Shown in pieces: positions 1 through 61,303 of a stretch of 61,303 nucleotides of DNA. The stretch comes from Pseudanabaena cinerea FACHB-1277 (GTDB taxonomy: Bacteria; Cyanobacteriota; Cyanobacteriia; Pseudanabaenales; Pseudanabaenaceae). Numbering within the stretch: the stretch's first letter is position 1; each line of letters starts with the position of its first letter. Both the position numbers and the translations under genes were made by a program. The notes beneath the pieces are model-generated. The model was not told where the DNA came from. It was given only the letters and a program-made list of their open reading frames with translations, and ran no database searches. The stretch covers positions 1 through 61,303 of the forward strand of contig NZ_JACJPY010000016.1 in assembly GCF_014696345.1 (NCBI RefSeq). Reading direction: 5' to 3'.

Positions 1-25
1 CTAGATAGGTCATACTTACTATGAC

Positions 26-1969
26 TTGACCTATCTTTTTTATCTTAAATCCTCAAATCCCCATCTACTCATACTTCCCATATCTTTTGTCGCCCCGTCA
101 GGTTTAGAATATCGGTACTTACGCGAGAATAAAGGCGATTTAAAGTTACTGAGTACTCCAGATTTAGAGGTTTTGCCTCCGCAATTTGAGGCAATTATTT
201 TTGTATCTGCAAAAGAAAGTAATCTATTGCCCACAGGCATTACCGCCAAGCTCAAACGCCAGGTTAGTTTGCTCGATATATTCCAAGCGATCGCGACCAC
301 CCTTGATGCACCAGCCATTACCCAAGCGATTAATCCTGATGAACAGTTTCAGAAAGTGAGAGAAGCTTTGAGCGCCCAATCTACACTTTTGATCATTGAC
401 AACCTAGAGACTATTGAAGACAAAGAGAAGATTATTAGCTTTCTCAATGACTTGCCAAATACAACCAAAGCAGTGATCACTAGTCGCGAACTGCAAGTTA
501 TTTATGCGCCATTACGTTTGGGGGCATTATCAGAAATGGATAGTTTGGAACTAATTGTCCAACAAGCTGATGAAAAGGGACTCGATCTTAGTGATGCCGA
601 AATATTGCAACTTTATCAACGTTTTGGTGGTGTACCTGTGGCATTGATTTATGCGATCGGGCAGTTGGCTAATGGTTTCCCCCTTGCTAATCTGATTGAT
701 CCAGCCATCCAATTATTTGCCGATATTGGTAGATTTTGTTTTGAAAATTCTATTCAATCTATTTCCCATAGACCTGCCTATCAGTTGCTATTGGCGATCG
801 CGTTATTTCATCAAAGTCCCAGACGTGAGGCATTAATTTCTGTGGCAGGGCTAGAAGCAAATGATGTCATCGCCAGCGAAAGTTTAACAAAATTGGAGAG
901 GCTTTCTTTGGTCTTTCAAGAAGGAGAGCGCTATGGAATGTCCGCGCTGACCCGTGAATATGCGCTTCAAGAATTGCAAAGGCAAAGTGAAAAGGAAGCA
1001 GAAATGCGCGATCGCTGGATAAATTGGCATTTGGAATTCTCTCAGAAATATGGTGGCAAGGATTGGGGCGACTGGCATTCACAGTACGACTATCTTGAAG
1101 CCGAATGGGAAAATCTGGCTTCAGTTCTCGATTGGTGCGCGATCCGAGATCGCTATATCGATGGGCGCGACATTGGCGTTAGCCTTGCCTATTACCTCTA
1201 TCTATATGGACACTGGGATCGCGGCATGGCAATTTTAGGCTGGGTGATCGAGGCGGGTGAACGTCGTGAAGATTGGCTGACGGTTGTCCAGTTAAAGTCG
1301 ATGGGTGGTTGGATTATGCTAATGATGGGACAACTTGACTATGCTGAACATCATTTGTCCTATGGATGGCAACTTAGCAATGACTATGGCTCAATGTTTA
1401 CGCGCTGTGAGATTGCCGATAATCTGGCAATTCTGTATATTCGCAAAGGCGATTACCCAACAGCACGTCAATGGAGTGAAACCTGCGATCGCCTCACCTT
1501 AGAACTTGAAGATCCTGATCGCACACGTTTCCAGATTTATGGACTATGTACCGCAGCCGATCTATTCTATCAAGAGCAAAATTATGTCAAAGCAAAGGAA
1601 CTCTATCAAGCGGCTCTAGATTTAGCTCTAAAAATTCAATGGCAGCGCTACACTAATTACACTAGAGGCTGGCTCGCCGATATTGCCATCATTGAAGGTG
1701 ATTTCCCGAAAGCCGAAAAATTGTTAATGACAGGCTTTATCGCCGCCGAACGCAATCATGATCGCCAGAGAATCGCCTTTTTTGAGCGGTGTTATGCCAG
1801 ACTCGAATTTGCTAAAGGTAATTTTGAGCGATCACAGGAATGGGGAATTAAGGCAAAAGAAAGTTTCTATCGATTAGGCATGAAATCAGAAATGGCACAA
1901 ATGGAAGAATTTAATGCGTTACAATTTAATGCGTTAAATAAGCTGAACTACGGGCATATCCTCCAATAG
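26..1969 (+). CDS. STAND/NB-ARC-like NTPase with TPR tail, 5' truncated or decayed
   Basis: The reading frame is open from base 5 and the only early start is a TTG at 26. From about residue 50 it reads like an NB-ARC/STAND ATPase: an IIFVSAKES strand, a Walker B-like LLIIDNLE near residue 120, a sensor-like VITSRE near 150, then a winged-helix-like stretch (about 250-320) and helical TPR-like repeats to the end. The Walker A P-loop that should precede IIFVSAKES is absent, and the first 30 or so residues do not look like this family. Either the true gene starts upstream of the window with a frameshift, or the 5' end is lost. STAND proteins are ATP-dependent signalling or defence switches with TPRs as sensors. 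Its 3' end overlaps the convergent Hsp70-like gene by 36 bases. Substrate and role are unknown. Confidence 0.6.
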   Translation: MTYLFYLKSSNPHLLILPISFVAPSGLEYRYLRENKGDLKLLSTPDLEVLPPQFEAIIFVSAKESNLLPTGITAKLKRQVSLLDIFQAIATTLDAPAITQAINPDEQFQKVREALSAQSTLLIIDNLETIEDKEKIISFLNDLPNTTKAVITSRELQVIYAPLRLGALSEMDSLELIVQQADEKGLDLSDAEILQLYQRFGGVPVALIYAIGQLANGFPLANLIDPAIQLFADIGRFCFENSIQSISHRPAYQLLLAIALFHQSPRREALISVAGLEANDVIASESLTKLERLSLVFQEGERYGMSALTREYALQELQRQSEKEAEMRDRWINWHLEFSQKYGGKDWGDWHSQYDYLEAEWENLASVLDWCAIRDRYIDGRDIGVSLAYYLYLYGHWDRGMAILGWVIEAGERREDWLTVVQLKSMGGWIMLMMGQLDYAEHHLSYGWQLSNDYGSMFTRCEIADNLAILYIRKGDYPTARQWSETCDRLTLELEDPDRTRFQIYGLCTAADLFYQEQNYVKAKELYQAALDLALKIQWQRYTNYTRGWLADIAIIEGDFPKAEKLLMTGFIAAERNHDRQRIAFFERCYARLEFAKGNFERSQEWGIKAKESFYRLGMKSEMAQMEEFNALQFNALNKLNYGHILQ

Positions 1970-3580
1970 ATTTTGCTTAGTTAGCAAGTCCAAAACAGTG
2001 ATGATTAATTGCCGATCGCGATCTACTTGAAAGAATACCATTATGCGATCACTGCCAATTTCTCCTAAAGGGTCAAGCTTGGCAATTACTCGACCTTGAT
2101 CGCTATCATTGAGAACCTGCACTGCTACTTGCTTTTTATCTAAAAGCCGCGTAATCAAGCGATCGTCCTCAAAATAGACTTCCACATCCGTTTCGCCCAA
2201 CTCACCAATCACCAATTCGATGCTTGGTTGCTTTGCCACCGAAGCGCCCAGAGTCAATTCCACAGGCTTTTCTAAGGGATAGGTTTGCCCAGCTTTGATG
2301 ATCGGATGCCAATTTTGGCGTTTATAGCGCTTATCCCAATAGCGAATGCCGTAACTATGGTATAGCAGATCTTGCAGTTGCCAATTTTGCACAATCGCAC
2401 CATGGGCGATCGCCTCAAAGGGTTTATCGAACTTCAGTTTTGATGATGCAAAACGTCCTAAAGCCCAATCTTGCACAGCGCTAATTTGTGATGTGCCGCC
2501 CACAAACAGCACCGCATCAATAGATTCCCAATCAAAATTCTGACGCATTGCCTGTTGTTGAATTTGCGATAATGCCTTATCCAAACTGACAAAAAATTTA
2601 TGCTGTTCAAGAATTTCGCGTAACTGCGATCGCGTTAAGGTTAACTCATAGGATGCAAAATTTTGATCATCAAAATATACTTCTGTAAATGATTCCCCAT
2701 TCGACAAAGCAATTTTAATACGTTCCACTAATCTCATTACTAAGGAATTTTTGAATATATCTTTGGGCAATCCTAGCGATCGCTGAAAGTAATCAAAAAT
2801 CCAATTGTCAATATCAATACCCCCCAGATTCTGACCCGTTTTGGCAATCACCCTTGCCACTGAAGAATTGATTGCATTGCTTGATGAGTTCGCTGCATCG
2901 TTACTTTGATTGAACAATCGATCGCCCCATTTTAAAAGAACTCCCAAAGGCGATCGGCGCTGAGATGTCGATTCAGACTGCATCTGCCCCTGTCCAAATG
3001 TCAACTGCACCAAAGATAAATCTAAAGTGCCGCCGCCGAAGTCCACCACCAAAACCCGCTCATCACCACCACTAATTCCATAGCCCAAAGCTGCCGCCGT
3101 TGGCTCATCGATCATGCGTACTTGAGCAATTTGCAGTTCTGCACATACATTTCCTAGCCATTGGCGATAGGGTTCAAAACTATCTACAGGAACCGTAAAG
3201 ATCAGAGAATCCACATCAGGCAATTGCTGGATCAATTTCCGTAAAAACCATTTCCCCACCAACTCAAAGCCCACCTCACAGCCATCTAGCTCAGGCACAA
3301 ACGCCACTTGAGCGCCAATGCCTCTTTTAAAAGCTTTAAAAAATCTTGGCTCCTGTATTTGTCGACCAGTCTGTCTGTCCAAACCGCGATCGCTTACCTG
3401 CTGACCAATCAACACATCCTCAGTTACCGCATTCTGCACATAGACGTAGCTCGGTATCAAAGGCGGATTATTTGCCACCAAATCACTATAGCCATCAAGA
3501 CTCACCGTCTCAACTACGCCTTGTTCATTGATCCGTGCCACCACCGTGTTACTTGTACCAAAATCGATCGCATATTGCAT
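1934..3580 (-). CDS. Hsp70-family (DnaK-like) ATPase, short form
   Basis: The 548-residue protein starts with an actin-fold phosphate-1 motif (DFGTSNTVV, residues 6-14). It has the phosphate-2 motif VVDFGGGTLDLSLV near 176 and an adenosine motif LFVGGTSQIS near 356, all typical of Hsp70 ATPase domains. It is about 90 residues shorter than DnaK and shows no clear helical lid or EEVD-like tail, so it is an Hsp70-like protein rather than the housekeeping DnaK. Cyanobacteria carry several such paralogues, whose clients are mostly unknown. The region around residues 215-245 is Ser/Asn-rich and low complexity. It is transcribed toward the STAND-like gene and overlaps its end. The ATG start directly precedes the conserved YAIDFGTSNT segment, so the start is secure. 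Confidence 0.85.
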   Translation of the reverse strand: MQYAIDFGTSNTVVARINEQGVVETVSLDGYSDLVANNPPLIPSYVYVQNAVTEDVLIGQQVSDRGLDRQTGRQIQEPRFFKAFKRGIGAQVAFVPELDGCEVGFELVGKWFLRKLIQQLPDVDSLIFTVPVDSFEPYRQWLGNVCAELQIAQVRMIDEPTAAALGYGISGGDERVLVVDFGGGTLDLSLVQLTFGQGQMQSESTSQRRSPLGVLLKWGDRLFNQSNDAANSSSNAINSSVARVIAKTGQNLGGIDIDNWIFDYFQRSLGLPKDIFKNSLVMRLVERIKIALSNGESFTEVYFDDQNFASYELTLTRSQLREILEQHKFFVSLDKALSQIQQQAMRQNFDWESIDAVLFVGGTSQISAVQDWALGRFASSKLKFDKPFEAIAHGAIVQNWQLQDLLYHSYGIRYWDKRYKRQNWHPIIKAGQTYPLEKPVELTLGASVAKQPSIELVIGELGETDVEVYFEDDRLITRLLDKKQVAVQVLNDSDQGRVIAKLDPLGEIGSDRIMVFFQVDRDRQLIITVLDLLTKQNLLEDMPVVQLI

Positions 3581-3789
3581 AGACAGTTATTACCATCACC
3601 AGAAAACTAATTTTGACAGCACTCAGCCTCAAGGCGTGATCATCCCTGATACAGTGAGACAACAGTGATGGGAGTCGCCACCTTGGTATAGTCAGATTTG
3701 CCTAGAAATTCATATACACCCAATTTATAGTAAAGCGCTCCTCCTTTCTTGTATATTTGCTTGTGTAATGTGAGTTGAGCATAGTTTTT

Positions 3790-5367
3790 ATGAGCGCGAT
3801 CGCAAACTCTAACCATCCCGAAGACAAAAACAAAATTCCAAGAACACAAACTGTTTGGCGTAACCTCTCTTGGCAAAAGTTAACCAGTGTTATGGTGGCG
3901 ATCGCCCTGTGCTTTACACTCACAGCCTGCGGTGGCTCCAACAAATCTACAGCGAAGAATGAGGTCGTTAGCAAACAGCCCGAAATTGTTAAATTTACAG
4001 AAGTTTCGCCACCAAGTGAAATTCAACGCTTAAGCCGCCTACTAGATCGTTACACACCACAAATCAGTATTCTTAGCCCAGCCCCCAATCAGGTGCTTAC
4101 TGAAACTGAGGTTGCCGTCAAGTTTGACGTTAAAGACCTGCCAATTTTCAAAAATGCTGAATTTGGGCTAGGACCACATATCCATGTCACTTTGGACAAT
4201 CAAGAATATAAGGCAGTCTACGATTTGAGCCAAGCTGCAACATTTACCAACCTTAGCCCTGGTACACACACAATCCGCGCCTTTGCCTCCCGCCCTTGGC
4301 ACGAAAGCTTCAAAAATCAGGGGGCTTACGCACAGGTATCTTTTAATGTCTTGACTAAGACCGATGAGAATAATCCCGATCCCAAAACCCCCTTACTTAC
4401 CTACAGCCGCCCTGTGGGAACCTATGGCGCTGAGCCAATTATGCTGGACTTTTATATCCAGAATGCTCCTTTACACTTGTTAGCCCAAGAAGATCCTGAG
4501 ATCGATGATTGGCAAATTCGCGCCACCATTGATGGTCAGAGCTTTACCTTAGACCGTTGGGAGCCAATTTATCTTAAGGGCTTCAAAAACGGCAAAAACT
4601 GGGTCAAGCTGGAGTTGATCGAAGAGGATGGTGATGCGATCGCCAATGTATTCAACAGCACGGCGCACCTGATTAATTACCAACCCAATGGCACAGATAC
4701 ATTATCGCGCCTAGTCAGTGGTGAAAAGATTGCCAATATTGATGCGATCGTTGATCCTAACTATGTCCCCCCTGCCCCCGTGGAAACCCCTGCCCCAGCG
4801 ATCGATATTCCCGAATCTGCTCCTGCGGTCACTGCAACTCCAGAAGCCGTAAAAGCATCTGCCCCTGAAGTCATAAAAGAATCTGCTCCTGAAGTCGCCA
4901 AAGAAGCTAAACCAGAAATCATTAAGGACACCCCTAAACCTGAGGCAGCGATCGCCAAGCCCCAAACCACCACAGCCCCCTCCGCTATACCCGCCGTACC
5001 GACAAAGCCTCTAGATCAGCCCAAAGTCATCAGCCCACCTCCAATCAAAATCGCGCCCGTAAGCCCTGCGGCAATTAAAACAGCCCCTGAGCCTGTGGTT
5101 AAACCAGCAACTGCCCCAGCCAACCCACCAATCACGACCAAGGCTGTGGAGAAGTCTCCTGAGAAAGCTTTAGAAAAAATGCCAACCCCTTCTCAGAATA
5201 TAGCTCTGCCGCAAAGTAAACCCAAAGCCCAAACTGAAACCCAAATTAAGGGAGATGGTAATGGCGAAGTCAAAGTCGATGCAAAAACAAGCCCCACCGA
5301 AACCATTGCCCCACTCACAGATTTGTCAGCATCAACAACCACACCCGTCAAGATCATCGCTAAGTAA
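3790..5367 (+). CDS. Conserved cyanobacterial lipoprotein with Pro/Ala/Lys-rich C-terminal tail
   Basis: From the ATG at 3790 (a TTG 15 bases upstream is also in frame) the protein has a long basic N-terminus, a hydrophobic segment VMVAIALCFTLTAC and a lipobox (LTAC, Cys near residue 47). It should therefore be lipid-anchored in a membrane facing the periplasm. Residues about 85-300 form a beta-rich domain with signatures GPHIHVTLD, LSPGTHTIRAFASRPWHES and a PVGTYG segment, which I recognise as widespread in cyanobacteria but of unknown function. The last 200 residues are repetitive Pro, Ala, Lys and Glu (units such as APEVIKES and APEVAKEA), as expected for a flexible spacer through the cell wall. 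It is monocistronic, with a strong terminator directly downstream. Confidence 0.75.
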   Translation: MSAIANSNHPEDKNKIPRTQTVWRNLSWQKLTSVMVAIALCFTLTACGGSNKSTAKNEVVSKQPEIVKFTEVSPPSEIQRLSRLLDRYTPQISILSPAPNQVLTETEVAVKFDVKDLPIFKNAEFGLGPHIHVTLDNQEYKAVYDLSQAATFTNLSPGTHTIRAFASRPWHESFKNQGAYAQVSFNVLTKTDENNPDPKTPLLTYSRPVGTYGAEPIMLDFYIQNAPLHLLAQEDPEIDDWQIRATIDGQSFTLDRWEPIYLKGFKNGKNWVKLELIEEDGDAIANVFNSTAHLINYQPNGTDTLSRLVSGEKIANIDAIVDPNYVPPAPVETPAPAIDIPESAPAVTATPEAVKASAPEVIKESAPEVAKEAKPEIIKDTPKPEAAIAKPQTTTAPSAIPAVPTKPLDQPKVISPPPIKIAPVSPAAIKTAPEPVVKPATAPANPPITTKAVEKSPEKALEKMPTPSQNIALPQSKPKAQTETQIKGDGNGEVKVDAKTSPTETIAPLTDLSASTTTPVKIIAK

Positions 5368-5405
5368 CAAGCAACAAGGGAATATGCCATTCCTTTGACA
5401 CAACA

Positions 5406-5446
5406 AAGACAAGAGGCAGTGCTAAGCACCGCCTCTTGTCTTCGTT
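5406..5446. terminator. Bidirectional intrinsic terminator
   Basis: Twelve-base arms (AAGACAAGAGGC / GCCTCTTGTCTT) plus an inner GTGC/GCAC pair form a strong hairpin. T-rich sequence follows on the plus strand. It sits between the convergent lipoprotein and response-regulator genes and can serve both. Confidence 0.8.
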
Positions 5447-5479
5447 TTATGCCCTAGCAGGGCTAGCAACAGCTATAAC

Positions 5480-6157
5480 CTATGAAAGTTGGCTCAAGCG
5501 ATAACCAACACCATGAATGGTCTCAATCAAATTATGAGGAGCGCCAGCGCCCTTCAGCTTATTGCGTAAGCTCTTGATTGTGGCATTGATAGTATCTTCC
5601 CTAGGTGGATCATTCAGTGACCAAACATGTTCCACGATCGTGATCCGTTTTAGCACTTGGCGACCATGGTGGAGTAACAACTCTAAAATGTTGTATTCCT
5701 TAGGAGTTAAATGCACTGATTGACCAGTGTAAGAAACTTCATGCATCCCTGGGTCTAATTGCAGTTCGCCCCATCGCAGGACAGTGGGTTCTGCAACCTT
5801 CGCACGGCGAGACAATGCACGGATACGAGCCATCAGCTCAGGCGGATCAATGGGCTTAACGAGATAATCGTCAGCCCCTGCATCCAAGCCCTGAACCTTG
5901 TCAGAGCTCATATCCAGAGCCGTCACCATCAAAATAGGGATATTGTTGCTATGCGCCCTTAGACGACGGCATAAATTAATGCCATCGAGTTTAGGTAGCA
6001 TCACATCTAGCAAGATCAGGTTGTAATCATCAGATTGAGATTTTTCCCAACCCTCTTCCCCGTCTCGCGCAATATCCACAACGCAATGCTGACCAGTTAG
6101 CACTTCTGCTAATGTGTCAGCCAAATTGGCATCATCTTCTACAAGTAGAATTCTCAT
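5480..6157 (-). CDS. OmpR/PhoB-family response regulator
   Basis: A receiver domain (residues 1-120) starts MRILLVEDD, with phosphoacceptor Asp in LILLDVMLP, the conserved Thr/Ser switch in ILMVTAL and Lys in DYLVKPI. A winged-helix output domain follows (about 130-223), ending IETIHGVGYRLS, the typical OmpR recognition-helix and wing sequence. I chose the ATG at 6157 because MRILLVEDD is the usual start; an in-frame ATG at 6208 would add 17 residues unrelated to the family. It should bind DNA when phosphorylated. No cognate kinase lies next to it. The subfamily resembles other cyanobacterial ManR-like regulators, but I cannot assign the regulon from sequence. Confidence 0.9.
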   Translation of the reverse strand: MRILLVEDDANLADTLAEVLTGQHCVVDIARDGEEGWEKSQSDDYNLILLDVMLPKLDGINLCRRLRAHSNNIPILMVTALDMSSDKVQGLDAGADDYLVKPIDPPELMARIRALSRRAKVAEPTVLRWGELQLDPGMHEVSYTGQSVHLTPKEYNILELLLHHGRQVLKRITIVEHVWSLNDPPREDTINATIKSLRNKLKGAGAPHNLIETIHGVGYRLSQLS

Positions 6158-6243
6158 TGTCGTCGAGCAAAATCTTAGTTTGTTATGCTGCAATAGGTTT
6201 TTGATCATAAGTTAGCTGGTAATAAGCCACTGGTTTATTCAGA

Positions 6244-6276
6244 GTATAAACTTTATAAACTTTATAAACTATAAAC
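6244..6276. repeat. Tandem 9-bp AT repeats upstream of the response regulator
   Basis: Four imperfect copies of TTTATAAAC lie 87-119 bases upstream of the regulator start. Direct repeats of this size are typical of OmpR-family operators, so autoregulation is possible (inference). The rest of 6158-6639 is AT-rich with no credible ORF; it must hold the promoters of the regulator and of hemL. Confidence 0.5.
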
Positions 6277-6639
6277 TTCGCTAACAGAATCGTAACCTAC
6301 ACCATTGCATCATATCCGAGATCTATAAGATTTTTTCACGTATGCAAAAATTTAAGTATTATTGCGAAATTGTAACATTTCTTAGTATATCAAAAGTCAA
6401 AAACAAGATTCGCTGAAAAGCTCTCTGTGAGAGCATCTTGGCGATCTAGGATCAAATTGGCTATTTGAGTTAATGGTGTTTCTAGGATTTTTGATCGTAG
6501 GGGCGCTGAAAACCTCAAAAATGATTCGATAATGAGAATTAAGGCACAACTGATATGCCAAGCAGCGATTACCCCTGTTGAAGCCGCTATAAAAGCTAAA
6601 TTACAACCTCAATTAAAAAATTATTAACATTTATTAACA

Positions 6640-7950
6640 ATGATTGCGAACTTATCTGCTTTTAAAACCACCGCATCCCAAGACATTTTTGCCAAGGCTA
6701 AGCATTTGATGCCTGGTGGGGTGAGTTCACCAGTCCGCGCCTTTAAGTCTGTTGGTGGTGAGCCGATTGTGTTCGATCGCGTCAATGGTGCTTATGCTTG
6801 GGACATCGATGGCAATAAATATATTGATTACATCGGCTCATGGGGACCAGCGATCGTGGGGCATTCCCATCCTGAAGTCATCGAAGCATTACACAAAGCC
6901 CTCGAAAAAGGGACTAGCTTTGGTGCGCCTTGTGTACTCGAGAACCAACTAGCAGAAATGGTGATCGAAGCAGTACCTAGTGTGGAGATGGTGCGCTTTG
7001 TTAACTCAGGTACAGAGGCTTGTATGTCCGTATTACGGCTGATGCGAGCTTTTACAGGTCGAGACAAGATCATCAAGTTTGAGGGCTGCTATCACGGTCA
7101 TGCGGATATGTTTCTCGTTAAGGCAGGCTCTGGGGTGGCCACCCTTGGGCTGCCCGACTCTCCTGGTGTACCTAAATCGACAACTGCCAATACCCTCACT
7201 GCGCCCTATAACGATCTTGATGCGGTCAAAGCCTTATTTGCCGAAAATCCTGATCAAATTTCGGGCGTAATTATTGAGCCAGTGGTGGGTAATGCGGGTT
7301 GCATTGTGCCTAAGGAAGGATTTTTGCAAGGGCTTAAGGATCTCTGCCATCAGTATGGTGCTTTGCTAGTATTTGATGAAGTCATGACAGGATTCCGTCT
7401 GTCCTATGGTGGCGCACAGGCGAGATTTGGGATCACACCTGACCTAACGACCATGGGCAAGGTGATCGGTGGCGGCTTGCCCGTAGGAGCCTATGGTGGG
7501 CGCAAGGACATCATGGCAATGGTTGCCCCCGCAGGTCCCATGTATCAGGCAGGTACTTTGTCGGGCAATCCCTTGGCGATGACCGCAGGGATTAAGACCC
7601 TAGAAATTCTCAAGCGTGCGGGTTCCTATGAATATCTAGAGCAAATTACCAAGAAGTTAGCTGATGGGATGCTGGCGATCGCCCATGAGACAGGACATAA
7701 GGCTACAGGCAATTTGATTGGTGCCATGTTTGGAATGTTTTTTACCGAGCAGCAGGTTTATGACTACGAAGATGCAAAAACCAGTGACACCAGCAAATTT
7801 GCCAAATTTCATCGTGGAATGCTAGAGCATGGGGTTTATCTTGCCCCATCACAGTTTGAAGCAGGATTTACCTCTCTTGCCCATACTGATGCCGATGTTG
7901 CCGCCACCCTAGAGGCAGCAAGAGCCGTTCTAGCTCAAATCCCCGCCTAG
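6640..7950 (+). CDS. hemL: Glutamate-1-semialdehyde 2,1-aminomutase
   Basis: The 436-residue product has the full length of the family. It converts glutamate-1-semialdehyde to 5-aminolevulinate, the first committed tetrapyrrole precursor for chlorophyll, haem and phycobilins, in the cytoplasm. It is a fold-type I PLP enzyme. Visible signatures are [18 protein letters not shown] at the N-terminus, the [18 protein letters not shown] cofactor loop, YHGHAD, the FDEVMTGFR Asp contacting PLP, and [18 protein letters not shown] with the Schiff-base Lys. The ATG at 6640 lies directly before the conserved region. The gene is monocistronic, with inverted repeats downstream. Confidence 0.97.
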
Positions 7951-7958
7951 GCTTAGAT

Positions 7959-8031
7959 GAGAGAAGGGCTTAACTCTTCTCTCTCCTAGAGGTGAGTACA
8001 GCAAAAAGCACCACTACTCACCTCTAGCTTT
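7959..8031 (+). terminator. Two consecutive hairpins downstream of hemL
   Basis: The first hairpin (7959-7983) has 8-base arms GAGAGAAG/CTTCTCTC. The second (7986-8027) has 13-base arms CTAGAGGTGAGTA/TACTCACCTCTAG and is followed by a short T-rich stretch. Together they probably end hemL transcription. Confidence 0.65.
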
Positions 8032-8200
8032 GTCAATTGATGACAGATGCAAATTAACAGATGCAAATTTGAATAAATTTAGTTAAAGTTGTTTAATATT
8101 ATTTCAGGTGTTACTTGGATGGCTTTTTCAGTCATATTCCAAGTCTGGCAAAACAGCACCCAAATCCCCAAGCATTGAAATTTCTTATACACAAACCCTG

Positions 8201-8818
8201 ATGCTGACAGAAAACTCAACTGCTGGTAATAAATTTAATGGTAGTCAAAATGGCGCTCCCTTGACTCGTGCTGACTATTATATGAGTCTGCACAGAGAGC
8301 TAGACCAACTAGAGGAAATGGTGCTGGAGAGTGGTCCAAGGGTTATGGGGCATACTGTTGTTGACGAGGAAAAGCTTTGTCAACAAATTGATCGGGTGCG
8401 GCTGTCAGTGCCTGAGTCGATCGCTAAGGCTGAAGAAATCTTGATGTATAAGCAAGAGTTGCTAGATGATGCACAACAATATGCAGACAAGCTGATGAAG
8501 TCCGCAGAATTGAGAGCGGGGCAACTGCTAGAAGAGTCCGTAATTATCCGTCAGGCTGAGCAAGAGGCAAGCCAAATTCGCCGTCAGTTGCAAGAAGAGT
8601 GCGAGCAGATGCGATCGCAAGCTCTCAATGAGGTCAACCAAATGCGCCGCCAAGCGCAAAAGGATCTCGATCTACTACATCAACGTGTCACGGGTGAGGT
8701 GCAGGATATGCAGCGCGGGGCTGATGAATATAGCGATCGCGTCCTAGGTAATCTCGAATCTCAATTGCTTGACATGATCAAAATTGTTCAAAATGGGCGT
8801 AAAGAGCTAAGGCTTTAG
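8201..8818 (+). CDS. DivIVA-like coiled-coil protein (Cdv3-like)
   Basis: I place the start at the ATG at 8201 (205 residues). An upstream in-frame start at 8108 would add 31 low-similarity residues. The N-terminus is Asn/Ser-rich, followed by a conserved block (LEEMVLESGPRVMGHTVVDEEKL, quoted here only in part: VVDEEKLCQQIDRVRLSVPE) and a long heptad-patterned helix rich in Gln, Arg and Glu. The pattern matches a cyanobacterial family often misannotated as ATP synthase subunit b and described as the DivIVA-like division factor Cdv3; that link is from memory. No membrane segment is seen, which argues against ATP synthase. Its last 4 bases overlap the end of the convergent hybrid kinase gene. 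Confidence 0.7.
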   Translation: MLTENSTAGNKFNGSQNGAPLTRADYYMSLHRELDQLEEMVLESGPRVMGHTVVDEEKLCQQIDRVRLSVPESIAKAEEILMYKQELLDDAQQYADKLMKSAELRAGQLLEESVIIRQAEQEASQIRRQLQEECEQMRSQALNEVNQMRRQAQKDLDLLHQRVTGEVQDMQRGADEYSDRVLGNLESQLLDMIKIVQNGRKELRL

Positions 8819-11502
8819 ATCTCTAACTTTTTCCTTTGTGCCATCCAATACTCAAGGGTTTCCTGCAATTGCTTTTTACGAATGGGCTTACTCAGATAGT
8901 CATTCATACCCGACTCCAAACAGCGATCGCGGTCTTCCTTAAAAGCATTAGCAGTCATTGCAATAATCATGATGCGGTTGCCACTTGACGACTGTGCTTC
9001 AGCCTGACGAATGGCACGGGTGGTGGCATAGCCATCTAATAGCGGCATCTGACAATCCATCAAGATGATGTCGTAATTTTTAGTTGGCAATAGCTGTAAT
9101 ACCTGTTCTCCATTTTCGGCAAGGTCGGCTTGGCATCCTATTTGGGAGAGATAAGACAGGGTAATTTTTTGATTAACTACATTGTCTTCGGCTAGTAAGA
9201 CCTGTAGATTTTTCAGCTCGTCATTTTGGGTGCTACTCAAACTGTGGATATTTGACGATGATTCACGCACTGGCACATGAATTGGCTTGCAAAATGCTGT
9301 ATGAGTTAATTCATGGGTTGCTTTGTTGGAGCTTTTACTGGCATCTAAGGCAGTTAATATTGCTTTTAAAATTCGCTGCCCCTTCAAAGGCTTGACAATA
9401 TGGGCTTTAAAGCCAGATGCGATCGCCTGATGGGCTAATTGCTGATGGTCAGATCGCAAAACGATGACAAAGGGTAATGTTGCAAACCTCACTTGCTGGC
9501 GAATTTGCGATACTAAATTTTTATGTGAGTCATTTTTATGCGAGTCAATGGATGACTTGTGGTTCAGATCGCCAAAACTAGTTAGTTGCCAATCGATCAA
9601 CACCAGATTGATGGGATGCCCATCACTATTGCAACTATCTAGACAAGTGATCGCCTCTAGATAGTTGCTAGCCCTATAGACCGTGGCATTAAACTTAGAC
9701 AAATAATATTGCATCGCCAAATGACTATTAGTATTAGTATCTATTACTAAAATATGTTTATCTGTTAATAATTTTGTTGGCTCAACTTGTTTAGCAGAAC
9801 TGTTAACTAGATAATTAGTTGAATATTGCTGACTTTGATGGTCATTTTGATGATCACTTTGATGCTTATGCTCAGGATTAGGAAAACTATTAAGATTAGA
9901 ATCAACTGTAAATGGTAATTGAAACCAGAAATTAGTACCTTTACCATCATCGGTTATAGGACTAGATACCCCAATTTCGCCATCCATTAGCTGCACCAGT
10001 TGTTTACTAATGGCTAATCCTAGACCAGTGCCACCAAAACGGCGGTTGGTAGAAGCCTCTACCTGCGAGAAGGGCTGAAATAGCTTGGGTTGATCCTCAA
10101 TAGGAATGCCGATACCCGTATCAATCACAGAAAACTTGAGATGGATTGGAGAATCTTGGGTAAATGTGCGATCGCGTTCAACGAGGACTAATATTTCACC
10201 ACTATTAGTAAACTTAATGGCATTGCCCACCAAATTAATCAATATTTGCTTTAGTCTTACCACGTCACCAATCAGAAAACTCGGTAAATCCTCAGCGAAA
10301 ATTACATTTATTTCTAAATCCTTACTATGAGCTTGTAAAGCAAAAAGTTCTGTAATGATCTCCATGCATTCTTCCAAGTTAAAACTAGTTAATTCCAACT
10401 CTAACTTTTGCTGTTCTAACTTTGATAGATCAAGAATACGATTAATTAAGCTTAGTAGGAGGTTGCCACTCAGTTGAATATTCTCAGCATATTCTGTTTG
10501 AATTTGATCAAGATTTGTACCTAAAAGCAATTCTGTCATACCTAGCACGCCATTCATAGGAGTGCGGATTTCATGGCTCATATTAGCCAAGAAATAACTT
10601 TTTGCCTGAGCCGATTTTTCAGCCTCTTGCTTCGCCTTTATTAATGCCTGTTCTTTAAGCTTGATTTCCGTGATATTTCGACCTATATAGACAAAACTAT
10701 ATTCCTTATCAAATATATTATCTAATTCACTGTGATAGTCAAAGATGGTTGCACAGGAAAAAGAAACTAGAATTTCCTCTGATTTCTTAGAAACGCAAAG
10801 GATTTCAATATTATTAAAATCTGGTTGATTATCTCTATTTTTATAGGAATAAGTTACTTGATTATGCAAGCTCATTCCTAAGCATTTGCAATGGACTATT
10901 TCCATTTGTACAGTATCTTTAAATAGTATTTCAATAGATTTATTAATTAATTCATGATGTTTATAACCAAACAAATTTAAAGCTGCTTTATTAACAGTTT
11001 TGATGATGCCTTGATGATTTGTAACTATTAAAGCATCTGCCATCGCTGATATTATCTTATCTATATATTCCTTAGATTGGAGGAGTGCATTGGATAAAAG
11101 CTCAGCTTCATTTGCCCTCTGCAATAAAGTTTGAGACATCATCATTATTTCGGTGGTATCTTCAATACAAATAATGATTTCTTTGTCAGCCTCATTTATT
11201 TCATTGGTTGCAATAATATAAAAGTCAAAATATAAACTGCCATAATTGTCGTTGTCTCGACAAACTCCCTTAATCTCAAAGCTAGTAAGTTGATGATCCC
11301 AAATCTTTTGAAATATATCTTCTAATCCAATTGTTTCTGGGAAAGCTTCGCGTATATCTCTATCGATAATTTTGGCATCGGGATATACCGAAAAGTTTTC
11401 TACACCAATAGAGCTATCAGTAATTGTAAGGTTACGGTTAATTATAATAAATGAGCGATCGGATGCTGTAAGTAGTTTTTTGAGAATGTGTGATTGTTTC
11501 AT
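8815..11502 (-). CDS. Hybrid histidine kinase: PAS-PAS-HisKA-HATPase-REC-REC
   Basis: The 895-residue protein has no membrane segment. Two PAS-like domains (about 15-115 and 140-280) precede a HisKA domain with the phospho-His in [13 protein letters not shown] (near 310). An HATPase follows, with N-box [11 protein letters not shown]1 DTGIGIP and G2 [12 protein letters not shown]. The first receiver (about 580-720) keeps the Asp in LVLIDWQL but has a weak acidic pair (VIDTN) and a Ser/His/Lys-rich insertion ([10 protein letters not shown]). The second receiver (about 765-890) is canonical: [20 protein letters not shown] and YLSKPI. It is the last gene of a tight operon, 6 bases after the small GTPase, so it probably takes input from, or reports on, the GTPase/OmpA-like pair. 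No dedicated response regulator follows. Confidence 0.93.
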
Positions 11503-11508
11503 ATGGTA

Positions 11509-12063
11509 CTAACCTATACTCAATATTTGTTGGGTTAAGTTATAGAAAATCTCGTCTACACCTTCCCCAGTCTTTGCCGAAGTTAATTTAATAGTGTCCT
11601 TGGTAACGGATAGTTTTAGGCAAAGATAATTTAATAATTTTTCTTGTTCAGATGGTTTGATGAGGTCAACTTTATTTAAAGCAATTACTAAGACTGACTT
11701 AGGATTAACTGAATGAATTAGATGAATATGTGATTCTAGGTTTTGGATAGTCGACTGTCTAGTGACATCACCAACGATGACAGCACCCTTAGCGCCTTGT
11801 AGATAGTTGGGGGCAATACTCTTGAATTTTGTATGTCCTTCGATGTCCCATACGATTAACTGTAATTGCAGATTGTCCTCAGAGGAGAGATTGGCTTGGT
11901 TTGATAGAGATACTAGCTTACGAGAAATTTTCACGCCGACGGTTGACAAGTATTGATCGCTAAATTGTTGATCGACAAACTGACGGATTAAGCTAGTTTT
12001 ACCAACACTAAAGTCACCCACAAGACATATTTTCTGAGCGATTACTTTGGAAGTGCTGTGCAT
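11509..12063 (-). CDS. Ras-like (Rab/Rup/MglA type) small GTPase
   Basis: At 184 residues it is a single G domain. Motifs are G1 GDFSVGKTS (about 15-23), a switch-I Thr in LSTVGVK, G3 DIEGH, G4 NKVD and G5 TSAK. These define a Ras-superfamily GTPase of the prokaryotic branch. The residue after G3, which is the catalytic Gln in Ras, is His here, so intrinsic hydrolysis may be low and a GAP may be needed. It lies 8 bases downstream of the OmpA-like gene and 6 bases upstream of the hybrid kinase, so the three are almost surely co-transcribed. In bacteria such GTPases often pair with roadblock/LC7 proteins, and the neighbour may carry such a domain. No lipid-attachment signal is visible. Confidence 0.9.
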   Translation of the reverse strand: MHSTSKVIAQKICLVGDFSVGKTSLIRQFVDQQFSDQYLSTVGVKISRKLVSLSNQANLSSEDNLQLQLIVWDIEGHTKFKSIAPNYLQGAKGAVIVGDVTRQSTIQNLESHIHLIHSVNPKSVLVIALNKVDLIKPSEQEKLLNYLCLKLSVTKDTIKLTSAKTGEGVDEIFYNLTQQILSIG

Positions 12064-12071
12064 TTATTTAG

Positions 12072-14651
12072 CTACTGATGGGGCGATCTGGGTTTTATGG
12101 CTGTCTGAAACTCTATCCATCTTGCTAACGGCTCAAAAGACTGTTGAGGAGACATACTCGGCATACTTATTATTCCAGAAATATGTAAGCGTTGAGCAGC
12201 AATACCTTTTTGGATGAGGGCATCTTTGACTGTTTGAGCGCGTTGCAAGCTGAGACGCTCGTTGATTTGCTGATCGCCAATGTTGTCACTTTTAGCCCAA
12301 ATATTGACGTGGTATTCGGGATAGCGATCTAAAAATGCCTTAACCTCTACTATTTTACCTAATTCTTGCGGTGATATTGTGGTGCTAAGAAATTCAAAGT
12401 AAATGCGGGTGGTTAAGGGGGCTAACTGAATGGCGATCGCATTGCTAACGATGTTGATCCCTGCGATTTTACTAAAGGCTTGGGTGATTTTGGGGATTTG
12501 TTGGGGTTGTTCGACCTGTCCTAAAATTGTCACAGTACCAGATTGCAGTTGTGTTTGGATTTGGATGCCTTCTGTAGAGTTAAGGTTTTGGGTGAGTCGT
12601 TGGACGGCTTGGGCAACTAAGGCTGGATCGGGCGGGACATTGACGACATGGATCTTATTGTTGACGGTTAATGTAGCAGCACGCTCTCTCTTGGCGGCAT
12701 TGGTGGTAACTTGCAGGGCTTGGTCGCGGAGGTATGGGCTAGGCAGTTTGCCTGATAGGGTGAGGCGATCGCCCTCGACTTGGGCATAGAGGCGATATAC
12801 GCCTAATTCGGGCGTGCTGACTAGGGCTTCTATCACATGATTTTCTAGTTGGCGATCGCGGTAAGCAAAATATTGATAAAACCCGATGGGAATTGCTAAC
12901 AGTCCCACCAATAGCAACCCGCCCCATAGCAAAAGGTTTAGGGATGATTTTTGATTAGTTCTTGATTTTGGACTCGCGATGAGGGGCTGTAGCCATGTCT
13001 GCACCTCTAGGGGAATCGTGGCTGTGTCTCCGTCAAAATCCTTGAAGAGATCGCCGTAAGCCTGCACAGTTTTACCAAACAGATGCCGCACCTTATCTAT
13101 AAAAGCTGCATCGGGTTCGCCTTGGACAATCACGGCAAGATAGCAATAGCCTGCCACTTCGATGATGATTTTCGAGCCGCTATAGTTAATAGCATCCAGT
13201 TCCGAGTTGTCTTGGTTTTTTGAGATACATTCACTGGCAAAACTGCGGATGGCAGTGAGCATTCCCGCTAACATATCGGCATCTATTGGCTCCGTTTTTG
13301 TATCGAAATCACTTTGCTGGATGTCGATCATGATCAACCCTGACAGGTTATGGATCAAAAAAACTGCCTGTACTTCATAAGGAACTGATTCTTTAAGGAT
13401 TAGTTCGGCTTCAGAAACGCCTTGCAGCTTTGCCCGCAGTTTACGTTGTATGCCTTCAGGGCTGAATGTATTTTCAATTTTTGAGTTAATTGAACGAATG
13501 GCTTCTGCAAAATATTTGGAGATCGTATTACCAATCACTGGATATAGAGCATCAACCATTGAGTCGCGCTCTAGTTCGATCTGCCGTTTGATGGCTGAAC
13601 CCATCTCTGGGGCGAGGGCATTGATGATGGCATGGCGGTCAAGGCGAATTTGCTCACGGATGGCTGAACCCATTTCTGGGGCGATCGCTTTGGCAATATC
13701 ATCAGGGCTGTTAATGATTTGGCTGCTGATGGCGCTGGGCAGTAAGTCGGCGATGGCGCGACTCATGGCAACGTGATCTAATTGCGATCGCTCAAAAATT
13801 ACTTCCGCAATAATTGGCATAATCGCTTGACACATCTCATCCCTTGACTGACTAGCTTTTAAGCTTAATATCTCAGCTATAATCGGCAGCAGAAGCTGGA
13901 CTAATGCTTGGGGATCTTGAAGTTGTTGCTCTAGCTCTGCTATGCGATCGCGTACCTTTGCTATTTCTTCAGGAATCGTATTTTGGATATTGCCTAGCTT
14001 CAGCAACTTTGAGTCAAGCTCACTAAAGCCACTGGCGGCATCAGCAATGATGTTTTCTAAGTCCTTAATTTTGTTAAACATTTCAGGGCTATTAACCTGA
14101 CTCTCCACAATCCCCAACTTCTGCTCAACCGCAACTTTAAAATTGCGTAAATCCGCTAGCTCTGGAACTACCAATATCCCTTGCAGTGCGTGAATTGCAT
14201 CATCATCCCCCGAATCTCCTTGCGTAGGCATCTCCATCGGTAGCTCAGCCGAACCGATCGCCAATTCTTGAATTAGATTAATTGTGCTTGTTTCAACGGT
14301 CGCCCCTTCAGCTAGCAATGCCCCTACAGGAGATGTTGTTGGCTCTGCTTTGGGTGCGATCGCTGGCGGAATGTTTTTTAGAAAGGGCAGTTCATCTATG
14401 AGATCGGGGAAATCATAAAAACTTGATGATCGGACTAAATCTGGCTCAGGTTCACTGACTAATTCCTGTTCTTGATTGGCTTGGCGATCGTCTGTAAACA
14501 GATTATCTGAGTTAGCCTCTAGGCCACCAATCTTACCTAAAGTTTGCGCCCCTTTAGCATTTGACCCAAGGCTCAAATTAGAGAGCAAACTCAGCAAGTT
14601 CTCAATATCAATGAGGTCATTATCTTGAAGATTGTCTCGGCGCTCTGACAT
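12072..14651 (-). CDS. Membrane-spanning BON/OmpA-like protein with cytoplasmic repeat and possible roadblock-like domains
   Basis: An 859-residue protein. Residues 1-170 are acidic and disordered and about 170-270 are helical. Residues about 270-390 hold tandem repeats of the APEMGSAIREQI / APEMGSAIKRQI type ending ALYPVIGNTISKYF. Residues about 400-530 form a mixed alpha/beta unit (VQAVFLIHNLSGLIMIDIQ ... KIIIEVAGYCYLAVIVQGEP) that resembles a roadblock/LC7 or longin-type fold. One membrane segment lies near 555-579. Two BON-like repeats follow (about 590-720). An OmpA/MotB-like peptidoglycan-binding domain (about 725-850) has LSLQRAQTVKDALIQKGI and a reduced AKSDN in place of GHTD. The topology puts the repeats and roadblock-like part in the cytoplasm and BON/OmpA in the periplasm. 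It is followed at 8 bases by the small GTPase. I recognise the central block as conserved in cyanobacteria; its function is not established. Confidence 0.8.
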   Translation of the reverse strand: MSERRDNLQDNDLIDIENLLSLLSNLSLGSNAKGAQTLGKIGGLEANSDNLFTDDRQANQEQELVSEPEPDLVRSSSFYDFPDLIDELPFLKNIPPAIAPKAEPTTSPVGALLAEGATVETSTINLIQELAIGSAELPMEMPTQGDSGDDDAIHALQGILVVPELADLRNFKVAVEQKLGIVESQVNSPEMFNKIKDLENIIADAASGFSELDSKLLKLGNIQNTIPEEIAKVRDRIAELEQQLQDPQALVQLLLPIIAEILSLKASQSRDEMCQAIMPIIAEVIFERSQLDHVAMSRAIADLLPSAISSQIINSPDDIAKAIAPEMGSAIREQIRLDRHAIINALAPEMGSAIKRQIELERDSMVDALYPVIGNTISKYFAEAIRSINSKIENTFSPEGIQRKLRAKLQGVSEAELILKESVPYEVQAVFLIHNLSGLIMIDIQQSDFDTKTEPIDADMLAGMLTAIRSFASECISKNQDNSELDAINYSGSKIIIEVAGYCYLAVIVQGEPDAAFIDKVRHLFGKTVQAYGDLFKDFDGDTATIPLEVQTWLQPLIASPKSRTNQKSSLNLLLWGGLLLVGLLAIPIGFYQYFAYRDRQLENHVIEALVSTPELGVYRLYAQVEGDRLTLSGKLPSPYLRDQALQVTTNAAKRERAATLTVNNKIHVVNVPPDPALVAQAVQRLTQNLNSTEGIQIQTQLQSGTVTILGQVEQPQQIPKITQAFSKIAGINIVSNAIAIQLAPLTTRIYFEFLSTTISPQELGKIVEVKAFLDRYPEYHVNIWAKSDNIGDQQINERLSLQRAQTVKDALIQKGIAAQRLHISGIISMPSMSPQQSFEPLARWIEFQTAIKPRSPHQ

Positions 14652-14824
14652 ATGACATAGCTAGGCAAAAGGTTCAGATATTGCAGTTTTCAGTCATGCT
14701 TAAGCCCCTTGTTTGTGACTTACTGTGCTTTGCGCTCAAACCTAAGCCAAGAAAAAATTTGAAAACTTTGCTTTGCAGCACCACCCAAATTTTCCCTTGA
14801 TTTACTGATTGACTGACAAATACC

Positions 14825-14892
14825 CCTTAAAAGTGGGCAGTATGCCTGCTTTTAAGGGATTTTAAATTTGTAGGTCAGACATCTTGTCTGAC
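14825..14892 (+). repeat. MITE/REP-like element, copy 1
   Basis: A hairpin with 10-base arms (CCCTTAAAAG/CTTTTAAGGG) is followed by a 37-base segment (14856-14892) containing the palindrome GTCAGACATCTTGTCTGAC. The 37 bases recur exactly, in reverse orientation, at 24154-24190. The element lies in the 277-base gap upstream of the OmpA-like gene; no other feature is evident there. Confidence 0.85.
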
Positions 14893-14928
14893 AGGTGATT
14901 TTGGTTTGGGCGCTAAGTGCTGTATGAC

Positions 14929-15612
14929 CTAGACGCGCTTGGTTCTCGCCTTGGTGGTTGTGGTCGTTGTTTCGGTGGCGGCTGTCGCACGGGTAGGTTT
15001 TACCTCAGGCTCTGGGGCAATTAATACCTGTTCATACTTTTCTTCAACCTTCTCCTCCACAACTTGGCGCAATTCAGGTACAAACTCCGAACCCTTAAGG
15101 CGCATTCCTAATTCAAAAAGCAACTCTGCCATATCGTCTTTGGAGAGTTTATCGTCACGCAAAATCGAAAAATGGCGATCTAGCTCTTCTAGTACTAGCG
15201 ATCGCAATTCACGACTATCATTTTGCAAGCTATCGCGGGTTTGGGATAGCTCATCACGCAGTGCCACCCTTTGAGTCTCGATCGCTTCATCAAGGATCTC
15301 AAAGTTATTAGTAAATTTGCGACTAATGCGGTCAAACTGTTGACGTAAGTCGGCAGTTTCTTCTTGTGCTGCACTGGCAATATTACGGAGGCGTTTATCA
15401 ATTGACTCTACGGCTGTGCGTAGTTCAAGGGTAAATGTGCTTTTTATGTCGGTGAGGCGATCGCGGACATCTTGCTGCATTGCGGCAATATCAGCCTCAG
15501 CCTTGTCCAAGCGACTGTTGTACTCGCGTAAATGTGCGCCGAAAATGATGTCGCGAATTTGGTCAATATTACCTAATCTCTCGCGAATCTCGTCTTTGGT
15601 GATTTCACCCAT
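14929..15612 (-). CDS. Coiled-coil protein of unknown function, conserved N-terminus
   Basis: This 227-residue soluble protein starts MGEITKDEIRERLGNIDQ and IRDIIFGAHLREYNSR. It continues as a long heptad-rich helix (about 30-150) with many Arg, Asp and Gln, then a conserved segment around MAELLFELGMRLKGSEF, and ends in a Thr/Lys/Arg-rich tail (ATETTTTTTKARTKRV). I recognise the N-terminal block as conserved in cyanobacteria, without a known function. It lies 277 bases upstream of the OmpA-like/GTPase/kinase operon on the same strand, and a dispersed repeat occupies the gap, so co-transcription is possible but unproven. The mix of coiled coil and basic tail suggests a scaffold or cytoskeletal role (inference). 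Confidence 0.7.
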   Translation of the reverse strand: MGEITKDEIRERLGNIDQIRDIIFGAHLREYNSRLDKAEADIAAMQQDVRDRLTDIKSTFTLELRTAVESIDKRLRNIASAAQEETADLRQQFDRISRKFTNNFEILDEAIETQRVALRDELSQTRDSLQNDSRELRSLVLEELDRHFSILRDDKLSKDDMAELLFELGMRLKGSEFVPELRQVVEEKVEEKYEQVLIAPEPEVKPTRATAATETTTTTTKARTKRV

Positions 15613-15876
15613 TAGATTACCTCTAGAAATAGTTAAAGCCTACTAAACCGTGACCTTGGCGACAATTACGATGCATTTGCACCGTGAATGACAATTGCGT
15701 GCCATGCGGAACTACTTGGCGCAGCGATCGCCAAACATAGATAACCATAGCAAAGTCTTGACATCAAAGCACCTATAGCGACAGTACTTTGCGCTGAATT
15801 GTTTATGTATGATTGGAATACTGTAGTAGCATTTAACAAGTGACAAGGCTAATTTACTCTTGCCATCGGTGTAAGT

Positions 15877-17568
15877 ATGTCTGCGATCGATCAATTACCA
15901 CCAAAAAAGCTACGCTGGCAACGTCTTAAAAAATCATCCCTTGCCCGCCAGCGCGAAGTATTTACCACCGCATTTATTTTTATCTTCCAACTTTGGTGGG
16001 ATCGCTTTTGGCAGGACAATACATCGCGTACCCGCAACCATAGAGCCGACTGGCTAGTTCGCAATCTCCTAGAACTCGGTCCCACCTTCATCAAAATTGG
16101 GCAATCGCTCTCCACCCGTGTTGATCTACTGCCCTCCGAATATATCAGTAACCTTTCTCAACTTCAGGACAAAGTACCTGCCTTCAGTGGCAAAGAAGCG
16201 AGGGAAATTATTGAGGTAGAGTTAGGCAAATCGATCTATACCATCTATCGCGATTTTGATGAGATTCCCCTTGCGGCGGCGAGTTTAGGACAGGTGCATC
16301 GGGCAACACTGCACACGGGCGAAGAGGTGGTAGTAAAGGTGCAGCGCCCAGGACTCAAGGGATTATTCGATCTAGATTTACAGGCCGTTGGCAAATTGTT
16401 GAAATTTAGCGATCGCTTTTTGACATGGACGCGCAAATACAATCTGCAAGGGATTTATCAAGAGTTTTTCACTGTTCTTTATCAAGAAATTGACTATGCG
16501 ATCGAAGGGGGCAACGCCGATCGCTTCCGTAAGAATTTTCAGGGCTATCCCCGCATTATTGTCCCCAAGGTTTATTGGGAATATTCCACATCAATGGTTT
16601 TGACCCTAGAGTATGTCCCTGGCATTAAGGTGGACGATCGCCAAGCCCTTGAAGCCTGCGGACTCGATCCTAAAGAAATCAATCAATTGGGCATTTGCTG
16701 CTATTTAAAACAACTCTTACAAGATGGCTTCTTTCACGCCGATCCCCACCCTGGTAATTTAGCCGTCAGCCCCACGGGTAGCCTTATTTTTTATGACTAT
16801 GGCATGATGGCTGAAGTCAAAACCATGGCAAAGGATCAAATGGTCAAGACCTTTTTTGCAGTCCTTCGTAAGGATACCAACGAAGTCGTAGACTCTTTGA
16901 TGAATATGGGCTTTATTGAACCGATCGCCGATATGAGTCCCGTCAAGCGAATGCTCAAGTTTGTACTAGATCGCTTTACTGAGCGACCTGTGAATATCTA
17001 TGAATTTGAACAAATTAAGGGGGAAGTCGTTGCCATTTTTGAAAAGCAGCCCTTTCGTTTGCCACCACAAATGACCTATTTACTAAAATCTCTCACCACC
17101 CTTGATGGCATCGCCCGCATCCTTGACCCTGATTACAATTTCACCACCGCCGCCCAACCCTTTGTCAAAAGTATTGTTTTGACTAAGGGGCGCGGTAATA
17201 CTTTGGGCGCGATCGCCCAACAGGCCAAAGACTTTTTGGTATATCAATTGAATAAACCTAGTCACATGGAGATTTTGCTAGAACGTTTAGAAGAACGCAT
17301 CGAGCGCGGTGAATTAATGATTCAGGTCAAGTCTTCCGAAAGCGATCGCACCCTCAAACGCATTAATATTGCGGTCAAAGCCTTAATCTATGCTTGTTTG
17401 ACAGGCTTCTTATTTTTAACAGGAGCCGTAATCATGATCGGTGCAACCGCCTATGCCAATTGGGCGATCGCCATTTTTATATGTGCCGCTTTGACGGGAC
17501 TATCACTAGTCCGTAGTCTCATACAACTATCCATTCGCGAAAAAATTGATAATATCGCTGAAACATAG
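15877..17568 (+). CDS. ABC1/UbiB (AarF) atypical kinase
   Basis: The 563-residue protein has the hallmarks of the UbiB/ADCK family: the KxGQ motif in FIKIGQSLSTR (about 72), the Ala-rich loop AAASLGQVHRATL replacing the P-loop, Lys in VVKVQRPG, HADPHPGN as catalytic loop and a DYG metal-binding motif in FYDYGMM. Two hydrophobic segments close the protein (about 500-545), anchoring it in a membrane. Relatives support quinone and tocopherol metabolism or regulate lipid export. Cyanobacteria and plastids have several paralogues, so the exact lipid partner cannot be given. The ATG at 15877 begins a conserved basic N-terminus. A terminator follows directly. Confidence 0.92.
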   Translation: MSAIDQLPPKKLRWQRLKKSSLARQREVFTTAFIFIFQLWWDRFWQDNTSRTRNHRADWLVRNLLELGPTFIKIGQSLSTRVDLLPSEYISNLSQLQDKVPAFSGKEAREIIEVELGKSIYTIYRDFDEIPLAAASLGQVHRATLHTGEEVVVKVQRPGLKGLFDLDLQAVGKLLKFSDRFLTWTRKYNLQGIYQEFFTVLYQEIDYAIEGGNADRFRKNFQGYPRIIVPKVYWEYSTSMVLTLEYVPGIKVDDRQALEACGLDPKEINQLGICCYLKQLLQDGFFHADPHPGNLAVSPTGSLIFYDYGMMAEVKTMAKDQMVKTFFAVLRKDTNEVVDSLMNMGFIEPIADMSPVKRMLKFVLDRFTERPVNIYEFEQIKGEVVAIFEKQPFRLPPQMTYLLKSLTTLDGIARILDPDYNFTTAAQPFVKSIVLTKGRGNTLGAIAQQAKDFLVYQLNKPSHMEILLERLEERIERGELMIQVKSSESDRTLKRINIAVKALIYACLTGFLFLTGAVIMIGATAYANWAIAIFICAALTGLSLVRSLIQLSIREKIDNIAET

Positions 17569-17577
17569 ACAAAAAAT

Positions 17578-17610
17578 AGAGGGCAGCACGTAGTGCTGCC
17601 CTCTATTTTC
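17578..17610. terminator. Intrinsic terminator after the UbiB-type gene
   Basis: A perfect 12-base stem (AGAGGGCAGCAC/GTGCTGCCCTCT) with loop GTA is followed by ATTTTC. An A-run on the other side lets it also stop transcription coming from the minus-strand tRNA. Confidence 0.85.
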
Positions 17611-17624
17611 AATTAACATAAGAC

Positions 17625-17695
17625 TGGGGTGCAAGGATTCGAACCTCGGAATGGCTGGACCAAAACCAGCTGCCTTACCGCTTGGCGACACCCCA
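17625..17695 (-). tRNA. tRNA-Gln (anticodon TTG)
   Basis: Read on the minus strand, the 71-base sequence has a 7-base acceptor stem (TGGGGTG/CACCCCA), a D arm, anticodon stem CTGG/CCAG with loop TTTTGGT giving anticodon TTG, and a T arm with GGTTCGAATCC. No CCA is encoded beyond the acceptor stem. It decodes CAA and, by wobble, CAG. Confidence 0.95.
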
Positions 17696-17851
17696 TTGAT
17701 GCGTCCATTGCGCGATAGCTAATATAGCAGATGTATATCGGGTTTTGTCAACAATCTTGCAAAAAAACTTTTGCTACTAACAAAAATCACCTTGGCTATG
17801 CTTGGATATCGCTATTAAGGTCGGAGACCCGCAGTTGCGAGTCTTTGAACC

Positions 17852-17995
17852 TTAATGGCGACGGGCGCGGCGAGAGTCGTTTCTTACGGGGATGGGGATC
17901 AACTCAGGTTGTGGTTGACTTTTCCCTAAAAGGGCTTCCAAAACGCGATTGAGCATTTCGCCGATCTCTCTTAGAGCTTTTTTGATCGCTTTCAC
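17852..17995 (-). CDS. Small basic amphipathic protein, 47 residues
   Basis: A GTG-started frame of 47 codons encodes an amphipathic helix (KAIKKALREIGEMLNRVLEA), a short Pro/Gln linker and a basic tail (PIPVRNDSRRARRH). A GGGAG sequence lies 9 bases upstream of the GTG. It begins 33 bases after the cinA stop on the same strand and lies between cinA and tRNA-Gln, so it could be a distal gene of that unit. The composition is not random-looking: helix, linker and Arg tail in order. The function is unknown. It may be a membrane-surface or nucleic-acid-binding peptide. No other credible gene is seen in 17696-18028. Confidence 0.45.
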   Translation of the reverse strand: MKAIKKALREIGEMLNRVLEALLGKSQPQPELIPIPVRNDSRRARRH

Positions 17996-18028
17996 TATAT
18001 TTGGCTCCCTATCATCATCTAGGTTTAT

Positions 18029-19288
18029 TTACCCAATCATAACAAATCTTTTTCTAAACAAATCTAAAGCTGAGCTTACAGTTGCCTTTCTGATCCAATT
18101 TCTACCTCTAGAGGGACTAAATTTTAGCTCGATTGCCGCCACCTTGCCCTCAGGATCGGCGATCGCCACATAGACTAACCCCACGGGTTTAGTGGTAGTA
18201 CCGCCATCAGGACCTGCGATCCCCGTGATGCTGATGCCCCAGTCAGATTTTAGTTGCTCCTTCACCCCGATCGCCATCTGTTCTGCAACGATCGCACTGA
18301 CTGCCCCATGCTGTTCTAGGGTTTGGCGATCGACATTTAGCATTGCCATCTTGACCTCATTGCTATAACTAATGATCCCGCCAAGAAAATAGCGTGAACT
18401 GCCTGCCACCTCAGTAAGGACTTCGCCCAGTCCGCCCCCTGTGCAGGACTCGGCAACAGCCAAGGTTTCGCCACGTTCCTTCAATATCTGCCCCACCACA
18501 CTGCTAAGGCTGTCATCATCAGTACCGTAGCAAAATTCCCCTGTGATTTCACGGATTTCTGCCTCCACTGGTGCAATCAGGGCGATCACCTCCTCTTGGG
18601 TATTTGCCCTCGCCGTAATCCTTAACCTCGCCTGTCCATAGTTGGCATAGGGAGCCACGGTCGGATTTTGCAGATCAAATAAATGGTTAACCTTAGCCGC
18701 CAATGCTGATTCGGCAATGCCCCAATAGAGCAGTACCCTAGAGTGAAATGTCCCCTGTCCATATTTCGCTTGCAAAAACGGCGAGGCAACCTGATCCCAC
18801 ATTTCATAAAGCTCGCTCGGTACACCTGGGAATGTCAAAATCAACAAGTCAGGCTGCGGCTCCCAGATCATGCCTGGGGCAGTCCCCACTGGATTTGTAA
18901 GGATATCGGCTCCCTTGGGCAATAGAGCCTGTTTACGGTTATTAGGGGTGAGAGTCCGCCCTGTTTGGGCATACATCTGTTGAATGCGCTGCCAAATTTC
19001 GGGACGCTCCTCTAGGGGGGTGTCAAAAAAATTCGCGATCGCCTCGGTGGTGAGGTCATCGGGGGTGGGTCCCAGCCCTCCCGTGGTGATGATCAAATTA
19101 GAGCGACTTGCCGCAATTGTCAGAGCTTGATGGATGCGATCGGGGTTATCGCCAACCACGGTTTGATAAAAATGGGGAATACCAAGGATCGCTAATTGTT
19201 GAGCAATATATTGAGAGTTGCTATTAAGGATTTCACCTAGTAATAATTCTGTGCCAATGCAAAGAATTTCTGCCCCTAACTTTTTCAT
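18029..19288 (-). CDS. cinA: CinA-like protein (MoCF-like domain plus NMN deamidase domain)
   Basis: From the ATG at 19288 the protein is 419 residues. That start has a GAGGAAA ribosome-binding site and begins MKKLGAEILCIGTELLLGE, as usual for CinA; a longer frame to 19405 has no support. The N-terminal half is the MoCF-like COG1058 domain (TTGGLGPTPDDLT, ADP-ribose pyrophosphatase in characterised members). The C-terminal half is the PncC-type NMN amidohydrolase domain with AVAESCTGGGLGEVLT (catalytic Ser) and GIAGPDGGTTTKPVGLVYVAI. It recycles NMN to nicotinate mononucleotide in pyridine nucleotide salvage. It follows khpA after a terminator. Confidence 0.95.
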   Translation of the reverse strand: MKKLGAEILCIGTELLLGEILNSNSQYIAQQLAILGIPHFYQTVVGDNPDRIHQALTIAASRSNLIITTGGLGPTPDDLTTEAIANFFDTPLEERPEIWQRIQQMYAQTGRTLTPNNRKQALLPKGADILTNPVGTAPGMIWEPQPDLLILTFPGVPSELYEMWDQVASPFLQAKYGQGTFHSRVLLYWGIAESALAAKVNHLFDLQNPTVAPYANYGQARLRITARANTQEEVIALIAPVEAEIREITGEFCYGTDDDSLSSVVGQILKERGETLAVAESCTGGGLGEVLTEVAGSSRYFLGGIISYSNEVKMAMLNVDRQTLEQHGAVSAIVAEQMAIGVKEQLKSDWGISITGIAGPDGGTTTKPVGLVYVAIADPEGKVAAIELKFSPSRGRNWIRKATVSSALDLFRKRFVMIG

Positions 19289-19404
19289 CTTATATTTTTC
19301 CTCTTGGTTTGCTCCCTTTAGCTTACATTCGGAAAGCCCCGTACTCTCGTTTATAGGATGAGTGACGCTGCGGGAAAGCTCAGTTTGGTTAGCTTTTTGT
19401 GCCA

Positions 19405-19428
19405 ATAAAAAACCTCACTATGTGAGGC
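19405..19428 (-). terminator. Intrinsic terminator after rpsP-khpA
   Basis: On the minus strand, GCCTCAC ATA GTGAGG is followed by a run of T (TTTTTT). The site separates khpA from cinA. Confidence 0.85.
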
Positions 19429-19443
19429 TTCTGATCGGATTTG

Positions 19444-19791
19444 CTATTGGATTACTCCACGGCGTTTCGGTTTTTCGACTTGAATGCGAGGGCGATCGCC
19501 AATTTCCGTTGGTGGGGCTTGATGTTCATCACGATCCACATTGGGCGTAGGATCAAAAACTTCAAATCTGACATTCTGCCCTGCTTCTTGGGCGGTCGCC
19601 ATCACCACTGTGCGGATTGCCTGAACCGTTCGTCCCCCCTTGCCAAACACAATCCCGCGATCCTCTGGGGCAAAGGCAACCCTTACCCAGATGCGATCGC
19701 TTTTGCTAGATTCAAAGTCCACCCTCAAAGCATCGGGATGTCTGAGAAGAGGCTTTAGCAAAAAATTGATTAAAGCGTTGTAATCAGGCAC
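19444..19791 (-). CDS. khpA: KH-domain RNA-binding protein KhpA
   Basis: A 115-residue protein with one KH domain in the first 80 residues. The GxxG loop appears in VFGKGGRTVQAIRTVV, flanked by RVDFESSKSDRIWVRVAFAPED. A Pro/Arg-rich tail (about 85-115) is longer than in most KhpA proteins of about 80 residues. In other bacteria KhpA pairs with KhpB and binds many RNAs. Its position 3 bases after rpsP is the classical arrangement, which supports the call. The tail may add RNA affinity (inference). Confidence 0.9.
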   Translation of the reverse strand: MPDYNALINFLLKPLLRHPDALRVDFESSKSDRIWVRVAFAPEDRGIVFGKGGRTVQAIRTVVMATAQEAGQNVRFEVFDPTPNVDRDEHQAPPTEIGDRPRIQVEKPKRRGVIQ

Positions 19792-19794
19792 GAC

Positions 19795-20043
19795 TTAGGC
19801 GGTCACTAATTCAAATACTTTCGCTTTTTCAAGAATGCGGCGCACGGTATCGGTAGGCTGAGCGCCTTTTTTGATGCGATCGACGATCGCAGGTACATCA
19901 AGGGTAGTTTCTTTGGTGCGAGGATTGTAGAAACCAAGCTCAGCAAGTGGGCGACCATCACGGCGGCTAGTACTGTTTACAGCAACGATGCGATAGCTGG
20001 CTTCAAATTTCTTACCAAATCGCTTTAATCTCAACTTCATCAT
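19795..20043 (-). CDS. rpsP: 30S ribosomal protein S16
   Basis: At 82 residues it has the usual S16 length. The N-terminus [20 protein letters not shown], the block [17 protein letters not shown] and a closing [12 protein letters not shown] are typical. It binds 16S rRNA in the small subunit body and is needed for 30S assembly. It is first in an operon with khpA, with only 3 bases between them. Confidence 0.97.
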
Positions 20044-20162
20044 GGGTTTATAGCTTTCTTTTGCGTTACTTTTTAGGGGGAGAAGATCTATTCAATCTAT
20101 TCAGTGAATAAATAATTTTAGCAGGCTTATAATTATAGCATTTAAAATAGCACTTTAAGTCT

Positions 20163-20480
20163 ATGCGAAACTCGATTATTCCTAGTTTTTTACTATCTAT
20201 AGTTGCCTTCGGCTCAACTTTAGTGGCTCCGCTCAATGGACTTGTCGCTAATTCTACCTTGGGCGATCGCCTCCAACCTTTAGTTACAGCAACGTCGGCA
20301 GCTTTCTCGACTACCACGTTTCCACCTACACAACTAGCCAGATCCGTTGCACCCAAGTCTGTCAACATCAATACCACCCACATCTTTCAGGGCGAAATTA
20401 ACCGCCGTGGGGCAGCCGTTGGCTCTCATCACCGTGCCAATGGTGGTGATTTGTCAAGAACTGCTGGCAACGATCGCTGA
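20163..20480 (+). pseudogene. Secreted protein with truncated EndoU-like domain (probably broken)
   Basis: The frame starts with a clear signal peptide (MRNSIIPSFLLSIVAFGSTL, then VAPLNGLVA). After a low-complexity Ser/Thr stretch it shows THIFQGEINRRG and AAVGSHHRANGG, which resemble the opening of bacterial EndoU ribonuclease domains (a HIFxGEIN block followed by GxHH). The frame stops after only about 30 residues of this domain, where EndoU needs roughly 100, so the catalytic part is missing. It overlaps the start of the next small frame. Truncation by deletion or frameshift is the simplest reading. The EndoU link rests on short motifs only. Confidence 0.4.
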
Positions 20481-20706
20481 TATCGAAAAAGGCGATCGCG
20501 CTGCCATAGAAGGCGATCGCGCTGCCATAGAATCTGAAATGCAGGGGGTAGGCAATGGCTATGGTTTGGCGATTAGTGACGATAAAGTTACGATCTGGAG
20601 TGAATTTACTAATCCACAGGTGTCCCTAGAATTACCCTTAGCAGTTTTTAAGCGATCGCTGCAAACTTACTTGATTTTTTTAGAGCAAAGTTTTTTGGGT
20701 GGGTGA
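20440..20706 (+). CDS. Small conserved cyanobacterial protein, possibly 5' altered
   Basis: An ATG at 20440 gives 88 residues beginning MVVICQELLATIADIEKG. The body (SEMQGVGNGYGLAISDDKVTIW, quoted in part: GVGNGYGLAISDD, then SLELPLAVFKRSLQTYLIFLEQ) looks like a short hypothetical family I associate with cyanobacteria. It contains an in-frame 7-residue duplication (GDRAAIE twice). Its 5' end overlaps the truncated EndoU-like frame by 41 bases in another frame, so the original N-terminus may have been lost or replaced in the same rearrangement. The function is unknown. Confidence 0.45.
   Translation: MVVICQELLATIADIEKGDRAAIEGDRAAIESEMQGVGNGYGLAISDDKVTIWSEFTNPQVSLELPLAVFKRSLQTYLIFLEQSFLGG
20491..20532 (+). 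repeat. Exact 21-bp tandem duplication containing HIP1
   Basis: Two identical 21-base units, each starting GGCGATCGC, lie back to back and encode GDRAAIE twice in frame. Confidence 0.95.
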
Positions 20707-21242
20707 TTGAATATTTGTATCAAAGGCAAGACTATGATTAAGTTTGCGGATAATATTAGTAAAAGTTATTGCTAACAGATTAAATTCAGCTTAATGCTGA
20801 TTATTCTCAAGAGCTTTTTAAAGCGATGGGTCACAAAGCGCTGGCTGAAAGCCCATCAAGACTTTGACAGCAATTACCCAATCAAACAGATCGCAATAAT
20901 GCTTTTAAAAGTCTTCTGTACTAACTAAAGCCGCGATAAATCGAGGACTTATGCAAAGTGGGCAAAAGTGTTGGTAATTCATGAATTGCCCCTACGCTAG
21001 AATCAGGTTTTCTCGTTCTTTTGTGTAAGCCCTAAGGCTGTAACTAGATCACCTCTAACCAATGGTAGAAATAGAAAACAAGTTTATACACAAGACTATC
21101 AAGAGCGATATGATGCGAATTAATGCCCCTAGGGTATCAAAATCAAAGTCAGCGCGAACTGGCTGAAAGCCTTTATCCTAGTGCAAATTCCAGACAGCGC
21201 TTGTTCACTTAGTTGCAATCTTTTAAGAGGTTTATTTCATTT
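20707..21242. other. Intergenic stretch without a clear gene
   Basis: Short open frames of up to about 44 codons on the plus strand show no ribosome-binding site or family signature. The phrase GCTGGCTGAAAGCC occurs near 20840 and CTGGCTGAAAGCCT near 21163, hinting at a decayed duplication. The promoter of the first ferredoxin gene must lie near the 3' end. Confidence 0.5.
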
Positions 21243-21545
21243 ATGGCTGCTATTTACAAAGTAAGACTGATTAATGAAGCTGAAGGGCTTGATCAAACTA
21301 TTGAAGTTCCTGCGGATGAATATATTCTTGACATTGCTGAAGAGCGAGGGATTGATCTTCCTTACTCCTGCCGTGCTGGTGCTTGCTCATCTTGTGCAGG
21401 CAAAGTATTGTCTGGTGAAATCGATCAAGGTGACCAGTCATTCCTTGATGCTGACCAGATGGAAAACGGCTATGCCCTTCTCTGTGTGACTTATCCACAA
21501 TCTGATTGTACAATTACTACCCATCAAGAAGCTGATCTCCTCTAG
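21243..21545 (+). CDS. petF: Plant-type [2Fe-2S] ferredoxin
   Basis: From the ATG at 21243 the protein is 100 residues starting [15 protein letters not shown]. The cluster ligands are visible as [12 protein letters not shown] plus the distant Cys in LLCVTYP. It accepts electrons from photosystem I and passes them to FNR, nitrite reductase, thioredoxin reductase and others. A longer in-frame start at 21213 would add 10 residues not found in ferredoxins. A second ferredoxin gene follows at 300 bases, with a hairpin between, so each is probably transcribed on its own. Confidence 0.95.
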
Positions 21546-21600
21546 TCTGAACCCATTTATTAAAATTTTGGTGGCTCAGATCTGCCCCCTAACGCAAAAC

Positions 21601-21656
21601 CCATAAAAGCCTTTGAGCTTAGGTGCAAAGCAGCCCTAATGCTCAAGGTTTTTATG
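21601..21656 (+). terminator. Imperfect hairpin after the first ferredoxin gene
   Basis: Arms CCATAAAAGCCTTTGAGC and GCTCAAGGTTTTTATGG pair with small bulges. It lies between the two ferredoxin genes and is likely the terminator of the first. Confidence 0.55.
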
Positions 21657-21760
21657 GTCAAAACAATATTGGCATACGAATTTCTTAAATTCTATCTAGC
21701 ATAACACTATTTAAGAATGTGCGATCGTCATACTATTTACCAACAACATCACCCCACTAG

Positions 21761-22144
<384 letters not shown>

Positions 22145-22205
22145 GGAATTTCATAATTTCTCCACAATTTCCCTACAATCTCTCTGTGATTTCCTTGTCA
22201 TAATT

Positions 22206-22240
22206 AATAGAGGAGTGTTGCCATGCAATGCTCCTCTATT
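22206..22240 (+). terminator. Hairpin after the second ferredoxin gene
   Basis: Ten-base outer arms AATAGAGGAG/CTCCTCTATT close a stem with two inner mismatches. The T-tract after it is weak. Confidence 0.6.
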
Positions 22241-22413
22241 GATGTTTAGAAGAGGCATTATTTTTGATTTTTCCTATAAAACTTCAACAGGCTGGGAAAC
22301 AAAATTGCTTGACGATGGCATTAATCTGATGAGTTTTATATTTTCGACAGAACTTACAGTGATGTTTTGATGCTACATTTCTCAAGACAACTTGTTATGA
22401 GGCATTACCAATT

Positions 22414-24123
22414 TTGTCGGGCAACGAAGAGGATATCGTCACAGACACGCAAAAAGAACAATCTCCTAAGCGATCGCTCCTAAATATCGCTACGATCGTG
22501 GCGGTGGCCACCTTGGTGAGCAAAATATTTGGACTACTGCGCCAAGTGGCGATCGCGGCTGCCTTTGGCAATGGCACGGCCTATGGCGCTTACAACTTTG
22601 CCTATGTGATCCCAGGCTTTTTATTGATATTGCTAGGGGGCATTAATGGTCCTTTTCACAGTGCGATCGTCAGTGTTTTGGCAAAACGCGATCGCCGCGA
22701 AGTTGCCGCGATCATCGATAGCATCACCACCATCGTCACAGGCATTTTGCTATTGGTGAGTATCGCCCTGATTATTTTTGCTGAACCTTTGATGCACCTC
22801 GTAGCCCCTGGGCTATTTGTGCCAGAGGCGCAGTTAATTTCTAAAGGAATCGATAGCGCTACCATCGCCAACCTAAAAATCACCAAAGATATCGCCATTC
22901 AACAGTTTCAGATCATGGCTCCGATGGCGGTTTTAGCGGGGCTAGTGGGGATCGGCTTTGGAGCGCTGAATGCGGCGGATGCTTATTGGCTGCCATCAGT
23001 AAGCCCCATTTTTTCGAGCTTGACCGTCCTAATTGGCATTGGCGGACTCTTTTGGACATTGGGTAATGGCATTTTATCGCCCGAAAATGCCGTGCTGGGC
23101 GGTGCGGTCTTGGCATGGGCAACCCTTGCGGGGGCAGTTTTGCAATGGTTGGTGCAGTTGCCTGTACAGATCAAGGCTGGCATGGGCGGATTTAAACTCA
23201 GGTTTGATTGGCAACGCCCTGAAGTTAAGGAAGTATTGCGGTTAATGATTCCCGCCACCTTTTCTTCGGGAATGTTGCAGATTAATGTTTGGACAGATTT
23301 ATTTTTTGCCTCATTTATTCCCAATGCCGCCGCCGCCGTCTCGGCGATGGGCTATGCAGGGCTATTAGTGCAAACGCCTTTGGGAATTTTATCGAACGTG
23401 ATCCTTGTGCCATTATTTCCCATGCTGTCTAAATTAACGGCTCCCGAAAACTGGGATGAACTCAAGTACAGAATTAGGCAAGGCTTGATGCTGACAGCAT
23501 TAACGATGTTGCCCCTAAGTGGGTTGATGGTGGCTTTAGCATTACCCATTTCGCAGGTGGTCTATGAGCGCTATGCCTTTGATGCGGAGGCTTCGCAGCT
23601 AACGGCGATGGTGTTAATGGCTTATTCGGTGGGGATGTTTGTCTATTTGGGGCGTGATGTGTTGGTGCGGGTGTTTTATGCCCTTGGGGATGGGGATACG
23701 CCTTTTAAAATTAGCGTGGTCAATATTTTTCTGAATGGTTTATTTGACTATTTATTGGTGGGTAAGTTTGGGGCGGCGGGGATCGTGTTGGCAACGGTGG
23801 CGGTGAATGTAATTTCGATGATCGCGATGATCCTAATTCTCGATCGCCGCCTCAATAAAATGCCCCTTAAGAGTTGGAGCGTCACGATCGCGGGTTTAAC
23901 GATTGCTAGTGCGATCGCTGGGGGCGCAAGTTGGGGCATTTACCAGTTGCTCAGTCCCAGCTTTGATAGCTTGGCAAATATCTGGCGATTTGGGGCAAAA
24001 CTTGGTGGTTTAGCGATTGCTGTGGCGATCGGTTTAGCCATATTCGGCGCGATCGCCCTACAGATGCGAATCCCCGAATTAAATATTGTCACCGCGCAAA
24101 TCAAACGGCGATTGAAGCGATAA
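22414..24123 (+). CDS. murJ: Lipid II flippase MurJ
   Basis: The 569-residue protein has about 14 hydrophobic segments, as in the MOP-superfamily flippase MurJ. It opens with the family signature ATLVSKIFGLLRQVAIAAAFG after a polar N-terminal tail. It moves the peptidoglycan precursor lipid II across the plasma membrane. The annotated start is a TTG at 22414; no in-frame ATG precedes the conserved region closely, so the start is the least certain part. An insertion (about residues 150-170, TIANLKITKDIAIQQFQ) sits between helices, as in other cyanobacterial MurJ. It converges on sbtB across a repeat-rich gap. Confidence 0.92.
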   Translation: MSGNEEDIVTDTQKEQSPKRSLLNIATIVAVATLVSKIFGLLRQVAIAAAFGNGTAYGAYNFAYVIPGFLLILLGGINGPFHSAIVSVLAKRDRREVAAIIDSITTIVTGILLLVSIALIIFAEPLMHLVAPGLFVPEAQLISKGIDSATIANLKITKDIAIQQFQIMAPMAVLAGLVGIGFGALNAADAYWLPSVSPIFSSLTVLIGIGGLFWTLGNGILSPENAVLGGAVLAWATLAGAVLQWLVQLPVQIKAGMGGFKLRFDWQRPEVKEVLRLMIPATFSSGMLQINVWTDLFFASFIPNAAAAVSAMGYAGLLVQTPLGILSNVILVPLFPMLSKLTAPENWDELKYRIRQGLMLTALTMLPLSGLMVALALPISQVVYERYAFDAEASQLTAMVLMAYSVGMFVYLGRDVLVRVFYALGDGDTPFKISVVNIFLNGLFDYLLVGKFGAAGIVLATVAVNVISMIAMILILDRRLNKMPLKSWSVTIAGLTIASAIAGGASWGIYQLLSPSFDSLANIWRFGAKLGGLAIAVAIGLAIFGAIALQMRIPELNIVTAQIKRRLKR

Positions 24124-24124
24124 A

Positions 24125-24226
24125 AGTCAGACAAGAAAAGTCAGACAAGAAAAGTCAGACAAGATGTCTGACCTACAAATTTAAAATCCCTGTAGCGCGG
24201 GCATCCTGACCGCTTTTGGGAGAAAC
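24125..24226 (-). repeat. MITE/REP-like element, copy 2, with tandem GTCAGACAAG units
   Basis: Bases 24154-24190 are the exact reverse complement of 14856-14892 (37 bases). Next to it, AAAAGTCAGACAAG is tandemly repeated three times (24123-24164), the last unit running into the palindrome GTCAGACAAGATGTCTGAC. The flank at 24191-24226 is a diverged form of the flank at copy 1 (GGGCATCCTGACCGCTTTTGG). The element fills the gap between the convergent murJ and sbtB genes and could act as a terminator. Confidence 0.85.
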
Positions 24227-24241
24227 TTGTCATTCAAGCAA

Positions 24242-24529
24242 CTAAATGCCTATGGCATCGGAGATATAGCAAACGCCGCCAAATTTTTTGGTGATCGGTT
24301 GCAGCTTTTCGACTAATTTCTCGGTTTTATCAGCCAAGAAAAACGCGATCACATAGTCATTTTCCAGCATACTCATATCCAAATCGCCCGAATTTGTCCC
24401 CCTAACGCCCTTGCCAATCACATTACGAATCACGGTGTAATTCAACACGCCGACACTTTCTAAAACCTTAATCAGCTTGTGGGACTCCACCGAGTCAGAC
24501 ACAATTTCAATCCGTTTAACTGCTTGCAT
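24242..24529 (-). CDS. sbtB: PII-like protein SbtB
   Basis: The 95-residue protein has a PII-type ferredoxin fold: VKRIEIVSDSVESHKLIKVL, a T-loop region VIGKGVRGTNSGDLDMS and a C-terminal strand GGVCYISDAIGI. SbtB is a trimeric adenine-nucleotide (cAMP, AMP, ADP, ATP) sensor that binds SbtA. It follows sbtA on the same strand by 73 bases. It ends without the Cys-containing C-terminal extension (CGPEGC) known from the Synechocystis protein, so that redox switch is absent here. A nearby adenylate cyclase is encoded elsewhere in the window, but no link is shown. Confidence 0.88.
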   Translation of the reverse strand: MQAVKRIEIVSDSVESHKLIKVLESVGVLNYTVIRNVIGKGVRGTNSGDLDMSMLENDYVIAFFLADKTEKLVEKLQPITKKFGGVCYISDAIGI

Positions 24530-24602
24530 AGTTTTAAACCTAATAAAAATCTAAATCCGAAATTCCAACCTGTACTAAATCCCAAATATTAAGCCCAAAA
24601 TA

Positions 24603-25589
24603 TTAAGCCCAAAACAAATTAATCACGTACAAATACAGAGGAATGCCCACAATAATATTGAAGGGGAAAGTCACCGCCAGCGCGGTCGAAACATAGAGGC
24701 TAGGATTTGCCTCTGGCACTGTCAGACGCATTGCTGCAGGTACTGCAATATAGGAGGCGCTGGCACATAGCACCGCAAATAGCAAAGCGTCACCCTGCGA
24801 CATGGAAATTAACTTGGCGATCGCAATGCCCACACCCGAATTTAAGATCGGCATCAAGATGGCAAAGGCGATCAAAAATACCCCCGTTTTTTGCAAATCC
24901 TTAATCCGTTTAGCAGCAACCAAACCCATATCCATCAAGAAAAAGGTCAGCACACCATAAAACATATCTTGGGTAAAAGGGGAAAGAACGTGCCAACCGC
25001 GTTCGCCTGTCAGGCAGCCAATAATTAAACTACCCACCAATAAAAATACGGAGCTATTTAAAAAGGCTTCGCGCAAAACTTCCGACCATGCAAATTCGCT
25101 GGTTTCACCTTTTTTTGCCTTTTCCTCGGCGGTAAACACACTCACAAGGATCAAGCCCACAATGATCGCAGGAGACTCCATCAGGGCAAGGGCTGCCACC
25201 ATATAACCATCAAAGGCGATGTCTAGCTGTCCCAAAAATGAACTGGCGGTGATAAAGGTGACAGCACTAATAGAGCCATAGGTGGCGGCAATCGCTGCTG
25301 CATTGTAAGAGTCCAGCTTGATCTTGAGGATGAAAAATGAATAGACGGGGACAATACAAGCCATCAGGATTGCTGCCCCCATCGTCAAGATCACCTCTTG
25401 ACTGATGCCGCTCTTGACCAGTTCCACCCCACCTTTAAAGCCGATCGCTAATAATAAGTACAGTGAAAATAACTTAGGGATCGGTGGCGGAATTTCTAAA
25501 TCTGATTTAATCAATACCGCCAGCATCCCCAAAAAGAAGAACAAAATCGGCGGGTTGAGTATGTTAGAAACAATTAAGTCTAAATTCAT
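24603..25589 (-). CDS. sbtA: Sodium-dependent bicarbonate transporter SbtA
   Basis: The 328-residue protein has about ten hydrophobic segments. It carries family features such as NPPILFFFLGMLAVLIKSDLEIP, AATYGSISAVTFITA and a second inverted-repeat half with ASASYIAVPAAMRL. SbtA takes up HCO3- with Na+ at the plasma membrane as part of the CO2-concentrating mechanism. The protein is about 45 residues shorter than the roughly 370-residue Synechocystis form, mainly in the central cytoplasmic loop (TAEEKAKKGETSEFAW). The start lies 27 bases from the divergent Nudix gene, so the two share a very compact promoter region. Confidence 0.9.
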   Translation of the reverse strand: MNLDLIVSNILNPPILFFFLGMLAVLIKSDLEIPPPIPKLFSLYLLLAIGFKGGVELVKSGISQEVILTMGAAILMACIVPVYSFFILKIKLDSYNAAAIAATYGSISAVTFITASSFLGQLDIAFDGYMVAALALMESPAIIVGLILVSVFTAEEKAKKGETSEFAWSEVLREAFLNSSVFLLVGSLIIGCLTGERGWHVLSPFTQDMFYGVLTFFLMDMGLVAAKRIKDLQKTGVFLIAFAILMPILNSGVGIAIAKLISMSQGDALLFAVLCASASYIAVPAAMRLTVPEANPSLYVSTALAVTFPFNIIVGIPLYLYVINLFWA

Positions 25590-25616
25590 CGGGATTACCA
25601 GATTTAACTTATAAAT

Positions 25617-26033
25617 ATGACATCATCACACAAACGCCGCCGAGGCACAGCAATTGTTGAAACAGAGGCAGGGATCATTTTGGCGGAAACATCAAAAGGC
25701 TTTCTGATACTGCCTGGCGGTGGCGCTGAAATAGGTGAGTCCAGATTTGCGGCGGCTATTCGGGAGTTGCGGGAAGAAACTGGACTAAAAGCAACTAGGG
25801 CGATCGCTTTATTTGATTACGAATCATCGCGCAATTATCACAAAGTTGTCTGGATTGTGGCTGAAGGAAATCCTAAACCAATGGACGATGCGATCGCACT
25901 GCACTATTGCCAAAAAGAACAAGTTAATGACTTTAGCGATTTATTGTCTTACGCGACTTCCCATATCCTCAATCAATTTTGGGATTATCGAGCAAAAAAT
26001 GCAGACCTATTCAAGATGTTGCAAAAATATTGA
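25617..26033 (+). CDS. Nudix hydrolase
   Basis: The 138-residue protein holds a complete Nudix box, GGGAEIGESRFAAAIRELRE followed by ETGL, which matches GX5EX7REUXEEXGU. It would hydrolyse a nucleoside diphosphate linked to another moiety, with Mg or Mn. Nothing in the flanking segments gives the substrate. It is divergent from sbtA, with 27 bases between the two start codons. Confidence 0.88.
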   Translation: MTSSHKRRRGTAIVETEAGIILAETSKGFLILPGGGAEIGESRFAAAIRELREETGLKATRAIALFDYESSRNYHKVVWIVAEGNPKPMDDAIALHYCQKEQVNDFSDLLSYATSHILNQFWDYRAKNADLFKMLQKY

Positions 26034-26043
26034 TAAGTTAAAT

Positions 26044-26118
26044 GTAGGGTGCGTTAGTACAACGTAACGCATCAGTTAGCTAAAGATGATGGGTTACGCT
26101 ATCGCTAACCCATCCTAT
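26044..26118. repeat. Dispersed cyanobacterial repeat with internal hairpin
   Basis: The segment GTAGGGTGCGTTAGTACAAC is followed by AACGCATC and a hairpin GATGGGTTA/TAACCCATC (26088-26114). Sequences of this GGTGCGTTA/TAACCCATC kind are common intergenic repeats in cyanobacteria. It lies between the Nudix and Uma2 genes and may terminate Nudix transcription. Confidence 0.6.
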
Positions 26119-26139
26119 ATTTAATTACTTTTCAGAAAA

Positions 26140-26673
26140 ATGCAAGATAACATCGAAGCAAATCTTGTTAGCTTTGACCATGCCTATGATCATGGCACGA
26201 TGGTTTTTGTAGTTATCTTGTACTGCACATTAGCAGCTATTCCTGCTAGAGGTTTAACCAATTGCAGTTATGTCAAAACAGGGTTTCAAGGCTGTCAGCC
26301 AGATATCTCCTATTACATCGGCGAAATCGCATCGCTCATCCCTCGCAGCAGTTCCATAGTCAGCCTTGACGAATACCCAGTCCCAAATTTGATCATTGAG
26401 ATATCTAGCTCAACGCTGCAAGATGATTTGGGCAAGAAGCGCTTGCTGTATGAGCAGTTGGGGACTCAAGAATATTGGATTGTTGATGTGCAGGAGGTCA
26501 AGATTATTGCTCTAGAAATGTTAGAGAATGGTGGTAGTCGGCAGATTACCGAATCAAAATTATTAGGTGGCTTAGCGATCGCCGATCTTGAGGCAGCACT
26601 AAAACTCAGCCGTGAAAAGTCTCAAACTGAGGTTGGCGCATGGATTTTACAAAAATATGGCGATCGGGCGTAA
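26140..26673 (+). CDS. Uma2-family (DUF820) PD-(D/E)XK protein
   Basis: The 177-residue protein shows the Uma2 core: an Asp in QPDISYYIG, Glu in NLIIEISSSTLQDD, the following KKRLLYEQLGTQEYWIVDV block, and a C-terminal LEAALKLSREKS helix. The family has a restriction-endonuclease-like fold and is massively expanded in cyanobacteria; activity is largely untested. The N-terminal 60 residues (GTMVFVVILYCTLAAIPARG) are unusually hydrophobic for the family and may include a drifted stretch. A second family member is encoded at 31835-32596. Confidence 0.85.
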   Translation: MQDNIEANLVSFDHAYDHGTMVFVVILYCTLAAIPARGLTNCSYVKTGFQGCQPDISYYIGEIASLIPRSSSIVSLDEYPVPNLIIEISSSTLQDDLGKKRLLYEQLGTQEYWIVDVQEVKIIALEMLENGGSRQITESKLLGGLAIADLEAALKLSREKSQTEVGAWILQKYGDRA

Positions 26674-26854
26674 TAATTTCGCTCTATGGCTATATTTTTG
26701 TTACCGATTCAAAAGCAAGCGTTATACTAATCTTAGTCATTAGTTTAATTACTTAAGATTGGTTTCTAAGCACAGCAGTATTTTCTAAATTAGTTGCCTA
26801 GCCACTTTCTCAGTTTACCTATCCAGATCTCTACAAATATTCATAGTTGGAAAA

Positions 26855-27475
26855 ATGAGTGAACCAACTCCCTACGACAAACTAGGAGTCAATGATGATG
26901 CCTCCTTTGAAGAAGTACGCGATGCCCGTGATCGCTTGCTACGTGAATATGAAGGAGACGAATCTCAACAGGAAGCGATCGAAGTTGCGTATGACGCAAT
27001 CTTGATGGATCGGCTCCGCGCTCGCAAAGAGGGCAAAATTGCCGTACCCGATCGCATTCGTTATCCTGAGCGACTGGCAGCCCCCGCACCCACAGCCCCT
27101 CAAAGCAACAATCAGCGCCGTACACCCTCTTGGCTCACTAAGGTTCTTGATGATCCTAACCAAAAAGACATTTATACATCCCTTGGCATCTATGCAGGAT
27201 TGGGGGCAATTAGTTTCTTGGTATCTGGCGCGGCGACCACTTGGCTATCCATTGGGTTAGTGGTAAGTGTGTATTGGCTAACCCGTAAGGAAAATCGATT
27301 TGGCAGAGCTTTGCTATTTTCCCTGTCGGGGATCACGATTGGCGTGATATTGGCAACTTTGACCAACCAAGTTTTAGTGCTGTCGCGGTTAGTTGGGACT
27401 GTTGCGTTTCCAAGCCCGATCCAAATGCTAATTATCTTGTTGGTGATGTGGCTACACGCCTGCTTCTTAAGGTAA
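26855..27475 (+). CDS. CPP1-like protein (J-like domain plus membrane segments)
   Basis: The 206-residue protein begins with a J-like helical region (PYDKLGVNDDASFEEVRDAR, then AYDAILMDRLRARKEGKI) that lacks the HPD motif. It continues with a Pro/Ala linker and three or four hydrophobic helices (about 110-205). This layout is that of the CPP1-like/DUF3353 family, whose plastid member is a holdase for protochlorophyllide oxidoreductase. A thylakoid or plasma membrane chaperone role is likely. A strong hairpin follows the stop codon. Confidence 0.85.
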   Translation: MSEPTPYDKLGVNDDASFEEVRDARDRLLREYEGDESQQEAIEVAYDAILMDRLRARKEGKIAVPDRIRYPERLAAPAPTAPQSNNQRRTPSWLTKVLDDPNQKDIYTSLGIYAGLGAISFLVSGAATTWLSIGLVVSVYWLTRKENRFGRALLFSLSGITIGVILATLTNQVLVLSRLVGTVAFPSPIQMLIILLVMWLHACFLR

Positions 27476-27486
27476 ATCAATAGGTG

Positions 27487-27514
27487 AAGGTTGACCCTAG
27501 GGTCAACCTTTATA
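27487..27514. terminator. Perfect palindromic terminator
   Basis: AAGGTTGACCC TA GGGTCAACCTT is a perfect 24-base palindrome followed by TAT, between the CPP1-like gene and nadE. It lies only 14 bases before the nadE start, so it could also affect nadE leader structure. Confidence 0.7.
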
Positions 27515-27527
27515 ACAAGCTAATTTA

Positions 27528-29294
27528 ATGAGTTCTTTTAATAGCGATCTTAATAGAAACCTTGATAGTGATCCTGCTAGCAAATTCAAGATTGCGATCG
27601 CCCAGCTTAATCCCACCATCGGCGATATTGCAGGTAATAGCGATCGCATTTTGGCGGCAGTAAATCATTTCGCGGCGCAGGATGTGCAACTGGTGCTGAC
27701 CCCTGAGCTATCCCTTTGCGGCTATCCGCCCCGTGACCTGTTGATGAGCAGTCAATTTGTACGAGATATGCAGCAGGCGATCGCCGAGTTGGCGAATAAA
27801 TTGCCGCCGCAGATTGCGGTACTGGTGGGGACGGTTTGCAGTAACAATCAAGCAACCCAGTCGGGCGGCAAAAACCTATTTAATAGTGCGGTGTTGTTAT
27901 TGGGCGGTAAGGTACAGCAAACCTTTTATAAACGCCTACTGCCCACCTATGATGTCTTTGATGAGGATCGCTATTTTGAAGCGGGGCATGGGAGCCAAGT
28001 TTTTAATCTGCATTTAGCTGATGGTAGCTACTTGCGGATTGGCGTAACTATTTGTGAGGATATTTGGAATGATGAGGATTTTTGGGGAAGGCGGAGCTAT
28101 GCCCATGATCCAGTGACGGAGTTAGTTGAAAATCACAATTTAGATTTACTGCTCAATTTATCAGCATCTCCCTATGCTGTTGGCAAGCAAAGTTTGCGGG
28201 AGGCAATGCTCAAGCATCGGGCGATCGCCCATAATTTACCCTTGATCTATGTCAATCAAGTTGGCGCAAATGATGACTTGATCTTTGATGGGCGCAGTAT
28301 GGCTTTTAATCGGCATGGGGAGATCGTGGCGCAGGCTAAAGGCTTTGAGGAAGATCTCTTGAGCGTTGATTCGACCCAGCTATTCGAGGACTTAGGAAAC
28401 CTAGCCTTACCTGAGGCGTATGACAGTGATGAGGCAGAAATTTTTGCGGCGCTGGTGTTGGGTGTGCGTGACTATGTAAGGAAGTGCCGCTTTAAGCAGG
28501 TGGTAATTGGGTTGAGTGGCGGCATTGATTCGGCCTTGGTAGCGGCGATCGCCACCGAAGCGATCGGGAAGGAAAATGTTTTAGGGATATTGATGCCTTC
28601 ACCCTACAGTTCCGAGCATTCCATTACCGATGCGATCGCCCTAGCGCAAAATTTAGGAATTAATACCCACACCATCGCGATCGCGCCAATGATGGTGACT
28701 TTTGATCAGAGCCTAGCCGATCTTTTTGGCGATCGCCCCAATGATGTCACCGAAGAAAATTTGCAATCACGGATTCGCGGCAGTCTACTGATGGCAATTT
28801 CTAACAAATTGGGGCATCTCCTCATTTCCACAGGCAACAAGTCCGAACTAGCCGTGGGCTACTGCACCCTCTATGGTGATATGAATGGGGGCTTAGCGGC
28901 GATCGCCGATGTGCCGAAAACGCGAGTATTTCACCTTTGCCAATGGCTAAATCAAACTAGTCATAATTTGGCAATCAAGCAAAATCATCACGAAGTGATC
29001 CCCCCTAACATCATCACCAAGCCCCCCAGTGCCGAACTAAAGCCAGATCAGATCGATCAAGATTCCCTACCGCCCTACGATATCCTTGATGATATTTTGC
29101 ATAAATTCACGCAACTGCATTTATCGGCGGCAGAAATTATGGCAACGGGTCATGAGGCAGCGATCGTGCATCGGGTATTACGACTGGTCAAAATTGCCGA
29201 ATTCAAACGTCGCCAAGCCGCCCCAGGTTTAAAAATTACCGATCGCGCCTTTGGTTCAGGTTGGCGAATGCCCATCGCTAGTAATTATTATTAG
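27528..29294 (+). CDS. nadE: Glutamine-dependent NAD+ synthetase
   Basis: The 588-residue protein has two domains. The N-terminal nitrilase-type glutaminase (about 15-280) has triad residues in TPELSLCGYPP (Glu), FYKRLLPTYDVFDE (Lys) and GVTICEDIWND (Cys). The C-terminal ammonia-dependent NAD synthetase (about 300-588) has the PP-loop IGLSGGIDSALVAAIATEAIG, STGNKSELAVGYCTLYGDMN and a closing FGSGWRMPIAS. It amidates nicotinate adenine dinucleotide to NAD+ using Gln and ATP. The length is normal for this form. Confidence 0.96.
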   Translation: MSSFNSDLNRNLDSDPASKFKIAIAQLNPTIGDIAGNSDRILAAVNHFAAQDVQLVLTPELSLCGYPPRDLLMSSQFVRDMQQAIAELANKLPPQIAVLVGTVCSNNQATQSGGKNLFNSAVLLLGGKVQQTFYKRLLPTYDVFDEDRYFEAGHGSQVFNLHLADGSYLRIGVTICEDIWNDEDFWGRRSYAHDPVTELVENHNLDLLLNLSASPYAVGKQSLREAMLKHRAIAHNLPLIYVNQVGANDDLIFDGRSMAFNRHGEIVAQAKGFEEDLLSVDSTQLFEDLGNLALPEAYDSDEAEIFAALVLGVRDYVRKCRFKQVVIGLSGGIDSALVAAIATEAIGKENVLGILMPSPYSSEHSITDAIALAQNLGINTHTIAIAPMMVTFDQSLADLFGDRPNDVTEENLQSRIRGSLLMAISNKLGHLLISTGNKSELAVGYCTLYGDMNGGLAAIADVPKTRVFHLCQWLNQTSHNLAIKQNHHEVIPPNIITKPPSAELKPDQIDQDSLPPYDILDDILHKFTQLHLSAAEIMATGHEAAIVHRVLRLVKIAEFKRRQAAPGLKITDRAFGSGWRMPIASNYY

Positions 29295-29323
29295 ATACAG
29301 CGCTTTACGCTCAAATCCCAATC

Positions 29324-29371
29324 AAGAAAGCTCTGGGAAATATCACTTTTTGACACTTCCCAGAATTTTCT
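29324..29371. terminator. Hairpin between convergent nadE and EF-hand gene
   Basis: Arms AGAAAGCTCTGGGAA and TTCCCAGAATTTTCT pair with small gaps around a T-rich loop. The position between convergent genes fits a shared terminator. Confidence 0.5.
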
Positions 29372-29402
29372 GGTGGTTTGTTTGCTCGGCAATGGCTGCG
29401 CG

Positions 29403-30689
29403 TTAGTTAAACCAAACCACAAAGTTAAAGAGATTGCCACCGAAGGCGCGAACCATTTCGTCCCACACTCTCATGTCTGTCACCTTGCCCTTTTCAAGGT
29501 AAGGAGTGGCGGCTGTGCCTTGCGCCCAGCCCATGAGGTCAAAGCCCCTTGGCTCTGTAAAGATTCTGGCAAAATTAATACTCAACTGGGGATCGCGCCA
29601 AAAGGGGAGATTTTTCTTGCCTGCTAAAATTGCATCGATCTCATTTAGAGACTTTTGCCAAGAGCTAACCATCTCGCCCGTTACCCGCACATTGGGAATG
29701 ACAGACAACTGCTTCGGATTGGGAATCCATTCGCGATCGCTGTCAGTTTCTGCCAAAATTGATTGCCAAGACTGGCGACTAAGGCTGATCACTGACTTCA
29801 TATGATTGAGGATCGTGGTCATCCGTTGCGGCTCCACTAACGGGAACTTGGCAAGGTGGACTGCGGCAACTAGGTCGAGAATTTCATCAAAATTGGGACT
29901 ATAGTCATCGGGCTTAGATGGCTTGGTAAATAGCCATGCTTTGTGGGGCGTATCCACTTTTTGGAAAAAGAGATGGGCGCAGGAGGCAAATAGCTCTTGG
30001 CTATCATAGGCCCGTAAAAATTCGGCGATCGCCCCTAACACATGGGTATAGCCCTCTAGCCACAGGGTATCACCGCGATCGAAGGCGATCAAAAATTGCT
30101 GGGCATCTTTTTCGGTGACATTGGCTCCTGTAACCGCATTGAAAACCCGCCAGAGGGTATCAGTATTTTCTAGTTTGCCATTGCCATCAAGATCGAGGCG
30201 GACTAGCCCTAGCCGTAATGCCAGTTTAAGATTTTGATCTTTAATGGGGGCGATCGTGGTGCGAACAGTGGCAAGATCATCAATCCATGTCTGAAAAACC
30301 TGTTGCAAGCCTGAATAGGTCAAGACTTCAGGTTTGGGATTTTTGGGAATGGGCAGACGCACAAAGGGGATCGCGCTAGTCAATGGGCTTTGAATTGTGC
30401 CATAGCGATAGAGGGACTGTGAAAGCCTTTCGATGCCCCGCATAAATTGAATTACACCCAACCCAAAGCGGGTTTTGTCATCTTGGGCGTTATTTTTGAG
30501 GTAATCGCTAAAGACTTTTTCGCCCTCTGCCAATTTGCCCGTGGTGAGGTAGAGGTCGGGTAAGGGCGCGATCGCGGCATTGGTAGGCTGAGCGATGATC
30601 GCAATTGTCACGATCAGGGCGGTGATCGCCATTGCCAACAGCGATCGCCACAGCCAAGACAGATGCTTGAGCGGGTTCTGGTTAAACAT
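29403..30689 (-). CDS. Secreted conserved cyanobacterial protein with one EF-hand-like loop
   Basis: The 428-residue protein starts with a basic segment, a hydrophobic core (LLAMAITALIVTIAIIAQ) and a likely signal-peptidase site near NAAIA. The mature part is mostly helical, starting PLPDLYLTTGKLAEGEKVF. It contains one EF-hand-like calcium loop, DLDGNGKLENTDTLW (about residue 170), followed by helical segments and a conserved end GFDLMGWAQGTAATPYLEKG. It is a periplasmic protein that may bind calcium. I do not know a function for this family. It converges on nadE and is transcribed from near the pheA end. Confidence 0.75.
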   Translation of the reverse strand: MFNQNPLKHLSWLWRSLLAMAITALIVTIAIIAQPTNAAIAPLPDLYLTTGKLAEGEKVFSDYLKNNAQDDKTRFGLGVIQFMRGIERLSQSLYRYGTIQSPLTSAIPFVRLPIPKNPKPEVLTYSGLQQVFQTWIDDLATVRTTIAPIKDQNLKLALRLGLVRLDLDGNGKLENTDTLWRVFNAVTGANVTEKDAQQFLIAFDRGDTLWLEGYTHVLGAIAEFLRAYDSQELFASCAHLFFQKVDTPHKAWLFTKPSKPDDYSPNFDEILDLVAAVHLAKFPLVEPQRMTTILNHMKSVISLSRQSWQSILAETDSDREWIPNPKQLSVIPNVRVTGEMVSSWQKSLNEIDAILAGKKNLPFWRDPQLSINFARIFTEPRGFDLMGWAQGTAATPYLEKGKVTDMRVWDEMVRAFGGNLFNFVVWFN

Positions 30690-30782
30690 AGAGAGTCACC
30701 ATCAATTAATTTTTTTGACCACCAAGACAAGTTTAGATCAGTGGGTGCTTGCAATCACTCTTCAGTCATTTGGCTGCTCAAT

Positions 30783-31619
30783 TTAGGTGATCGCATAGCT
30801 ACCCAATATTTTTAGATTCTCGGTTACGGTTTTTAGTTCCTCCAAAGCCTCACAACAGTTAGCATCTGGAAGCGCCGCCTCGATATCAATAAAAAAGATA
30901 TATTCCCCTAGCGATCGCTTGGTGGGGCGTGACTCAATTCGACTTAAATTAATATGGCGATCGGCAAATACTAGCAATGGTTTAACTAGCGCCCCTGGCA
31001 TATTGCGCTTGAGGCTAAATGCTAAAGAAGAATGTGTGCCTTGACGATGGCTGGTATTGCGCCCCAGCACCAAAAAGCGGGTGAAGTTATCGGGCTGATC
31101 GTTAATGGGAAATTGCAAAATCGGCAGATTATATAATTCAGCAGCCCGTTGGGAAGCGATCGCCGCCGATGTCCCATCCTCGGCAACTCGCTGTAATCCG
31201 TCAGTGGTGGAGTCAGTGGCAATTTGCTGCACTGTTGGCAAATGGCAATCTAGCCATAGTTGGCACTGTGCCAAGCCTTGCGGGTGAGAATAGACAGTTT
31301 TAATATCTGTGAGTATGGCGGCGCGGGTAATCAGAGCATGGGCGATCGGTAAGACGATCGCCTGTTGGATTTGCAAGGCTTCCGATTGCCAAAGACTATC
31401 AAGGGTCATCGTCACGCCGCCTTGGATCGAGTTTTCCACAGGTACGATCGCAATTTCCACATTGCCATTTTCGGCGGCATTAATCGCTTGGGGGATCGTG
31501 GGATAAGGACACATTATTGATGGATCATGCTCCAAGTCGGGATGACTAAGCTGCAAATAGCGCAAAGCCGCCATTTCTGAATATGTACCTGCGGGGCCAA
31601 GATAAGCGATCTTTGTCAT
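30783..31619 (-). CDS. pheA: Prephenate dehydratase
   Basis: The 278-residue protein has the PDT catalytic domain (KIAYLGPAGTYSEMAALRYL at the start, VPVENSIQGGVTMTLDSLW, and DNFTRFLVLGR with the catalytic Thr). It ends in an ACT domain carrying ESRPTKRSLGEYIFFIDIEA, the Phe-binding feedback site. It converts prephenate to phenylpyruvate for phenylalanine synthesis. There is no fused chorismate mutase. The start codon overlaps the stop of an upstream 53-residue gene by ATGA, suggesting translational coupling. Confidence 0.95.
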   Translation of the reverse strand: MTKIAYLGPAGTYSEMAALRYLQLSHPDLEHDPSIMCPYPTIPQAINAAENGNVEIAIVPVENSIQGGVTMTLDSLWQSEALQIQQAIVLPIAHALITRAAILTDIKTVYSHPQGLAQCQLWLDCHLPTVQQIATDSTTDGLQRVAEDGTSAAIASQRAAELYNLPILQFPINDQPDNFTRFLVLGRNTSHRQGTHSSLAFSLKRNMPGALVKPLLVFADRHINLSRIESRPTKRSLGEYIFFIDIEAALPDANCCEALEELKTVTENLKILGSYAIT

Positions 31620-31777
31620 GATGAATGGGGCAATAAGCTAACCTGAGACAAAATTTTTAACTGCCTAGTTAAAGCCTGTAACAAGATTGTTTCAGGTGAT
31701 TGATTTAGGCGTACTGCTTGAGCTGTTAACTCTTCATCCAAATTATCTGGAAGGGTAATTTTCAAAGTTTGAGCCAT
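31616..31777 (-). CDS. Small ribbon-helix-helix antitoxin-like protein, 53 residues
   Basis: This short frame encodes MAQTLKITLPDNLDEELTAQ, then AVRLNQSPETILLQALTRQL and a short tail. A beta strand followed by two helices with the PETILLQAL pattern is typical of ribbon-helix-helix (CopG/ParD-like) DNA-binding proteins. Its TGA overlaps the pheA ATG (ATGA), so the two are translationally coupled. No toxin gene adjoins it, which makes it a solitary antitoxin-like regulator or a remnant. Control of pheA or of its own promoter is possible but unproven. The ribosome-binding site is weak. Confidence 0.7.
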   Translation of the reverse strand: MAQTLKITLPDNLDEELTAQAVRLNQSPETILLQALTRQLKILSQVSLLPHSS

Positions 31778-31834
31778 AGCTTTTGACAGGTTAAATTGTA
31801 ATCATTTTAGGTCACAAATCTAAAATCAATAATC

Positions 31835-32596
31835 TTATGGTTCGACACCCAAGGCAGCCAAGCGATCGCGCAATTTTTGCAACTCTTGCTCAGCCAGTCT
31901 TGCCCTTTCCTCTGCTAATTCAGCACGCTGAATTTCTTCTTGCCAAGCTGCGGCTAACTCACTAGGAATTAACAATTTTTCGCCATTATCTTGGCGATAG
32001 AAATTGATGAGAGAACCTGCGACTTCGAGGCGTAACTCTAAAACTTGACTCAATCCATCAGCGATCGCCTCATAGACCAATAAATCTTCCGCCTTGGCTG
32101 GTAGATTTGCTTGACGACGATAGCCGCGTAATTTTTCAGGAATCCATTCGCCTTTAGGATCAAACAACCAATATTCCAAAACCCCAATGCTTTCGTAAAG
32201 CTCCTGCTTTTTGGTTTGGTCGTGCGCCTGTGTACTTTCTGAAGTCATCTCAAAAATAACACTGGGTATTTTGTCTGTTTCCCAAATTTTGTAGTTGTCA
32301 TAAGGCTTTTGGGCAATATCAAAAATCACCATCACATCAGGCGCAACCCGTAATCTCGGAAAGCCCTGTGCATAATATAAAAATTGATCAGCAAGGACAA
32401 CAGGCGATCGCGCAGCAAACTTTTCGGCTAAATAATTGCGTAAAACAGCGACCGTTGCCATAATCGCATCGGCATGAACTGAAGTCTCTGCCAAGGGTTC
32501 ACCATCCTCAGAAGGGTAAAATATTTCTGTATCGATGCTTTGAGTTTCTTGAATTGGTTGAATTGACTCAAGAACAGGGGCAGTAATAGGTGTCAT
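31835..32596 (-). CDS. Uma2-family (DUF820) PD-(D/E)XK protein with coiled-coil tail
   Basis: The 253-residue protein has a standard Uma2 domain: APDVMVIFDIAQKP, SVIFEMTSESTQAHDQTKKQ and VLEYWLFDPKGEW (about residues 75-170). It ends in a heptad-patterned tail (QRAELAEERARLAEQELQKL) seen in many cyanobacterial members. Nuclease activity is inferred from the fold only. It differs clearly from the other Uma2 gene in this window, so the two are not a recent duplication. It sits between the small antitoxin-like gene and ftsH, all on the minus strand. Confidence 0.9.
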   Translation of the reverse strand: MTPITAPVLESIQPIQETQSIDTEIFYPSEDGEPLAETSVHADAIMATVAVLRNYLAEKFAARSPVVLADQFLYYAQGFPRLRVAPDVMVIFDIAQKPYDNYKIWETDKIPSVIFEMTSESTQAHDQTKKQELYESIGVLEYWLFDPKGEWIPEKLRGYRRQANLPAKAEDLLVYEAIADGLSQVLELRLEVAGSLINFYRQDNGEKLLIPSELAAAWQEEIQRAELAEERARLAEQELQKLRDRLAALGVEP

Positions 32597-32636
32597 AGCT
32601 TATGCAATGCGATCGCACTGGTATTTTTAGAATCAG

Positions 32637-32663
32637 AAAAGGCGGCGCAATGCGCCGCCTTTT
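32637..32663. terminator. Strong GC-rich hairpin after ftsH
   Basis: AAAAGGCGGCGC AAT GCGCCGCCTTTT is a perfect 12-base stem with a T-run on both strands. The core GGCGGCGC/GCGCCGCC recurs in the palindrome at 43771-43820. Confidence 0.9.
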
Positions 32664-32670
32664 CTCATGG

Positions 32671-34563
32671 TTAAAACTTGACTGAAGCCGTTTTCTTTTC
32701 AGGTAGCTGTGTATATTCCGCCACGATTTTGCGGAACTCTTCACCATCGAGGGTTTCCACATCAAGGAGAATATCCACTAGGCGATCGCAAAGATCACGG
32801 TTTTCTTCGATGACTTTTTTAGCAGTTTCGTAGCAGGTTTGGGCAATTTGGCGGATCTGGCGATCAATGCGATCTCCTAACTTAACGGAATAATCGCTCT
32901 GGGGCATCATATTCCGCCCTAAAAATACTTCGCCACTTTCCGATTCCAAAGCACCCAAGCCCAAGTCTGACATTCCAAACTGCGTCACCATCATCCGTGC
33001 CAGCCTTGCCACCTGCTGAAAGTCACCCGAAGCGCCTGTCGTAATCTCCGCATCGCCAAAGACCACATCCTCAGCCGCCCGACCACCGAGCATCATCGTA
33101 ATTGTATCTAGCAGTTGAGATCGCGACTCTAAACCATATTCTTCATCGGGCAGTCCCTTGGCAAAACCGCCAATACCACCAGAGCGCGGCACAATCGTAA
33201 TTTTGTCGAGCAGTGATGTATTTTTGAGCATTGTCATCACGAGGGCATGACCAACTTCGTGGTAAGCAATCAGGCGTTTTTTAGCGCCATCGAGCATCGG
33301 CTTCATGCTTAAGCCAATGGTGATCCGATCAATGGCATCGGCAATTTCCAACTCACCGATCGCCTCTTTGTGCCGTCTAGCCGTCAGGATCGCCGCCTCA
33401 TTTAATAAGTTGGCTAAGTCTGCCCCCGCAAACCCAGGGGTAAGTCTTGCCACCGATTCAATCGAAACATTTTCCTCCAGCTTCTTATTCCGCGCATGAA
33501 CCTTGAGGATTTCTTGGCGACCTTTGTAATCGGGATAATCGACCGTAATTTGGCGATCGAATCTACCAGGGCGCAGCAAAGCACTATCCAAAACATCGGG
33601 GCGGTTAGTTGCTGCCACCACGATCACCCCTGAGTTACCCTGAAAACCATCCATTTCCGTCAACATTTGGTTGAGGGTCTGCTCACGCTCATCGTTGCCG
33701 CCGCCAATACCCGCACCCCTCTGACGACCCACCGCATCAATCTCATCAATGAAAATGATGCAGGGGGCATTGTCTTTGGCTTTTTGAAATAAATCGCGCA
33801 CACGGGAAGCCCCTACCCCCACAAACATTTCCACAAACTCAGAGCCAGACAGCGAGAAAAAGGGTACACCTGCCTCACCCGCGATCGCCTTCGCCAATAG
33901 AGTCTTACCAGTACCAGGGGGACCAATCAGCAATACACCTTTGGGGATCTTTGCGCCAACCGCCGTAAAGCGATCGGGCTGCTTTAAAAACGTGACCACC
34001 TCTTGCAGTTCTTCTTTGGCTGTCTCAATGCCTGCCACATCTTCAAACTTGATCCCCGTCTTCGCTTCGGGCGAAAATCTTGCCCTAGTCTTACCAAAAC
34101 TAAGGGTTTGTCCAGGACCACCTGGGGCATTGCTAAGACGGCGCAACACCATCAACAATACAAAAATTAACAGCATCGGCACAAAGAAAGTACTCACCAG
34201 TTGCCAGAGCATGGTGGGCTGGGGCTGAGCCTTTACCGCAATATCGACTTCATTGTCCCGCAATGCCTTCATTAGCTCGGCATTACCATCACGGGCAATC
34301 AGATCCACCCGTACCTTCCGCCCATCACTCAAAATTGCTTCTGCCGCCAAGCCATTGCTTTCGAGGTCAATTTTCTTGACCCGATTTTCCTTGACATTGG
34401 AGAGCAGCTCCGTATAACTCATGTTTACGGCATTTTCAGCATTGGCTTTAGCGGCGCTAGGTGTGGCGATCGCCACACTTTGAATAATGGCAATGCTCAA
34501 GACCGTCATTTTGACGCGCTGCCAGAAGGTCGATTTCCAAACTCTGTTTACAGAAGACATCAC
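32671..34563 (-). CDS. ftsH: ATP-dependent zinc metalloprotease FtsH
   Basis: The 630-residue protein has a signal-anchor helix (about 18-38), a periplasmic or lumenal domain, and a second membrane segment ([15 protein letters not shown], about 120). An AAA module follows with Walker [20 protein letters not shown], Walker [13 protein letters not shown] and the SRH in [20 protein letters not shown]. The peptidase domain has the zinc site HEVGH. It forms membrane hexamers that degrade damaged membrane proteins; cyanobacterial forms replace photodamaged D1 in photosystem II. Several paralogues exist and I cannot assign the exact one. A strong terminator follows. Confidence 0.95.
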
Positions 34564-34718
34564 TGCCTCTCGCTCCTTGTAACCCCGTCGATGCGGTAAT
34601 TATTGTTGATTGTTATAGTCTAGTCCATCCATTATAACTTTTGATTTATCGCAGTCAGAGAGTTAGACTAAAATACACTCAATAATATTAAAGCTACGCA
34701 TTCCTAGCATATCTATCC

Positions 34719-35609
34719 ATGAACCCCACACAAAACATCCAGCCCTTCTCCTCCGATGAATTTGCGAATGCTCTTGCGGAGCATAATTATGAGTTTTCCG
34801 TGGGGCAAGTTGTCAAAGGAAAGATCATATCTGTGGAAAGCAGTGGCATTTATGTCGATATTGGCGCGAAGTCCCTTGGCTTTATGCCCATTGATGAGGC
34901 AACCATCAGTGGGTCTTCCCGTGCTACCGATGCTTTTCCCATTGGTAATGAATATGAATTTCTGATTATTAGTAACCAAAATGCTGATGGTGAGGTCAAG
35001 CTATCGGTGCGCCGCCTTCTCTTCAAACAGGCATGGCAAACCCTGCGCGACTATCAAACTGATTCTAAAGTGTTTGAAACAAAGGTGATCGGTACTAACA
35101 GTGGTGGTTTGATCGTTGATGCTGTGGGGCTGCGCGGTTTTGTGCCGCGATCACATTTATCTAACCCATCCGATCTTGCCACCCTCGTTGGCAAAACGAT
35201 CCCTGTGATGGTACTGGATGCCGATGAAACCCGCAAAAAGCTAGTTTTATCCAACCGTCAAGCGGCTAAACAATCGGCGATGAGCCAAATTGCTAAGGGG
35301 CAGTTGATTACTGGCAAAGTCACAAATATTCGTCCCTTTGGCGCTTTTGTCGAGTTTGCTGGGGTATCGGGGCTACTGCACAATAAAGAAATTAGCCAAA
35401 AACCTGTTAACGATCCCACCCATGTTTTCCAGATCAATGATGTGATTAAGGTTGTGGTTGTCGATGTGGACGAGTCTCGCGATCGCATTGCCCTTTCCAC
35501 CAAAATCCTCGAACTGCACCCAGGCGAAATGCTCGATAATTCGGCACAGGTCTTTGCTGAGGCAGAAGAGCGTCTTGAAAAAAATATTAGCAAGCTTTGG
35601 GATGCCTAG
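34719..35609 (+). CDS. rpsA: S1-domain RNA-binding protein (30S ribosomal protein S1 type)
   Basis: The 296-residue protein has three S1 OB-fold repeats. The first (about 28-100) starts VGQVVKGKIISVESSGIYVD, the second (about 115-180) is more diverged, and the third (about 195-270) starts GQLITGKVTNIRPFGAFVEF. Cyanobacterial and plastid S1 proteins have three repeats instead of the six of E. coli, and this length matches the shorter cyanobacterial S1 paralogue. It probably helps mRNA binding to the 30S subunit. It is divergent from ftsH and precedes psbM. Confidence 0.88.
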   Translation: MNPTQNIQPFSSDEFANALAEHNYEFSVGQVVKGKIISVESSGIYVDIGAKSLGFMPIDEATISGSSRATDAFPIGNEYEFLIISNQNADGEVKLSVRRLLFKQAWQTLRDYQTDSKVFETKVIGTNSGGLIVDAVGLRGFVPRSHLSNPSDLATLVGKTIPVMVLDADETRKKLVLSNRQAAKQSAMSQIAKGQLITGKVTNIRPFGAFVEFAGVSGLLHNKEISQKPVNDPTHVFQINDVIKVVVVDVDESRDRIALSTKILELHPGEMLDNSAQVFAEAEERLEKNISKLWDA

Positions 35610-35640
35610 CGATCGTTAGTGAAAACCATGGAATACGCTA

Positions 35641-35646
35641 TATAAT
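35641..35646 (+). promoter_or_regulatory. Candidate -10 box of psbM
   Basis: A perfect TATAAT lies 80 bases before the psbM ATG. The matching -35 region is weak, so this is a moderate guess. Confidence 0.4.
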
Positions 35647-35725
35647 TGTTTTGATAAGCAACGTAAAGCCCTATATCATTTTCATATATTCTCAGTAAAC
35701 AAAATTAATAAACAGAGTTGACATC

Positions 35726-35845
35726 ATGGAAGTTAATTTTCTCGGTCTCTTAGCCACTGTCCTAGCCATATTTGTACCTACTGTCTTCTTGCTAATCCTG
35801 TATATCCAAACAGCTAGCCGTGAAGAAGGACAGCAAAGTAAATAG
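35726..35845 (+). CDS. psbM: Photosystem II reaction centre protein M
   Basis: A 39-codon gene encodes [20 protein letters not shown] followed by [19 protein letters not shown]. One membrane helix with the conserved N-terminus EVNFLG and the IQTAS end identify PsbM, a low-mass subunit at the photosystem II dimer interface. It is probably transcribed on its own, between a TATAAT box and a very strong terminator. Confidence 0.96.
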
Positions 35846-35940
35846 TCCCCAAGTACATAGTGGCTTCGCCATTCTGCACTTACAAAATTCTTACGCCTAA
35901 AGTACTGTCTACTTTTGTAAGTTATTTATGATACAAAATA

Positions 35941-35986
35941 AAATGATGAATGGCTATGCTTAGCATAGCCATTCATCATTTTTTTT
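35941..35986 (+). terminator. Very strong intrinsic terminator of psbM
   Basis: A 19-base perfect stem (AAATGATGAATGGCTATGC, loop TTA, and its complement) is followed by eight T residues. Confidence 0.93.
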
Positions 35987-36103
35987 CGCTCATATAGGGA
36001 TTTGGGTGAAAGCCCTGCTTCATCAAAAAGTCACACTTTGTCGCCGCAACAGTTTAAGTCAGATCGTTTAATTGGCTTCACCTACTTACCCATATGAGCG
36101 AAA
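35984..36103. repeat. Element bounded by 12-bp inverted repeats, MITE-like
   Basis: TTTCGCTCATAT (35984-35995) is exactly inverted as ATATGAGCGAAA (36092-36103). Inside, GGGTGAAAGCC and GGCTTCACCTAC are nearly complementary, so the whole 120 bases can fold. There is no ORF. It overlaps the T-run of the psbM terminator. Confidence 0.6.
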
Positions 36104-36511
36104 CATTTATCATCAATACTTCTATCTCTTAATTTGCTAGCTTTTCTATTTCACACGGTTTTGCAATTGATAGATTCCAGTTATTAAGAGACTCGTCGTA
36201 AGCGTGGAACTCGGAGAGCTTTTTTCAAGATATTCTCTTTCTTACCAAGTACTTTCTGTGTAAGAGTTGGCAGCATTTAATCGAATTTATGCTTGGGGAT
36301 GCTCCTGTGTTTCCAGATTCGCGTTAATCTCATCGCTACTATGTAGCTACTATGTATTTTTTATTACTATTTTGAATTTAGAATTGCTGGCGATTTTGTC
36401 GTGGGATTAGGGGCGAAAGGATGGTCATATATATTTTCCTATGTGCATAGCGGTAACCGACCAATAAACTTGCTATAATTAAAAATTGTGATTATTTTAA
36501 GAGATTAAATT
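36104..36511 (+). promoter_or_regulatory. AT-rich region upstream of purB with a candidate promoter
   Basis: No gene is seen in this 408-base stretch. A TATAAT at 36474-36479, 33 bases before the purB start codon, is the best promoter candidate. A structured RNA such as RNase P or 6S RNA was looked for by eye and not found. Confidence 0.45.
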
Positions 36512-37807
36512 TTGATAGAGCGTTATACATTACCCGAAATGGGGCGGTTGTGGACAGATCAGCACAAGTATCAAACTTGGTTGCAAGTTGAAATAGCCGT
36601 TTGTGAGGCACAGGCGGAATTAGGATATATCCCTGCTGAGGCTGTCGCAGAGATCAAGGAAAAAGCGAATTTTGACACCGATCGCGTCAATGAGATTGAG
36701 TTAACTGTCAAGCACGACATGATCGCGTTTTTGACGAATGTAAATGAATATGTGGGCGATGCAGGGCGATATATTCACCTTGGATTGACTAGCTCCGATG
36801 TATTGGACACGGGCTTAGCTGTGCAATTAGTAAATAGCTTAGAAATCATTCAGTCGCAATTAGAAGAGGCAATTCAAGCCATTCGTTATCAAGCGCAACA
36901 ACATCGCTATACGATTATGGCGGGACGCACCCATGGTATCCATGCTGAGCCAATTACCTTTGGCTTTAAATTGGCGGGTTGGTTGGCAGAAATGTTGCGC
37001 CATCGCGATCGCCTATCCAACTTGAGCAAAACGATCGCCGTGGGCAAAATTTCGGGAGCCGTGGGAACCTATGCGAATGTCGATCCACGCATTGAGGCGA
37101 TCGCCTGCCAAAATCTAGGGTTGCAGCCCGACTGTGCCTCGACACAGGTGATTTCCCGCGATCGCCATGCCGAATTTTCACAGGTGCTTGCCCTGATTGG
37201 CGCATCGATCGAACGCTTTGCCGTAGAGATTCGCAACCTGCAACGTACTGACGTTCTAGAGGTTGAAGAGTATTTCTCAAAGGGGCAGAAGGGATCATCA
37301 GCGATGCCCCATAAGCGTAATCCGATCCGTTCCGAGCGATTAACGGGCATGGCAAGGCTATTGCGTGGCTATGCCACCACTGCCCTAGAAAACGTGGCAC
37401 TTTGGCATGAACGGGATATTTCCCACAGCGCCGCCGAAAGGGTCTTACTACCCGATGGCTGCATTCTCACCCATTTCATGTTGGTGGAAATCACGGATCT
37501 AGTCAAAAATCTGTTGGTGCATACCCACAATATGGAACGCAATCTCTATTGCTATGGTGGTGTGGTTTTTAGTCAGCAGGTGCTACTCGGTTTGGTCAGC
37601 AAAGGGCTTAGCCGCGAAGATAGCTATGCGATCGTGCAGAAGGCGGCGCACTTGGCATGGAATCAACCCAGTGGCGATTTTCGTAAGCTCATCAGTGAAG
37701 ATGAAACGGTGCGATCAACTTTCTCTGATGAGGAGTTAGCCGCCTGTTTTGACCCAAATAAGCATCTCAAAAATCTTGACCAAATCTATCAAAGATTAGG
37801 GATTTAG
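36512..37807 (+). CDS. purB: Adenylosuccinate lyase
   Basis: The 431-residue protein belongs to the fumarase/aspartase superfamily. It starts MIERYTLPEMGRLWTDQHKY at a TTG, because the conserved N-terminus begins exactly there. Signatures are LTSSDVLDTG, GRTHGIHAEPITFG with the catalytic His, and the signature loop KGSSAMPHKRNPIRSE with the catalytic Ser. It cleaves SAICAR to AICAR and adenylosuccinate to AMP in purine synthesis. The length is standard. Confidence 0.97.
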   Translation: MIERYTLPEMGRLWTDQHKYQTWLQVEIAVCEAQAELGYIPAEAVAEIKEKANFDTDRVNEIELTVKHDMIAFLTNVNEYVGDAGRYIHLGLTSSDVLDTGLAVQLVNSLEIIQSQLEEAIQAIRYQAQQHRYTIMAGRTHGIHAEPITFGFKLAGWLAEMLRHRDRLSNLSKTIAVGKISGAVGTYANVDPRIEAIACQNLGLQPDCASTQVISRDRHAEFSQVLALIGASIERFAVEIRNLQRTDVLEVEEYFSKGQKGSSAMPHKRNPIRSERLTGMARLLRGYATTALENVALWHERDISHSAAERVLLPDGCILTHFMLVEITDLVKNLLVHTHNMERNLYCYGGVVFSQQVLLGLVSKGLSREDSYAIVQKAAHLAWNQPSGDFRKLISEDETVRSTFSDEELAACFDPNKHLKNLDQIYQRLGI

Positions 37808-37857
37808 GACTTACGCAAGAAGCAACTTGATCTTAGGGCTTGGATTGATGCATAGTT

Positions 37858-38592
37858 TTAGCCACAGCCTCCGCAATCTAGCGCACCACAATCTAGTCCT
37901 GAGAGACAGTCAGCATCGCCACAGCTTAATTCGGGACAGCTTAATTCGGGACATTCGGCTCCTTCTAAGGGATTGCCGCAGCGATCGCCATAGTTACTTC
38001 CATGACAAACATCCGCAATAATATCGGCGCAATTGCCACAATCGGCAAGGTCATTGCAGTAATTGCAATTATTGTTAGGGTTGCTTTGATCGATTTGATT
38101 ATTGGGCGATCGCCTATTCCTATTGTTATTCCATTGAGCGCCACCAATGCTTTGTTTTCCTTCTGGATTCCCTTCTGGATTCCCTTCTGGATTGGTTGGA
38201 TTGTCCTGATCTTCTTGATCTTCTTGATCACTGTGATCACCATTGGCATTAATTGACAGAACATGATCGCGTAGTTTATAGCCCGTTCCTAAACTGCCTG
38301 ATTCTAGGCGAATGGATTGATATTGCTTCTGCCTTTGGCACTTTTGCCGCCGTTGTTTAAGGATTTCACTCGCATCTCGACATTCTTGAAATCGCCCCTT
38401 AGCATTGGCGATCGCTGTGAAAACCCCCTCTTCAGCAATCACCCGCTTGAAATATTGGGAGCAGGACTCACAGCCATACAAAACTCGATGGGCACAGACA
38501 AATCCCTTATGGGGTGAAATAAATTTTTGATAGCCTGTAATCGCGGTAACGGCTAAGCTGCGAGAAGTATTGTCAGCAAAATTAGTGAACAT
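37858..38592 (-). CDS. yidD: YidD-type protein with extended Asn/Pro/Gly-rich and Cys-rich tail
   Basis: I start at the ATG at 38592 (244 residues), which leaves 4 bases after the preceding WD40 gene; a longer frame would overlap that gene. Residues about 10-75 are a YidD domain (AVTAITGYQKFISPHKGFVC, then HRVLYGCESCSQYFKRVI), known to aid YidC-dependent membrane insertion. Beyond this the protein has a basic linker, an acidic Gln/Asp region, a GNPE repeat (NPEGNPEGNPEG), an Asn-rich block and a tail with about 17 Cys in 70 residues, ending DCGALDCGGCG. Ordinary YidD is about 70-100 residues. The tail could bind metal or form disulfides; this is inference. Confidence 0.75.
   Translation of the reverse strand: MFTNFADNTSRSLAVTAITGYQKFISPHKGFVCAHRVLYGCESCSQYFKRVIAEEGVFTAIANAKGRFQECRDASEILKQRRQKCQRQKQYQSIRLESGSLGTGYKLRDHVLSINANGDHSDQEDQEDQDNPTNPEGNPEGNPEGKQSIGGAQWNNNRNRRSPNNQIDQSNPNNNCNYCNDLADCGNCADIIADVCHGSNYGDRCGNPLEGAECPELSCPELSCGDADCLSGLDCGALDCGGCG
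38157..38193. repeat. 12-bp tandem repeat inside the YidD-type gene
   Basis: Three copies of TTCTGGATTCCC encode the NPEG repeat on the minus strand. Confidence 0.9.
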
Positions 38593-38596
38593 GGCT

Positions 38597-41500
38597 TTAG
38601 CGACAGATCTTGTCACGATCTGGATGGGGGGAGTTAGCTGTGTGGGCTTTGAGCATTTGGCAACCTCTCGCAACTAATTCACTAAAATTGAGGGTTTCCG
38701 CATTCCATATTTTAATACTGTTGTCGCGACTTACAGAAACCAGATTTTGACTGTCGGGGCTAAAGGCGATCGCATGGACTTCGGCATTATGCCCTGTGAG
38801 AGTTTTAAGAATTTGTCCATTATTAATGTCATAGATTTTGATACTTTTGTCGGCATTCCCCGCCGCGATCGCCGCACCATCAGGACTAAAGGCAATGCCA
38901 TAGATCCACATGGCTTCACTATTTACCATAATTTCTTGACGTATTGTACCTGTGGCTGCATCCCAGATCTTAATCCATCCATCCTTGCCCGATGAGGCGA
39001 TCAATTTACCATCGGGGCTGTAGGCAACGGCTAAGCCCCCATTTTTATGGGCTTTGGTAATGGTGCGCCCTTTACCTGTGGCAACATCCCAAATTTGCAA
39101 GGTTTCATCATTACCTGTTGAGACCAAAAATCGGCTGTCAGGGCTGAAAGCGATCGACCATACCGATTTCCTATGGGCGCTTAACTCATGGATTAGCGGT
39201 GGATTATTGGTTTGATTCCAGCGCCAGAGTTTGATTTTATTATCTGTGCCGAGGGTGGCTAAAATTTGGCGATCGGGGCTGAGCATAGCATTCACCAAGC
39301 CTGATCCATGAATATCTAAGGTATGCAACAGCTCTCCCTTGTTACTATCCCAAACCTTCGCTGTGCGATCTTCACTAGCGGAAATTAGATATTTGCCATC
39401 ACTGCTAAAGTTCACGCCATAAACCGTATCCCTATGACCGAGTAATGACATTCGGCGCGTACCATCAATATTCCAAATGAAGACATTTTTATCCACACTG
39501 CCCGAAGCGAACATTTTGCCGTTGGGGGCAAAGCTAACTGCCCAGACGGGGTTTTGATGGGCATAGATGGTCTTGAGCATTGCTGTTTCTCCATACCAGA
39601 GTCGGGCGGTGCGGTCTTTGCTGGCGGATAGGAGATATTGATCATCGGGGCTGAAGGTGACATCAAATACGGCATCGGTGTGAGCGCCTATCATCGTGTC
39701 AATTGTGCCATTGAGATTGAAGATGCCGATCGCATTGTCCTGTGTGCCGAAAGCAATTCTGTTCCCTTCACGACTGAAGTTAACGCTCAAGACATCGGCG
39801 GTATTGCCCTCAAATATTTGTATTTGTTCTAATTGGGGGATTGGGGATTGGGGATTGGGGATTGGGGATTGGGAAATTTCTGTCAAGATTTGATTGGGGA
39901 TTTGCCAGAGCTTGACGCTTTTATCGCCGCCTGTGGAGACTAGTTGATTGCCTTGGGGGTTAAAGCGCACCATGTAGATGATTGATTGGTGGGCGATCGC
40001 CGCCGCTAATTGATTGCCCTGCAAATCCCAGAGGGCGATCATATTATTCTTGGCAGTAACGATCATTTTTCCATCGGGGCTGAAACTAGTATCTTGGATT
40101 GCTGCTGCTTGTCTTGCCACAAAGCTAGTAGGTTTTACAGGAACTTGATTATCTTGAAGATTATCTTGGGGGTTAATCGTTAAGAGTTCTACAGCGCGAT
40201 CGCTATCCCACACTTTTACTAAGCCATCCTTGCTACCCGTTAACAAGCGCTTGCCATCGGGATGGAAATCAACCCGAAAAATATCGCTGGTATGGGCTTG
40301 AATCTCCCTGATTAATTTACCATTGTCCACATTCCAAATGCGAACAATGCCACCCTGCCCCGAAGAGGCAATGCGTTTACCATCAGCACTAAAACTTAGA
40401 CCGCGTATTTCCTTCGCCTGAAATCCTGTCATCGTTCTCAATAACTTGCCATTGCTATCAAGGAGATAGACACTGCCATCAAATCCCCCCAATGCCATCA
40501 TTTTGCCATCGGGACTAAATTTGGCGGTATAAAATGGTGAATCACGATTGATGCCACTAAAGCGATAGCGTTCCCGAATGTTGTAAACGATGAGTTGCAG
40601 AGCTTCGTAGGTGTTGCGGAAGGTTTGAGCTTTATCAATTTCTTGATTTTGCATTGGCTCAATGTCCAAAGCTGCTAACTTTTGGGCGGATTTGAGAATT
40701 GTTGTGAGGGCTTGAAGTTGTTGGTTGAGTAGGAAACTAGAAGTTGCTGAAGATACGAGCGCATTGATTTCGCCAATTTCGGCTATTTGGCGTTGGCGAA
40801 TTGCCTGAAATGCTAAGCTTGCCATTAGGATCAGCCCCAAAACAGTGCCGAACAGCGCAAACTTAGTCAGGCGGGCAAGGCGGGCGCGACTAGTTTCCGC
40901 AACCGATCGCACTTTTTGCAGTTCCCCTAGCAGTTCTGATTCTTGATTGGCACGAATAAAGGGAACTAGGTAATCATGAACTAATTGATAGCGGTTGCTG
41001 AGGGATTCTGGTAATTGGAATATTAGTCCTGAACCAACTAAAATCTCTAGAACTAGATCCAGATCAAGGCTATTGCTAGTGTAGGGCAGAATGAAGTTTC
41101 GCAGTTCGTTGTAATTACGCAAGGGGCGTTTGCCCCGCTCATCGGTGAGCGCAAGTAATACTTGTTGGGCCACAAAAGCCGCATCACCACAGGCTTGGAT
41201 CACTTCTTGAACGGACTGTTCCACTAGTTTCTGTTTGCCCCCTGCGGCTTGATAGGCGGCAAGGGTGGTAATGTTGCGATCTTGCAGTTGAGAGCCAACT
41301 AGCTGTAGTTCGATGGGGCGCACTGAGCCGCGATCGCCTGCGAGATCCTGCACCAAACATTCGATCAGTGCTGATTCGAGGGGGAAGTTTGCCTGTTGGG
41401 TCAGATTTTCGATGAGGGCAGTGGTATCGGCGGGGGAGAGATTGGCAAGGACATAGCGCAGGTCACGGCTGAGAATATCGATTTCGGCATTGGCAGTTTC

Positions 41501-43711
41501 TAATTCTAGGAGTAAATGCAGATAATCTTCACGGATAGAAATTACTAACTTGAGATAGGGTTTATTTAGGCAGTTTTGCCAAAATTGCCGAAAGATTTGC
41601 CGATCGCGGGTTTGGGCATAGGTAAAGAAAAATTCTTCAAATTGATCAAAAATTAAAACTATTTGTGTGCTTTGATCTGCTAGTTGCTTAAACTTAGTCA
41701 TGATCTGTTCTATGCTGGCGGCGGAAGATTGCAGAGTGTTCGCGATCACTTGCAGCCAATTGGTATAAATGCTGATCTTGATTGGCAATATGGCAAAGCC
41801 CGTCAGCGATCGTTGCCACAATGCAGGTATCAGCCCCGCATTTACCAAAGAACTCTTGCCAACTCCCGATTCTCCATGAATAACCGTTAGCTGTTGAGCC
41901 GTGGGGTCGCAAATGCGATGGATTAGATATTCCACATCTTTGGTACGCCCTGAAGCCGCAATTTCTGTCTTTTGCTGTGCTAATTTACTTGGCTCAATAT
42001 TTATGTCTGGAACTGAGACTAATTGCTTTGGTTGCAAAGATCCAGCACCAATAAACGCCCTGAGTCCATATTGCTGTTCTAGCGATCGCTGCTGTTGGCG
42101 CGTGTGGAATGCTTGTAGATATAGCCCTTTGGCAAAGGCAAGATCATGAAAAGTATCCAGCATCCTGATATAAAGATGGGGTTCGTCCTGACAATTAAAA
42201 TTAGCGATCGTCAATTCCATAATGGCGATCGCAACATCGATTTCGCCCAGGCGATATTGACTTTGAGCAATGAGTAACTGACATTGCCCTATTTGAATTT
42301 GTTGCAATCTTTGGCAATGTTGTTCAAAATTCGGTTCATGGGAATTGTTATGAGAACCATTCAAAGGACTATCAAATAATATTCTTGACTCTAAAATCGA
42401 TAGTGCCTGAGATGCCTGCTCCAGCACATCTCGCCATGCCCCTCTAGAAATCGCCGCCTTCGCCAAGTAGCCATAATCTTGAGCTAGTTCTAAGGGATTT
42501 AAGCGATGCAATGGCAGTAATTGATGAATCCAATCCGTTAGTTCTTGCCATTGTTGCAATTGTTCCAAAACGCCACTATAGGCACGACCATACTTGGCAA
42601 CGAGATCCTCTCGTTGGGCGCGTTGAAAACAGGCGATCGCCTCTTGGAAATATTGCTTTGCCCTCTGCCATGAATCCTGTGTAGCGCGACCTCTCACAAA
42701 AGAATTATGCCACCAGAGATTGCCTAAATAGAAGAGAACAATTCCTTCTTCCACAGGTCTTTCCACCTTTCGCCAATGGAGCAGACTACATTCATAATAA
42801 ATCTGCGAAACGCTGTGAACTTCTCCCTGCGATTCGACATAGACATCGTTAGTATATTTAGTAATTAGCCTTGGCGATCGCCATAGCAATCGTCCCATTG
42901 CCAAGTCCAGCTTAGCTTGCAGTTCCGCACAGGATTTATGAAATTGACTTTGCAGAATCTCTTCAGTCAGGGAAATGTGGCGATCGTTAGACTCAACAAA
43001 ACAGGCTTCGTGATGGTGAGCAATGCGAAGTTCTCGCCTTGCCACTTCTATCTCTTGATAGGACAAAATATCAGGATCATTATCTATCTGTTGATCTTGC
43101 CAAAATAAAGGTATAAGCGGATCTTGGGCAATTTGAAATAAGCGTTCAACCTGTTGATCTAGCTCTTGGATTAGCTCTAGAGTGGATAAGGTGAACTTAA
43201 GCGGTGGTGCTGCAAAACTAGCAAAATCTGGAGCCTGTTGCCATAGTTCTGACAGGTTCTCATCATTGAGCCATAGCACCAATGGACATTTAAGCTGATG
43301 TTTGAGGCGATCGCGAAACAGATTGATTTCTGCAAAAATATGAATGGAAGTATCCGTAGTTTCTGTACCAAAATGCTCTAAACCTAAGCACATCAGTGCT
43401 GGCACATGATAATGACAACCAGCGATAAAATCCTGTAATTTTTGATAGATGGGGGCATCGGATATGCGCCACCAAATTTCCCGATACAATATCCCCGTGA
43501 CATTCGCTAATTCGTTTAAGATATTTTGTCTGAGGTGGCTATAGTTGCAATGGACAATAATCAGGGCAAATTCTCCTTGACTAATTTCAACTGCCCTAAT
43601 TAATCGCTCTATTGAGCGTTGGTTGAGTATATTTACGGCGTTTAATGGATCATCTAGGGAATGATCATTCCTTTGCCCATTCAATTTGATCGATTGTTCG
43701 ATCTGACTCAC
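38597..43711 (-). CDS. Giant STAND NTPase with C-terminal WD40 propellers
   Basis: The 1704-residue protein starts at a GTG. Residues about 30-220 are an N-terminal domain (SQGEFALIIVHCNYSHLRQ) that I associate with cyanobacterial multidomain ATPases. About 220-590 is helical, TPR-like. An AAA/STAND module follows, with Walker A VIHGESGVGKSSLVNAG (about 625) and Walker B QIVLIFDQFEEFFF. A membrane segment lies near 980 (FALFGTVLGLILMASLAF). The last 650 residues are about 14 WD40 repeats (pattern FSPDGK ... LWDxxG), enough for two propellers. STAND/WD40 proteins sense a ligand and oligomerise for signalling or immunity; no effector domain is obvious. A GGGGATT array interrupts one WD40 loop in frame (QSPIPNPQSPIP). 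Confidence 0.9.
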   Translation of the reverse strand: MSQIEQSIKLNGQRNDHSLDDPLNAVNILNQRSIERLIRAVEISQGEFALIIVHCNYSHLRQNILNELANVTGILYREIWWRISDAPIYQKLQDFIAGCHYHVPALMCLGLEHFGTETTDTSIHIFAEINLFRDRLKHQLKCPLVLWLNDENLSELWQQAPDFASFAAPPLKFTLSTLELIQELDQQVERLFQIAQDPLIPLFWQDQQIDNDPDILSYQEIEVARRELRIAHHHEACFVESNDRHISLTEEILQSQFHKSCAELQAKLDLAMGRLLWRSPRLITKYTNDVYVESQGEVHSVSQIYYECSLLHWRKVERPVEEGIVLFYLGNLWWHNSFVRGRATQDSWQRAKQYFQEAIACFQRAQREDLVAKYGRAYSGVLEQLQQWQELTDWIHQLLPLHRLNPLELAQDYGYLAKAAISRGAWRDVLEQASQALSILESRILFDSPLNGSHNNSHEPNFEQHCQRLQQIQIGQCQLLIAQSQYRLGEIDVAIAIMELTIANFNCQDEPHLYIRMLDTFHDLAFAKGLYLQAFHTRQQQRSLEQQYGLRAFIGAGSLQPKQLVSVPDINIEPSKLAQQKTEIAASGRTKDVEYLIHRICDPTAQQLTVIHGESGVGKSSLVNAGLIPALWQRSLTGFAILPIKISIYTNWLQVIANTLQSSAASIEQIMTKFKQLADQSTQIVLIFDQFEEFFFTYAQTRDRQIFRQFWQNCLNKPYLKLVISIREDYLHLLLELETANAEIDILSRDLRYVLANLSPADTTALIENLTQQANFPLESALIECLVQDLAGDRGSVRPIELQLVGSQLQDRNITTLAAYQAAGGKQKLVEQSVQEVIQACGDAAFVAQQVLLALTDERGKRPLRNYNELRNFILPYTSNSLDLDLVLEILVGSGLIFQLPESLSNRYQLVHDYLVPFIRANQESELLGELQKVRSVAETSRARLARLTKFALFGTVLGLILMASLAFQAIRQRQIAEIGEINALVSSATSSFLLNQQLQALTTILKSAQKLAALDIEPMQNQEIDKAQTFRNTYEALQLIVYNIRERYRFSGINRDSPFYTAKFSPDGKMMALGGFDGSVYLLDSNGKLLRTMTGFQAKEIRGLSFSADGKRIASSGQGGIVRIWNVDNGKLIREIQAHTSDIFRVDFHPDGKRLLTGSKDGLVKVWDSDRAVELLTINPQDNLQDNQVPVKPTSFVARQAAAIQDTSFSPDGKMIVTAKNNMIALWDLQGNQLAAAIAHQSIIYMVRFNPQGNQLVSTGGDKSVKLWQIPNQILTEISQSPIPNPQSPIPQLEQIQIFEGNTADVLSVNFSREGNRIAFGTQDNAIGIFNLNGTIDTMIGAHTDAVFDVTFSPDDQYLLSASKDRTARLWYGETAMLKTIYAHQNPVWAVSFAPNGKMFASGSVDKNVFIWNIDGTRRMSLLGHRDTVYGVNFSSDGKYLISASEDRTAKVWDSNKGELLHTLDIHGSGLVNAMLSPDRQILATLGTDNKIKLWRWNQTNNPPLIHELSAHRKSVWSIAFSPDSRFLVSTGNDETLQIWDVATGKGRTITKAHKNGGLAVAYSPDGKLIASSGKDGWIKIWDAATGTIRQEIMVNSEAMWIYGIAFSPDGAAIAAGNADKSIKIYDINNGQILKTLTGHNAEVHAIAFSPDSQNLVSVSRDNSIKIWNAETLNFSELVARGCQMLKAHTANSPHPDRDKICR
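39833..39873. repeat. GGGGATT heptamer array within the WD40 coding region
   Basis: About five consecutive copies of GGGGATT occur here. On the coding strand they read AATCCCC and encode SPIPNPQ units in a loop between WD40 blades. Such arrays are common between genes in cyanobacteria; here one is kept in frame. Confidence 0.9.
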
Positions 43712-43770
43712 TGCCTTTGGTTTAACCCCTTTAATCGCGATTTTAGATAATTGCCCATTACAATTATCCT

Positions 43771-43820
43771 ACCAGAAATTAAGAGTGGCGGCGCAAAGCG
43801 CCGCCTCTCCTATTTCTGGT
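43771..43820. repeat. 50-bp imperfect palindrome between divergent genes
   Basis: Outer arms ACCAGAAAT/ATTTCTGGT and inner arms GGCGGCGC/GCGCCGCC form a long cruciform-capable repeat. It lies upstream of both the WD40 gene and argS, so it is not a normal terminator. The GC core equals that of the ftsH terminator, suggesting a REP family. Confidence 0.85.
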
Positions 43821-43845
43821 AATTAATTAAATTATTAAAAAATCC

Positions 43846-45606
43846 ATGACTACCTCAATTTTAGCTGACCTTAAAATTCGTTTTTCCAAGGCGATCGCTG
43901 CCGCTTTTGGGGCAGAATATGCCGATTATGATCCTGCGGTGGCGGCGGCTAAGGATACGAAATTTGGGGATTATCAATGTAATGCCGCCCTGAGTTTGAC
44001 CAAAAAGCTCAAACAAAAGCCCCAAGATGTTGCCGCCCAAATCATTGCTAATCTCGAATTTGCCGATCGCTTTGAACCACCCACGATCGCTGGGGCAGGA
44101 TTTATTAATCTCAAACTGCAACTTAGTTATATTGCCGCGCATCTGGCAGAAATGCAAAAGAGCGATCGCCTTGCCATTGCCCCTGTGTCAAAGCCTGAGC
44201 GGGTAATTGTCGATTTTTCTAGCCCGAATATTGCTAAGGAAATGCACGTGGGACATTTGCGCTCCACGATTATTGGCGATAGCATTGCGCGGATTTTAGA
44301 ATTTCAAGGGCATGAGGTTTTGCGGCTAAACCATGTGGGGGATTGGGGAACCCAGTTTGGCATGTTGATTACCTTCCTGCGGGAGGTTTATCCCGATGCC
44401 CTCACCAAAGCCGACGCGATCGCCATTGGTGACTTGGTGGAGCTATATCGCCAAGCCAAAAAACGCTTTGATGAAGATCCTGAATTTAAGGAAATATCGC
44501 GATCGGCAGTGGTGGAATTGCAAGCGGGGGGGCAGTCGGCAAAGCAAGCATGGCAACTACTATGCGAACAGTCGCGCCGTGAATTTCAAAAAATCTATGA
44601 TGCGCTGAATATTCAACTAGAAGAGCGCGGCGAGTCTTTTTATAATCCGTTTCTCAGTGATGTAATTAGCGATTTGAAAGCAACGGGCTTATTGCAAGAG
44701 GATCAAGGCGCTCTCTGTGTGTTTTTAGAAGGCTTTAATAATAAAGATGGTCAGCCCCTGCCCTTGATCGTGCAGAAATCCGATGGCGGCTATAACTATG
44801 CCACCACCGATCTCGCCGCCCTGCGCTATCGCATCCGTGAGGATCAAGCCACAAGGATTATCTATGTCACCGATATCGGTCAATCTGCCCATTTTGCTCA
44901 GGTATTTCAAGTTGCCCAACGCGCAGATTGGCTGCCTGAGTCGGTGCAGGCGATCCATGTCCCCTTCGGTTTGGTCATGGGTGACGATGGCAAAAAGTTT
45001 AAAACGCGATCGGGCGATACCGTCCCCCTCAAAAGTTTGCTAGAAGAAGCAGTCACCCGTGCCTATGCCGATATCGACAGCCGCAACCCCGATGCACCTG
45101 CGGAATTTAAAAAAGATGTCGCCAATGCGATCGGGCTAGGGGCGGTCAAATATGCCGACCTCTCCCAAAATCGCACCAGCAACTATATTTTCAGCTTTGA
45201 TAAAATGCTATCCCTGCAAGGCAACACCGCCCCCTATATGCTCTATGCCTATGTGCGCGTACAGGGCATCGGGCGCAAAGGTGGCATTGATTTCGATCGC
45301 GTTGATTTCGATCGCGTTGACAGCGCCATTAGCCTCACGGAGGCTCCAGAGATCGCGTTAGCCAAGCACTTACTGCAATTTGCCGAAGCGATCGATGCGG
45401 TTGCCGAAGAATTATTTCCTAATCGCCTCTGCCAATATCTGTTTGAGTTAAGCCAAAAATTCAATCAATTTTTTGAGCAATGTCCAGTGCTGCAAGCCGA
45501 AGAAGAAACTATCAAAATCTCACGCCTAAATCTCTGTGATATCACGGCTAAGACTTTGAAGCTAGGCTTGGGTTTACTAGGTATTCGGGTTTTAGAGCGA
45601 ATGTAA
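43846..45606 (+). CDS. argS: Arginyl-tRNA synthetase
   Basis: The 586-residue class I synthetase has an N-terminal Add-1 domain, a HIGH motif as [12 protein letters not shown] (about 133), and a KMSKS-like loop in [13 protein letters not shown] (about 385). The DALR anticodon-binding domain is C-terminal, ending [10 protein letters not shown]. It charges tRNA-Arg. A 15-base duplication near 45289-45318 inserts a second FDRVD in a surface loop. The length is within the family range. Confidence 0.97.
45289..45318 (+). repeat. 15-bp tandem duplication in argS
   Basis: Two identical units GATTTCGATCGCGTT encode DFDRV twice in frame. Confidence 0.95.
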
Positions 45607-45627
45607 AAAAATGGCAAAGCCGTTTTT

Positions 45628-46407
45628 TTACCCTTCATCCCCCAAATATGCCTCAATCACTGCCCGATCGCTTTTGACAATTTCAGGCGCACCGATCGCA
45701 ATTAGCTGCCCAAAGTCTAATACTGCAATGCGATCGCATAGCCCCATCACCAAAGGTACATGATGCTCGATTAGTAAAATTGTTAAGTTCAAGCGATCGC
45801 GCAAATCGCGAATAAATTCGCTTAACTGCCCTTTTTCATTGGGGTTCATACCTGCGGCGGGTTCGTCTAATAGTAATAGTTGTGGCTTGAGGGCAAGGGC
45901 GCGGGCAATCTCAAGGCGGCGCTGATCGCCATAGGCAAAATTCTTGGCTTTTACCTCTTGGCGATCGCTCAAACCCACCAGATCCAACAATTCCCTCGCG
46001 CCCTCATAGGTCAACTTTTCCTGCTGTGGCGTGGGCGGCAAATTGAAAATGCCCTTAAACAAACCTGTGCTAGTCTGCAAGTGCTTGGCGATCGCCACAT
46101 TTTCTAAGGCTGATAGCTCCCCAAACAGGCGAATATTTTGAAAAGTCCGCGCAATGCCACATTGGGCAATTTGGTGAGGACGCAAATTTGTGATTTCGCG
46201 ATCTGCATAAAAGACCTTACCACTGCTAGGCGCAATCAAACCCGTAATCGTATTAAACAAAGTCGTTTTGCCTGCGCCATTAGGACCAATCACCCCAAAA
46301 ATCTCCCGTTCATTGACCACAAAGGAAACCTGATCGACCGCCACCAGTCCGCCAAATTTGCGGGTAACTTGCTCAATGGTGAGGATTGATTGCTTGATTG
46401 GATTCAT
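45628..46407 (-). CDS. livG: Branched-chain/neutral amino acid ABC transporter ATP-binding protein (LivG type)
   Basis: The 259-residue ABC ATPase has Walker A GPNGAGKTTLFNTITG, a Q-loop in ARTFQNIRLF, a LivG-type signature AYGDQRRLEIARALA and Walker B LLLLDEPAAGMNP. The long segment after the Q-loop and the AAGMNP sequence are typical of the LivG/NatA branch. It powers uptake with LivF, LivH, LivM and a binding protein, none of which lie beside it, so the gene is split from the rest of the system. It is convergent with argS and divergent from ado. Confidence 0.88.
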   Translation of the reverse strand: MNPIKQSILTIEQVTRKFGGLVAVDQVSFVVNEREIFGVIGPNGAGKTTLFNTITGLIAPSSGKVFYADREITNLRPHQIAQCGIARTFQNIRLFGELSALENVAIAKHLQTSTGLFKGIFNLPPTPQQEKLTYEGARELLDLVGLSDRQEVKAKNFAYGDQRRLEIARALALKPQLLLLDEPAAGMNPNEKGQLSEFIRDLRDRLNLTILLIEHHVPLVMGLCDRIAVLDFGQLIAIGAPEIVKSDRAVIEAYLGDEG

Positions 46408-46510
46408 GATTTTGATAATGGTTGTTTAATTTTCATAGCATTGTGCTACTTAGCATAAAATAGCTAGAGATTAACTTTTATTGAGCAAGGAATACTCAAA
46501 GAGGCAAAAC

Positions 46511-47233
46511 ATGGGGCTAACACTCGAAGCCGTAGCGATCAAAGATCCTATTGGCGATCAGCTTGATTACCAATCAGCAGAATATCGTGATGCCTATAGT
46601 CGCATCAATGCGATCGTGATTGAAGGCGAAGCAGAGGCACATAGTAATTACCTGCAACTTGCAGAACTAATGCCCGACAAATTCACTGAAGACTTAAAAA
46701 GACTGGCAAAAATGGAAGACCGCCACAAAAAAGGCTTTATCGCCTGTGGCAAAAACTTGAGCGTCACTCCCGATATGGACTTTGCCGAAAAGTTCTTTGC
46801 CGAACTCCACAACAATTTCCAAACCGCCTTTGCCATCAAAGATATCGTCACCTGTTTGCTGATCCAATCCCTCATTATCGAGTGCTTTGCGATCGCTGCT
46901 TACAACATTTATATCCCCGTTGCCGATGCTTTTGCCCGCAAGATCACTGAAGGCGTGGTTAAAGACGAATATACGCACCTCAACTTTGGCGAAGTCTGGT
47001 TGCAAAACCATTTTGCCGAATCCAAAGAGCCTCTAGAGCAGGCAAATCGCCAAAATCTGCCCATCGTCTGGCAGATGCTCAACCAAGTCGAAGCCGATGC
47101 CAAGGTCTTGGGCATGGAGAAGGAAGCTCTCGTAGAAGACTTCATGATCCAATATGGCGAAAGCCTAGGCAAAATTGGCTTTAACACTCGCGATATTATG
47201 AGAATGTCGGCAATGGGTTTGGCTGGTGCTTAA
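46511..47233 (+). CDS. ado: Aldehyde-deformylating oxygenase
   Basis: From the ATG at 46511, which has an AAAGAGG ribosome-binding site 6 bases upstream, the protein is 240 residues. It is an all-helical ferritin-like di-iron enzyme. Ligand motifs are visible as [44 protein letters not shown] and [16 protein letters not shown]. It converts fatty aldehydes to alkanes plus formate in the cyanobacterial hydrocarbon pathway, using reduced ferredoxin. Its usual partner aar is the next gene downstream. The N-terminus is about 9 residues longer than in typical 231-residue proteins. Confidence 0.96.
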
Positions 47234-47237
47234 TGGC

Positions 47238-47513
47238 TTTTAGCTTTTAGCTTTTAGCTTTTAGCTTTTAGCTTTCGGCTTTCGGCTTTTAGCTAACGGC
47301 TAACGGCTAACAGCTAACAGCTAACGGCTAACGGCTAACAGCTAACGGCTAACAGCTAATAGCTAACAGCTACCCCCCTATTCGACAAGGAAATCATAAT
47401 TTCTAAAAACACCTTAGAATTTAATCCCATTAATCCATAAAGCTAACAGCAACAGCCAACAGCTACTTAAAAACAGCTAACAGCTAACAGCTAACAGCTA
47501 ACAGCTAACAAAA
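47238..47513. repeat. Heptad repeat array between ado and aar
   Basis: A first block (47238-47372) consists of continuous 7-base units, TTTTAGC and TTTCGGC, switching to TAACGGC and TAACAGC while keeping the 7-base period. After a 65-base unique spacer and a degenerate set (47440-47466), a second block of TAACAGC units runs 47473-47510. Nearly the whole ado-aar gap is repeat. It resembles the short tandemly repeated (STRR) heptamers of cyanobacteria. Confidence 0.93.
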
Positions 47514-47530
47514 ACTGGTAACTGCAATCA

Positions 47531-48550
47531 ATGTTTGGTCTCATAGGACATCTGACTAGTCTCGAACACGCTCAGTCCGTAGCAAGGGAGTTAGGCTATC
47601 CCGAATATGCCGATCAGGGTTTAGAGTTTTGGTGTAGCGCTCCGCCGCAAATTGTCGATCACATCAAGGTGACAAGTGCCACGGGGCAGCAGATTGAGGG
47701 GGTGTATGTGGAATCCTGTTTCTTACCTGAAATGTTGGCGGGTAGCAAAATTAAAACTGCCATTCGCAAGATTCTGAATGCTATGGCTCATGCCCAAAAG
47801 CATGATGTTGACATTACGGCTTTAGGTGGATTTTCTTCGATTATTTTTGAGAATTTTAATCTCAGTCAGATGTCCAGTGTCCGCAATGTGCAGTTAGAAT
47901 TTAGCCGCTTCACCACAGGCAACACGCACACCGCATACATCATTTGTCGCCAGATCGAGGAGGCAAGCCGTAAATTTGGCATTGATCTAGCCAAAGCCAC
48001 CGTGACTGTCTGCGGTGCAACTGGCGACATTGGTAGCGCCGTCTGTCGCTGGATCGATGCCCGTTTAAATATAAAAGATCTATTGCTAGTGGCAAGAAAT
48101 CAAGAGCGTCTGCAAGAGTTGCAAGGACAACTCGGGCGCGGCAAGGTGCTAAGCATGGATGAAGCATTACCCCAGTCGGACATTATTGTGTGGGTGGCGA
48201 GTATGGCTAAGGGCATGGCGATCGATGCCAAAACCCTGAAGCGCCCCTGCATCCTCATTGATGGCGGCTATCCCAAAAATATGAATACATTAGTGCAGGA
48301 AGATGGCATTCATGTGATCAATGGCGGCATCGTGGAGCATAGTCTCGACATTGATTGGAAAATCATGAAAATCGTGAATATGTCGGCTCCTGCCCGTCAG
48401 CTTTTTGCTTGTTTTGCGGAGGCGATGCTATTGGAGTTTGAGGGCTGGCATACTAATTTTTCATGGGGGCGCAATCAAATCACCCTTGAAAATATGGACA
48501 AGATCGGTGCGGTATCAATCAAGCATGGGTTTAGACCTTTGATCGGTTAA
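47531..48550 (+). CDS. aar: Long-chain acyl-[acyl-carrier-protein] reductase
   Basis: The 339-residue protein starts [20 protein letters not shown], the standard AAR opening. An active-site Cys lies in [11 protein letters not shown] or in ESCFLPEML, and the nucleotide-binding site is [16 protein letters not shown]. It reduces acyl-ACP to fatty aldehyde with NADPH, feeding ADO. It lies 297 bases after ado on the same strand. A very strong hairpin begins at its stop codon. Confidence 0.97.
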
Positions 48551-48602
48551 AAACCAAAAAGCGATGGGACGGGCTTCGCCCGTCCCATCGCTTTTTGGTT
48601 TT
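48549..48602 (+). terminator. Very strong intrinsic terminator of aar
   Basis: A 24-base perfect stem (AAACCAAAAAGCGATGGGACGGGC on the left in two parts, loop TTC) starts at the aar stop codon and is followed by TTTTA. Confidence 0.93.
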
Positions 48603-48709
48603 ATAGTCGTAAAATCTCTCTTACAGTGGTTTACAGGACAGGCGATCGCTGCCAAATTAAGAACTAGACAATCTAAAGCGATCGCCGAAAATCAACCCAG
48701 CAATCAACT

Positions 48710-49489
48710 ATGTACCTAACTTGGCTAGACAGTAACTCTTGGCTCATTGAGATCGCAGGCAAACGCATCTTGCTAGATCCTTGGCTGGTGGGCGCATTGA
48801 TGTTTGGTAAAGCCGACTGGTTTTTTAAATCTGAACGTCGCACCCAGCGCCAAATTCCCGCCAATATTGATCTAATCCTGCTATCCCAAGGGCTGCCCGA
48901 TCATGCCCATCTGCCAACCCTGCAACAACTCGATCGCCAAATTCCTGTGGTGGCTTCCCCTAGCGCCGCAAAACTGGTGCAGCAATTGGGCTATGCAGAG
49001 GTGACAGCGCTCCAGCATGGCGAATTATTTAATATGCCCAATCTATTAACGATCCTAGCCGTGACAGGATCGCCCACTGGCCCTACGACCGTGGAGAATG
49101 GCTATATTATTCGGGATCTCACCAGCGATCGCTCAATCTATTACGAACCCCACGGCTATCACGACAAAAACTTAAAGGATTTTGCCCCCATTGACGTGGT
49201 GATCACTCCCACCATCGATCTAAAATTGCCTCTGATCGGCACGGTGATCAAAGGACAACAGGGGGCTGTGCAAGTCGCAAAATGCCTACAGCCACAGGTG
49301 ATCATCCCCACTGCCGCAGGAGGTGATATTACCTTTAGTGGGTTATTGCTGAAGTTTTTGCAAGCGGAAGGCTCGGTGGCTACATTGCGATCGCTATTTG
49401 CCGCCAACAATATCAACACCAAAGTTCTTGAGCCTAAGCCTTGGGAGCGCTTTGAAGTGCCTTTACCGCAATTGCTGAATTTGTCCTAG
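48710..49489 (+). CDS. Metallo-beta-lactamase-fold protein with reduced metal motif
   Basis: The 259-residue protein starts MYLTWLDSNSWLIEIAGKRI with DPWL, as in the UPF0173-type MBL fold, and has VVITPTIDLKLP later. The usual HxHxDH metal motif reads SQGLPDHAH here, so two of the metal ligands are missing while Asp-His remain. I recall the SQGLxDHAH form as shared by cyanobacterial relatives, so it is probably a family trait and not decay. Catalytic activity is uncertain. It is followed 16 bases later by a small hypothetical gene, so the two are likely co-transcribed. Confidence 0.8.
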   Translation: MYLTWLDSNSWLIEIAGKRILLDPWLVGALMFGKADWFFKSERRTQRQIPANIDLILLSQGLPDHAHLPTLQQLDRQIPVVASPSAAKLVQQLGYAEVTALQHGELFNMPNLLTILAVTGSPTGPTTVENGYIIRDLTSDRSIYYEPHGYHDKNLKDFAPIDVVITPTIDLKLPLIGTVIKGQQGAVQVAKCLQPQVIIPTAAGGDITFSGLLLKFLQAEGSVATLRSLFAANNINTKVLEPKPWERFEVPLPQLLNLS

Positions 49490-49505
49490 TCCACTCGTAC
49501 ACTTG

Positions 49506-49871
49506 ATGGAAAATTATCCCCATGCACCAAGCGGAACTCCTGCTGAAACAGTTGCCCTCGCATTTGCAAGGGCGCTGATAGATCGAGAATATTTGCAAGC
49601 GCATCACATGACTACCGATGAGTTTCAATCTCAATGTTCTTGCCCAGATATGCAGCAACATTTTGAAGCGATCGCGCCAATCGATGGGTTTGCAATTCCT
49701 CAGATCGAGATAGTTTTGGTCATGGATGATTGGTCACATAAATTACCTAATGATTTGCAGTGGATCTATGTTGCGATCGCTGGAGAATTCTATTCAGAGG
49801 CGATCGCTGTAGTCGTTGCTGATGGACAGGAAACCCTCAAGATTCGCTCAGTGGAATGGGGAAGACCTTAG
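49506..49871 (+). CDS. Small hypothetical protein, possible NTF2-like fold
   Basis: The ATG at 49506 (121 residues) is preferred over the overlapping TTG at 49503. The sequence has an N-terminal helix (TPAETVALAFARALIDREYL), then MTTDEFQS and a set of strands (IEIVLVMDDW, WIYVAIAGEFYSEAIAVVVA, TLKIRSVEWGRP). The helix-then-sheet order suggests an NTF2-like or cystatin-like fold, but I do not recognise the family. It follows the MBL-fold gene closely and may act with it. It is convergent with the cyclase gene. Confidence 0.65.
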   Translation: MENYPHAPSGTPAETVALAFARALIDREYLQAHHMTTDEFQSQCSCPDMQQHFEAIAPIDGFAIPQIEIVLVMDDWSHKLPNDLQWIYVAIAGEFYSEAIAVVVADGQETLKIRSVEWGRP

Positions 49872-49944
49872 AGCCATAAACATTGCTGATGACAACGCTT
49901 GCGAAGATTTCCCACACTTTTGTGGGCGAACCTCTTACAATCGG

Positions 49945-52900
49945 CTACTTTAGGACTAAACTGGGCAACTCTAAACTTGGGGCGATAATGGGAGAGGGTC
50001 TATTTTTGCGATCTAGGAGCATATAGGTGTCCATCTCGCCACGCCCCTTGATAAAGACTTTGCCACGATGCCAGAAATCATATTTATCCTTGAGCAGTTC
50101 GTAAGTGGCGGTAGTAACTTGGATACCCCCCGCTAAACCGTGAGATTCCATGCGGCTTGCCACATTCACCGCATCCCCCCATAGATCATAGATAAATTTG
50201 CGAATACCGATTACTCCAGCCACCACTGAACCTGTATTAATGCCAATTCGCAATCGAAAAGCATCCTGATCGTTTCTCATAAATTTAGCGATCGCCCTTT
50301 GCATAGAAATTGCCATTTCGGCGATCGCCTCCGCATGATCGTCCCTTGCAGTAGGGAGTCCACCCACCACCATATAGGAATCACCAATGGTTTTAATTTT
50401 TTCTAAGCCCAATTGATCGGCAAGCAGATCAAAGGAGGAGAAAATTTCATTGAGCATATGCACTAATAGCTGGGGAGAAACTTGGCTAGAGAGGGTGGTG
50501 AAATCGACAATATCGGCGAATAGAATCGTCACATTGTCAGAACGGGAGGCGATCGCACTGCTACCCGACTTTAATTGATGTACGATCGCCTGCGGCAAAA
50601 TATTCAGCAAGAGATTCTCAGATTTTTCCTGTTCCGCCTTGAGCGCCTGTTCTGACTGCTTGCGCTCCGTAATATCCTGCACTAGTCCTTCGTAGGAGAT
50701 CAAATTGCCATTGGCATCATAATTGGCTGTGGCATTAATCAGTAGCCAAATGATCGAGCGATCGCGCCTATAGGCAAGGGCTTCAAACCCTGTAACTGCA
50801 CCATTGGTGATAATCTGCTGGCGAAACTCTTGCCAGCGCTCTGGCTCCACAAATAAGCGTTGGCAGTCACCCGCAATCTCCGTCAATAATGCCGCAGAAG
50901 ACTCATAGCCATAGATTTTGGCGAGGGCGGGGTTGGCGTTGGTATAGCAACCATCGGGCTGCGCCTGAAATATCCCCTCGATCGCGTGTTCAAAGATACT
51001 GCGATATTTTTCTTCAGCTTCCCGCAAAGACTCCTCCGTTGCCTTTTGATGTGTAATATCGACAATGACCCCATCCCAAACCGTATCCCCTAATTCATTG
51101 AGGTGAGGCTGAGAAATAATTCGCACCCATTTTACTTTTTCAAACAGACTCGATACCCGATATTCATGCTCAAAAAAGCCCAAGGTTTCCGCCGATCGCC
51201 GCACCAATTCATTCAGCTCAGCCCGATCCTCTGGATGCGCCATATCAAACACCCATTCAAAATGCTCATAAAAATCTTCAACCGATATGCCAAAAATTTC
51301 ATGGGTGCGGGGGCTAATATAGGGCATCGATACTTCGCCATTAGCTTGTAAGACAGCACGGTACACCACCCCAGGGATGTTATCGGCGATCGCCGAAAAT
51401 CGCTGTTGGCTCTCCCGCAACAAGATTTCTGCCTGTTGGCGATCCGCCGCCTCATTTTGCAAGCGCTTGATCGTTTTTTGTAACTGCTGTGTGCGTTGCT
51501 CAATGCGTTGCTCCAATAGCTCATTGGTCTCCCGCAGTGCCGCCTCCATATTCAGCAAATCCGCCTGTACCTTCAGCAAGCGCTGATTGGCTTTAAACAG
51601 CTTGGACATCGCTGCACGGGTGATTTCAGGAGCGAGTTGATTGCGTCCCTTGCCACGACCGCGCATTAAAAGCTGGGTAATTGTAGACTCTAGATCCTGA
51701 GCATCGCGCTCTAGTTGCCAACCCTGCTGAATATCTTGACTAATTGCCCCCAACATCTCTATGACAATCGTGGCATTTTGGGACTCAAGATTCTCTGCGC
51801 CCAACCAAGGCTGGGGCTTGATCGGCTCAATGGTATAGATGACCTCTAGTTTGCCGAGATCGCTAATTTTTGCTAGGCGGCAAGCTGTATGCAGATGATG
51901 ATTGCGATCGCCCACCACCTTACCCACAGGGGCAAAATATCTCTGTTCAGAGAAGGCTTGTTTAACAGATTCTAAATCTAGGGATTGGGCAGATTCGATC
52001 GCCTGTTTCCATAAAAACACCTGCGTATAGGCCGACTGCATTGCCGCATTCACCGCCAAATCGCTGCCATTCTGCCCCAGCCAGATCCTTACCTTTTGCA
52101 AAAAATCTAGATTTTGAGGGCTGTCAAGACTTTGAAAGTAATTGGCACTCACAAAATGTCCTGCAATTGCCTCTGGATCAATATCAATATTCTGTAATTC
52201 GGCGGGGATTGTCCTTCGCCAAAATTGCTGGATCTCGACCTCACTCAAGCAGGACGACAGCACTGGGATTTGTTGGGCATTGATCCCTGCGGCGGCATAT
52301 TGAGCTAAAAAGGCGATCGCACTAGTTGGCGCTAAGGTGCTAATTACCAGGTCAGGATTGCTGCGCTTAATTTTGGCGATGGTTTCGCCATAGTTGGCTT
52401 GATTGCAAGGCAGACAGTCTTCGCGGATCAGCGTTCCCTGCTGTTGCTTAAGCTGAGCGCGAATTACTTTATTGACAATGCGTGAATAAATGCTTTCTGA
52501 GCCAACCAAATAAACGCGATCGCCACAATTTTGCAATAGCCAACTAACCGCAGGTTGCACCACCTGATTAGGGCAGGCTCCTGTGTAAAACACATTTTTA
52601 GAAAATTCTAATCCCTCATAGGCGTAGGGATACCAAAGCTGCCCCTGATATTTTTCTAGTATCGGGATAATGGCTTTACGCGATGCCGAGGCGCTTCCCC
52701 CAAACAAATACTTGATCCCTAATTCTTCAACTAGATACTTGATCTGGAGGTCATGGTTGCCATCGTATGCCGCCATGTCAAGTACCAATGGCTCAATGGA
52801 TCTACCCAGCAAACCGCCCGACTGATTGATCTCGGCGATCGCCATCAGCGTAATTTCCTTAACCAGTGTCTCCGCAATATTCGCCCCACCGCGCCAAAGA

Positions 52901-52983
52901 TTGACCACACCTACTGGGATGACTGCGCTACCATGCAACCTTGGATTCGCATCTACATTCAAGGAATCAGCCTCTAGATACAT
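49945..52983 (-). CDS. Adenylate cyclase with N-terminal AmiC/UrtA-like ligand-binding domain and PAS domains
   Basis: I start at the ATG at 52983 (1012 residues), with AAGGAG 11 bases upstream; a GTG at 52995 would overlap that site. Residues about 10-400 are a Peripla_BP_5/AmiC-like domain (IPVGVVNLWRGGANIAET, LVLDMAAYDGNHDLQIKYLV, LFGGSASASRKAIIPIL). No signal peptide or membrane helix is present, so this domain is cytoplasmic. A coiled coil (about 450-530), two PAS/PAC units (about 535-790) and a class III cyclase domain (about 830-1000) follow. Catalytic features are the metal Asp in LFADIVDFT, Lys in LEKIKTIGDSYM and Asp in YDLWGDAVNVASRME. Lys plus Asp specify ATP, so it should make cAMP. 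The ligand may be an amide or urea-like compound (inference). Confidence 0.9.
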   Translation of the reverse strand: MYLEADSLNVDANPRLHGSAVIPVGVVNLWRGGANIAETLVKEITLMAIAEINQSGGLLGRSIEPLVLDMAAYDGNHDLQIKYLVEELGIKYLFGGSASASRKAIIPILEKYQGQLWYPYAYEGLEFSKNVFYTGACPNQVVQPAVSWLLQNCGDRVYLVGSESIYSRIVNKVIRAQLKQQQGTLIREDCLPCNQANYGETIAKIKRSNPDLVISTLAPTSAIAFLAQYAAAGINAQQIPVLSSCLSEVEIQQFWRRTIPAELQNIDIDPEAIAGHFVSANYFQSLDSPQNLDFLQKVRIWLGQNGSDLAVNAAMQSAYTQVFLWKQAIESAQSLDLESVKQAFSEQRYFAPVGKVVGDRNHHLHTACRLAKISDLGKLEVIYTIEPIKPQPWLGAENLESQNATIVIEMLGAISQDIQQGWQLERDAQDLESTITQLLMRGRGKGRNQLAPEITRAAMSKLFKANQRLLKVQADLLNMEAALRETNELLEQRIEQRTQQLQKTIKRLQNEAADRQQAEILLRESQQRFSAIADNIPGVVYRAVLQANGEVSMPYISPRTHEIFGISVEDFYEHFEWVFDMAHPEDRAELNELVRRSAETLGFFEHEYRVSSLFEKVKWVRIISQPHLNELGDTVWDGVIVDITHQKATEESLREAEEKYRSIFEHAIEGIFQAQPDGCYTNANPALAKIYGYESSAALLTEIAGDCQRLFVEPERWQEFRQQIITNGAVTGFEALAYRRDRSIIWLLINATANYDANGNLISYEGLVQDITERKQSEQALKAEQEKSENLLLNILPQAIVHQLKSGSSAIASRSDNVTILFADIVDFTTLSSQVSPQLLVHMLNEIFSSFDLLADQLGLEKIKTIGDSYMVVGGLPTARDDHAEAIAEMAISMQRAIAKFMRNDQDAFRLRIGINTGSVVAGVIGIRKFIYDLWGDAVNVASRMESHGLAGGIQVTTATYELLKDKYDFWHRGKVFIKGRGEMDTYMLLDRKNRPSPIIAPSLELPSLVLK

Positions 52984-53025
52984 GGTCGACGACACTCCTT
53001 GTCCATTCTCTCAGTCGAATTACTA

Positions 53026-53078
53026 TAGAGAAATTTTTTGAGAGCGCGGCAATGCCACGATCTCAGAAAATTTCTCTA
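53026..53078. terminator. AT-rich hairpin between kinase and cyclase genes
   Basis: Arms TAGAGAAATTTTTTGAGA and TCTCAGAAAATTTCTCTA pair with two mismatches. It lies between two minus-strand genes, so it can end the kinase transcript. A strong T-run is lacking. Confidence 0.45.
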
Positions 53079-53152
53079 GATTTTGATTTCGGAAAAATTG
53101 CTATGGCATTGGCTCGTTGATGTTATCAAATCTAGCTTGATTTATAGCATAT

Positions 53153-55540
53153 CTAGTTCGGCGAAATGGCGGAAATTCCTGACCGAACGGCTTCGGAAAT
53201 TGACTGATATAGAGTTAATAAGACCGCAGCGCGATCGCTTTCAACCCGCTCAACATTAATATTGGCGCATTCCCATAGGCTCAGTTTCCAGAAACGGCTT
53301 TGTAACCAAGCAATTTCGGCGATCGCTGAGCGCGTGATAATTAAAATTGGTAATCCCGCCAAAATATCCAAGTTGCTAATAATTTCTAAATGGCTTAACA
53401 GTAATTGACTATCCCCATCTAATACAAATAAATCAGGCTGCCAAATTTTCGAGAGAATATCCCCCTGCTCCAAGCCCTCCGCCTCTAGTAAACAATGCCC
53501 AAGATCCTGCAACAAACCAATCGTGCCATCCCCAAAATTATGTTGCAGATACATCACCTTCAAAGACTTAGGCGGCATCACATAACTGGGCAGAAATCTA
53601 CCTAAATCCGTGGCATTAATTGGCTTTAACAAAATTCCATCCGCCTGATGGATCGTCATCTTCGGTTCATCTGCCCGCTTCATGATCACCACCCGAATAT
53701 GTTTCGTCAAATGATCGCCCTTCAGCAAAGCCAATACATCCCAGCCAGAAAGCATTGGCATATCAGGACTCAGCAGAATCAGGCAGGGTTGTAACCTGCG
53801 GGCTTTTTCTAGCGCCTCCGTCCCTGATCGCGCAATTACCACCTGATAGTCTAACTCCGAGAGCGTATGACGCAGCCAATCTACCACCTCCGTTGCTGTC
53901 TCCACCACCAAGATCAACCGACTTTGGGGCTTAGGAGTCCAGCCTGATTTTGTCGATGATTCAGGACGCTCAGGTGGTAATAGAATTGTAAATTGACTCC
54001 CCACATCCACCTGCGACACAAAGGTAATGTCCCCACCATGCAGTCGGGCAAGATGGCGGGTCAGCAATAGACTAGAGCCAGTGCCTTCAAAACGGCGAGT
54101 CAAGACATTTTCCATCTGTTGAAATTTTTGGAAAACCAAACTCTGTTTTTCCTCAGGGATGCCAATGCCCTGATCCCATACCGTAATTGCTAGCCAGCCT
54201 TCCCACCACCGCACTTTGATCCCAATTTGTGGTGATAGTGGCGGCAAATCTTCTACTAAATCCGATGGTGAAAAACTAAATTTGAAGGCATTGGATAATA
54301 AATTGACGAGCATTTGTTGCAAGCGCACCTCATCGGCGGCGATCGTTTTGATACTCGGATCGATATCTAATGAAATGTCTAGCTCCCAGTCTTCATCAAA
54401 GTGATAGTTGCGCCCAATGGTCGAGTCTTGGTGAATTAGCCTTTGTAATTGCTGAATACTTTTTTGGCAAACCTCTTTAACTGAGATCGTCTCCACATAT
54501 AGCTCCAACTGACCTGATTCCGCCTTGGCAAGATCAAAAATATTATCGATAATCGCCACCAGTTGCCGCCCGCTCTGGTGGATCATTTTTACATAGCGAC
54601 TTTGGCGATCGTTTAATGCCCCAAAGGTATTGTTGCTCAGGAGGCTGGCAATGCCAATTACTGAGGTTAGGGGAGTTTTGAGTTCATGGTTAATGCAGGT
54701 CAAAAATTCATCCTTGACCCGACTTAAGCCCGATAGCTCTTGGGCAAGATTTTTTTGGGCGGTAATGTCGTAGGCGATCGCCAAGTCTAAACCCTGCAAA
54801 CTACCCTGTAAAGCCACAGTAATCACCTGCCAAGTCAAGGCTTTGCCATCGGTGGTGCAAAATTGATAGGAGATCGCTTGGTTTGAGGGTAGTAAAGAAG
54901 AATCTGCTGTCTGTTGATCCGTACTTTGATCCGATCTGCCATCAAGACCTGAATGTTCTTGAGTCGTTAGAGGCTTGGGGTGTGCGGACAAACTATCATA
55001 AAGACTATTGCGCCATGCGGCGTTCATACCCACCACCTCCCCCTGCCGATCGCATACCATCACAGGTAGGGGCAGTTGATAAACCAATGGCAATAGTAAT
55101 GAATCCACCGAAGGACTTTGACTATGCTCCGACTCGTATAGCGATCGCCACAACTGATGCACTTCCAACAAGGCTGTAAACCGACCTTGGCGATCGACCA
55201 AAGCCCACATTGGGGCAGAATGCCGATATTGCGTAATTCTTTCTAAAAAAGCTGCCACTGTCATCGAAAAGGCGATCGCTGGTAAAGGCTCTAGATCGAT
55301 ATCCTCAATCAAAACCGCAGGCGCAGCAAACTGGAGGCGATCTTCCAGAGATTGCCAATTTAATAAACATCTAGGGCTGAACAAACCACGAGGTTGTTCC
55401 TGCTCGTCCAGCACCACCACATTAGCCCAACCCTTTTTTAGCAAGTCTAATGCTGCGGTAGTGGGACTCGTCAATCGGCAAATTGCCACCAAAGACTGTC
55501 CATATATTTCTAAAGACTGATTTAAGACGAGGGAATCCAT
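53153..55540 (-). CDS. Hybrid sensor kinase CBS-PAS-HisKA-HATPase-pseudoreceiver, divergent from kaiABC
   Basis: The ATG at 55540 (795 residues) starts MDSLVLNQSLEIYGQSL; a TTG at 55558 is less likely. Residues about 10-130 look like a CBS pair (TTAALDLLKKGWANVVVLDE). A PAS domain follows, then HisKA with His in TCINHELKTPLTSVIG and an HATPase (NLLSNAFKF, DQGIGIPEEK, a GTGSSLLLTRHLA G2 variant). The receiver-like domain (about 550-665) has VVETATE in place of the acidic pair and Ser in LILLSPDMPM where the phosphoacceptor Asp belongs, with Lys kept in LLKPI: a pseudoreceiver like that of CikA. A second degenerate receiver-like segment ends the protein. There is no membrane helix and no GAF domain. 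Its start is 162 bases from kaiA, divergent, so a clock link is plausible. Confidence 0.88.
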   Translation of the reverse strand: MDSLVLNQSLEIYGQSLVAICRLTSPTTAALDLLKKGWANVVVLDEQEQPRGLFSPRCLLNWQSLEDRLQFAAPAVLIEDIDLEPLPAIAFSMTVAAFLERITQYRHSAPMWALVDRQGRFTALLEVHQLWRSLYESEHSQSPSVDSLLLPLVYQLPLPVMVCDRQGEVVGMNAAWRNSLYDSLSAHPKPLTTQEHSGLDGRSDQSTDQQTADSSLLPSNQAISYQFCTTDGKALTWQVITVALQGSLQGLDLAIAYDITAQKNLAQELSGLSRVKDEFLTCINHELKTPLTSVIGIASLLSNNTFGALNDRQSRYVKMIHQSGRQLVAIIDNIFDLAKAESGQLELYVETISVKEVCQKSIQQLQRLIHQDSTIGRNYHFDEDWELDISLDIDPSIKTIAADEVRLQQMLVNLLSNAFKFSFSPSDLVEDLPPLSPQIGIKVRWWEGWLAITVWDQGIGIPEEKQSLVFQKFQQMENVLTRRFEGTGSSLLLTRHLARLHGGDITFVSQVDVGSQFTILLPPERPESSTKSGWTPKPQSRLILVVETATEVVDWLRHTLSELDYQVVIARSGTEALEKARRLQPCLILLSPDMPMLSGWDVLALLKGDHLTKHIRVVIMKRADEPKMTIHQADGILLKPINATDLGRFLPSYVMPPKSLKVMYLQHNFGDGTIGLLQDLGHCLLEAEGLEQGDILSKIWQPDLFVLDGDSQLLLSHLEIISNLDILAGLPILIITRSAIAEIAWLQSRFWKLSLWECANINVERVESDRAAVLLTLYQSISEAVRSGISAISPN

Positions 55541-55702
55541 AGTCCGAAACCCTGACAAGCTAAAGTTAGTAAGTATTGCCTGTCACTAACCACTTACAAA
55601 TTATTATGTATAGTGCAATCATCAATCTCACATGATTTCGCAACTTCAATGCGAAAATAAACCTTAAGATCATCCAAAAGCCATTCTAACCACCAATAGC
55701 CC
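55541..55702. promoter_or_regulatory. Divergent promoter region of the hybrid kinase and kaiA
   Basis: This 162-base gap must contain promoters in both directions. TATAGT at about 55608-55613, within TTATGTATAGTGC, is a possible -10 for kaiA. No clear operator is seen. Confidence 0.35.
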
Positions 55703-56575
55703 ATGCCAGTTTTAACCAATTTGCAAGTATGCTGTTTGGTGGCAGAAGCTGATGTCAACCAAGCTAAACTCGACCTTGCCAAGTTTTTGCCAGAGGATCG
55801 ATACAGCATTACAGTCGTTGCTGATTTGGAAGTTCTTGTAAGTTTATTAACAAGAACCCACAATTCACAGGACTGTCTAGTTATATTTAAAGATGCCGAA
55901 GCGGTCGTTGACCATCTCGGTGAATTAAATATTTTCTTGCCAGCCATACTAGTTCTCGAAAATCTTAATGAGCATCCTGAATCTCCTTATGAATATAACG
56001 AATCCAGAGGCTTTTACAGAGCTAGTATCAGTATCAACCGTGACCAGCTTCAAGATCTGCCGACCATCATCGATCAGGCGATCGCCACCTTTATCAAAAT
56101 CTCTCCCCAAATTCGCCACCAAGTTTATGTCAACATTCCTCACCCCACTGCATCAGAATCTTTAAGTGTCCAACAACAGAGACTAGCTGAAAAACTCAAT
56201 GAGCGATTAGGATATTTGGGGGTGTATTACAAACGTGATCCAAGATTATTTCTCCGCAACCTATCTACCGAAGATAGGAAAGAGTATGTCGTCCGTCTAA
56301 AAAACTTATATCGATCCATTATCCTTGAGTATTTTTTAGACAAAAACAATGATGATCTCAACTCCAAGATCGATGAATTTGTCAACCTCTCCTTTTTCGC
56401 AGATATATCTGTTTCCCAAGTCCTAGAAATTCACATGGAACTCATGGATGAATTTGCCAAGCAATTGAGACTCGAAGGGCGCAATGATGACATCTTACTC
56501 GACTACCGCATTACCCTGATTGACATGATTGCTCATCTCTGCGAGCTTTACCGCCGTTCGATCCCCCGCTCTTAG
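55703..56575 (+). CDS. kaiA: Circadian clock protein KaiA, full length
   Basis: The 290-residue protein has both KaiA domains. The N-terminal pseudoreceiver (about 1-135) lacks a phosphoacceptor, and the C-terminal four-helix KaiC-binding domain (about 170-285) reads LSTEDRKEYVVRLKNLYRSI, ILEYFLD, NLSFFADISVSQVLEIHMEL and RLEGRNDDILLDYRITLIDM. KaiA stimulates KaiC autophosphorylation by holding its A-loop. Some filamentous heterocystous strains encode only the C-terminal half, so the long form here is informative for lineage. kaiB follows at 61 bases. Confidence 0.96.
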   Translation: MPVLTNLQVCCLVAEADVNQAKLDLAKFLPEDRYSITVVADLEVLVSLLTRTHNSQDCLVIFKDAEAVVDHLGELNIFLPAILVLENLNEHPESPYEYNESRGFYRASISINRDQLQDLPTIIDQAIATFIKISPQIRHQVYVNIPHPTASESLSVQQQRLAEKLNERLGYLGVYYKRDPRLFLRNLSTEDRKEYVVRLKNLYRSIILEYFLDKNNDDLNSKIDEFVNLSFFADISVSQVLEIHMELMDEFAKQLRLEGRNDDILLDYRITLIDMIAHLCELYRRSIPRS

Positions 56576-56636
56576 CCCCAAATCAAAACCAGATTAATAA
56601 ATCATTTAAATAACCGTAGATAGCAAAACTAATGAG

Positions 56637-56936
56637 ATGATCCGTAAAACTTACGTCCTAAAACTCTATGTTGCAGGCAATACCCCCAACTCAGTGAGGG
56701 CGCTCAAGATGCTGAACGATATTCTTGAAAAGGAATTTCAAGGGGTTTATACCCTAAAAGTAATTGATGTACTCAAAAATCCTCAACTCGCCGAAGAGGA
56801 CAAAATCTTAGCAACCCCAACATTGGCTAAGGTACTGCCGCCCCCTGTAAGAAAGATTATTGGCGATCTGTCCGATCGCGAAAAAGTATTAATTGGTTTA
56901 GATTTACTTTACGAGGAATTAATTGGCAATGACTAG
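56637..56936 (+). CDS. kaiB: Circadian clock protein KaiB
   Basis: The 99-residue protein starts [20 protein letters not shown] and has the fold-switching core [22 protein letters not shown]. It contains the [19 protein letters not shown] segment with the cis-Pro region. KaiB binds KaiC in the evening, sequesters KaiA and recruits CikA. The ATG at 56637 is the family start. Its last 8 bases overlap the kaiC start. Confidence 0.98.
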
Positions 56937-58500
56937 TGCAGCGATCGAAAACAGTAATGAAAATAATCAGGACAGCAAAAGGCAAGAACTAGGGGTACAG
57001 AAGCTCCGCACCATGATCGAGGGGTTAGATGACATCACCCACGGTGGCTTACCCAAAGGGCGATCGACCCTTGTCAGTGGCACTTCTGGCACAGGCAAAA
57101 CCTTACTGGCAATGCAGTTTTTGTATAATGGGATTACGGGACTAGATGAACATGGCGTATTTGTGACCTTTGAGGAGTCGCCATCGGACATTATTAAGAA
57201 TGCCCATAGTTTTAATTGGGATCTCCAAGAATTAATCGATCAAGGCAAATTATTTATTCTTGATGCTTCACCCGATCCCGAAGGTCAGGAAGTGGTGGGG
57301 GACTTTGACCTATCGGCATTAATCGAGCGCATCCAATACGCGATCATCAAATACAAAGCTAAGCGCATCTCCATCGACTCGATGACCGCGATTTTCCAAC
57401 AATATGACTCCCTTGGGCTAGTGCGCCGTGAAATATTTAGGATTGTCGCCCGCCTCAAGTCCCTTGGCGTTACTACTGTAATGACCACCGAACGCGAACT
57501 CGAGTATGGACCAGTTGCCAGATTTGGCGTGGAAGAATTTGTCTCGGACAATGTGATTATTTTGAGAAATGTCCTTGATGGTGAGCGCCGCCATCGTACT
57601 GCTGAAATCTTGAAACTGCGCGGCACAACCCACATGAAAGGCGAGTTTCCCTTCACGATGACCAGCAAGGGCATTAATATCTTCCCCTTGGGAGCGATGC
57701 GCCTAACCCAAAAATCCTCCAATACGCGGGTTTCGTCTGGCATTGCCACCCTAGATGAAATGTGCGGCGGCGGCTATTTCAAAGATTCAATTATTCTCAC
57801 CACAGGGGCAACGGGTACGGGCAAGACCTTGATGGTTAGCAAATTTATCGAAAATGGTTGTGAAAATGGAGAGCGGGCGATCCTATTTGCCTATGAAGAG
57901 TCGCGCCAACAGTTGACCCGCAATGCTTCTTCTTGGGGAACTGACTTTGATAAGTGGGAAAGCTCTGGCTTGCTCAAAATTATCTGTGTTTATCCTGAAT
58001 CCTCGGGACTAGAGGATCATTTGCAGGTGATTAAGTCGGAGATTGAGACTTTTAAACCCTCGCGCATTGCGATCGATTCCCTGTCTGCTCTCGCTAGGGG
58101 CGTGAGCAATAACACTTTCCGCCAGTTTGTGATCGGGCTGACGGGCTATGTGAAGCAGGAGGAGATCACTGGTTTATTTACGAATACCACCGATCAATTT
58201 ATGGGTTCCCATTCGATTACCGAGTCCCATATTTCCACGATTACCGATACGATTATTCTGCTGCAATATGTAGAAATTCGCGGTCAAATGTCCCGTGCAG
58301 TGAACGTATTTAAGATGCGGGGATCGCGCCATGACAGCCGTATTCGCGAATATATCATCACGGATCAAGGCGCACAGATTAAGGATTCGTTCCAAGGCTT
58401 TGAAAGGATCTTGAGTGGTTCGCCCACAAGGGTATCAGTGGATGAAAAGTCTGAGCTATCTAGAATCATTCGCGGCGTATCAGTGGAGCCTTTGGAGTAA
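56929..58500 (+). CDS. kaiC: Circadian clock ATPase/autokinase KaiC
   Basis: From the ATG at 56929 the protein is 523 residues; a TTG 6 bases upstream is also in frame. It has two RecA-like domains: CI with Walker [17 protein letters not shown] and the catalytic Glu pair in VTFEESP, and CII with [16 protein letters not shown] and FAYEESR. The autophosphorylation pair is in [11 protein letters not shown] (Ser436 and Thr437 in this numbering, equal to Ser431/Thr432 of S. elongatus). The overlap with kaiB (8 bases) implies translational coupling. Nothing looks mutated, so the oscillator should be functional. A terminator follows. Confidence 0.98.
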
Positions 58501-58516
58501 GGGTAAAGTACTCTGG

Positions 58517-58554
58517 TAAGAGTTGCAGCATTCAGCGCTGCAACTCTTATTTTG
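58517..58554 (+). terminator. Intrinsic terminator of kaiABC
   Basis: TAAGAGTTGCAGC/GCTGCAACTCTTA is a perfect 13-base stem with a 7-base loop, followed by TTTT. Confidence 0.9.
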
Positions 58555-58876
58555 GGTTTTGATTTGTCCTAATACAAGTGCCTATAGCTCTATCCTTGTC
58601 ATAACATTTCGTGATTATTTTTCGTATCCTAGAAAAGTGATCGTCTGTTAATCAAACATCAAAGCAAAGTGATCGACCAATCAATTAAATCGCCGGCAGC
58701 TTGTTTCGCAATTACAGCCTGTTGAGTTTTTGTGGGATACACCGAAAACAGACCGTACAGGCTATTTGTATGGTTTACGATGTGCTACATATTTCTTCAA
58801 CAGGCTGTATCAACCTAAAAACAGTTGAAACCTTGATATATACTAGAGTTCAAAAATAGTAATTTAGGTAAAATCA
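58555..58876. other. AT-rich junction with an inverted repeat
   Basis: This 322-base stretch has no gene. ACAGCCTGTTGA (58714-58725) is exactly inverted as TCAACAGGCTGT (58797-58808), enclosing 71 bases. It marks the change from the core-like kai region to an AT-rich block, and may be a mobile-element scar or regulatory structure. Confidence 0.5.
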
Positions 58877-60280
58877 ATGCAAAAAATTATTATCAAAAAT
58901 TTCGGTGCTGTCGAATATGCCGAAATTGAAATCAAGAAAATTTTAGTTTTAATTGGCGAACAAGCTAGTGGTAAAAGCACTATTGCTAAACTTATTTATT
59001 TTTTTAAATCACTGAAAAACGACTTAAATATTCAACTTCGTCAAGATACAGACAGAAATTATTTTGATACAGCTTCAGATTTAATATTTCCCATCAGAGA
59101 AAAGTTTTATGATTTCTTTGGTTCTACATATCACTTACCAAATTTTGAAATAACATTTCATTATAATGTCGAGAATGACAGGTATATAAGATTAACATTA
59201 AACTCAGACAGAAAAGTTGAGGCTTATCTAAGTTTTATAGATCAAACTTTTAAGGATTCAGCCAGTACGATCAAAAGACTTTTGCGACAACAGCGAAGTA
59301 TCAATATAGATAGATTCTATGAACAAATAGCCTATGATCGCGATGAATCTAGTCTTTCTCAAAGGTTAAGTTCATTACTAAATGGTGTTTTTTCTAGCAA
59401 TCAGACAGACTCACTGTTTATTATTGCTAGTAGAAATGTAACTGTTGGTTACTCCAATACATTTGAAAAGTATCTGTTTTCAGACACTCAAAATAATTTG
59501 GAAAATAGGAGAGCTTTTAAAAGAAAGGAACAAACTATTGATGAAACTTTGATGCTAAATTTCATCGAAAGAACATCACAGATCAAAAAATTCTTTACAA
59601 AATATATGGGTTTTGAGGGTTTGATTGAAAGCTTTGAAGAAGATCGAATTAAAAAAGAAAAACTATATCAAGTCAAAACAAAGATAGAGGAAATTTTGAA
59701 AGGAAAATATTTAATAGATAGTCAGGGAGAAAAAATTGTATTTGATCAAGCAAGAACAGGCTATGTGTATCTTCATAATTCTTCTTCAGGACAACAGGAA
59801 TCAATTAGAATTCTTCAAGACATCTTTATTAATATTCTTGAGCGCTCGAAAATATTTAGAGTTCTAGAAGAACCAGAAGCTCATTTATTTCCAGTTGCTC
59901 AAAAGCAGTTAATTGAGTTGTTATCTTTAATGGTAAATCAAGACGAAGATAATCAAATAATTATTACAACTCATAGCCCTTATGTGCTTACAGTTTTCAA
60001 TAATTTGCTATTTGCCAAGCGTGTTGTAAATAAAAATCCATCGACCGAGGCTGAAGTATCTGAAATAATACCTCAAGAATTTTGGCTAAATGCAAATGAT
60101 TTTTCAGCATACTCTTTAGGCAATCACTTCATGGGAGAAAAAACTCAATATTGTGAATCTATATTTAATGTTGAGAAAGGAACTATTAGGCAAAATTATT
60201 TGGATACAGTATCCGAGATGCTAGGTGGTGCTTTTAATTCTTTGTATAGTATTCATGCTAAGAGCTTTGGAATAAGATGA
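58877..60280 (+). CDS. AAA15/OLD-like ABC-type ATPase, putative defence component
   Basis: The 467-residue protein starts MQKIIIKNFGAVEYAEIEIK. It has Walker A GEQASGKSTIAKLIYFF (about residue 28), a signature-like SSSGQQESIRILQDIF, Walker B FRVLEEPEAHLFPVAQKQ, and a His switch in IIITTHSPYVLT. This is the ABC-type ATPase of overcoming-lysogenisation-defect and AAA15 proteins, without a TOPRIM nuclease. The gene is much more AT-rich than its upstream neighbours (many TTA, ATA and AAA codons), a sign of transfer. It overlaps the next gene by ATGA, so the two proteins probably work as a pair. Confidence 0.85.
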   Translation: MQKIIIKNFGAVEYAEIEIKKILVLIGEQASGKSTIAKLIYFFKSLKNDLNIQLRQDTDRNYFDTASDLIFPIREKFYDFFGSTYHLPNFEITFHYNVENDRYIRLTLNSDRKVEAYLSFIDQTFKDSASTIKRLLRQQRSINIDRFYEQIAYDRDESSLSQRLSSLLNGVFSSNQTDSLFIIASRNVTVGYSNTFEKYLFSDTQNNLENRRAFKRKEQTIDETLMLNFIERTSQIKKFFTKYMGFEGLIESFEEDRIKKEKLYQVKTKIEEILKGKYLIDSQGEKIVFDQARTGYVYLHNSSSGQQESIRILQDIFINILERSKIFRVLEEPEAHLFPVAQKQLIELLSLMVNQDEDNQIIITTHSPYVLTVFNNLLFAKRVVNKNPSTEAEVSEIIPQEFWLNANDFSAYSLGNHFMGEKTQYCESIFNVEKGTIRQNYLDTVSEMLGGAFNSLYSIHAKSFGIR

Positions 60281-60882
60281 GCAAATTTGAGAACATGAAA
60301 CTTCATCTGTCACTTAATTTTGATAGGATGAACAATTTTTTAGAAATAGATAGTCGCGATGAGGTTTGTATAATTGATTTCCAAGGTCAGTCATTTATAA
60401 TTATTAGTATTCAACTCGTAGACAACACTTTTACAATTCGACAAAATGGTATAGATACTACTCATCTAGACTTTGATGACTCTAAAGTATTCAAGATAAC
60501 TAACGCTAACCTAATCGGATTTATCCCAATTGACGGTAGAAATGGGCTTTTAGGATTTGGAAAATCCCATTGTGATTTTGTCTTTTTTGATGAGAACAAC
60601 TTTTGTTTTGTTGAATTCAAATTGAATGCAACTAGTCTAAGGGAAGGATCAATTAGCAATAATAGAAGGAAGGCTATAGATCAACTAAAAAATACAATTG
60701 CCTTATTCAACGCTAAGCTTGACAGAAACTATCAAAATTTAGTACTAGAAGCATATGTCTGTACCCCTGAAATTTACCCAAGGGAAAATGCAAGTTGGCA
60801 AGAGTTAGCAAAAGATTTCTTGGAAGAAGTCGGGTTTCAAATTTTTGAAAAAATTGAAAAATCTGTATTTAAATTAGATTAA
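60277..60882 (+). CDS. PD-(D/E)XK nuclease-like partner of the ATPase
   Basis: The 201-residue protein has a nuclease-like core: GKSHCDFVFFDENNFCFVEF followed by KLN (about residues 95-118), where Asp and ExK fit a PD-(D/E)XK active site. A helix (RRKAIDQLKNTIALFNAKLD) follows, as in that fold. The N-terminal half is beta-rich and unassigned. The start overlaps the ATPase stop by ATGA, strong evidence of a functional pair, as in ATP-regulated abortive-infection systems. I do not recognise the family by name, and it is not the DUF4435 nuclease of PARIS or the HNH of Septu as far as I can see. Confidence 0.65.
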   Translation: MSKFENMKLHLSLNFDRMNNFLEIDSRDEVCIIDFQGQSFIIISIQLVDNTFTIRQNGIDTTHLDFDDSKVFKITNANLIGFIPIDGRNGLLGFGKSHCDFVFFDENNFCFVEFKLNATSLREGSISNNRRKAIDQLKNTIALFNAKLDRNYQNLVLEAYVCTPEIYPRENASWQELAKDFLEEVGFQIFEKIEKSVFKLD

Positions 60883-60910
60883 TATAATTAAATATAATAA
60901 ATATTAAGCG

Positions 60911-61234
60911 ATGATAAATGCTATTGAACTTGAAAGTTTTGGCATAATTGAAAAACTTGTCTGGCAAAAATTAGGCAAGATAAATCTTGTCATTGGGAAT
61001 AATGGCACAGGTAAGACTTTCTTGCTTAAATCTTTGTATACCGCCATGCGAACAATTGAAGAATTTAAGCGTGGTGATGATCAAAGAAATATTAATCAAA
61101 TACTTTTTGATAAACTATATTGGACATTTCAGACGGAAGAAATTGGTGATTTAGTAAGAAAAGGTTCAGAGCATCCACTGTCATTCAAGATATATTTAAA
61201 CGCTGAGGGGGTGACAAAGACATCTAAAACGTAG
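60911..61234 (+). pseudogene. Truncated second AAA ATPase
   Basis: The frame opens like an AAA15 ATPase: MINAIELESFGIIEKLVWQK, then Walker A LVIGNNGTGKTFLLKSLYTA and a conserved region to FKIYLN. It stops after 107 residues, with none of the signature, Walker B or His-switch parts that should follow over 250 or more residues. The last ten residues (EGVTKTSKT) do not look like the family, so a frameshift or an insertion near 61200 is likely. It lies 28 bases after the nuclease-like gene on the same strand and shares its AT-rich composition. Confidence 0.6.
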
Positions 61235-61303
61235 CCGTGACAAGCTGCATAGCCCTCTTACCTCGTTGATAGTAGGTTAACTTATTGGGAGCTAGTTTCA
61301 ATA
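61235..61303. other. Window end, unassigned
   Basis: These 69 bases after the truncated ATPase contain no recognisable ORF. They may be the end of an inserted element, but no transposase or clear terminal repeat is visible. Confidence 0.3.

What the first reader, a model, noticed from the sequence alone, without database searches (positions are those of the whole stretch)
58877..61234. AT-rich ATPase-nuclease-ATPase cluster, probable phage-defence system
An ABC-type AAA15 ATPase overlaps by ATGA with a small PD-(D/E)XK-like protein, followed by a second AAA15-type ATPase that is cut short. Composition differs sharply from the kai region. ATPase plus small nuclease pairs are the plan of several anti-phage systems, but two ATPases flanking this nuclease type do not match a system I can name.
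Basis: partly seen in the sequence, partly recalled or inferred. Interest (0 to 1): 0.7.

Follow-up and report, generated by a model that had tools for sequence, protein, structure and literature searches.

The report
Two adjacent ATPase-nuclease defence pairs
Next to the clock genes of a cyanobacterium lie one intact and one transposon-broken pair of ATPase and nuclease genes that are probably antiviral, and in relatives of the intact pair the presumed sensing part of the ATPase has been swapped between strains.

Summary
The genes are real but form two two-gene modules, not one three-gene system. Module 1 (intact, 58877-60882): an OLD/PtuA/AriA-type ABC ATPase (P1) overlapping by ATGA a PD-(D/E)XK nuclease-like protein (P2). 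It matches PADLOC's untested candidate family PDC-M29 and has the plan of the tested systems PD-T4-4 and WonAB. Module 2: gene 3 is the first 97 codons of a HEC-02A ATPase, cut by an insertion sequence at 61203 (the contig end). Its remainder and HEC-02B lie on contig C137, joined by a 9-bp target duplication found at 1 of 31 right ends. A P1 piece precedes P2 in 27 of 28 other distinct loci; HEC-02 is in none. The pair is patchy (15 of 388 class genomes) and sits at different housekeeping sites by lineage. New observation: in 9 of 11 close genome pairs from three lineages, codons 61-300 of P1, between Walker A and the ABC signature, are only 43-58% identical, while the P1 ends, P2 and a neighbouring control gene are mostly 80-98% identical. 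I read this as an exchangeable sensor arm, and the pair as an abortive-infection-like sensor ATPase plus nuclease effector. Defence activity is inferred, not shown.

The parts
58877..60280 (+). P1: OLD/PtuA/AriA-type ABC ATPase (AAA_15), 467 aa, PDC-M29A-like
58955..58981 (+). Walker A of P1 (GEQASGKST, K33)
   Evidence: conserved in alignments A2 and A5
59057..59776 (+). P1 codons 61-300, hypervariable arm between Walker A helix and ABC signature; presumed sensor
   Evidence: segment divergence among relatives; sensor role inferred
59783..59800 (+). ABC signature of P1 (SSGQQE)
   Evidence: invariant in 16 of 16 aligned sequences
59855..59884 (+). Walker B of P1 (E331, E332)
59966..59983 (+). 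H-loop of P1 (TTHSPY, H366)
60277..60882 (+). P2: PD-(D/E)XK nuclease-like protein, 201 aa, PDC-M29B-like; starts in an ATGA overlap with P1
60574..60621 (+). Putative active site of P2: D100 ... E113-x-K115
   Evidence: invariant in 15 of 15 and 18 of 18 aligned sequences
60911..61202 (+). First 97 codons of a HEC-02A ATPase, second module, broken by the IS
   Evidence: PDLC04214 positions 1-100; rest at contig C137:27053-27766(-)
61194..61202 (+). 9-bp target site duplication, also beside the other IS end on C137
   Evidence: 1 of 31 right ends matches
61203..61303 (+). Left end of the insertion sequence; runs to the contig end

Best explanation
P1-P2 is a two-component, chromosomal anti-phage pair that works like WonAB, PD-T4-4 or PARIS. 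P1, an ABC ATPase dimer, senses a phage-derived trigger through a variable arm. Sensing changes the ATPase and licenses the PD-(D/E)XK protein P2 to cut nucleic acid, so that infection aborts. Shown: gene structure, intact ATPase and nuclease motifs, tight operon linkage, purifying selection, patchy occurrence, divergent arms in otherwise similar copies. Inferred: sensing, dimer and complex formation, cleavage and its target, abortive outcome. The adjacent HEC-02 pair is a separate module of similar plan, interrupted by an insertion sequence.
For: P1 matches AAA_15 and defence ATPase profiles: AriA 2.4e-45, PDC-M29A 1.3e-27, PD-T4-4_A 4.8e-21. P2 matches PDC-M29B 2.8e-8; all 18 P2 and all 19 P1 family members scanned match PDC-M29B/A. 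Walker A, signature, Walker B, H-loop and R186 are conserved in P1, and D100/E113/K115 in P2. P1 model (pLDDT 84.9): best structures PtuA Z 17.1 (rmsd 4.7, 285 aligned) and AriA Z 15.6 (4.9, 282). P2 model (pLDDT 93): weak matches, the top ones mostly nucleases: Card1 Z 6.7, FokI 6.3, Can2 6.0, Avs4 5.4, HamA 4.8. A P1 piece lies upstream of P2 in 27 of 28 distinct loci; ATGA overlap in 21 of 23 intact pairs. dN/dS of P1 0.11-0.28 in 10 of 10 pairs and of P2 0.12-0.39 in the 9 of 10 that could be computed. Patchy: 15 of 388 class genomes, 7 of 26 of the genus. Outside cyanobacteria two of three loci have a defence-like neighbour: type III restriction enzyme in L106 (2e-75), AriA/PtuA-like ATPase in L103 (about 3e-20). 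WonAB: both genes, ATPase and nuclease residues needed, abortive outcome.
Against: No activity data. The PDC-M29B match is modest, and P2 has no significant Pfam or PDB sequence match; the P2 fold matches are all under Z 8 and include unrelated GTPases, and Foldseek gives none at E 0.001 or better. P2 has no match in the plasmid or phage collections. In cyanobacteria the pair sits at stable housekeeping sites, and 5 of 5 cyanobacterial neighbour proteins scanned match no PADLOC family at 1e-5, which is less typical of defence genes. Some OLD-family ATPases serve the cell cycle (Cran1, abstract).
Confidence: 0.72

Rival explanations
1. A host-maintenance ATPase-nuclease (DNA repair, replication or cell-cycle role) that happens to share the OLD/SMC-like fold.
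For: Stable chromosomal sites beside psbO, ribF/moxR/secA or an alpha/beta-hydrolase gene; SMC and Rad50 heads follow PtuA and AriA closely in the structure list; the archaeal OLD ATPase Cran1 has such a role (abstract).
Against: Absent from 373 of 388 genomes of the class at E 0.001; visibly decaying copies (L064/L102 without P1, L097 P1 deletion fused to P2, L065 split P2); divergent arms.
Confidence: 0.13
2. A restriction-like system that directly cuts incoming phage or plasmid DNA without aborting the cell, the P1 arm reading a DNA feature.
For: The P2 fold matches include restriction enzymes; specificity-subunit-like variation of the P1 arm; a type III restriction enzyme gene stands two genes upstream of the pair in L106.
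Against: No DNA-modification gene was recognised beside the cyanobacterial pairs by eye (rRNA-methyltransferase-like genes are near some), but neighbours were not profiled for this; the similar WonAB does not restrict entering DNA.
Confidence: 0.12
3. P1, P2 and gene 3 form one three-component system.
For: Adjacency in the window.
Against: HEC-02 pieces in none of 14 + 21 loci with P2; gene 3 matches HEC-02A at 3.1e-42 and has its own HEC-02B partner (3.6e-60) downstream.
Confidence: 0.03

Closest known systems
PDC-M29 (PADLOC phage defence candidate, two-gene)
   Same: Both profiles match P1 and P2 and all scanned relatives.
   Different: Window P2 is distant from the model (2.8e-8, over residues 95-189); PDC-M29 is, as far as I know, untested, and no paper in the searched library names it.
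WonAB and PD-T4-4 (OLD-ABC ATPase + PD-(D/E)xK nuclease)
   Same: Two-gene plan, ABC motifs, nuclease partner (sections 7 and 8 of PMC12137116; passages of PMC10952713).
   Different: Direct alignment to WonAB not made; no PD-T4-4_B match to P2 listed.
PARIS (AriA/AriB)
   Same: AAA_15 ATPase closest to AriA by profile (2.4e-45) and structurally similar, Z 15.6.
   Different: AriB is a DUF4435 protein with a Toprim match (passages of PMC9122126); P2 has no DUF4435 match.
HEC-02 (PADLOC Hma-embedded candidate)
   Same: Gene 3 plus its C137 remainder match HEC-02A; the next gene matches HEC-02B.
   Different: Interrupted by an insertion sequence, so probably inactive here.

Membership tests
PDC-M29 | ATPase matching PDC-M29A | tested here: met
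   1.3e-27; family search in own genome 2.4e-14, 0 of 14 control genomes. PADLOC's own cut-off not available.
PDC-M29 | Small partner matching PDC-M29B, adjacent | tested here: met
   2.8e-8, the only family below 0.02 in the scan to E 1; 18 of 18 scanned members
PARIS | AAA_15 or AAA_21 ATPase | tested here: met
   98.5 bits against a cut-off of 32.1
PARIS | DUF4435 partner AriB | tested here: not met
   Pfam scan of P2 to E 1 gives only RE_MamI at 0.037
WonAB/PD-T4-4 plan | OLD-type ABC ATPase with Walker A, signature, Walker B, H-loop | tested here: met
WonAB/PD-T4-4 plan | PD-(D/E)xK partner nuclease | tested here: met
   Motif D100, E113, K115 invariant; fold matches agree but are weak, Z under 8; activity not tested
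WonAB/PD-T4-4 plan | Partner matching PD-T4-4_B | tested here: inconclusive
   No such row for P2; I did not check that the library holds a B model
WonAB/PD-T4-4 plan | Phage protection by abortive infection | not testable with these tools
   needs a phage challenge
Gabija/OLD | ATPase fused to a Toprim domain | tested here: not met
   P1 is 467 aa and its Pfam list to E 1 holds no Toprim family
HEC-02 | HEC-02A and HEC-02B side by side | tested here: met
   3.1e-42, 6e-113 and 3.6e-60
HEC-02 | Intact ATPase gene | tested here: not met
   IS at 61203 with 9-bp duplication

The most novel reading that the evidence does not exclude
In this ATPase-nuclease family the arm of the ATPase between Walker A and the ABC signature is a recombination cassette: divergent arm alleles are exchanged between strains inside an otherwise conserved ATPase, nuclease and chromosomal site, much as target-recognition domains are exchanged in restriction specificity subunits. 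That would make the arm the phage-sensing part and its allele set a readable record of what local cyanophages present.
Probability: 0.55. Interest if true: 0.7.

Novelty: new member of a known kind. Interest (0 to 1): 0.5.

Why it matters
What OLD-type ATPases sense is, to my knowledge, mostly open. A natural set of arm alleles in an otherwise similar backbone, in bloom-forming cyanobacteria, would let one map trigger recognition by arm swaps. The case also shows that an apparent three-gene system can be two modules, one broken by a transposon at a contig end.

Tried and rejected
Rejected: a three-component system; PARIS membership (no DUF4435); Gabija/OLD (no Toprim); carriage on known plasmids or phages (P2 no match). 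Sequence search of PDB with the P2 profile gave only chance-level matches. Foldseek with the P2 model gave no match at E 0.001 or better; only the VIA second look put nucleases at the top, with GTPases and other folds further down. PHROGs: P1 matches five families of unknown function, P2 none.

Literature: no paper names PDC-M29 or holds HEC-02 together with 'defence'; one search combining hypervariable, ABC ATPase, nuclease, anti-phage, sensor and recombination gave only a restriction-modification review (listing seen only), so the statement that arm exchange is unreported rests on that single search. The preprint that defines HEC and PDC (named in a reference list) was not read. Cran1 (PMC12796447) and the OLD review (PMC10568477): abstract and outline only. 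PMC12988326 and PMC11514479: passages only.

Limits of the arm result. The comparison pairs are not independent, so the Spearman p-values are indicative only; NG86 dS values in the arm are high and some near saturation. Two of eleven close pairs (L061/L105, L054/L058) share the same arm; in L054/L058 the whole of P1 is more alike (98-100%) than moxR (dS 0.13). In L053/L055 and L099/L100 the C-terminal part is also raised (dS 0.67 and 0.65), and in L054/L059 both P1 ends are (dS 0.70 and 0.59). L053/L055 counts as close by psbO (dS 0.20) but not by the second neighbour gene tested, for which no pair had dS of 0.3 or less. At the psbO site only the P2 correlation nears significance (n 10, p 0.054). 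dN/dS over a recombining gene is only a rough guide. The tree of P1 is poorly resolved (7 of 22 branches starred), so the foreign origin of the window's pair rests on identities. Rows dropped: L065 left out of P2 comparisons (P2 split); L103, L104, L106 and L107 not used in the segment test; L131 compared with 6 loci and with all ribF and moxR carriers held; partial copies found (L127-L129) and the distant L130 not used; L106 and L107 left out of the P1 conservation profile and L106 out of that of P2.

Full report
What is there. Downstream of kaiC (ends 58500) GC falls from about 0.45 to 0.30. P1 (58877-60280, 467 aa) and P2 (60277-60882, 201 aa) overlap by ATGA; a third ORF starts at 60911. 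P1 is an AAA_15 ATPase (8.1e-28).

The third gene is broken, not just cut by the window. From 61203 to the contig end the sequence equals that at 26 other places of the genome, many of them at contig starts or known contig ends, i.e. an insertion sequence end. HEC-02A profile positions 1-100 match the window and positions 95-335 match contig C137:27053-27766 (2.9e-112). On C137 the gene remainder follows the other IS end and the nine bases ATTTAAACG, the same nine that precede the IS in the window. Of 31 right ends examined, 1 has these nine bases, the C137 one. Downstream on C137 lies a 217-aa gene matching HEC-02B (3.6e-60). So module 2 is HEC-02A/HEC-02B, interrupted; its 3' piece lacks the Walker A region and is probably inactive (inference). 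The same IS also bounds the window at bases 1-101.

P1-P2 is a real two-gene unit. Besides the window, P2 relatives were found in 14 genomes of the class (15 of 388 including the own genome; 7 of 26 of the genus) and in 21 loci of named genomes (Dolichospermum, Anabaena, Aphanizomenon, Sphaerospermopsis, Trichormus, Microcystis, Pseudanabaena, an uncultured cyanobacterium and a Nostocales MAG, one Caenarcaniphilales and one Bacteroidetes MAG, Prevotella, Phocaeicola). Seven of the 21 are the same contigs by length, leaving 28 distinct loci. A P1 piece lies directly upstream on the same strand in 27 of 28; the exception is L064/L102. Of the 27, L097 keeps only a P1 remnant fused to P2, L101 starts inside P1 at the contig start and is broken, L066 has a short P1, and L065 a split P2. 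In 21 of the 23 intact pairs I measured (the window included) the overlap is four bases; L057 has a gap of 136 and L106 of 6. HEC-02 pieces were found in none of the 14 + 21 loci (own proteins as queries, flanks of at most about 8 kb). The own genome holds two further ATPase plus small-nuclease pairs, on C142 and C169, whose small proteins also match PDC-M29B (1.4e-9, 6.4e-8).

Family. PADLOC places P1 nearest AriA (2.4e-45), then PDC-M29A (1.3e-27) and PD-T4-4_A (4.8e-21), and P2 nearest PDC-M29B (2.8e-8). Over the aligned family, 19 of 19 P1 and 18 of 18 P2 match PDC-M29A/B. P1 keeps Walker A, the SSGQQE signature, Walker B, TTHSPY and an invariant R186; P2 keeps D100, E113, K115 and A133/Q136/T140/I141. 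The P1 model (pLDDT 84.9, pTM 0.87) is closest to retron/Septu PtuA (Z 17.1, rmsd 4.7, 285 aligned) and PARIS AriA (Z 15.6, rmsd 4.9, 282), ahead of SMC heads (Z 14.6) by a modest margin. The P2 model (pLDDT 93, pTM 0.90) has only weak matches, headed by nucleases (Card1 Z 6.7, FokI 6.3, Can2 6.0) with unrelated rows among them. Together with the motif I call P2 a PD-(D/E)XK nuclease; the catalytic assignment is inferred.

Known systems. WonAB (PMC12137116, sections 7 and 8 read) is an OLD-type ABC ATPase with a PD-(D/E)xK partner. Both genes are needed; mutations of ATPase residues (K34, R182, E300, H333) and of nuclease K71 abolish protection, and infection is aborted after the start of phage DNA replication. 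Its authors link it to PD-T4-4 and to a larger family of ATPase sensors paired with nucleases. P1 has K33, R186, E331/E332 and H366 in the corresponding motifs, and P2 K115 (my correspondence, not an alignment to WonAB). PD-T4-4 is listed with PF13175 and a PD-(D/E)XK nuclease (passages of PMC10952713). PARIS was detected as AAA_15/AAA_21 plus DUF4435 (passages of PMC9122126); P2 lacks DUF4435. The plan is therefore known; this is a cyanobacterial branch of a candidate family.

Where it sits. In the genus the pair lies near psbO (PF01716 tested on L053; the others by the same start sequence) in 6 loci, in L062 with transposase-like ORFs between. In Nostocales it lies beside ribF and/or a MoxR-type ATPase gene, in several also near secA; in Microcystis beside an alpha/beta-hydrolase gene that I read as metX. 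Of ten neighbour proteins scanned against PADLOC, the 5 cyanobacterial ones match nothing at 1e-5, and 2 of the 5 others do: a type III restriction enzyme in L106 and an AriA/PtuA-like ATPase in L103. In 17 of the 19 congener loci shown, kaiC is followed by a gene on the opposite strand that looks like the pentapeptide-repeat gene tested in L070, so the window's pair stands where congeners have another gene. The window's P1 is 74-78% identical in its C-terminal part to Nostocales copies and 67-72% to congeners, and 66% overall to its nearest relative, a Nostocales MAG. This points to acquisition from outside the genus; the tree itself is unresolved there.

The arm. Along P1 the mean pairwise identity per 20 residues is 0.82-0.95 over residues 1-40, 0.33-0.68 over 61-300, and 0.59-0.93 from 301 on. 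I compared segments of P1, P2 and a neighbouring housekeeping gene between related copies. Eleven pairs have a neighbour gene (ribF, moxR, psbO or the metX-like gene) with dS of at most 0.3. In 9 of 11 the arm (codons 61-300) is 43-58% identical with dS 0.53-1.45, while the neighbour gene is 89-98% identical (dS 0.07-0.29), the first 45 residues 89-98%, the C-terminal part 88-97% (81% in L053/L055), and P2 78-98% in the 8 pairs where I compared it. The other two (L061/L105, L054/L058) share the same arm. Conversely L060 and L089 differ in ribF (dS 0.47) but share an arm (dS 0.04). Sliding windows show the drop beginning just after Walker A and ending near the signature in L090/L093, L089/L105 and L053/L055. 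Over 55 Nostocales pairs, ribF identity correlates with the P1 N end (0.59), C end (0.60) and P2 (0.62) but not with the arm (-0.01). Over the 15 psbO-site pairs the values are 0.35, -0.15, 0.62 (n 10) and -0.37, none significant. The pairs are not independent. Synonymous divergence rises together with amino-acid divergence, so I read this as replacement of arm alleles rather than fast evolution in place (inference). It recurs in three lineages at three kinds of site.

Mechanism, with what is shown and inferred. Shown: an ATPase and nuclease-like operon with intact motifs under purifying selection (P1 dN/dS 0.11-0.28 in 10 pairs), patchy, with decaying copies and divergent arms. Inferred: the arm senses a phage product, the ATPase dimer couples it to P2, P2 cuts nucleic acid, the cell aborts infection. 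The main doubt is that no activity is known to me for PDC-M29 and that the cyanobacterial pairs sit at quiet chromosomal sites.

Verdict. A known kind of two-gene defence candidate, next to a second, broken candidate pair. The exchangeable arm is the part worth following.

Noticed in passing
contig C137 of the same genome, L037:5776-9731: A diversity-generating retroelement lies about 1.7 kb downstream of HEC-02B: reverse transcriptase (PF00078), bAvd, template repeat 7441-7575, variable repeat 7753-7887 at the 3' end of a 657-aa gene with an FGE-sulfatase domain. 13 of 15 template/variable differences are at template adenines; a partial third copy lies at 5667-5719.
   Followed up: partly
window 1-101 and 61203-61303: The whole contig is bounded by the two ends of one insertion sequence. 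27 left-end and 31 right-end matches, nearly all at contig ends where I know the contig length, would account for some 58 of the 358 contig ends of this assembly.
   Followed up: partly
window 58519-58593 and 58710-58810: Two short repeats between kaiC and P1 that recur across genomes of the genus, the first in many copies.
   Followed up: no
G000:C142:18081-19837 and C169:6801-8669: Two further ATPase plus small PD-(D/E)XK-like pairs of the same broad family in the own genome.
   Followed up: partly
L097:7905-8585 (Anabaena lutea FACHB-196): In-frame deletion fusing the first 35 or so residues of P1 (through Walker A) to P2, making one 226-aa ORF.
   Followed up: no
L068 (congener, G038:C179): A second, inverted kaiB copy lies near the contig start beside the kai cluster; may be an assembly edge effect.
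   Followed up: no
   Followed up: partly
L054 and L058 (two genomes of family f32): P1 is 98-100% identical although the neighbouring moxR differs at dS 0.13, as if the whole ATPase region had moved recently.
   Followed up: no
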